NCBI GenBank assembly: GCA_013425455.1 | Contig: JACCLI010000045.1 | Coordinates: 1 to 34,052 of the forward strand | Direction: 5' to 3' | DNA: 34,052 nucleotides | From: Microcaldota archaeon | Lineage (GTDB): Archaea; Micrarchaeota; Micrarchaeia; Anstonellales; Bilamarchaeaceae | In this document: positions 1-34,052 of the stretch, in pieces | Numbering within the stretch: the stretch's first letter is position 1 | Layout: every line of letters starts with the position of its first letter | Notes under the pieces: model-generated | Databases searched by the model: none | Seen by the model: only the letters and a program-made list of their open reading frames with translations | Told to the model about the DNA's origin: nothing | Translations under genes and position numbers: made by a program

Positions 1-87
1 CGATGATGAATGATAGGCGGTCTGACTAAAATTTCATTCGCCCTGGCGATTGAAAAGCGATAAAAAGATTAGGCAGGATACGGTTCC

Positions 88-384
88 ATGAAAAACCTGA
101 TGATTGCCCTGGTTTTGGTTTTCTCACTTGCACCCCTCGCCTTCGCGGCGAGCGACTGCGCACACACCTGCTGCCAGACCTACAACGGAGCGTGGGACGA
201 CGATTTTGACGATTGCCGCTCGCCGGCCGTAGGCTACGATTCCTGCGTTTCCCAGTGCGAGGCGCAGGCAATGGCAGGTGGCCCTATAGGCCCTGACCAG
301 TCCCAAACCACTCATTACACCTGTTGCAGCACGGCCTTTGTGCTGGCCGCATTCGCGGGCGCGCTGTTCCTACGCAGGGAATGA
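88..384 (+). CDS. Small exported Cys-rich protein with C-terminal CC motif, TM segment and RRE tail
   Basis: N-terminal signal peptide MKNLMIALVLVFSLAPLAFAA; several Cys; C-terminus CCSTAFVLAAFAGALFLRRE; stop overlaps next ATG (ATGA). Confidence 0.7.
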   Translation: MKNLMIALVLVFSLAPLAFAASDCAHTCCQTYNGAWDDDFDDCRSPAVGYDSCVSQCEAQAMAGGPIGPDQSQTTHYTCCSTAFVLAAFAGALFLRRE

Positions 385-953
385 TTCGCATGGAGCTTGG
401 AAAAACTCTCTACGTACATGAGAGGAAGGCCTGGCGCTCGTGGCTTTCCAGAAACCGCAAGAAAGAGAAGGAAATATGGCTAATCTATTACAAAAAATCC
501 TCAGGAAAGCCCAGAATCCCCTACAATGATGCGGTCGAGGAGGCGCTGTGCTTCGGCTGGATAGACAGCACAGTGAAGAAAATTGACGATGAAAGGTTCG
601 CCCAGCGCTTCACCCCCAGGGGGCCAAGGAGCGGGCTTTCGCAGGCGAACCGGGAAAGGATAAGGGAGATGATTTCCGAAGGGAAAATGACAAAGGCGGG
701 GCTTGCCGCGGTCTCCCATGCGTTTGACGCCGGGAAAAGCGAAATGTTTGCAATCCCAAAATCCATCCTGGCCGCAATCAGGAAGGACAGAAATGCGTGG
801 AAAAACTTCGCGAAACTTCCGGAGAAATACAAAAGGGTGCGCCTCGCATACCTTGAAAGCAGGAAGCGCCATGGCATGGATGAATTCAAAAAAAGCCTGC
901 GGCACTTCATAAAAATGACTGCAAAGAACAAAAGGTTCGGATTTGTAAGGTGA
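381..953 (+). CDS. YdeI/OmpD-associated family protein
   Basis: ORF track starts at 324 but in-frame ATG at 381 overlaps upstream stop; motifs WLSRNRKKEKEIWLIYYKKSSGK and EALCFGWIDSTVKKIDDERFAQRFTPR are typical of this family. Confidence 0.85.
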   Translation: MIRMELGKTLYVHERKAWRSWLSRNRKKEKEIWLIYYKKSSGKPRIPYNDAVEEALCFGWIDSTVKKIDDERFAQRFTPRGPRSGLSQANRERIREMISEGKMTKAGLAAVSHAFDAGKSEMFAIPKSILAAIRKDRNAWKNFAKLPEKYKRVRLAYLESRKRHGMDEFKKSLRHFIKMTAKNKRFGFVR

Positions 954-962
954 TTGCCGGCA

Positions 963-1316
963 TTATCCCCTGAAAGCCGCCAGCAAAGGAACCGCAAGCA
1001 GGATCATCGCACTTCCACAGCATCCCCCTCCGCTGCTGCTGGAAGAGGAACTGCCTCCGGACGCCTGCTGCTCGTAATACGCAACGCACTGCGTATAGGT
1101 ATCCGTGCAATAGCCGCACTGCTCGGTTACAAAACCCTGTTCGCTTTCCGGAACGTTGCACCCCGTCCCCGCCCAACTGTACCCGAGGGGTTCACAGCAA
1201 GACCTATAGCAGCTTTCTCCTTCCGCCCGCTCTGAGGAGCAGTAGTCCTCTGCGCTCTGGGCAAAACCCGAGCCCGCAAGCAGGGCCAAGAACACAACAA
1301 CCTTTATCGGAACCAT
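963..1316 (-). CDS. Small exported Cys-rich protein with Ser/Gly linker, CC motif and C-terminal TM
   Basis: Start placed at MVPIKVVVFLALLAGSGFAQSA signal peptide; C-terminus GGSSSSSSSGGGCCGSAMILLAVPLLAAFRG. Confidence 0.7.
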   Translation of the reverse strand: MVPIKVVVFLALLAGSGFAQSAEDYCSSERAEGESCYRSCCEPLGYSWAGTGCNVPESEQGFVTEQCGYCTDTYTQCVAYYEQQASGGSSSSSSSGGGCCGSAMILLAVPLLAAFRG

Positions 1317-1418
1317 GTGGGGATTTGCCCCCCAATATTTAAATTGCTTTTCAAGGCAATTTCCGCCAAATCCCCCAAGTGCAGATATTGATTTAAACGT
1401 TCTCAGAAAACCATCCTC

Positions 1419-2330
1419 ATGCAATCCAAAAACCTCTCGGATAAGGAACTAATGAAAATGCTAGGAATAGACGCAAAAACCCTCTCCATGTTCAAGAAGG
1501 TCCGCTCGGACGCAATTGCCGAAGCCAAAACGATGGCGAAAGGCAGGAAGGGAAAAATAAAAGTCCTCGGAATCTCCGGCTCCGCCCGCGACAAATTCGA
1601 CATGGCCGGGGAGGATTCGAATTCCGAAGAACTTCTGAAAACATGCCTGGCCCATTGCAGGAAGATGGGCGCAAAAACTGAATTGATTCCTCTCCGTAAA
1701 TACAACATCCAGCACTGCAAGGCCTGCTATTCCACCACGAATACGCAATGCCACTTCTACTGCACCTGCTACCCAAGGGGCAAGGGTGGCGACGACATGA
1801 CCAACATTTTGTATGATAAGATAATCTCCGCGGACGCCATAATCTTCGCAACGCCCGTAAACAATTTCAAAATCTCCGCTCTGATGTCCAATTTCATAGA
1901 CCGCTGCATAAGCCTTGACGGCAGCCTCAAGCCCGCGGACCCGAAGGCCCCCAAGCACCGCGCCCTCAACATAAAGCACATGAAATTCATCGAGCTCACC
2001 GCGGACCAGAAAGTCCCAGGTAGCGGCATGCTCCGCCGCTTTTTGGGAAAGACCGCCGGCATAATAGTCTCCGGCCACGAGGAGGGCGCCTCCTTGGCGA
2101 TAAGCACCCTTTTCATGACGCTCAACCATTTCGGCATGCTCTTCCCCCCCTTCAGCAACATGTATGCCATGTCTTCCGTTTGCAACCCCACATACGAGGA
2201 CAAGAAAATAGTGCTTAGCGATTGCTACAAGGAAGAAACCGAGCTCCTGGCTAAGAATGTGATGCAATCCGTAAGAATGGCCCGCCCGGTGAAGCCCACG
2301 GAATGGGTTTACGATTACAAGGCGAACTGA
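1419..2330 (+). CDS. NAD(P)H-dependent FMN reductase / iron-sulfur flavoprotein-like protein
   Basis: Flavodoxin-like KIKVLGISGSAR, Cys cluster HCKACYSTTNTQCHFYCTC, SADAIIFATPVNNFKISALMSNFIDR. Confidence 0.85.
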   Translation: MQSKNLSDKELMKMLGIDAKTLSMFKKVRSDAIAEAKTMAKGRKGKIKVLGISGSARDKFDMAGEDSNSEELLKTCLAHCRKMGAKTELIPLRKYNIQHCKACYSTTNTQCHFYCTCYPRGKGGDDMTNILYDKIISADAIIFATPVNNFKISALMSNFIDRCISLDGSLKPADPKAPKHRALNIKHMKFIELTADQKVPGSGMLRRFLGKTAGIIVSGHEEGASLAISTLFMTLNHFGMLFPPFSNMYAMSSVCNPTYEDKKIVLSDCYKEETELLAKNVMQSVRMARPVKPTEWVYDYKAN

Positions 2331-2333
2331 GGA

Positions 2334-3284
2334 TTACTCCTCGGCCCCCTTCTTCCCCTTCTGCTTGAGCGGGACGATATTCGCACCGGCCATGTCCGAC
2401 ATGACGTTCACGAGGTTGCTCTTGGAATCAATCACATACTTCGTCCCGTTCTCGAAAGAGTCCCGGAAAGTCTCCAGCGCCTTGTAGGTTTGCGCCTCGT
2501 TCTTGAAGTGCTTCTGTATCGCCTCATTCACGATGCGCACCCGGTTCGCCTCTGCGGCTGCAAGCGCCTCTATCTTAATAGCCTCGGCCTTCGCGAGCCT
2601 TTCTATTGCCTGGCCGTGCCCCTCCGCTTCCAGGATTTCGCTCTGCCTCTTCCCCTCGGCGACCTTGATGAATGACCTCTTCTCGCCGTCCGCCCTGGTC
2701 TCCGTAGCGGTGGCAAGGTCCTGAGCCGCAATCTTCTCCTGCTCAGCCTTCACGACCTTGTTCATCGAATCCTGCACGTCCTGCGGGGGCTCAATCCTCT
2801 GCAATTCCACACGGAGCACATCCACACCGTAATTCTTCGTCTCCGTATCCAGTATCTCTTCTATCCTGGTGTTTATTATCGCCCTGTTCTCGTTCGCCTC
2901 GGTCAGGGACATCTGCCCGATCACCGCCCTAAGGGTGGTCTGCGCCAGCGTTGTGAGCTGGCTCCTCACATCATTGACCTGGTAGAGTGAGTTCTCCACA
3001 TTTTGTATCCTGTAATACACGACCGCATCCACAATCGCGTTCAATTTATCCTTTGTGATCACGTTCTGGGAGCCGATGTCTATCATCCTCTCGGTCGTGT
3101 TCACCATAAGCATGTTGTCCACAAAAGGGATGATGATGTGTATGCCCGCATCCACGGTGTGCTGGTACTTCCCGAACCTCTCCACCACGCCCTTCTCCAC
3201 GGGCCGGACTATCCTGACGCCCATCAAAAGAAGGACAAAAAGCCCAACACCCACAAACAGCAAGCATACTTCTTCAAGTGCCAT
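2334..3284 (-). CDS. SPFH/Band 7 (stomatin/prohibitin-like) membrane protein
   Basis: N-terminal TM, RPVEKGVVERFGKYQHTVDAGIHIIIPFVD, TTLRAVIGQMSLTEANENRAIINTRIEEILD, coiled coil rich in A/E; start at MALEEV (3284). Confidence 0.92.
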   Translation of the reverse strand: MALEEVCLLFVGVGLFVLLLMGVRIVRPVEKGVVERFGKYQHTVDAGIHIIIPFVDNMLMVNTTERMIDIGSQNVITKDKLNAIVDAVVYYRIQNVENSLYQVNDVRSQLTTLAQTTLRAVIGQMSLTEANENRAIINTRIEEILDTETKNYGVDVLRVELQRIEPPQDVQDSMNKVVKAEQEKIAAQDLATATETRADGEKRSFIKVAEGKRQSEILEAEGHGQAIERLAKAEAIKIEALAAAEANRVRIVNEAIQKHFKNEAQTYKALETFRDSFENGTKYVIDSKSNLVNVMSDMAGANIVPLKQKGKKGAEE

Positions 3285-3317
3285 GTAAATTCCCCGCACA
3301 TATTATGCATAGGTTGC

Positions 3318-4814
3318 TTAAATATTTTTCTGCCTGGCCCTGGTGACCGCCCGGAGGAAAAGGATTATGAGCAGCAGAAGCCCCCCGTAATCAAAGAACG
3401 GGATAAGCACGCAGCAATAGAGCAGCACGCCCGCCCCCCCAAGCAGGGTTATCATCAGTTCTCCGGAATTGTGCATTGCGTGGAATAGGGCCGCGATGGG
3501 CACTCCAATAAGCAACCCCAGCGCAGGGAATTCAAACTTCTTCTCAATCAAGTACCCTATAGTCGCACCGGTAATCGCCGTATACAACCCATGGTTCGCG
3601 GAGAAAACAATCGACCTGAGCAGGAAAAGGAAAAGCCACGACCACACGTCCGCGCCCATCGGGTTCCCGAGGAGGTAAATCCAGTTCTCTATGAACGCAA
3701 AACCCATTCCTATGGTGAACCCGAACACTATTCCATCTTCTATTGAATTGAACTCGTGGTGGTTTGCGAAAATGAGCAATCCGCTCCCCTTGAAGAACTC
3801 CTCCACCGGGGGCGCGACAAGGAATGCGGTGAAGAAGCCCAGCCCGACCAATCCAAAGATAATTCCCATAACCGTATTTATCCCAATCGCCATGAGCGCG
3901 GCAAGCATTCCCCACAGGAACAAAGTCACCAGCACTCTTAGTGGCTCCCTCTCCTTGTAGTCCGCGTACCACCAGATGAAGCACCAGAGGAACGGCACAA
4001 CAAAAGCAATCAGGCCGGACATAATGAATGCCGCCATTGCGGTCCAGGACTTCCACACCTCTCCCGCCACCGCCATATAAAATATCACTATAAGTATCCC
4101 GAGCAGCTCCACACCCCAGAAATATGGGGAAACCATCGCCGCGTGCACCTTCTCCTGCATCTTCCTTTTGATTGAAAATGGCGAAAGCAGGCTGGGCAGT
4201 GAATACTCGCCCTCATAAGCTTCTTCATGTTTTGTCCGGCTCACAATCCACCACGCGGCAAGCGAGAGCGGAACCACCAGAAGGAGAAACGCCCCTCCCA
4301 CGCAAAACAGAGTATTCCCTGCAAAGCTCCAAAAATTATTCTCATACGCGCCCCAGTCCGCCCGCACCTCCAGCGGCCCGTACCCATATTCCCCCTCTTC
4401 CCGGGTGAGCACCGCATACAATTTGTAATTCTCCGAATTCTGATAATTATAAGGTATTGTTGCGTTGCACTCCAGTTCCGTAATCCCTTCCCAGCTCTCC
4501 ATCTCCCCGAGGCAGTCAATTTCCCCCAGCTCCTTCCCCTCCCCAAATATCCTCAAAACAAGCGAATCCGTTTCCGTGAGCGGGGGCGTAACCACCCTCA
4601 GTGGCGCAACATAAGGCGAATCATCCGGAGACGCATAAGCCGGCAGCCCCTCTGCCCTGAACTCCTGCGCCCTCCCCATCGCGTCCAGCTCTTCCAGCCC
4701 GAGGTCTTCTCCCAAAAGAATGGGCAAAATTATTATCGCAAGGCTGACCAGTATCCCGGAGACCACGAGCAGCGCGACAAATATAGGAAGTGCGGCGTTT
4801 ATCTCTTTCAGCAT
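3318..4814 (-). CDS. PrsW family intramembrane metalloprotease with extracytoplasmic N-terminal domain
   Basis: Multi-TM; motifs APPVEEFFKGSGL, FGFTIGMGFAFIENWIYLL, NHGLYTAITGATIGY, ALFHAMHN characteristic of PrsW; ATG at 4814 (track start is GTG at 4817). Confidence 0.85.
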   Translation of the reverse strand: MLKEINAALPIFVALLVVSGILVSLAIIILPILLGEDLGLEELDAMGRAQEFRAEGLPAYASPDDSPYVAPLRVVTPPLTETDSLVLRIFGEGKELGEIDCLGEMESWEGITELECNATIPYNYQNSENYKLYAVLTREEGEYGYGPLEVRADWGAYENNFWSFAGNTLFCVGGAFLLLVVPLSLAAWWIVSRTKHEEAYEGEYSLPSLLSPFSIKRKMQEKVHAAMVSPYFWGVELLGILIVIFYMAVAGEVWKSWTAMAAFIMSGLIAFVVPFLWCFIWWYADYKEREPLRVLVTLFLWGMLAALMAIGINTVMGIIFGLVGLGFFTAFLVAPPVEEFFKGSGLLIFANHHEFNSIEDGIVFGFTIGMGFAFIENWIYLLGNPMGADVWSWLFLFLLRSIVFSANHGLYTAITGATIGYLIEKKFEFPALGLLIGVPIAALFHAMHNSGELMITLLGGAGVLLYCCVLIPFFDYGGLLLLIILFLRAVTRARQKNI

Positions 4815-4982
4815 CACTTTTCCTTTTTGCTAACTGATTAAAAATAGCTCTGATGCGAAAAGGGAATTGGAGAATAAAGGCCCCGGCTGGCCTATCTCCC
4901 CTCCATTTATATTAGTTATTACATAATACTATTTGTGGGGATATTTCAATAGTTTACAGATGCCGCCCGGTTCTGGTCTGAT

Positions 4983-6128
4983 ATGGCAACCGCACTGAAA
5001 CACCACGAAACCGCTCCGTTTAAGGGTAGAGTACCCAAATTTGGATTTGAGCGCTACCACCTTCCATCCACAACTCCGCTGCCCAACCTCACCGATGCGC
5101 AGCTAAGCGAAATCATGGCGCGCGGCAGGTCTGCAGAATGCCAGCTTAAGCGGGCCGGGCACCTTTTGGGCAAATCTGAAGGGGATGAGCGCAAAATCCT
5201 GCAAAACAATGCAAGCATGCTTGAATCCGAGATCCGGGAAGCAAGCAAGGCCAGGGATGAGCTCGTTCTGCGCGGGATTCCGCTTGCCTTCCATATGACC
5301 GGGCTCCCGAGCGTCCGCTGGCTGGCCTTTCACGCGGGCTTTGACCTCCAGGATATTTTCCAAACAGCCATGCTGGGGGTGATGAGGGCGGCAGAGAAAT
5401 TTGATTCCGCCATTACTTCCTGCTTTTCCACATATGCATTGTTCTGGGTGCGGCACCGTGTAGTCCGCGAGCTGAAGCGCAGCCGATTCGTCCGGCTTCA
5501 ATTCAACAGCGACCTCTGGCTAAGGTCATACGACCTTGCGAAGAAGTTCATCGAGAAAGGCGATACTAGCGGCGATTCCGTAAAATCCTTCTGCGCAGGG
5601 CACAAGACTGCGGGCAGGATTCTCAAGTCCATGCTCTCGGAAAAAGGCCGGCATAAGGTGGAGGGCGAGAGGGCCAGCCTGCTGCGCCTGAGGGAGGAAA
5701 CCCAGGTGGACCTGACCTTAGACGCCCCATCCCCGTCTTCTTCGGGCTACACTATTGGCGAACTGGCCGGGCAGGGCTCTGAATCTGATTTGATCGAGCG
5801 CATTAACGATAGGAGGCTTGCAAAGAGGCTGATGGCCCGGGCAAGATTAAAGCCAGAGGACCGCGAGATCATAAGGTTTGTTTACCACAACGATTGCTCA
5901 GTTGCAGATGCATCCAGGGAATGCGGGGTATCAAGGGAAACGGCATGCAAGAGGCATGACAGGGCGATATTTACTGCGAGGGAGTACGCCCGCCCCCGAG
6001 GTCTTTTTGAGGAGTACGGCCCCACAACCCCTGGCACCGAACATGTGGTTTCTGAATCCAGGGCAAGAGAGATGGGGCTAAGACGCGCCAGCCTTTCCAA
6101 CGAGCATGCAGAACAGGAAGTTGCCTGA
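4983..6128 (+). CDS. Bacterial-type sigma-70 family RNA polymerase sigma factor
   Basis: Region 2-like ARDELVLRGIPLAFHMTGL...FDLQDIFQTAMLGVMRAAEKFDSAITSCFSTYALFWVRHRVVRELKRSRFVRLQ; region 4-like RLKPEDREIIRFVYHNDCSVADASRECGVSRETACKRHDRAI; linker LDAPSPSSSGYTIGELAG resembles the LDEPIG-type sigma linker. Confidence 0.88.
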   Translation: MATALKHHETAPFKGRVPKFGFERYHLPSTTPLPNLTDAQLSEIMARGRSAECQLKRAGHLLGKSEGDERKILQNNASMLESEIREASKARDELVLRGIPLAFHMTGLPSVRWLAFHAGFDLQDIFQTAMLGVMRAAEKFDSAITSCFSTYALFWVRHRVVRELKRSRFVRLQFNSDLWLRSYDLAKKFIEKGDTSGDSVKSFCAGHKTAGRILKSMLSEKGRHKVEGERASLLRLREETQVDLTLDAPSPSSSGYTIGELAGQGSESDLIERINDRRLAKRLMARARLKPEDREIIRFVYHNDCSVADASRECGVSRETACKRHDRAIFTAREYARPRGLFEEYGPTTPGTEHVVSESRAREMGLRRASLSNEHAEQEVA

Positions 6129-6207
6129 GCTAGCTCATTTTTATAAATTTTCTAGCCCATACTGCTCTTCGGCCATTCTTTCTCGCCAGCGCCCATGGCA
6201 GAAAGCA

Positions 6208-6687
6208 TTAAGCATTCATCATCATTATGCTGAAATTCAGGAATGCCGCGAAGCTCACCCATAATATGTACGGAATCAGCAGCCACCAAGCCGCCCTATG
6301 CACCTTCCTGAACTCCAGAATAGTAAAAAGTATCGCCGCCCACAGCGCCACAATCACCACGAACCCCGCGAGGGGCGACCTCATCCCGAAAAAAGCAATT
6401 GACCATAATGCATTCAGCACAAGCTGGAGCCCAAAAATCCCCAGAGCCTTCTTCACTCCCTTCTCCCCCAGCCCCCTTTCCCACACCAAATATGCGGAAA
6501 TGCCCATCAATAGATAAAGAAAAGTCCACACCGGCCCGAAAACCCAATTCGGAGGACTGAACGATGGCTTCTCCAGCGCCGCATACCACGTTGGAATTGA
6601 CTGGGCCGTAAAATACCCTCCAATGCCCGCCGCCAAAAAGCACACAAAAACGCTCGCCACCAGCCTCAGCCAGCCGATTCCCTTCAT
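6208..6687 (-). CDS. TspO/MBR family (tryptophan-rich sensory) protein
   Basis: WYAALEKPSFSPPNWVFGPVWTFLYLLMGISAYLVW, LNALWSIAFFGMRSPLAG, five predicted TM helices. Confidence 0.93.
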   Translation of the reverse strand: MKGIGWLRLVASVFVCFLAAGIGGYFTAQSIPTWYAALEKPSFSPPNWVFGPVWTFLYLLMGISAYLVWERGLGEKGVKKALGIFGLQLVLNALWSIAFFGMRSPLAGFVVIVALWAAILFTILEFRKVHRAAWWLLIPYILWVSFAAFLNFSIMMMNA

Positions 6688-6750
6688 GCAAAAAAGCTCT
6701 CAAACCAGCCTTTTAAAGCATTAAGGAGAAACCATTTCCAGGTGTTTTTG

Positions 6751-6909
6751 ATGGGAAAGAGCAAGAAGGACCTCGGCCGCATGAAGACAAACATAAAAAA
6801 CAGGATAGCGGAGCTCGAGCAGTTGGTAAGGATGGATCCGTTGCGCAGGAAGCCGGCAATCCACGAGGAACTCGCGAAACTGAAGAAAGACCTTATAGAA
6901 TACGAATAG
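6751..6909 (+). CDS. Small charged helical protein (52 aa)
   Basis: Not in the supplied track (below size cut-off): MGKSKKDLGRMKTNIKNRIAELEQLVRMDPLRRKPAIHEELAKLKKDLIEYE; upstream AGGTG; stop abuts the convergent gene. Confidence 0.6.
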   Translation: MGKSKKDLGRMKTNIKNRIAELEQLVRMDPLRRKPAIHEELAKLKKDLIEYE

Positions 6910-7398
6910 CTATTTCTTCTTAGCTTTCTTCTCCTTGCCTGCGTGCCCGTGTATCATCTCGTGCAGCAGGCTGTTCATCTTCTCAGCCTCGTTCACATCC
7001 AGCGCGTCGCAAACAACCTCATACCCGCTAAGCCCGCTCGTGTTCACGTGCATTGTGCAAGTTCCGACCATCCTTTCCAGAACGCTCCTTGTAATGGCAG
7101 AATCAGTGATTGTGCTTATCGGGAGGCTGTTCTTCTTGTGTTGGAATATCCCGCTCTCGTGCACAATTTTGTTGTCCTCCAGCGCCACGGATGTCACCAT
7201 CTCGTGCGCTTTCGAGTGCACTATTGAGAAAAGCAGCACAAGAACCGCCAAAAAGATGAAGAAGAGCCCCAGCTCCCCCACGTTCATCAGCGCGAGCGCA
7301 ATCAGCACAATGGCCAGCGGCATCACAAAAAAGTAATGAGTAAGGAAGTATCCTGTGAGTTTAGGCCTTATTCTTTCCATGTAGGACCCCCATTCCAT
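6910..7398 (-). CDS. Membrane protein with PH-like (bPH2/YdbT-like) domain
   Basis: Two TM helices then HEMVTSVALEDNKIVHESGIFQHKKNSLPISTITDSAITRSVLERMVGTCTMHVNTSG; start chosen at MEWGSYMERI. Confidence 0.7.
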   Translation of the reverse strand: MEWGSYMERIRPKLTGYFLTHYFFVMPLAIVLIALALMNVGELGLFFIFLAVLVLLFSIVHSKAHEMVTSVALEDNKIVHESGIFQHKKNSLPISTITDSAITRSVLERMVGTCTMHVNTSGLSGYEVVCDALDVNEAEKMNSLLHEMIHGHAGKEKKAKKK

Positions 7399-7420
7399 TC
7401 CCACGCTCGGATTTATAAAT

Positions 7421-7430
7421 TTTTTATTCC
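7421..7430 (+). promoter_or_regulatory. TTTTTATTCC TATA-like box (leaderless type)
   Basis: A is 25 nt upstream of ATG 7451. Confidence 0.45.
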
Positions 7431-7450
7431 ATACCTGTCCAGTGATTTGC

Positions 7451-7630
7451 ATGAAAGGATTTGCTTTGTTGCTTTGCCTGATGCTGCTTTTGGCGGCTCC
7501 GGTCGTGTTTGCACAGGATGACAGCTGGGACACCAGTGGGTACGGAAGCTCGAGCAGCTGCTGCTGCGGCCCGGCATTCATACTCCTTGCTGGCGCAGCC
7601 CTGTTCGCCTATGCACACCAGAAAAACTGA
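7451..7630 (+). CDS. Small exported protein with C-terminal CCC motif and TM
   Basis: MKGFALLLCLMLLLAAPVVFAQDDSWDTSGYGSSSSCCCGPAFILLAGAALFAYAHQKN; TTTTTATTCC box 25 nt upstream of ATG. Confidence 0.7.
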   Translation: MKGFALLLCLMLLLAAPVVFAQDDSWDTSGYGSSSSCCCGPAFILLAGAALFAYAHQKN

Positions 7631-7632
7631 GT

Positions 7633-8082
7633 TCACTCGGTCACATTCAGTTTCTTTGAGGCGTTGATATCCAATCCGCCCTCTATGTCCACCTTGGCCT
7701 CCACTTCCCATTCTATCTTGATTCCGCCTATGAACCCCAGGAAGCCAGGCTTCGAGACTAAATCCGGATTTTTCGGGATATTAAAATTCACATTGTACTC
7801 CGCGCTCTCCTTAAGCATCCCCGGTTTTTCAAGTTCCGCCTCATCCGTAAAGAGTATCTCCTTTTCCGTGTGGCTGCGCCTGCTTCGGCCCATCCCATGG
7901 CTTCTAGTCACCATCCTGAACGCATTCAGCCTCGCCTTGAATCCCCTCGCCTCGAATTGAGTGTTCACATTCAGCCTAACTGCCACCGTGACCTTCTCCC
8001 CGAGCACATACCTGTCCTTCTCCGTGCTGATGCTTACGCTCCCTTTTGTAAAGTCCATCAATCCCATTTTCCCACCGCCCAT
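7633..8082 (-). CDS. Arrestin-like / Spo0M-like beta-sandwich protein
   Basis: GSVSISTEKDRYVLGEKVTVAVRLNV...ARLNAFRMVTRS...ESAEYNVNFNIPKN...IEWEVEAKVDIEGGLDINASKKLNV. Confidence 0.6.
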   Translation of the reverse strand: MGGGKMGLMDFTKGSVSISTEKDRYVLGEKVTVAVRLNVNTQFEARGFKARLNAFRMVTRSHGMGRSRRSHTEKEILFTDEAELEKPGMLKESAEYNVNFNIPKNPDLVSKPGFLGFIGGIKIEWEVEAKVDIEGGLDINASKKLNVTE

Positions 8083-8097
8083 ACTTCCACCAATTCC

Positions 8098-8107
8098 TTT
8101 TTATTCC
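8098..8107 (+). promoter_or_regulatory. TTTTTATTCC TATA-like box (leaderless type)
   Basis: A is 25 nt upstream of ATG 8128. Confidence 0.45.
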
Positions 8108-8127
8108 CTGTTTCCCCAATCCACGGC

Positions 8128-9963
8128 ATGAAAAAAGCATTTTTTGCATTGGCTTTTCTGGTTCTCTGCGGCGCCCTTTTCTCTTATACAATAGACAATT
8201 ACCTTACCGAGGCAACTGTCCAATCCAATGGCGGCATCCACGTAAAGGAAACCATCACCTTCACCCTCACAGCGGATGACATTTCACAAATGAGCGCCGG
8301 GGAGGGCTACCGTTCCATTCGCCTTCAGGATTATGAACAACTCTCCAGCATCCATGTGAACAGCGTAAAGGTGGACGGCTCTGCCGCGGGAAACCGCGTC
8401 CAAATCTCCCCCGACAACCCAGAGAACGCTGAAATCGTCTGGACCGAAGTCCACGAAGGGCAGAACACAGTAGTATTGGACTACACCATCTCCAACCGCG
8501 TAGAGCTCTACAATGATTTTGCAAGAATATGCTACGAGCACTACGGCGCCAACTGGCCCGTTTTCGCGACTAACTTCCAGTCCCGCATGACTTTGCCAGA
8601 GGATTCCCGCGGAAAGGATATGCATTACCAAATCTATTCCCCCAGGCAGGGGAGCTCCCGCATAGATGACCTAACTATAGTAGTGGATATGAACGACGTC
8701 CCACCCGGCAACTACATAGGCGGCTGCTACCTTTTTGCGCGGGATTCGGTCCACACCTCCCGTGTCGTAAACGCTTCCGCCCTTGCAATCCTCCAAAACG
8801 AGCGCGAATCCTATTCAAAGCAGGAGCCACAGAAGCCCGTGGGCCTTTTTGACGGAGAGGGCTCGCCCGTTTGCTGCTGCTCCACAGTATTCCTAATCTG
8901 CCTGGTGCTCGGCCTCGCCGCCGCATACAACACTTTCCTAAAGCCAAAGAAATACCCGGACAATCTCATGCCCCCGGACAGGGAGGAGCCCGCGGTGGTG
9001 GCCGCCCTCCTTCGCAACGAGATTCCGGAAAAGGATTTATTCGCCTCCACACTTGTTGACCTCATAAACCGCAACATAATCGATATAATAGAATTGGAGA
9101 AGAAGCCTGGCGAGACGATGGAATTGAAGCGCGAGCGCACCATCCTCTTCCTGAAAAAGAGGCCCTCGGACCTCAAGCCCTACGAGAACGCGGTCCTCGA
9201 CCTAATTTTCTCAGATAAAAAAGAAGTGGACCTCGACCAGATGGCCGAGGATTTCAAGAATGTGCACACAAAGGATGACGCAAAGAAGATGTCCGTGGAG
9301 AAGAATATGGAAACCTACCATTCCGAAATGAAGAAAATCATAAAGGACAAGGGCCTCTGGCATTCCTCTCAGGGCAGGACAGTAAGAAAAAGCCAGCTCG
9401 GCTCGCTCACATTCTTCCTGGTGGCGTTCTCCCTGTGCATTATTCCCTATATGTTCAGCAGCGTCCCGAACATGGGGATTGAGGTGGTGGTTCTTCTCCT
9501 CATCTCCGCCCCAGGAGTGATAATCCTAGCCCCTCTCCTTGCCTATTACTATTCCACGATGAAATCCGAATATCCCAAGATGTATGCGGACGAATTCGAA
9601 AAATGGGACGCGTTCCGCCGCGGGGTGCAGGCAAGCAGGCTCAAGGAGTACCCGCCCGGCTCCGCAGTGATTTGGGGCGAAATCCTCACCTACGCAACCG
9701 CCCTAGGGCTTGCGGACAAGGTGGAAAAGCACCTTTCCGAACTGGATGCATTAATAGTGCAGAAGGTCCAGACCGTGCAGAGGATGAGGCCCCATATGTA
9801 TGCGTTCTACGCATCCGCGCTGGAAATAGAAAACCTTGCCTCATACGGCAGCAGGTCCGGCCCCTCAACCGGAGGGTTCTCCTCTGGCTCCAGCGGAGGC
9901 TGGTCCAGCGGCGGGGGAGGCGGCTTCAGCGGCGGCAGTTCCGGTGGAGGAGGATTCCGCTAG
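8128..9963 (+). CDS. DUF2207 domain-containing membrane protein with Gly/Ser-rich C-terminus
   Basis: Signal peptide MKKAFFALAFLVLCGALFSYTIDNYLTEATVQSNGGIHVKETITFTL; TM regions; C-terminus GGWSSGGGGGFSGGSSGGGGFR typical of DUF2207; track N-terminal extension (7870) rejected. Confidence 0.88.
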   Translation: MKKAFFALAFLVLCGALFSYTIDNYLTEATVQSNGGIHVKETITFTLTADDISQMSAGEGYRSIRLQDYEQLSSIHVNSVKVDGSAAGNRVQISPDNPENAEIVWTEVHEGQNTVVLDYTISNRVELYNDFARICYEHYGANWPVFATNFQSRMTLPEDSRGKDMHYQIYSPRQGSSRIDDLTIVVDMNDVPPGNYIGGCYLFARDSVHTSRVVNASALAILQNERESYSKQEPQKPVGLFDGEGSPVCCCSTVFLICLVLGLAAAYNTFLKPKKYPDNLMPPDREEPAVVAALLRNEIPEKDLFASTLVDLINRNIIDIIELEKKPGETMELKRERTILFLKKRPSDLKPYENAVLDLIFSDKKEVDLDQMAEDFKNVHTKDDAKKMSVEKNMETYHSEMKKIIKDKGLWHSSQGRTVRKSQLGSLTFFLVAFSLCIIPYMFSSVPNMGIEVVVLLLISAPGVIILAPLLAYYYSTMKSEYPKMYADEFEKWDAFRRGVQASRLKEYPPGSAVIWGEILTYATALGLADKVEKHLSELDALIVQKVQTVQRMRPHMYAFYASALEIENLASYGSRSGPSTGGFSSGSSGGWSSGGGGGFSGGSSGGGGFR

Positions 9964-9969
9964 CCATCA

Positions 9970-10542
9970 TCAAAAAATGCCAAGCCTCGCCCCTCCCTTC
10001 CACAGGACATATGCAATAATTCCGCCCCCAACCGCCGTGATTAATTGCATGATTCCCATAGCCGTGAGGAATAAGGCAGGCACCAGCCCGAACTGCAGCA
10101 GCAAATACGCAGATGAGAACAGCAGCCCCGCCTTGAGCAAAGCACCCATCCCCAAAGATAGGAAATAATTCACCTTCTTCTCCCCAAAGAGATATTTCAT
10201 CGTTAATATAAGCAAAACATTGCCCGCCCAGATGAACGGAACCATGAACACCAATGCAAAAGTGAAGGGCCCAAACAAAACCCCGCGCGCAATCGCCCCG
10301 AGGCTAGGCAAAAGCGCAAGCCCCATCACCTTCTTCGCATCCAGGTTAAGGGACGCAACCACAAGGAACGCGTTCACCAGCACGCCGACGAGCAATTGCG
10401 GGTGCCCGACCAGAAAAGGAATCAAAAACGCAAGGAATCCCAAAAACAGGAACTCCGCAAATTCGAATTTCTCCCCGAGCCGGAATATTCTCGAATCCAG
10501 AACTTCCATCGCCCTGTTTGCAAAAGCCATTTTCATATTCAT
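9970..10542 (-). CDS. Multi-pass membrane protein of unknown function
   Basis: Several hydrophobic segments; ATG overlaps upstream stop (ATGA) suggesting coupling with 10539-11183. Confidence 0.65.
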   Translation of the reverse strand: MNMKMAFANRAMEVLDSRIFRLGEKFEFAEFLFLGFLAFLIPFLVGHPQLLVGVLVNAFLVVASLNLDAKKVMGLALLPSLGAIARGVLFGPFTFALVFMVPFIWAGNVLLILTMKYLFGEKKVNYFLSLGMGALLKAGLLFSSAYLLLQFGLVPALFLTAMGIMQLITAVGGGIIAYVLWKGGARLGIF

Positions 10543-11183
10543 AACCTCAGCTGCCCGGCAAACATCAGTGTGTTCAAAGAAAACAATGCAATCATGAGTA
10601 TGCTCAGCACAAGGAGCGCCAGTTTGGATTGGGAGTGCATCTCGTTTATCTGCCTCTCGGTCTGGGCCACGCTTGCCCGCGCGTCATCTATTTCCCCCTT
10701 TATCTCCGAAAGGCTGAAGGTGGCTGAGCTGGCCGAATCCCCCACATCCTTCGCGGATTGCGAGGTCTGCCCCATATCCCCTGCCGCATCCTTCATGTCC
10801 GTACCGGTCTGCCTCAGCCCCGAGACAGCATCTGCGGGCATAAACGGCACCGCCGCAAGCCCGGAAGCCGTGCTCTCCACCGCCTGCCCCATCCCGTATA
10901 TAGCCTCAGAATAGGAATCCAGGGTGGCAGAAGTGTTCCCCGCAAATGCCGAGAACGAATTCACCGTATCCTCCGCATACCCCACAGTGAGCCCCGCATT
11001 GAGCAGAATGTTATCCAGGCTCCTCGTCTGCGCGAGGGCACTGTCCCTCATCCCGTCGATGACACCTCCCAGCGTAAAATAGAACCATATCGTCGCGATT
11101 ATGCCGGCAATCCCTATGAAAATCCCGCCCGCAGCGACAATTTTCCCCAGCGCTTCCTTCGCTTCCATGAAATGCAGTCGCAT
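10539..11183 (-). CDS. Membrane-anchored helical/coiled-coil protein, two TM
   Basis: N-terminal TM IFIGIAGIIATIWFYFTLGG, long amphipathic Ala/Ser-rich region, C-terminal TM; start may be 11168. Confidence 0.65.
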   Translation of the reverse strand: MRLHFMEAKEALGKIVAAGGIFIGIAGIIATIWFYFTLGGVIDGMRDSALAQTRSLDNILLNAGLTVGYAEDTVNSFSAFAGNTSATLDSYSEAIYGMGQAVESTASGLAAVPFMPADAVSGLRQTGTDMKDAAGDMGQTSQSAKDVGDSASSATFSLSEIKGEIDDARASVAQTERQINEMHSQSKLALLVLSILMIALFSLNTLMFAGQLRL

Positions 11184-11232
11184 AATAGCATTTAATATAT
11201 TTCCCTTACAAATAAGGAGCAGGGTAATTAGA

Positions 11233-11427
11233 ATGGCAGAAGGAAAAGTAAAATTTTATAACGTAAGCAAGAGGTTCGGCTTCATAGCCGGTGACGATGG
11301 GCAGGAGTACTTCATGCACCAGAGCGGAATTGCCCCGGGCACCAACCTGAACGAGGGCGACAGGGTCTCCTTTGACGTCGTGCAGGGCGACAGGGGCCCC
11401 AAGGCAGAGAACGTAAAGAAGCTCTGA
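11233..11427 (+). CDS. Cold shock protein (CspA family)
   Basis: MAEGKVKFYNVSKRFGFIAGDDGQEYFMHQSGI...VSFDVVQGDRGPKAENVKKL; RNP1/RNP2-like motifs. Confidence 0.95.
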   Translation: MAEGKVKFYNVSKRFGFIAGDDGQEYFMHQSGIAPGTNLNEGDRVSFDVVQGDRGPKAENVKKL

Positions 11428-11922
11428 TCAGAAACCTTTCTTTGCCATTTCGAGAAGGAATGGCAGGCAGTCTTTTTTCTTACCTTTTTTATGATTCCAC
11501 TCCTTTACGATTAGCCGGTAGGCTCCAATCTCCTTCGGATATTCCGGGCGTATCTGCGTTCCAATCACAGAATGCATAATCCGCGGAATCCCGGGGCATA
11601 ATCTCCCCATCATCTTTCCGGAAGAATTTTTCGGGTACGCCTTGCACACCGATGGCGCAATCTTGTGTATGGTGCACCTTCCCCATTCCAAAAAGTAGCA
11701 CGGGTGGGATTTCAGCGCAAGCAGATAGTCCTCCGCGCACCCCGAATCGTGCATCTCCAGCACCATGTCATTGTCATAATTAAGTATCCTGCAAGGCGCA
11801 ATAGTTGCAAAATCAGAAGCCCTGTACCCGTCCTCCGCAATCCTCAGCACGTCGAAAGCGGTCACCGTAATCAGGTGGTTTTTGCAGCACTCCGCTCCGC
11901 ACAGCGTGCACGGGCCAAGCAT
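11428..11922 (-). CDS. YkgJ family cysteine cluster protein
   Basis: CTLCGAECCKNHLITVTAFDVLRIAE...CYFLEWGRCTIHKIAPSVCKAYP. Confidence 0.88.
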   Translation of the reverse strand: MLGPCTLCGAECCKNHLITVTAFDVLRIAEDGYRASDFATIAPCRILNYDNDMVLEMHDSGCAEDYLLALKSHPCYFLEWGRCTIHKIAPSVCKAYPKNSSGKMMGRLCPGIPRIMHSVIGTQIRPEYPKEIGAYRLIVKEWNHKKGKKKDCLPFLLEMAKKGF

Positions 11923-11948
11923 AATCCATTTTCGCCTCTCGCCTTTTT

Positions 11949-12551
11949 ATGCATTTCCGCCCCAATCCACGCATGGCGATCCAATGGAGGAGCGGGCCCA
12001 GGCCCCTCTTCCGCAACCACAAGAAGCCGATAATGTATGTGATAGTCATTCTTCTCATAATTTTCCTATACGCAACAGGGATTCTCGAATCCTTCATCCT
12101 CTCCCTGCACCAGTTTGAGTATGCGGGTGCGTTCGTAGCCGGCCTCTTCTACAGCTACGGGATGACCACCCCCTTCGCAATAGCCGTGCTTGCGATAATG
12201 GCGCAGAACACCAACCCATTCATTCTCGCACTTCTCGGCGCATTGGGCGCAGTAACAAGCGACCTTCTCCTCCTCCGCGCATTTTCCGGAGAGGCTGGAA
12301 AAGAGATTCGCATAACTAAGGACCTTTCCTTCACAATTCCAGAATCCAAAACCCTTCCCGGCCGCCTCCTCTTCTCCATAATCGGAGGATTTGTTCTTAT
12401 GTCCCCGCTTCCGGACGAATTGGGGGTCATCCTCCTCGGGATAAGCCGCATAGAGGCTTGGAAATTCGCCATAATCTCTTTCATTTTCAAATACATAGGA
12501 GTGCTCACAATCGCCGGAATCTCGCTCACCTTCCTTTTCCCCGCGTCGTAA
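11949..12551 (+). CDS. Conserved multi-pass membrane protein
   Basis: Hydrophobic segments with FAGLFYSYGMTTPFAIAV-type and MSPLPDELGVILLGISRI motifs; true start may be the internal ATG at 11973. Confidence 0.65.
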   Translation: MHFRPNPRMAIQWRSGPRPLFRNHKKPIMYVIVILLIIFLYATGILESFILSLHQFEYAGAFVAGLFYSYGMTTPFAIAVLAIMAQNTNPFILALLGALGAVTSDLLLLRAFSGEAGKEIRITKDLSFTIPESKTLPGRLLFSIIGGFVLMSPLPDELGVILLGISRIEAWKFAIISFIFKYIGVLTIAGISLTFLFPAS

Positions 12552-12589
12552 ATTTCCCGTTTTTTATTCCTTTTCCCATTTCCTCAAGC

Positions 12590-12600
12590 TTTTATTCCTT
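12590..12600 (+). promoter_or_regulatory. TTTTATTCCTT TATA-like box (leaderless type)
   Basis: A is 25 nt upstream of ATG 12619. Confidence 0.45.
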
Positions 12601-12618
12601 TTTGCCGGATATCCCCGC

Positions 12619-15120
12619 ATGAAAACCAATTCCGCGTTCATGGTTTTGGCATTTTTTCTTTTTCTTGGCGCCGTACATTCCGCAGCGCCCATCTCGGTTA
12701 CCATCACGCCCGAAGAGCCCGGCCCCGAGGACACAGTGACAATCCATGTGGAATACACGGAATCGCTGGATTCCTATTTCATAGGCATATACGTGAATGA
12801 CGAGCGCGTCGAAGCCTGCGAGCGGGACTGGTGCGAATTCACCGGAGGCCCGTATGAGGATGGGTTCTCCTACCATATAAGATATATCGCTGAGGGGGGC
12901 GCAATGGAGGAGACCAACGAGGTGTTTGTTGAGCCGCCCGAGGATTCTGACAACGATGGCATTTTTGACATACTGGATAATTGCCCCAACACTCCCAACC
13001 ACGGGCAGGAGGATACAGACCCACATGCATTCTGCCCCCACGCGCAGGGCGAGGAGCAGATGTGCATCTACACATACGACGGCTACGGGGACGTATGCGA
13101 CAACTGCCCGTCTGTGTTCAACCCGGACCAGGAGGATTCCGACGGGGATGGGTTTGGGGATGCGTGCGACAACTGCATTCTTGCCCCGAACCACGACCAG
13201 AACAATTCGGATGATGATGAGTACGGGGACGCGTGCGACAACTGCCCCTTCTTTCCGAACCCCGAGCAGGATGACTTTGATGATGACGGGGTGGGCAATG
13301 AATGTGACAACTGCGAATGGGATGAGAACCCTGACCAGAACGACAGCGACATGGCGCTGAAATGCCCCCCACACGCAGTTAGCATCAGCTCCTGCCAGAA
13401 GGCTTCAGACGGCTACGGGGACATGTGCGACAACTGCCCGTACGTTTCCAATCCAGACCAGAACGACAGCGACTTTGATTTCCTGGGCGATGCATGCGAC
13501 CCCTGCACCTCGATGGAGAACTGCGCATTCGGCGAGAACGCAACCAATTGCACCGACAAAATAAAGGGAGACGGTGAGCTGGGGGTGGACTGCGGGGGAG
13601 TCTGCCCGAATCCTTGCCCCGACTGCATCCCGGTCATCTACAACGGCAACCCTTCCAGCAAAATAGACATAGTGTTCGTGCCGGATGTTGACTACAACGG
13701 AAATATGGACAAGTTCATTTCAGATGTTTACAATCTCATTTACCTTGGCTATTTCGGCAATTCGCAGTGCACCGAAAACCAGTGCAAATTCAACTTCTAC
13801 TATTACCCGCATGCGGGCGACTACCAGGGCCCCTGCGTAAAATGGGACCTTCCCCCCGGCTATGCGGCCGATTGCGCCTTCGCGGATTCCGCAGCCATAA
13901 TATTCACTGGCGTCGACAGGGCCTGCTCTTACGATGTTTTCTCCACCCACCGTACAGACTTCAAGACCGTGGTCCACGAGACGGGCCACAAGATATTCGG
14001 CATGGCGGATGAGTACTGCTGCGACGGAGGCTATTGGCAGCCAGACCCACCATTCCCGAACGTTTACACCTCGCTCGCCTCCTGCCAGGCCGGCTCCACC
14101 CATCCCTCCTCCTGCAACAATTACTGCCCTGAGAAGAAATGCTGGCCAGGCACCCCCGACGGGAAGGCCGCCTGCGAGAGCTATTACAAATCCAAGGGCC
14201 AATACAGCCTCCTGGACGAGTGCGACTGCGAAAAATGGGCGCAGAAAAACGGGCTGGACAAAACCAAGTGCACCTCAATCTCCCCTGCCTCATGCCCCCA
14301 GGTCTATAGGGATTGGTGGGTCAGCAAGGGCGTCCAGCCGGTCGCGCTCAGCGTCGCTTCCCCTAACTGGTGCAACTGGAGAGGCGCAGGCATAGGCGAG
14401 TGCTGCAAGGAAGGGGGCGACGGCTTATGGAAGTCAGACTCCGACTCCTGCGCCATGCTCAACGGGGAGCAGTTCGAGCCTGATTGCGCAGGCCGCGTAA
14501 CTAACAAATTTGATTCCCTTCCCGACTGCTCGGCAACAAGAGGGTCCCCGGAGTTTGATGAGACCATAGTGGTGGTAGAGCTCGCATTCACCAAGGATTC
14601 CGTCACCCACACCCGCACCAGGGTTGTGAAGAGCAAGCCCCCGAACCGCTTCCTGGAAGTGGGCAAGTTCAGGGTCCGCACGCTCACATCCAACGGCACC
14701 ACGCAGGAAGAGTTTTACATGGACGACCCGCTCGCTTTCCGCCTCTCCAACGTGAGCACGCTGGAGCAGGGGATGATAGAGGGCAACGAATCCACCATCA
14801 TCACAACTTTCGCGGTCCATTCCGCAGTCAGCACCGTGGAAGTGGTGGACGATGCTACAAACGAGACGCTCATCTCCGTTGACATAACCTCCGAGCTCCG
14901 CACCTTCTGCGAAGGCGAAACCGGACCAGAGTGCACATGGCTCCAGGGGGAGGAAGAGGCGCCACCCGCAAACGAAACGGGCGGAAGGAATGAATCCGCC
15001 CCGCCTGCGCAGGAAGCCCCGCCTGGCTCCGACCCCCTCCTTCTGGTTGGAGGAATTGCCGCTGCTGCAATAATCGGGGGCGCAGCCTACTGGTTCATGT
15101 TCCGCGGAGCGAAGAAGTGA
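12619..15120 (+). CDS. Exported membrane-anchored metallopeptidase (M64-like) with thrombospondin type-3 Ca-binding repeats
   Basis: Signal peptide; tandem DNCPxxxNPDQxDxDxDGxGDxCD repeats; zinc site HETGHKIFGMADEY; C-terminal TM LLLVGGIAAAAIIGGAAYWFMF. Confidence 0.9.
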   Translation: MKTNSAFMVLAFFLFLGAVHSAAPISVTITPEEPGPEDTVTIHVEYTESLDSYFIGIYVNDERVEACERDWCEFTGGPYEDGFSYHIRYIAEGGAMEETNEVFVEPPEDSDNDGIFDILDNCPNTPNHGQEDTDPHAFCPHAQGEEQMCIYTYDGYGDVCDNCPSVFNPDQEDSDGDGFGDACDNCILAPNHDQNNSDDDEYGDACDNCPFFPNPEQDDFDDDGVGNECDNCEWDENPDQNDSDMALKCPPHAVSISSCQKASDGYGDMCDNCPYVSNPDQNDSDFDFLGDACDPCTSMENCAFGENATNCTDKIKGDGELGVDCGGVCPNPCPDCIPVIYNGNPSSKIDIVFVPDVDYNGNMDKFISDVYNLIYLGYFGNSQCTENQCKFNFYYYPHAGDYQGPCVKWDLPPGYAADCAFADSAAIIFTGVDRACSYDVFSTHRTDFKTVVHETGHKIFGMADEYCCDGGYWQPDPPFPNVYTSLASCQAGSTHPSSCNNYCPEKKCWPGTPDGKAACESYYKSKGQYSLLDECDCEKWAQKNGLDKTKCTSISPASCPQVYRDWWVSKGVQPVALSVASPNWCNWRGAGIGECCKEGGDGLWKSDSDSCAMLNGEQFEPDCAGRVTNKFDSLPDCSATRGSPEFDETIVVVELAFTKDSVTHTRTRVVKSKPPNRFLEVGKFRVRTLTSNGTTQEEFYMDDPLAFRLSNVSTLEQGMIEGNESTIITTFAVHSAVSTVEVVDDATNETLISVDITSELRTFCEGETGPECTWLQGEEEAPPANETGGRNESAPPAQEAPPGSDPLLLVGGIAAAAIIGGAAYWFMFRGAKK

Positions 15121-15154
15121 GCTTAAATCCTTTGTCTGGCACAATAATGCCCAT

Positions 15155-15637
15155 ATGAACTGCGCGCGCTGCGGTGCCTGTTGCACCAGTTTCGGAGTGT
15201 GCATCACGCCTTCCGACATAGTCCGCATCTCCCTCGCTACGAGCATGCGCCCTTCCCAATTCGTTGATACGGTCCAGGATTATCCAAACAGGGAGAGGGA
15301 GGAGCCCGCCCTGTTCATAGATAAGGAGAAGCAAATCCTGGTCCTGAAGCGCAGCAAGGAAAACGTCTGCTTCTTCTATTCCGATGAAGGGTGCAAAATC
15401 TACCATTATCGCCCCCTCCTCTGCAGGACTTATCCATTCGGGGAGGGGATGAAGAGTATGTGTTCCCGCGCCTGCCCTTCTGAGTGGGCCCCCGAAGGCA
15501 GCGAAAGGGAACAGTATGGGCACGACATTTTCCTTTATGAGAAGGAACTCGCAGAATTCCAAAAGTTCGCAAAGGAATGGAATTCCAAAGGAGGGGGTTC
15601 TCTCTCCAAACTCCTCAAGGCTCTTCTTTCACCGTGA
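15155..15637 (+). CDS. YkgJ family cysteine cluster protein
   Basis: MNCARCGACCTSFGVCITPSDIVRISL...CFFYSDEGCKIYHYRPLLCRTYPFGEG. Confidence 0.88.
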   Translation: MNCARCGACCTSFGVCITPSDIVRISLATSMRPSQFVDTVQDYPNREREEPALFIDKEKQILVLKRSKENVCFFYSDEGCKIYHYRPLLCRTYPFGEGMKSMCSRACPSEWAPEGSEREQYGHDIFLYEKELAEFQKFAKEWNSKGGGSLSKLLKALLSP

Positions 15638-16052
15638 CAAATGCCGGCATCGTGACGCTCCTCGCTATCCCGCCCACTTCCCTCAGCCTGTCCACAACCA
15701 TTTTCCCTATTCCTTCGAGGCTCTCCCCGCGCACTTTCGCCACAAGGTCCCATTCCCCGGCCAGTATATAGACTTCACTAACTCCGGGAAGCGCAGCCAC
15801 CTTCCGGGCCACTTCTGCCTGCTTCACTACCCCCGGCTCATACCTTATGAGTATGAACGCAGTAAGCGGCTTCCCGATTTTTTTGTAATCCGGCACCGCC
15901 ACAATCCTGCTTATGACCCCCTCCCTCACCATCTTCTGCATCCTGTCGTGCACAGTAACCCGAGGAATCTTCAGCTTCTTTGAAATCCTGCTTGTGCTCT
16001 GCCTTCCATCCTTCCTCAGCTCGTCTAGTATCATTTCATCTTTTTCGTCCAT
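15615..16052 (-). CDS. Lrp/AsnC family transcriptional regulator
   Basis: MDEKDEMILDELRKDGRQSTSRISKKLKIPRVTVHDRMQKMVREGVI HTH followed by RAM-like domain. Confidence 0.95.
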   Translation of the reverse strand: MDEKDEMILDELRKDGRQSTSRISKKLKIPRVTVHDRMQKMVREGVISRIVAVPDYKKIGKPLTAFILIRYEPGVVKQAEVARKVAALPGVSEVYILAGEWDLVAKVRGESLEGIGKMVVDRLREVGGIARSVTMPAFVTVKEEP

Positions 16053-16176
16053 ATGAACACCATTTATACAAAATGTCGGAAAATATTATTAAAACTATGC
16101 ATTTTTTGTCATAATTCCGGCTTTTCTCCGAAAATTAATTTATAGGGGCTCGCGCACAAATATTCTGGGGATTTCA

Positions 16177-17103
16177 ATGGAACACATACAAAAAGCGGTT
16201 GAGAAGCTTGCCAGCCCGAGGCTGCGCGCTGCGGTCAGCATACAGACCACGTTGCTTTCATCCCTAACAAATCTGATGCGCGAGGAGGGCATGATGCAGC
16301 TCCTCCCGGTGATGGTTTCCCCAATCACAGACCCTCTGAGCCATTCCGTGCTGGAGGGCAGCATAAAATACGGTTCAATCGAGCTCCAGCTCACGAAAAG
16401 CATGATACTGCACAAGCAGCTCGCGCTCGCCTCAGGCCTTGAAGGAGTTTTCATAATCTCGCCTAACGTCCGCCTGGAGCATCCTGAGCGCGGTTCCACT
16501 GGCAGGCACCTTCTTGAGTTCTCCCAGCTTGATTTCGAGATGCGGGGGAGGAAAATGGAGGATGTTATGCGATTCAGCGAGCGCCTCCTTGCCCAGGCAT
16601 TCTCCGATGTGAAAAAAAGGCATGAAAAAGAGCTGGAGCTTTTCGGCAGGGAGCTGCGAATCCCTTCCACGCCATTCCGCACCTACGATTCGCGGGATTT
16701 AGAGAGGGAATACGGTCCTGATTGGGAACGGATAATCTCCTCCTCTTCCAAGGACCCCGTCTGGGTGACAAACCACGAGCGGGAGTTCTACGATGCAGAA
16801 GACCCGGATAAGCCAGGCACGTTCCGCAACTATGACATAATCTACCCTGAGGGCTTCGGTGAAGGACTTTCTGGAGGAGAACGCGAGTGGGAGCACAGCC
16901 GCATCCTTTACAGGATGGAAAAGAAGGGGATGGATGCATCCCCATACAGCGCATACATAGAAGCGGCCCGCATGGGAAAGCTCGTCCCTTCCGCAGGTGC
17001 AGGCTTTGGCATAGAGAGGATGCTCAGGTATGTGTGCGGCGTAGCCCACATAGAAGAAGTATCACCCTTCGCAAAGGTCCCTGGGAAAGAAATCATCTTC
17101 TAA
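16177..17103 (+). CDS. asnA: Archaeal asparagine synthetase A (AsnRS-paralogue, no anticodon-binding domain)
   Basis: Class II aaRS-like core without N-terminal OB domain: VMVSPITDP, LTKSMILHKQLALASGLEGVFIISPNVRLE, LLEFSQLDFE, GFGEGLSGGEREW, PSAGAGFGIERMLRYVCG. Confidence 0.85.
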   Translation: MEHIQKAVEKLASPRLRAAVSIQTTLLSSLTNLMREEGMMQLLPVMVSPITDPLSHSVLEGSIKYGSIELQLTKSMILHKQLALASGLEGVFIISPNVRLEHPERGSTGRHLLEFSQLDFEMRGRKMEDVMRFSERLLAQAFSDVKKRHEKELELFGRELRIPSTPFRTYDSRDLEREYGPDWERIISSSSKDPVWVTNHEREFYDAEDPDKPGTFRNYDIIYPEGFGEGLSGGEREWEHSRILYRMEKKGMDASPYSAYIEAARMGKLVPSAGAGFGIERMLRYVCGVAHIEEVSPFAKVPGKEIIF

Positions 17104-17449
17104 GAAGCCACTCCGCCTTCCTTCCCAGCTTTTCCTTTTTCGCCTCTTCCAAAGAAATCCACTTCACTCCGGAGAATTCCGGAGAAACCCGCGCACTCAT
17201 GTTCTTAGCGGAAACCCTGAACCCGAGCGCGGGAACCCATTTCTTCTTTTTCCTCGAGCCCGCATTGAATTTGCCTTCGAGGATGGGCTCATGCACCTGC
17301 GCATCTATAGCGGTCTTCCTAATCACCCATTCCTTAAGCTCCGCAACAGGGTTCCTTCCCTTTTCCACGAGCACGCAAGGCAGCTCAAGGAGCTCGCGCT
17401 CCTTCTCCATCTTTTTCAAAAACAGGACTCTTCCCCCGTCCTCAATCAC
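17093..17449 (-). CDS. NUDIX-like domain protein with degenerate NUDIX box
   Basis: (YAALACA)VIEDGGRVLFLKKMEKERELLELPCVLVEKGRNPVAELKEWVIRKTAIDA...GVKWISLEEAKK resembles a NUDIX fold, but the REXXEE core is not conserved; start codon uncertain. Confidence 0.55.
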   Translation of the reverse strand: MIEDGGRVLFLKKMEKERELLELPCVLVEKGRNPVAELKEWVIRKTAIDAQVHEPILEGKFNAGSRKKKKWVPALGFRVSAKNMSARVSPEFSGVKWISLEEAKKEKLGRKAEWLLRR

Positions 17450-17509
17450 TGCACAGGCGAGCGCGGCATACTCCGGAGCCTTGGCCAGTTTCTTCTCCAG
17501 AAAATTACC

Positions 17510-18154
17510 CTACTTCTTGCTCTTCGCGTAATCCTCCTTGAACTGCGCAATCCCCCTGTCCGTCAATGGGTGCTTGAACAATTTCTCGAACACATCTGGA
17601 GGTATTGTTGCGATGTGCGCCCCCATCCTCGCCGCATCCATTACATGCACCGGGTCGCGCACAGAGGCGACAATCACTTCAGTTTTGAACTCATAATTTG
17701 ATAAGATATCCATTATGTCCGCAATCAGCTGCATCCCATCTTCCGAAACATCGTCCAATCTTCCCACAAAAGGAGAAACATAGGAAGCCCCGGCCTTCGC
17801 AGCAAGCAATGCCTGGTTTGCGGAGAAAACAAGCGTCACATTCGTCTTTATGCCCTTCTTTTCCAGAATTCGCGCGGCCTTCAGCCCTTCCTTGGTCATG
17901 GGAAGCTTGACCACTATGTTCTTCGCCCACTTCGCGAACTCCGTCCCTTCCTTAACCATCCCGTCCGCATCCTCGCTTATCCCCTCCACGCTCACCGGGC
18001 CGGGCACAAGCGCGGCGATCTCCTGCACCACTTCCTTCTGCCCCCTTCCCGATTTCATTATGATAGTGGGATTAGTGGTCACTCCGTCGCACATCCCCAT
18101 CTCGACCGCAGCCTTTATCTTCCCAACATCCGCCGTATCCAGAAAGAATTTCAT
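17510..18154 (-). CDS. tal: Transaldolase (TalB/fructose-6-phosphate aldolase-like family)
   Basis: [83 protein letters not shown]. Confidence 0.95.
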
Positions 18155-18158
18155 ATTC

Positions 18159-19139
18159 TCATCTCTTTTTCATATGCATCGATTCTCTAACTACTGAAGC
18201 AATTCCATCCGCATCCAATTTATACTTTTTGAGCAGCTCAAACGCGCCCCCGGATTCGCAGAAGCGGTCATAAATCCCGTGCCTCCGGACCGGCACCGGA
18301 TATTCGGAAGAAAGCACCTCCGCAACCGCGCTTCCCATCCCCCCGTTCACCTGGTGCTCCTCCACGGTCACCACGAGCCCGGTCTTCCTCGCCCATTCCA
18401 CAATCGTTTTCTTGTCCATCGGCTTTATCGTATGCAAATCCACAACCGCGCAGGAAATCCCTTCCGTATGCAGTTTCTCCGCAGCCGCAAGTGATTCGTA
18501 AACCATCGGCCCGCACGCAATAATAGTGACATCCGCCCCTTCCCTGTACACATTTGCCTCCCCAATCTTAAACGGCGTCTCCGGAGTAGTAAACGCCGGC
18601 ATCTTCTCCCTGCACGTTCGTATGTAAGCCGGCTTTCCCATCTCATGCGCCGCGATGGTCGCCTTCCTCACCTCCTCCACGTCCGCCGGCGCCATCACCA
18701 CTAGATTCGGAATAACCCTCGTAATCGCCATGTCCTCCAGCGCCTGGTGCGATGCCCCGTCAGGCCCCACCGTAACCCCGGTGTGCGAACCGTGGAAAAC
18801 AACCGGCACATCATTATAGCATACGGATACCCTCAACTGGTCCCAATTCCTTCCAGGAGAAAACACCCCGTACGCAGAAATGAACGCCTTCTTTCCGCAC
18901 GCGGCAATCCCGGCGGCCACCCCCGCAAGGTTCTGCTCGGCAACCCCGACCTGGATAAATCTCTTCGGGAACTTTTCCGCGAACCAGTGCGTGCGCGTGG
19001 ATTCGGAAACATCCGCAGTGAGAACCCAGACATCCGGGTCCCTCTCTCCCAGCTCAACGAGCGCCTTTCCGAAGCCGTCCCTGCTCGCCGCAGAACCCTT
19101 CGCCGGGAATGTTATGTGGTCGCGCATCATCAGCATCAC
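18159..19139 (-). CDS. Transketolase C-terminal subunit
   Basis: [88 protein letters not shown]. Confidence 0.95.
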
Positions 19140-19996
19140 CCTTCCTCCTCAATCACGGTCCTCTCCACCCCGAGCAGATTCAGCGCCTCTTCCGCTTCCT
19201 TTTGCGTAGGCGGCTTCCCATGCCATTCAGTCAGGAATTCCATGAATGGTATCCCCTTCCCAGGAATGGTGTGCGCAATGATGAGCGTCGGCTTCTCATA
19301 AATCGCCTTGCTCTTCTCGCACGCATCAATAATCTCATGGATATTATGCCCGTCCACCTCGATCACGTGCCATCCGAATGCCTGGTATTTCTCAGCAAGC
19401 GGCTCCAGCGGAAGCACCTCTTCCGTAAACCCATCAATCTGGATGTTATTCCTATCCATTATCGCCGTCAAATTCCCCAGCTTATACTTGGACGCAAGAA
19501 GGACCGCTTCCCAAATCTGCCCCTCCCCGTGCTCGCCGTCAGAAATGATTGCGTAAACCCTCCATCTTTTCCTCTCGCTCTTGGAGACTATTGCCATTCC
19601 GACCGCCTGCGACAATCCCTGCCCGAGCGGTCCGGAGGAGTTCTCAATCCCCGGAAGCGCGCTGCGGTGCGGGTGCCCCTGCAATCTGCTGCCCAATTTT
19701 CTCAGCGTGAGCAGTTCCTCCTTAGGGAAATACCCCGCGTTCGCCATCGCCGCATACAACACAGGGCACACATGCCCGTTGGATAAGACCAGTCTATCGC
19801 GGTCCGGCCAGGATGGATTTTTCGGGTCGTGATAAAGAACGTTGAAATAAAGGGCGGTAAATATGTCCGCGAGCCCTATCGAGCCCGCCGAATGCCCTGA
19901 TTTCGCTTCATAGAGCATTTTAATGACGTCTTCGCGTATCGTGTTCGCAATCAGCTTCAGCTGCTTCGTATTCGTGATTCTCATCCTGCTACCCAT
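19136..19996 (-). CDS. Transketolase N-terminal subunit
   Basis: KSGHSAGSIGLADIFTALYFNVLYHDPKNPSWPDRDRLVLSNGH, GPLGQGLSQAVGMA, ISDGEHGEGQIWEA, DRNNIQIDG. Confidence 0.95.
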   Translation of the reverse strand: MGSRMRITNTKQLKLIANTIREDVIKMLYEAKSGHSAGSIGLADIFTALYFNVLYHDPKNPSWPDRDRLVLSNGHVCPVLYAAMANAGYFPKEELLTLRKLGSRLQGHPHRSALPGIENSSGPLGQGLSQAVGMAIVSKSERKRWRVYAIISDGEHGEGQIWEAVLLASKYKLGNLTAIMDRNNIQIDGFTEEVLPLEPLAEKYQAFGWHVIEVDGHNIHEIIDACEKSKAIYEKPTLIIAHTIPGKGIPFMEFLTEWHGKPPTQKEAEEALNLLGVERTVIEEEG

Positions 19997-20642
19997 GCCG
20001 TTCCCCCCAGCCCCTTTTCAAGGAATTCTTCAGTTCCTCAACCGCCTTCCCCACGTCCGGCTTCGCGAATATCGCGCTCGCAGCCGCAAGGCCGTTCGCC
20101 CCGGCTTCCGAAGCCCTCAATGCAGTCTCCGGGTTTATTCCCCCATCCGCCTCTATCTCTGCTTTCGGAAGCATCCTTCTTAATTCCCTTATCTTCGCCT
20201 CCACTTCCGGAATGTATTTCTGCCCGTAGAAGCCCGGATGCACGCTCATAACCAGTATTTTCTCCACATTTTTGAGGTAAGGATTTATTTTCTCCAAAGA
20301 AGTCTCGGGATTCAGCGCAACCCCCAGCCTCCCGCCGCTCTCCTTCACAGCCTTTGCAAGATTATCCCAGCTCTCAACCGCCTCCACGTGCACCATGTGC
20401 AGGTAAGGCCCCTTCACCTTCCCGACCCACTCCTCGGGCCTCTGCACCATCCAGTGGATTTCGTATTTCAATCCGGAAGGAAGTTCCTGCAATTCCTTAA
20501 CTCCAATAGTAAAATTAGGGACAAATTTGTTATCCATTATATCGATATGGATAGTCTTTACATAATTCCTGACGCGTGAGATATGCTCCAGCAATTCCTC
20601 CTTGGTTTTTACCAGGACGGCTGGTATTATCTCTAGCGCCAT
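19989..20642 (-). CDS. rpe: Ribulose-phosphate 3-epimerase
   Basis: IIPAVLVKTKEELLEHI, IHIDIMDNKFVPNFTIG, VMSVHPGFYGQKYIPE, IEADGGINPET; start ATG 20642 preceded by GGGTGA. Confidence 0.93.
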   Translation of the reverse strand: MALEIIPAVLVKTKEELLEHISRVRNYVKTIHIDIMDNKFVPNFTIGVKELQELPSGLKYEIHWMVQRPEEWVGKVKGPYLHMVHVEAVESWDNLAKAVKESGGRLGVALNPETSLEKINPYLKNVEKILVMSVHPGFYGQKYIPEVEAKIRELRRMLPKAEIEADGGINPETALRASEAGANGLAAASAIFAKPDVGKAVEELKNSLKRGWGERHG

Positions 20643-20731
20643 AGTTTCACCCTTGCGCAACCCCAGTTGCGCCTAGAATACGAGCGCTTGCCCGTAATAT
20701 TGTATACCCGTTTAGAATTAAAATATTCGCC

Positions 20732-20782
20732 TCAGCCCAGGAACTTCCTCATGGTCGCAGCTTTCACAATCTCCTCCTGCAA
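20732..20782 (-). pseudogene. Detached duplicate of the PEP carboxylase C-terminal 16 codons
   Basis: Minus strand reads LQEEIVKAATMRKFLG* exactly as at the true gene end (20879-20929), with 12 of 16 codons synonymously different. Confidence 0.8.
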
Positions 20783-20822
20783 GAAGAAACGCGGGGGAGG
20801 CGTCCCCCCCATTTCTCTCTAC

Positions 20823-20854
20823 GTTTCTGACCCCCCTCCACTTCACTCAGAAAC
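20823..20854. repeat. 8-bp inverted repeat GTTTCTGA...TCAGAAAC in the spacer between the two PEPC 3' ends
   Basis: Arms 20823-20830 and 20847-20854, 16-nt loop; read directly. Confidence 0.75.
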
Positions 20855-20878
20855 CCTTTGCACGCACTCCTTACGCAT

Positions 20879-22342
20879 TTATCCTAGAAATTTTCGCATA
20901 GTTGCTGCCTTGACTATCTCCTCCTGCAGCGCCTCGTGCCCTCCGTCCTCCACCTTCTTGAGTATATATTTGGAAAGCGCACGATGCGGCTCGTCCGTCT
21001 CGAACTCAAACCTTTCCAGCACCGGCAGCATCTTCCTCTCAATCTCAGGAAACAGCTCCAGATTCTCCTTGTTCAGATAAACCAGCGCATCCTTCAAGTC
21101 CTCCTCAAAACCCGAATAAACAGAACCTATATACTCGTAATCCTTCTCCACCAGCGCGTTCAGCCCAAGCATCTCCGGAGGAATCCCAATGGAGTAAAGC
21201 GCCGCACAGAAAGTAATCGCCCGCGGAAGCTTCACCTCTCCTATTCCCCTCGAGTATCCGAACAGCCCCACATGCAGCTTTCTCTTCCTCCTTCCCGGCA
21301 CATACCTCGCCACCCTGTTGATCATGGGAGCAAGAATCGCAATCTGCGCCCTATACTCCGCGGAAACCTTCCCGATTATCCGCAGCGACCTCTCCTTATC
21401 CACGTCCCGGGGCGCCCCCCTTTTCGCCTCCCGTATCTTCCTCACCGCCTCTATCACCTGCTCGGGCCGATAATCGTATTTGAATGCGGATTGCAGAGTA
21501 AGCGTCTGCACGTTCGGATAGCTCTTCATGAACGATTCCACGTTCGTTGGCTTCAGATTCCCCCTGAACGGCGCGCTCCCAGCCCCGATAATTGGGTAGA
21601 TGCTCACCCCGCTCCTTTCCTCAAGCGCATGCAAATCCGCCACCGCATTCTTTATCATCAGCACCGTGCTCAGCGACCCGTAATTCAACGCAGGGTCGCT
21701 CCTCGCCAAAAATACCCTCTGGTATTCCAAATCCTTGTCCGCGATATACTCCTCCACAATCCCCGCAGCCTTCCCCATCGCCTCCTTGTCTTCAAGCAGG
21801 GGAATCATGCTTATGCGCGCGGGCTTCAGCTCCCCGACCCACTCCGCAACCGTGAGGTTCCCGCCCGCAATCTTCTTTCCCCCTTTCCCCGCAACAAAGT
21901 CCTTATAGTAATTATATACGCGGTTCAGCGATGCCGCACTAGTCGTCATCGGCAAAATGACCTCAAAAATCGGCGCCACATCCTTCCCGTAGAAAGCCCT
22001 GCACGCGTCAAAATTCCGCGGGATGGATTCCAGCGCCTCCAGCAATACCTTCCCCTCGTTCTTCTCCACCTCCGGGTTCGGCACCCTCAGTGTGAGGAAC
22101 ACATCTTCCCCCAACGTTTTCTCCCTGAAGAAATATTCATACCTGCTCAGGAGCTTCCTCACAACGAAGGAATCCACCTCCTTCCCTTCGCAGTCCCACA
22201 TCTGCTCCTCGCATCCCAAATCATAATAAGCGTAGAACGCCTCCTTCACCTCAGTCTCCCCGTCCATTATGCTCGAATCGCTGAAGAAAGGAATGGAAGC
22301 ATTATCTGGATGCTGGGTGCTCATACACCTTGGCACTTTCAT
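20879..22342 (-). CDS. ppcA: Archaeal-type phosphoenolpyruvate carboxylase
   Basis: MKVPRCMSTQHPDNASIPFFSDSSIMDGETEVKEAFYAYYDLGCEEQMWDCEGKEVD; ends MRKFLG; start set at MKVPR (22342). Confidence 0.93.
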   Translation of the reverse strand: MKVPRCMSTQHPDNASIPFFSDSSIMDGETEVKEAFYAYYDLGCEEQMWDCEGKEVDSFVVRKLLSRYEYFFREKTLGEDVFLTLRVPNPEVEKNEGKVLLEALESIPRNFDACRAFYGKDVAPIFEVILPMTTSAASLNRVYNYYKDFVAGKGGKKIAGGNLTVAEWVGELKPARISMIPLLEDKEAMGKAAGIVEEYIADKDLEYQRVFLARSDPALNYGSLSTVLMIKNAVADLHALEERSGVSIYPIIGAGSAPFRGNLKPTNVESFMKSYPNVQTLTLQSAFKYDYRPEQVIEAVRKIREAKRGAPRDVDKERSLRIIGKVSAEYRAQIAILAPMINRVARYVPGRRKRKLHVGLFGYSRGIGEVKLPRAITFCAALYSIGIPPEMLGLNALVEKDYEYIGSVYSGFEEDLKDALVYLNKENLELFPEIERKMLPVLERFEFETDEPHRALSKYILKKVEDGGHEALQEEIVKAATMRKFLG

Positions 22343-22410
22343 TATTTCCCCAATATCTCTGCTGGGCATTCGTTTATAACTTTTCCCGAATTTATCTATC
22401 CGTGGTAAAA

Positions 22411-22491
22411 ATGGCAACCAAGAAAAAAGCAAAGAAGAAGGGAAAGAAAGTCATGAAGAAGCACGCCAAGAGCTGCGTCTGCTGCAGATAA
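22411..22491 (+). CDS. Lys-rich mini-protein 1 (26 aa; 29 aa if GTG at 22402 is used)
   Basis: MATKKKAKKKGKKVMKKHAKSCVCCR; own TTTATAA box; followed by T-rich tract. Confidence 0.55.
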   Translation: MATKKKAKKKGKKVMKKHAKSCVCCR

Positions 22492-22528
22492 TTTTTTCCC
22501 TTTTTCTAATTTTTTCAAACTTTTTGCA
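22490..22528 (+). terminator. T-rich archaeal terminator after mini-gene 1
   Basis: AATTTTTTCCCTTTTTCTAATTTTTTCAAACTTTTTG: successive T-runs directly after the stop. Confidence 0.6.
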
Positions 22529-22583
22529 AAAAATCGCACATACGTTTATAATGCTTCTCTGTTTTACAATCTCAGTGGTAAAA

Positions 22584-22637
22584 ATGGCAACCAAAAAGAA
22601 ATCAAAGAAAAAGGTCGCGAAAAAGGGAAGAAAATAA
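22584..22637 (+). CDS. Lys-rich mini-protein 2 (17 aa; 20 aa if GTG at 22575 is used)
   Basis: MATKKKSKKKVAKKGRK; same CGTTTATAA...GTGGTAAAAATGGCAACCAA upstream layout as mini-gene 1. Confidence 0.5.
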   Translation: MATKKKSKKKVAKKGRK

Positions 22638-22674
22638 TTTTCTTCCCTATTCTTATTTTTATGAGGTTGTTTGC

Positions 22675-22974
22675 ATGAGAAAAATCCTGTTAAGCTCCCT
22701 GTTGCTGCTCGTGCTCTTTGGCTGCATCGGCACCACGCCGCTTAAGGACCTGGAGCAGAAGCCCGCGGATTTCATGGGCAAGAAAATAACCGTGAGCGGA
22801 ACTGTAGAAGATACGGTAAGAATAGGCTCGATCTCAGGTTACACCCTTACCGATGGAACATATTCCATAAAAGTGTCCAGCCAGTCCCTTCCAGCTGAAG
22901 GGAAGCAAATAACAGTCACTGGAACATGGATGCGGGACTCATTGTTTGGCTACTATCTTCTCGCGGAAGAATGA
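22675..22974 (+). CDS. Small lipoprotein with OB-fold-like domain
   Basis: Signal peptide with lipobox LVLFGC; KPADFMGKKITVSGTVEDTVRIGSISGYTLTDGTYSIKVSS. Confidence 0.75.
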   Translation: MRKILLSSLLLLVLFGCIGTTPLKDLEQKPADFMGKKITVSGTVEDTVRIGSISGYTLTDGTYSIKVSSQSLPAEGKQITVTGTWMRDSLFGYYLLAEE

Positions 22975-23004
22975 TGCGCCTTCATAGCGAAGAGCTGCAA
23001 TTCA

Positions 23005-23014
23005 TTTTTTATTC
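23005..23014 (+). promoter_or_regulatory. TTTTTTATTC TATA-like box (leaderless type)
   Basis: A is 24 nt upstream of ATG 23035. Confidence 0.45.
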
Positions 23015-23034
23015 TTTTTCGCTGAGCAATCCAT

Positions 23035-24015
23035 ATGATTCTGGAAGCGGCCATCCTAATCGCCTCCCTCATAGCACTTGCCAAATCCTCAGACGTGGTC
23101 ACGGACAAGGCCATAATCCTCTCCGATTATTTCGGCATCTCAAGGATGGCGATAGGGTTTCTCCTTCTCGCGGGCTCCACATCTCTCCCGGAATTCTCGG
23201 TCGCGGTCGTCTCTTCGGTGATGGGGAATGGCGCAATCTCTGCAGGAAATGTTTTCGGCGCAAACATCGCGGACATACTTCTCATCCTGGGCGCGTGCGC
23301 AATAGGCTACGGACTTGTCCTCAAAAAGGAGGACGCCACGGAGATATTGGCCGTGCTTCTCGTCACATCCGCAATAATGCTCTATTTCATCTATTCCGCC
23401 TTAATCCTTCACTCCCCCGTCATAGAGCGGCTTGAGGGCGCCCTCCTCCTATTTGCTTTCCTGTTTTATGTATACTATGTGATGGCAAGCAAGAAGTTTC
23501 CGAACCTGGACGGCCGAAAGGTTGCAAAAAAGGAGGCGCTTAGCGCATTCATCCTTTTCTTCATCAGCATCGGGGTCGTGGTGCTGAGCGCAGGCCTTGC
23601 TGTCGATTCCGTAACAAAACTATCCGAGCTCGTCGACATCTCCAGGAGCTTCCTGGGGGCAACCTTAGTTTCCATGGGCACCACCCTCCCGGAGCTTTCC
23701 GTCTCCCTCTCCGCCGCACGCAAGAAGGAATACTCCCTCGCCCTCGGCAATGCGGTGGGGAGCACAATAGTAAACCTCACCGCGGTACTCGGCGTGGCCG
23801 CGGTCATAAACCCGATAGTCATACTCGCGCCCTCCACATTCCTAGTCACGCTTATTTTCGCCGTTTTGGCGAACCTCATCCTCCTCTATATCGCAATCAG
23901 GGTCAAGAAGCTTGGCAGGCTTTCAGGCATAATACTGTTTGTGGTTTACATTTCCTTCCTGGTCGTTCTCTATATCGCCGAGTCCCAGAACGGCCTGCTT
24001 CCGGCGCCTGCCTAG
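23035..24015 (+). CDS. Sodium/calcium exchanger (CaCA, YrbG-like) family protein
   Basis: Two inverted repeats: GSTSLPEFSVAVVSSVMGNGAISAGNVFGANIADILLILG and GTTLPELSVSLSAARKKEYSLALGNAVGSTIVNLTAVLG. Confidence 0.93.
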   Translation: MILEAAILIASLIALAKSSDVVTDKAIILSDYFGISRMAIGFLLLAGSTSLPEFSVAVVSSVMGNGAISAGNVFGANIADILLILGACAIGYGLVLKKEDATEILAVLLVTSAIMLYFIYSALILHSPVIERLEGALLLFAFLFYVYYVMASKKFPNLDGRKVAKKEALSAFILFFISIGVVVLSAGLAVDSVTKLSELVDISRSFLGATLVSMGTTLPELSVSLSAARKKEYSLALGNAVGSTIVNLTAVLGVAAVINPIVILAPSTFLVTLIFAVLANLILLYIAIRVKKLGRLSGIILFVVYISFLVVLYIAESQNGLLPAPA

Positions 24016-25319
24016 CCCTTCATTTCCAGCACTTCCCTGGCCTTCTTTACGATCAGGTGCGAATTTGCAACCAATACTTTCCTTTCCCCCATCAATACCT
24101 TCCCGTCGCAAATGGTTGTGTCCACCGCGGAAGGGAATGCAGAATATACTATCTGGCTTATGGGGTCGTTCATCGGGGAAAATGCAAGGTGATTAGTAGA
24201 AAGAAGAAGAATATCCGCCTTCATCCCCCTCGCCAGTTTTCCCGTGTAATCCATCCCGAGCGCCTGCGCGCCCATCCAGGTGCCCATCGCAAAAGCCTGC
24301 GTGTGCTCCATCGCGTGCGGGTCCCTCCAGTGCACCTTCTGCAGGAGGCAGGCGAGCCTCATCTGCTCCATCATGCTGAAATTGTAATATGCCGCCACGT
24401 CCGTCCCAAGCCCTATAGTAATCCCCATCCTAAGCATCTTCGGCACATCCGCCACCCCGCTCGCCAAAAACATATTGGAGCCCGGGCAGTGCGCAACCTT
24501 CACCTTCCTTTTTTTCAAAAGCCTCAGTTCTTTTTCCGTGCACCATATGCAATGTGCAAGCAAGGTCCTCTCGTTTAAAATGCCCAATTTCTCAAAATGC
24601 CTTACAGAGCCCTCCCCATACAATTTCATATCGCCCTTTCTCTCCAGAGTATTCTCATCTGTATGCGTGCGGAAGAACACCCCGTATTTATCTGCCATCT
24701 CTCCCGCCCCAACAAGCAACTCATCCGTGCAGGTGAGCGCAAACCGCGGAGTGAGCGCATATCTCAATCTCCCCCCCGCCTTCCCGTTCCACTTCCTCAG
24801 CAGTTTTTCACTCTCCCGGAGCGCAAAATCCGTATCCTCCACCTGCTCCGGAGGGGAATTCCTGTCCATCAACGTCTTCCCAATCATCCCCCTCAGCCCG
24901 AACCTCTCCGCAACCCGGAAAGCCTCCTCCGTATGGTGCACCGCGGTGAAATCCGAAAAGCTGGTGGTCCCGCTCCTTATCATCTGCAGGTACGTGACTT
25001 CGGCGCATGCCCGCGCCCTCTCCTTTGTGAGTGCGCCTTCCCATTTCCATATGTATTTCTTCAGCCACTCCAAAAGCGTCATGTCCGGAGTTAATCCCTT
25101 CGTCGCCACCTGGTAGGAATGCATATGCGTGTCCACGAACCCGGGGCACACCAGCCTGTCTTCTCCCCCGAGTGAATCCGAGAATTTGTATTTCTTTCTA
25201 ATTTCTCTTCTTTTTCCAATATCCACTATCCTGTCCCCCTCCACCGCAAGGCTCCAGTTCTCCTTAACTCCGGAAGGAGTAACCATCCACCTTCCCCAAA
25301 CTTCGTACATCCTTTTCAT
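24012..25319 (-). CDS. Amidohydrolase (MTA/SAH deaminase-like)
   Basis: CPGFVDTHMHSYQVATKGL, HTDENTLE, LLAHCIWCTEKEL, VAHCPGSNMFLASGVADVPKMLRMGITIGLGTDVAAYYN. Confidence 0.9.
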   Translation of the reverse strand: MKRMYEVWGRWMVTPSGVKENWSLAVEGDRIVDIGKRREIRKKYKFSDSLGGEDRLVCPGFVDTHMHSYQVATKGLTPDMTLLEWLKKYIWKWEGALTKERARACAEVTYLQMIRSGTTSFSDFTAVHHTEEAFRVAERFGLRGMIGKTLMDRNSPPEQVEDTDFALRESEKLLRKWNGKAGGRLRYALTPRFALTCTDELLVGAGEMADKYGVFFRTHTDENTLERKGDMKLYGEGSVRHFEKLGILNERTLLAHCIWCTEKELRLLKKRKVKVAHCPGSNMFLASGVADVPKMLRMGITIGLGTDVAAYYNFSMMEQMRLACLLQKVHWRDPHAMEHTQAFAMGTWMGAQALGMDYTGKLARGMKADILLLSTNHLAFSPMNDPISQIVYSAFPSAVDTTICDGKVLMGERKVLVANSHLIVKKAREVLEMKG

Positions 25320-25387
25320 CAGAACCGCTTTTCCCTCCAGCGCAAGGTTTTAATTCCTCACGGGTGTAGGCTTCCCGAGGTGTAAAA

Positions 25388-25744
25388 GTGGTTGAGAAAA
25401 AAATGAAGAAGTGGCTCCAGGTAATCGGGCCGTGGTCATACATCGCAGGGATAGCAATCGCGGTACTTGCGGGTTTCGCAATGCCGGCCAACCAGAGCGT
25501 CATAACCGTGCTGGCGGCGCTTGGTTTCATCGTGGGGTTGCTCAACATCCGGGACATCGAAAAGACGAAGTTCCTGATCGGCGTCATAACGCTGCTCGCG
25601 GCTGGCATGTACATAAACCTGCTGACCTCGAACATACAATACATCGGCCAACAGATATTCCAGGCAGTCAACTACATGATAATATTCACGATACCTGGCG
25701 CCGTTGTAGTGTCCCTGAAAGTCATCCACGAAGTGGCCTCCTAG
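25388..25744 (+). CDS. Small multi-pass membrane protein (118 aa)
   Basis: Hydrophobic segments; GTG start preceded by AGGTGT; KKWLQVIGPWSYIAGIAIAVLAGF. Confidence 0.65.
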   Translation: MVEKKMKKWLQVIGPWSYIAGIAIAVLAGFAMPANQSVITVLAALGFIVGLLNIRDIEKTKFLIGVITLLAAGMYINLLTSNIQYIGQQIFQAVNYMIIFTIPGAVVVSLKVIHEVAS

Positions 25745-25754
25745 ATTTTTCCTT

Positions 25755-26402
25755 ATGGAAATCGGAAGGATGCTCCTTCTCATGCAGAGGGAGTCCTCCA
25801 GGAGGGGGGCTCCCGTCCTTTCCGTCGAATCAGCGATTGGGAGGGGTTCTTTTGCCATCCTTGTTTTTACCACACTCTCAGCCCGCACCAGGGACGAGAC
25901 CACAATAAAGGCTGGAAGGAAGCTCCTCTCCCGCGCACCCACTCCGCAAAAACTCGCCCGGCTTAGCACCGCACAAATCTCACGCCTCATCTACCCGGCC
26001 GGCTTCTACAAGACGAAGGCGAAGCACCTGCACGCGCTAGCGCATAAGCTTATCTCAGAATTCAATGGAAAAGTCCCCTCCACCTTCGAATCCCTCACCT
26101 CACTCCCCGGAGTCGGAAGGAAAACCGCGAACATAGTGCTCGCCTCCGCCTTCGGGAAGCACACAATAGGCGTGGATACCCACGTGCACAGAATAAGCAA
26201 CCGCCTGGGATTAGTGAGGGCAAAAACCCCTGAAAAGACGAACGACGCGCTAGACCGCATCATCCCAAATAAATACAAAAAGAAATTCAACATGTCAATG
26301 GTCGCATTCGGGCAGACGGTGTGCACCCCTTTGCGCCCAAAATGCTCCGAGTGCCCCTTAACGAAGGGCTGCCCGAAAATCGGGGTTAAGAGCCCACGGT
26401 GA
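25755..26402 (+). CDS. nth: Endonuclease III
   Basis: HhH and catalytic region LPGVGRKTANIVLASAFGKHTIGVDTHVHRISNRLGL; Fe-S cluster CTPLRPKCSECPLTKGC. Confidence 0.95.
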   Translation: MEIGRMLLLMQRESSRRGAPVLSVESAIGRGSFAILVFTTLSARTRDETTIKAGRKLLSRAPTPQKLARLSTAQISRLIYPAGFYKTKAKHLHALAHKLISEFNGKVPSTFESLTSLPGVGRKTANIVLASAFGKHTIGVDTHVHRISNRLGLVRAKTPEKTNDALDRIIPNKYKKKFNMSMVAFGQTVCTPLRPKCSECPLTKGCPKIGVKSPR

Positions 26403-27255
26403 AATCAAAAGCTGAATACTTTTCCAATTTCTTCGCTATCTCCTTCGCCTTCCTCTCATCCGGAGCAAGAATGAGCACGCACCCGCCCCCTCCCGCGCCC
26501 GTAATCTTCGCCCCGAGCGCCCCGTTCTCCAGCGCAACCTTCCTTATCCCATCTATTATCGGAGTGGAAAGCCCCAGCTCCACAAGAAGCGCATGGTTCT
26601 CGTCCATCAATTCCCCCAATTTTTCCGCATCCCCCTCGCCCAGGGCGGTGACCGCCTCGTCCACTATCCTGTCCTCCTCCCGCATCATCCTTCCAAAAAG
26701 CGTGGGCTGCCCGTCCTTTATCCTCGAAACCATGCCCACCAGTTCCTTCGTGGGCCCCTTCTTCCCCGAATTCGCAATCACAAAATGGAAATTCCCCTCC
26801 ACTTTCAGGGGCTCCGCCTCCTTCCCCTTTTCGAAGAGCATCACCCCCCCGAATGCAGCAAGCGTATTGTCTATTCCGGAAGGGTTCCCGTGGAAGACCT
26901 TCTCCCCCTCGAATGCAATGTCCGCGGCCTGCCTCCGGGTCAGCTCCGTCCCGGCTACCTTCCCCGCGGCCCTCGCCAGCGCCACCGAATAGGATGCGCT
27001 CCACCCCATCCCCGCGCTCGCAGGAAGCTCGCTTTCCATACTTATCTCATAATAGGTGTTGCCGGCAACCTTCTGGAGAATCCTCCTGCTTGCTTCCTTG
27101 AGCAAATCCCCGCATTCGAACAAAAACCTCAGCGAGGGCGCCTTTTCCACCGAAACCGTGGTTTTCCTGGGTATCCCTATCCCTATCCCCCTCGCCCCAT
27201 GCACCACGAAATGTTCGCCTATGAGTATGGCTTTCCCGTAACCGGTCCCCTCCAT
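26386..27255 (-). CDS. mvk: Mevalonate kinase (GHMP kinase)
   Basis: GKAILIGEHFVVHG, PASAGMGWSASYSVALARA (variant GHMP loop), GEKVFHGNPSGIDNTLAAFGG, GAKITGAGGGGC. Confidence 0.9.
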   Translation of the reverse strand: MEGTGYGKAILIGEHFVVHGARGIGIGIPRKTTVSVEKAPSLRFLFECGDLLKEASRRILQKVAGNTYYEISMESELPASAGMGWSASYSVALARAAGKVAGTELTRRQAADIAFEGEKVFHGNPSGIDNTLAAFGGVMLFEKGKEAEPLKVEGNFHFVIANSGKKGPTKELVGMVSRIKDGQPTLFGRMMREEDRIVDEAVTALGEGDAEKLGELMDENHALLVELGLSTPIIDGIRKVALENGALGAKITGAGGGGCVLILAPDERKAKEIAKKLEKYSAFDFTVGS

Positions 27256-27309
27256 GGGGAAGGAAGGATACCAAAAACTATTTAATCCTCCGCTTTTTAT
27301 CCTTAAACC

Positions 27310-28518
27310 ATGTCAAAAGCCATCATTCTCGTCATGGACGGCCTCGGGGACCTCCCCGACGCAAAGGGTTATACTCCTCTCTCGGCGGCCCTTAAGCCCC
27401 ATATGGACAAGCTCGCCGAGGAAGGCGCCACCGGCCTGTTTTCCGCCATCGGCGAGGGCATGGTCCCCGGGAGCGACACCTCCCACCTCAACATATTCGG
27501 ATACGACCACGCCAAATACTACCCAGGAAGGGGCCCTCTCGAGGCCCTGGGCGCTGGTTTTCCTTTGAAGGAGGGCGATATCGCCTTCCGCGCAAACTTC
27601 GCCAACTTCGATTACGGAAAAATAGCCGACCGCCGGGCGGGCAGGCTATCCACCGAGGAGGCGAGGGTTTATGCAAAATATGTCCAAAAGCTCAAGGTTG
27701 CCCCCAACATAGAGGCGCTGTTCCAGAGCACCGTCGAGCACCGCGGTGTGCTCGTCCTGCGGGGCAAGAACCTTAGCCCGAACATAACCCCCACCGACCC
27801 GCATTCAATCGGCGTACTTCCGAAATCCGTCCCGTTGGACCCGAAGGACAAGAACGCGAAGCGCACCGCCGAAGCGCTCAACAAGTTCACAAAGATGGCG
27901 ATGCAGAAATTGGACAAGGCCAAGGAAAACAAGCCAAAGAAGAGGCCGGTAAACGCAATCATCGCACGGGGCGCGGGCACCTACTCAAAAATACCCTCCA
28001 CCTACGACCGCTTCGGGGTGAGGGGCGCGTGCATCGCCGGAGGCGCGCTTTACAAGGGAGTCTCCACATACGTGGGCATGGATGTGGTGGACGTGAAGGG
28101 CGCGACCGGCACCTTCGAGACGGACCTTAAGGCGAAGGGAAAGGCCGCCATCCAGGCGCTCTGGTCCCACGATTTCGTCTTCGTCCACGTAAAAGCAACG
28201 GACTCATTTTCCCACGACGGCAATTTCGAGGGGAAGAAGAACATGATAGCAAAGGTGGACAAGGAGCTGATACCCGTTCTCCTGAGGGGAAACTGCCACA
28301 TCATAATCACCGGGGACCATTCCACCCCGATAAAAAGGAGGGCGCACTCCGGAGACCCGGCCCCGCTCCTCATCTGTGGGCCTGATGTGCGCAAGGACGA
28401 CTCGCTGAAATTCGACGAGTTCGCCTGCGCAAAGGGGGGCCTCGGCCACCTTCACGGCACGGAATTGTTCCAAAACATGCTCAATCTAATTGGGAAAGCA
28501 CAGATGGTAGGGACTTAG
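27310..28518 (+). CDS. apgM: 2,3-bisphosphoglycerate-independent phosphoglycerate mutase, archaeal type
   Basis: AIILVMDGLGDLPDAKGYTPLSAALKPHMDKLAEEGATGL, GSDTSHLNIFGYD, GRGPLEALGAG, ITGDHSTP. Confidence 0.95.
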   Translation: MSKAIILVMDGLGDLPDAKGYTPLSAALKPHMDKLAEEGATGLFSAIGEGMVPGSDTSHLNIFGYDHAKYYPGRGPLEALGAGFPLKEGDIAFRANFANFDYGKIADRRAGRLSTEEARVYAKYVQKLKVAPNIEALFQSTVEHRGVLVLRGKNLSPNITPTDPHSIGVLPKSVPLDPKDKNAKRTAEALNKFTKMAMQKLDKAKENKPKKRPVNAIIARGAGTYSKIPSTYDRFGVRGACIAGGALYKGVSTYVGMDVVDVKGATGTFETDLKAKGKAAIQALWSHDFVFVHVKATDSFSHDGNFEGKKNMIAKVDKELIPVLLRGNCHIIITGDHSTPIKRRAHSGDPAPLLICGPDVRKDDSLKFDEFACAKGGLGHLHGTELFQNMLNLIGKAQMVGT

Positions 28519-28519
28519 G

Positions 28520-28548
28520 ATAAAAAGAAAAGAAAAAATAAAAGAAAT
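28520..28548 (-). terminator. T-rich terminator of the pilus operon (minus strand)
   Basis: Plus strand ATAAAAAGAAAAGAAAAAATAAAAGAAA reads as T-rich tract just after the pilin stop. Confidence 0.5.
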
Positions 28549-29082
28549 TCAGCCCTGCTGTGTGACCTTTGAAATCACGTTGGCCTTTATCTGGTGCTGG
28601 ACGTTGGGGTCCAAATCATTGTCATAGTTGTACCAGATGACTAGCTTTCCCCTGAACTCCTGGCCAGAGCTGCTTTTTATCTGCTCCCCATTTGAGTTCA
28701 CGCACCTTATTGAGTTCTGGGTTCCGCCGGTGAATGTTGCCGAAGCTCCGGTCTGCACACTCATTCCGCTAACGGATATCGCGCCCTGGTCCGGTACCTC
28801 GCTGCCCGGTGCGCTGGTGCACATGACCTTCTTTATCGTTATCGGCTGCCCTATCTGGTTCCAGACCTTCACATTCATCAAAAGGTCCCCGTTCGAATCC
28901 ACGTAAAGCTGTGGCGGCGGCTCGTTGCAGGTGAAGCCCGCCTGCTCGAAAAGGCACACCTCCGGAGCCCTGAACGGATTCAGGAATATGAGCGCCGCAA
29001 TCACGAGCACTATCGCAAGGATCGCCCACCCATATGTCATCAGGTATTCCATTGCCGCTTGGCCTTTCATATTTTTCATCAT
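28549..29082 (-). CDS. Class III signal peptide (type IV pilin-like) protein
   Basis: MMKNMKGQAAMEYLMTYGWAILAIVLVIAALIFL; KGQxxxEY type pilin N-terminus; start reset to 29082 or 29079. Confidence 0.88.
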   Translation of the reverse strand: MMKNMKGQAAMEYLMTYGWAILAIVLVIAALIFLNPFRAPEVCLFEQAGFTCNEPPPQLYVDSNGDLLMNVKVWNQIGQPITIKKVMCTSAPGSEVPDQGAISVSGMSVQTGASATFTGGTQNSIRCVNSNGEQIKSSSGQEFRGKLVIWYNYDNDLDPNVQHQIKANVISKVTQQG

Positions 29083-29157
29083 ATACACCTCTTGGTTGCA
29101 CCCCTTGGCCACCTGGGCTATTTCCGCCCTGAAGGCAGCCAAGAGGTGTATCACCTC
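29083..29157 (-). promoter_or_regulatory. Candidate RNA switch sequestering the pilin Shine-Dalgarno
   Basis: 13-bp perfect inverted repeat 29083-29095 / 29139-29151 contains the SD; competing local hairpin GAGGTG-ATA-CACCTC (29143-29157). Confidence 0.6.
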
Positions 29158-30211
29158 ATACGAACATTGACGCGAACATTGATTCAAGGAACGAAGACAC
29201 CACGAAGTAAATCGCGTACGCCATGATGAGCATGAACGGGAAGAACTTCAGCCCCTGCGTCTTTGAGCCTGACTGTATGACCCCAAGTATCAGGGATGCG
29301 ATCATGCACGTTATGAAAATGGTCGCGACGCTGAACCACTGGAACTCCCCGGCGGTTATCACCGGCGCAGACGGCTGTATGAAGGTCATCTGCGGGACCT
29401 CGGCCCCAAGCCCGCCCGAAGGCAGGTAGGAAAACGCCATCCCCAGCACCACTATGAGCTTGTTCGACACCGCGAACAGGAACGGTGTCCCGAAGGTGGA
29501 TGCGAACACCAGGAATATGACATACACGATGAGCGTGGATGCGATGTCCTTCCTCTGTATCGCCACCTCCCTCGCGTCCTCCGCGGTTATCTCCATGATT
29601 TCCGCCACTTCTCCGCCGGTCGCCATCGCCTGCTTCACCAGCAGTATCGTCCTTTCCAGGACCTTGGAGTTGAACCTCAGCGCGAGCCTGTCCAGCGCCT
29701 TCTCGAACGGCTCTCCGCTGAAGGAGCTTTTTATGACGGCCTTCACCTCTATGGAGAGGATGCCGAAATCCGGCTTCGCCGCATACCACATCGCCTGGTC
29801 CACGGTCATCCCGGAGCGCACGTTCGCCGCAATCAATGAAAGGAAGTCCGGAAGCGCGGTCTCCACCGCGCTCTTCCTCGCCTCTATCTGCAGAAGGAGG
29901 AAAACCCATGCCAGTACCCAAACCGAGAACGCAACTGCCGCAACCGCCACTATGAACGTGAGTATCCACATGGCGAATTCCGGCATGAAGAACGTCGGGC
30001 CCAGCACCGCGATAATGAACGAATAGAGCACCGAATAATTCATCATAAGGAAGAACGCCAGCAACGAAAGGAGCGAAACCACCAGCAAAAGGAAGCCCAC
30101 GAACGCCTCCGCGGGCTGGCTGTAGCCTGCGCTCCTTATCATCCTTTCCGTCTCCCTTATTCTCTCCCTGGAGAAAAGCCTTCCGACCGTTTCATAAAAA
30201 CCCAACAGCAT
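29156..30211 (-). CDS. Type II secretion system F-family / TadC-like pilus platform protein
   Basis: PDFLSLIAANVRSGMTVDQAMWYAAKPDFGILSIEVKAVIKSSFSGEPFEKALDRLALRFNSKVLERTILLVKQAMATGGEVAEIM. Confidence 0.9.
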   Translation of the reverse strand: MLLGFYETVGRLFSRERIRETERMIRSAGYSQPAEAFVGFLLLVVSLLSLLAFFLMMNYSVLYSFIIAVLGPTFFMPEFAMWILTFIVAVAAVAFSVWVLAWVFLLLQIEARKSAVETALPDFLSLIAANVRSGMTVDQAMWYAAKPDFGILSIEVKAVIKSSFSGEPFEKALDRLALRFNSKVLERTILLVKQAMATGGEVAEIMEITAEDAREVAIQRKDIASTLIVYVIFLVFASTFGTPFLFAVSNKLIVVLGMAFSYLPSGGLGAEVPQMTFIQPSAPVITAGEFQWFSVATIFITCMIASLILGVIQSGSKTQGLKFFPFMLIMAYAIYFVVSSFLESMFASMFV

Positions 30212-30220
30212 GTCAATCCC

Positions 30221-31111
30221 TCATATCACATATTTCGGCCTGGAACTCTCCACCATCGCAAGGAACAGGAACTGTATTATCGCAATCGACACGAACACCA
30301 GCAACAGCAGCGATGCGGTTATCCCGAACCTTCCCGCCCCCAGGAGCGAGAACAATATCACGGCGAAAGCCAATCCCAAAGAAGGGAAAATAATCCCGAA
30401 AATCATGTAAAACATCACGAGGGGGTTCAGCTTCTGCCCATACGCCTTCAGGGCGATGACCTGCTCCCTGAACACCTGGTTCAGGACCACCTCCAGCGAA
30501 TCCGCCACATCCGAGCCCGAGCTTATGGAGTTCGCGATCTGGAGCATTATCCTGTTGTAATCGTTCGACGGGCAGTTCTGTATCACCTCCCTTATCGCCT
30601 GCGTCATGGAGACGCCGAGCGTGATCTTCTCCACTATCCGGTTGAACTCCTCGCTCACCGCCCCGTATCCCCTGGAAACCCCGACCAGCGAGTCGAAGAG
30701 GGGCATCCCGGACTTCAGCGCAATGAGCAGGTGCCTTCCCGCGAACACCAGCTCGTAGTCAATGTCCTTTTTCCTCTTCGTAATCTTCACGTCGGGATAA
30801 AGCATGAAATACTGGAAAGCGAACAGCATGAAAACGAAAAACAGCGGAACCAGCCAGAACATCTCAACCTGTATGGAATTGATGAAAACCGCGGTTGCGA
30901 CCGTGAGTGCTATAGTGAACAGGAACGTGCTTATGACCACGCCGTCCAAAAAGTCCTCAGGAGACTTGTCCATGCCCGCCATGAGCAGCTTCTTCTTCAT
31001 GTTCGGGTAGTAGGGCATGAGCCACTCCGAAACAACCCTCAACGGCTTCGCGCCCTTCCTGGTCTCCCTGACCGGGAGAGCCACCGGGGTCACTTTTGGT
31101 TTTTTATCCAT
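30221..31111 (-). CDS. Type II secretion system F-family pilus platform protein
   Basis: KDIDYELVFAGRHLLIALKSGMPLFDSLVGVSRGYGAVSEEFNRIVEKITLGVSMTQAIREVIQNCPSNDYNRIMLQIANSISSGSDVADSLE. Confidence 0.9.
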   Translation of the reverse strand: MDKKPKVTPVALPVRETRKGAKPLRVVSEWLMPYYPNMKKKLLMAGMDKSPEDFLDGVVISTFLFTIALTVATAVFINSIQVEMFWLVPLFFVFMLFAFQYFMLYPDVKITKRKKDIDYELVFAGRHLLIALKSGMPLFDSLVGVSRGYGAVSEEFNRIVEKITLGVSMTQAIREVIQNCPSNDYNRIMLQIANSISSGSDVADSLEVVLNQVFREQVIALKAYGQKLNPLVMFYMIFGIIFPSLGLAFAVILFSLLGAGRFGITASLLLLVFVSIAIIQFLFLAMVESSRPKYVI

Positions 31112-31142
31112 CCGCTCACCATTTTCTTATGCTACATAATCT

Positions 31143-32498
31143 TTATTTACGCTCCCTTTTGCCGGCGATTTTTTTCCTCGCCTCGGAGAGCGCCTGAACC
31201 CTCGTCATCTCCCCGCGGGAATACCTCTGGTAGTCCACGGGCTCCTCATACTGGAGGTATGCGAGCAGCTCCTCGTCGCCCATCTCCTCCGTCCCTCCCT
31301 TCCTTTTCGAAATCGCGGAGTCTATCTCGCTCCAAATGGAATTCTTGAGCGCGGCGAATTGCGCCGCATAGGTGGAGGCCAGCCCGCCCCTCAGGGCGTC
31401 CATATCTTTTGTGCCTTTGCCCCTGCCCGCCAGCTCCTCCAGCTCCGCGGAGTGCTTGCTTGCAAGGAAAGCCTCGTAGCTCCCCACCAGGTTCGCCACC
31501 TGCTCCCTCAACTTTGCCGCCCTATCCTCCAGCGCAGGCATCGCCTCAGCGCCCCTTCCGAGCGCGGCCTCGTCATCATAAAACCTCATCAGGGGCGCGA
31601 GCGCACCCTCGTACGCCTCCCCTATCGCCTTCTTCGCGGAAGAAACCTCGTATTCCTGGTCGTTCTTCACAACCGAGATTATGTCCGCCTTCGGCCTTGC
31701 CTTCCCCTCCGCTTCAGAGAGTATAGATTTTAGCCCTACTATTTCCTTCTTTATCTCCTCTCTCCTGTCAACGGATTTTTCCCTGAAAAGTTCGCGGGTC
31801 AGCTCGAGCATCCTCTTCTTAGCGTCCTCCTTGTTCACCTTGCCCCCGGCCTTAACTTCGCTGCCGAACTGCTTCTCCAGTTTTTCAACCGTGTCCATCG
31901 CGCTCTCCGTTGGCGATGTCATGAGCACCGGCGGAATCCTTAGCGAAACCTCGGGGGCGGCCCCGGGCCTCTTCGCAGGCTTTTTCTCCTCCTCCGGCGG
32001 CCTGGGCGCCTCCATGGGCGCAATCTCTATCTCCATTGGCCTTTCCTTTGGCGCCGCATGCGGCTTCTCGAATTCAAGCGCTTCCTCCTCCGGCCGTTTC
32101 TCCTCAAATTCCAGTTCTTTTTTCTCCTCGCGCGCAATCTCCTGAACCGGCGCCGCGGGAACATGCGCGGGCGCGGCAGGCCTTGCAACCTCGGCCCTGG
32201 GTGGCGCGGCCTCCCTCCTTGGGACAACCGCGGCCGGCACGACCACCGGCACCTCCGGCTCCGGCCTCGCGGCCTCTGGCTGCACGCCGTAGATTTCCTT
32301 CTGGAGCATTGCCGACCCTGCTATTACCTTTTCCACCCTTCCGTAAAGGTTCAGCGCCTCTGCGTAGCTCATGTCGGAATATTCCTGGGGCGAAAACTCT
32401 ATCCTCCGTTTCGCCTCCACATGCGCCTCAGGGAGTTCGTATTCTAGCGCCCTCTCTTCCAATTTGCGCACGAACTCCACTGCTTCCGCAAATTCCAT
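31143..32498 (-). CDS. Pro/Ala/Glu-rich, coiled-coil protein of unknown function in the pilus operon
   Basis: 3 nt downstream of the ATPase; helical N-terminal domain, Pro-rich linker, helical C-terminal domain; no TM or signal peptide seen. Confidence 0.75.
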   Translation of the reverse strand: MEFAEAVEFVRKLEERALEYELPEAHVEAKRRIEFSPQEYSDMSYAEALNLYGRVEKVIAGSAMLQKEIYGVQPEAARPEPEVPVVVPAAVVPRREAAPPRAEVARPAAPAHVPAAPVQEIAREEKKELEFEEKRPEEEALEFEKPHAAPKERPMEIEIAPMEAPRPPEEEKKPAKRPGAAPEVSLRIPPVLMTSPTESAMDTVEKLEKQFGSEVKAGGKVNKEDAKKRMLELTRELFREKSVDRREEIKKEIVGLKSILSEAEGKARPKADIISVVKNDQEYEVSSAKKAIGEAYEGALAPLMRFYDDEAALGRGAEAMPALEDRAAKLREQVANLVGSYEAFLASKHSAELEELAGRGKGTKDMDALRGGLASTYAAQFAALKNSIWSEIDSAISKRKGGTEEMGDEELLAYLQYEEPVDYQRYSRGEMTRVQALSEARKKIAGKRERK

Positions 32499-32501
32499 CC
32501 T

Positions 32502-34052
32502 TCAGAACACCCACTTCTCGTTCCTCTTCACGCTCTCCATTATCTCGTCAGGGTTCACATAATACCTTGATACTATCGAGCCGACCTCGTTCACGGACTC
32601 GTATCCGTTCTTCACCATCCAGTTGAGCACGTCCACCTTCTCCCATACGCTGGACTCGATTTCCCTTTCCGTTAGCCCCGCGTACAGATTGAGGAGTTCC
32701 GCAATCCTGGTCAGCTTCCCGACGCGCGGCGTCTTGTCGTTCCTCGCGTCCCACCTGTAGACCACGTTGTAGCTCCCGTTTTTGTGCACTTCCGAGAACT
32801 CCAGGGTCCTTCTCAGGTTGAACCTCCTGTGCCTGAACTGCACAACTATTCCCGCGAGCGCGTCCAGCATCTCGGGGGGCACATTTATCGGCGGGTTCGT
32901 CAATCTCGAAATCGTCTGCTCAGTGTTGTCCGCGTGCAATGTCGCGTAAACGCTGTGCCCGGTGTGCATCGCCTCGAACATCACCTCAGCCTCCTTCTGC
33001 CTCCGCACCTCTCCCACTATTATGCGGTCCGGCCTCTGCCTCAGGGCGTTCACCATCAGGTCCAGCATGGTGATTTCCCCCTTTCCCTCCGGGTTCGCCT
33101 CCCTCGTGACCATGGGCACCCAGTGCAGGAACGCCGGCAGCGTGAGTTCTCTAGTATCTTCTATGCTCACTATCCTCTGGTTCGCCGGAATCAATCCCGC
33201 CATCGCGTTAAGGAAGGAAGTCTTTCCGCTTCCCGTTCCACCGGATACGATGAGGGAAAGCTCGTTCTGCATGCACATCCAGATCATCCCCGCCACCTCC
33301 GGCGTGATGGTCTGCCCCCTTATGAGGTTCGTGATGGTCCACGGGTTCTTGGAGAACTTCCTTATCGTGAGCGTATTCCCAAAATTGGAAACCGGGAATA
33401 GGGTAGAATTCACACGGTCCCCGGTGGGCAGGTGCGCATCCAGCAGCGGGGTGAGGGTATTTATCTGCCTCCCCACCTTCCTCGCCACCAGTGAGGAGTA
33501 ATCGTAAATCTGCTCCTCGTCCTTGAGCCTTATGTTCGTCTTGCACCACCCGTATTTCTTGTGGTAGATCCAGACCGGGTCGTTGGAATTGTTCACCGCG
33601 ATCTCTTCCAGCAGGTCGTCGTGCAGCGGCGTCTCCAGCTCGCCCATCCCCAGAGTGTTCTGCACGAGGTACGAGGCAAGGATTCTCTGCTTGTCCTCCG
33701 GAAGCATCGGGAAGTTCTTCTTCAAAACTTTCGCGGCCGCCTCCTCGAACTTCGCCTTCACCGCCGGCACTTTCTTCGGGTCGAGTATCTCCGTGATATC
33801 CAGCTTCACTTCCGAAATCAGCTCGCCCCTAAGTTTTGTCTCAAGCAGCAGCTTGGTCCCGCCGGCGATTCCCGGGATGGAGATGTTGTAGAAGGGCACG
33901 AAATCCTTCTTCATCTCGATGGTGACCTCCACCGGGATGTTCTCGCTCAGGAATGAATACCTGTCCAGGACCCCTTCCCCGCCCTTTTGCGGCACCGCCT
34001 TCGGGCGCCCCGCAGGGGTTGGTATGATGTCCGCCGCCTCGTTGTCCTTGAA
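32502..34052 (-). CDS. Type II/IV secretion system ATPase (TadA/VirB11/ArlI-like), 5' end outside window
   Basis: Walker A IVSGGTGSGKTSFLNAMAGL, IEDTRELTLP, RPDRIIVGEVRRQKEAEVMFEAMHTGHSVYATLHAD; frame stays open to the window edge. Confidence 0.93.
   Translation of the reverse strand, partial: FKDNEAADIIPTPAGRPKAVPQKGGEGVLDRYSFLSENIPVEVTIEMKKDFVPFYNISIPGIAGGTKLLLETKLRGELISEVKLDITEILDPKKVPAVKAKFEEAAAKVLKKNFPMLPEDKQRILASYLVQNTLGMGELETPLHDDLLEEIAVNNSNDPVWIYHKKYGWCKTNIRLKDEEQIYDYSSLVARKVGRQINTLTPLLDAHLPTGDRVNSTLFPVSNFGNTLTIRKFSKNPWTITNLIRGQTITPEVAGMIWMCMQNELSLIVSGGTGSGKTSFLNAMAGLIPANQRIVSIEDTRELTLPAFLHWVPMVTREANPEGKGEITMLDLMVNALRQRPDRIIVGEVRRQKEAEVMFEAMHTGHSVYATLHADNTEQTISRLTNPPINVPPEMLDALAGIVVQFRHRRFNLRRTLEFSEVHKNGSYNVVYRWDARNDKTPRVGKLTRIAELLNLYAGLTEREIESSVWEKVDVLNWMVKNGYESVNEVGSIVSRYYVNPDEIMESVKRNEKWVF

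Follow-up and report, generated by a model that had tools for sequence, protein, structure and literature searches.

A strongly diverged gene of the sigma-70 family within a conserved archaeal block

The gene and its chromosomal setting

The window, i.e. the whole stretch of DNA analysed here, is an entire contig (G000:C57) of 34,052 bp. It belongs to a draft archaeal genome of 986 kb in 87 contigs, estimated to be 86% complete and 0.2% contaminated. Among its genes is an ATG-initiated open reading frame for a protein of the sigma-70 family, free of internal stops (Table 1). The surrounding genes are archaeal or generic in type; they encode SPFH, PrsW, TspO and DUF2207 proteins, an Lrp-type regulator, PEPcase_2, a GHMP kinase, a phosphoglycerate mutase and a secretion ATPase. 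The sigma gene resembles its neighbours in GC and GC3; in codon usage it is, by a hair, the most atypical among the 33 genes of the window. A search for a bacterial-type promoter upstream of the gene found none.

Table 1. Features of the sigma locus, with positions in the window and the evidence for each.
Feature	Position	Strand	Evidence
PrsW-family membrane protease (left flank), conserved genus-wide	3318..4817	-	PF13367; orthologues in G002, G003, G004
Putative TATA-like box TTTATATTA, upstream of the sigma ATG	4906..4914	+	read from the sequence
Sigma-70 family gene, 381 aa	4983..6128	+	Pfam, NCBIfam and PHROG matches; bacterial-only profile
N-terminal helical hairpin (residues 38-107), ahead of region 2	5094..5303	+	AlphaFold2 helices 38-62 and 68-107, pLDDT mostly >90
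Region 2, 2.1-2.4 (residues ~90-172), with melting-motif aromatics largely retained	5250..5498	+	Sigma70_r2 at 118-168; residue table
Region 3-like helical segment (residues ~173-241)	5499..5705	+	AlphaFold2 helices of moderate confidence; spacing
Region 3.2 linker (residues ~242-266), motif TLDAP...YTIGELAG	5706..5780	+	bacterial-only profile, 228-328 aligned to region 3.2-4
Region 4 with helix-turn-helix (residues ~267-336)	5781..5990	+	Sigma70_r4 at 287-329; pLDDT up to 97
TspO/MBR family protein (right flank), adjoining PrsW in sister species	6208..6687	-	PF03073; synteny in G002 and G003

Comparison with sister species places the gene in a block that is otherwise conserved. In one of them (G002), TspO and PrsW are adjacent, with a gap of ~67 bp and no gene between them (L043:7948-8015). 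In another (G003), the gap is occupied by an unrelated gene for a 230-aa protein (L044:1643-2335), AlkD-type and DNA-repair-like by eye. The syntenic block extends into SPFH, and the four other genomes of the genus that were searched lack the sigma gene. The differing content of the gap identifies the sigma gene as an accessory gene within a conserved archaeal block. The gap itself (4817-6208 in the window), with different cargo in each sister species, may be a small insertion site.

This setting bears directly on whether the gene is an artefact. An assembly chimera or contamination is conceivable for a draft in 87 contigs, and is highly improbable here; the flanking genes on either side are part of a single block whose synteny is preserved in sister species, GC matches, and estimated contamination is very low. 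Moreover, several sigma genes elsewhere in the phylum lie on contigs of 76, 170, 231 and 268 kb, two of them sharing an RtcB neighbourhood. The original prediction, which had described the neighbours as archaeal in appearance and the contig as not obviously bacterial, is borne out by these flanks, which also speak against the chimeric bacterial insert that it had considered.

The genes for the PrsW-family protease and the sigma protein are divergently oriented (3318-6128 in the window), and bacterial PrsW cleaves the anti-sigma factor RsiW. PrsW was rejected as a functional partner of the sigma protein; it is kept without a sigma gene in sister species, and in another genome of the phylum (G041) the two genes are 50 kb apart, so that the pairing appears coincidental. 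Elsewhere in the window, positions 12619-15120 encode a large protein of surface type; it has thrombospondin type 3 repeats, and a HETGH metalloprotease motif is visible by eye.

Family assignment and domain anatomy

Several profile collections agree on the family. Pfam Sigma70_r2 matches residues 118-168 with 40 bits (cut-off 24; E 3.5e-10), and Sigma70_r4 matches residues 287-329 with 24.7 bits, a narrow pass (cut-off 24.1; E 1.7e-5). NCBIfam TIGR02937 spans residues 116-334 (58.9 bits, cut-off 42.9; E 4.7e-16), and the PHROG sigma profile phrog_351 covers residues 117-355 (E 4.1e-16). A profile built for this analysis from bacterial sigmas only also matches (E 2e-23), with region 2 followed by region 3.2-4 in the right order. 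A search of PDB sequences returned sigma factors throughout, among the matches listed. The Pfam scan gave no match to region 1.2, region 3 or TFIIB. The profile search proposed at the outset for regions 2, 3 and 4 thus succeeded for the first and last, both above their cut-offs, and not for region 3. Taken together, sequence identity and context leave it almost certain that this archaeal chromosome carries a genuine sigma-70 family gene, apparently intact and strongly diverged, and they support the earlier claim insofar as the factor is near-complete.

One element of that claim does not stand. The 'unusual insert of about 100 aa' reported between regions 2 and 4 is the normal interval formed by the region 3-like segment and the 3.2 linker. 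From the aromatic pair of region 2.4 to the recognition helix of region 4.2, the window protein has 163 residues; the bacterial sigmas that were measured have 150-153. The region 3-like segment accounts for ~18 additional residues, and the remainder is ~6 shorter, a net excess of ~12.

The AlphaFold2 model of the protein alone, computed from a 38-sequence alignment, has an overall pLDDT of 76. Regions 2 and 4 are mostly above 90, and the region 3-like helices that connect them are of moderate confidence. Of the 50 best fold matches in the PDB, nearly all are sigma chains (259-372 aligned columns). Their global TM-scores are low (~0.2-0.36); the match therefore rests on the individual domains, whose relative placement is unreliable. 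Since the alignment is rich in bacterial sigmas, the model offers no independent proof of homology. The N-terminal helical hairpin seemed by eye a convincing shared derived trait of archaeal sigmas and was rejected as one; a profile of six archaeal sigmas scored the window protein no higher than shuffled sequences.

Within region 2, the picture is one of partial conservation. In E. coli sigma70 numbering, D403, Q406, G411, M413, F419, F427, Y430, W434 and R436 are retained, and E407T, G408A, N409M, W433F and Q437H are substituted. The first four of these substitutions affect positions that are near-invariant in bacteria. Glutamate at the E407 position occurs in 21 of 22 bacterial and 18 of ~38 archaeal sigmas, a contrast that is suggestive only, because the motif MRAAEKFD helped to select the bacterial sample.

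Among the closest known systems are the bacterial primary and group 2/3 sigmas (RpoD, RpoS, SigA, SigB/F/G), which provide the best PDB sequence and fold matches and share regions 2, 3.2 and 4 in order and at near-normal spacing. They differ in that the window protein is ~20-29% identical to them, leaves Pfam regions 1.2 and 3 unmatched, has altered E407, G408 and W433 positions, and resides in a genome without bacterial RNA polymerase (RNAP). With the ECF (group 4) sigmas it shares a TIGR02937 superfamily score above the cut-off. These proteins lack region 3, whereas the long 2.4-to-4.2 interval of the window protein, with its region 3-like helices, is not the short linker expected of that group. 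Archaeal TFB, which has been proposed as a distant homologue of sigma and its functional counterpart (PMC8131849), is characterised by TFIIB cyclin-type repeats, which Pfam did not match in the window protein; the genome encodes a separate, ordinary TFB.

Relatives within and beyond the phylum

Sigma70_r2 genes were found in 37 of 302 genomes of the phylum (~12%, ~1 in 8), an upper estimate, since some sigmas on short contigs look like bacterial ECF proteins and may be contamination. One example is the sigma on a 3-kb contig of G281, which resembles an ordinary bacterial ECF sigma. The genes are distributed over 28 of 126 genera, with up to five per genome. In a sample of 30 of the encoded proteins, region 2 is present in 29, region 4 in 25 and region 3 in 13. 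Sigma-70 in this phylum is a patchy and diverse feature. Two genomes, G038 (L049, G038:C73) and G041 (L052, G041:C22), carry related sigmas in the vicinity of RtcB and of a conserved protein without family assignment ('NLRQQAR...'), and this common neighbourhood suggests a vertically kept sigma locus. In G010 (L048:7228-9831, G010:C13), two tandem sigmas and a third gene of unknown family lie among mevalonate-pathway-type genes.

The window protein itself is a singleton, as the phylum genome set contains no full-length relative. Across 85,462 named species genomes, it is matched best by bacterial sigmas and by a single sigma labelled Aenigmatarchaeota, with 23-49% identity over partial coverage. 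A tree of 56 sigmas was poorly resolved, with the window protein among the longest branches; a single clade of all archaeal sigmas was not rejected (p-AU 0.12, a value that does not establish such a clade). A viral origin was rejected, as no phage genes were recognised around the gene in the window, and viral relatives are no closer than bacterial ones.

These data can be read in terms of a recently acquired bacterial or phage gene that is decaying free of selection. Such a gene could well be missing from the four other genomes of the genus, have slightly atypical codons and sit on a long branch with no full-length relative in the phylum, as this one does. The reading is nevertheless unlikely; all 381 codons are still open, GC and GC3 are like those of the neighbours, and neither the 85,462 species genomes nor IMG/VR contain a close donor, bacterial or viral.

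Sigma-70 genes have previously been described in DPANN genomes, mostly of Woesearchaeota, in a study that excluded mis-binning and found no anti-sigma factor (Castelle et al. 2021, PMC8204110, fam00359). According to a 2018 review (PMC6126073), archaeal sigma factors were first described by Rinke et al. 2013. Like the window gene, the DPANN genes occur in archaeal genomes beside TBP and TFB; their main carriers are named as Woesearchaeota, and the window protein differs in being a singleton. The class of finding is already known, as the original prediction had supposed in suggesting that the gene may belong to a puzzling known group rather than be a first case, and the window gene adds a diverged singleton member to it.

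Host transcription machinery and possible role

Sigma factors on one side and TBP/TFB on the other represent the textbook divide between bacterial and archaeal transcription. Apart from the sigma gene, the genome under study falls on the archaeal side; the only RNAP found in it is archaeal, with an A' gene preceded by B, and it has one ordinary TFB gene, one TBP gene and one Sigma70_r2 gene. TBP and TFB are likewise ordinary in all nine of the phylum's sigma-carrying genomes that were checked. A sigma acting in the host cell must hence meet the archaeal enzyme.

Against this background, the likeliest role of the window protein is that of a chromosomal accessory sigma-70 factor acting on the host's own RNAP and DNA, an inference to which we give a probability of roughly 0.4. 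In that role it would be a minority factor in initiation or promoter binding. Its region 2 would attach to the host A' clamp coiled coil, the conserved RNAP element used by region 2 of bacterial sigmas, and the retained aromatics of region 2.3, together with the helix-turn-helix of region 4, would engage DNA. In this way, the protein could switch or block a limited number of genes, with the normal TBP/TFB system operating alongside. In favour of such a role are regions 2 and 4, intact and in order, the retained region 2 core residues, the sigma chains among the fold matches of the model, the long open frame with neighbour-like GC3, and the recurrence of other complete sigmas on large contigs of the same phylum. 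Against it count the substitutions E407T, G408A, N409M and W433F, the singleton status of the gene and the bacteria-rich alignment behind the model. Archaeal RNAP is also not known to possess the beta flap-tip helix that holds region 4, a further point against. The clamp coiled coil of A' is identical in the sigma-less sister species G002, so no co-adaptation to sigma is visible in the host enzyme, which again speaks against an accessory factor; in the polymerase sequences examined, nothing was seen that marks adaptation to sigma.

Divergence at the core-binding positions of region 2.2 and the unchanged host clamp would also suit the main rival, a repurposed DNA-binding regulator that has lost contact with RNAP and attaches to DNA or a protein partner through region 4 and perhaps also region 2. 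Some archaeal relatives retain only part of the sigma regions, consistent with this. We regard it as somewhat less likely; of the two regions, region 4 is the less well conserved (24.7 bits, versus 40 for region 2), the opposite of what a pure helix-turn-helix regulator predicts.

The same divergence counts against a sigma aimed at the RNAP of a bacterial partner cell. The sole point in favour of this very unlikely reading is the frequent symbiotic lifestyle of such small-genome archaea; their known hosts are mostly other archaea, and neither a secretion signal nor a sigma-linked delivery system was seen.

Returning to the accessory factor, a broader version would hold that the sigmas of the phylum form an old, diversifying family that works on archaeal RNAP, beside or instead of TBP/TFB at some promoters. 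This is improbable on present evidence; if true, cells of the phylum would run two initiation systems. With sigma-70 in ~12% of its genomes, the phylum provides many proteins for examining whether a sigma can work on archaeal RNAP. The window locus offers a clean comparison, as a sister species has the same polymerase clamp helices and no sigma gene.

Two features of the polymerase genes are recorded here in their own right. In the A' subunits of the genus (L152 G000:C77, L153 G002:C61), the stretch between the N-terminal part and the next zinc motif is shorter than in other genera of the family, with positions ~105-137 of PF04997 missing. A draft labelled Aenigmatarchaeota (G099; L146, L149) contains two archaeal-type RNAP B/A' sets, in one of which B and A' are continuous in a single open frame of 1629 aa; this double set may be a second polymerase, a fused gene or contamination.
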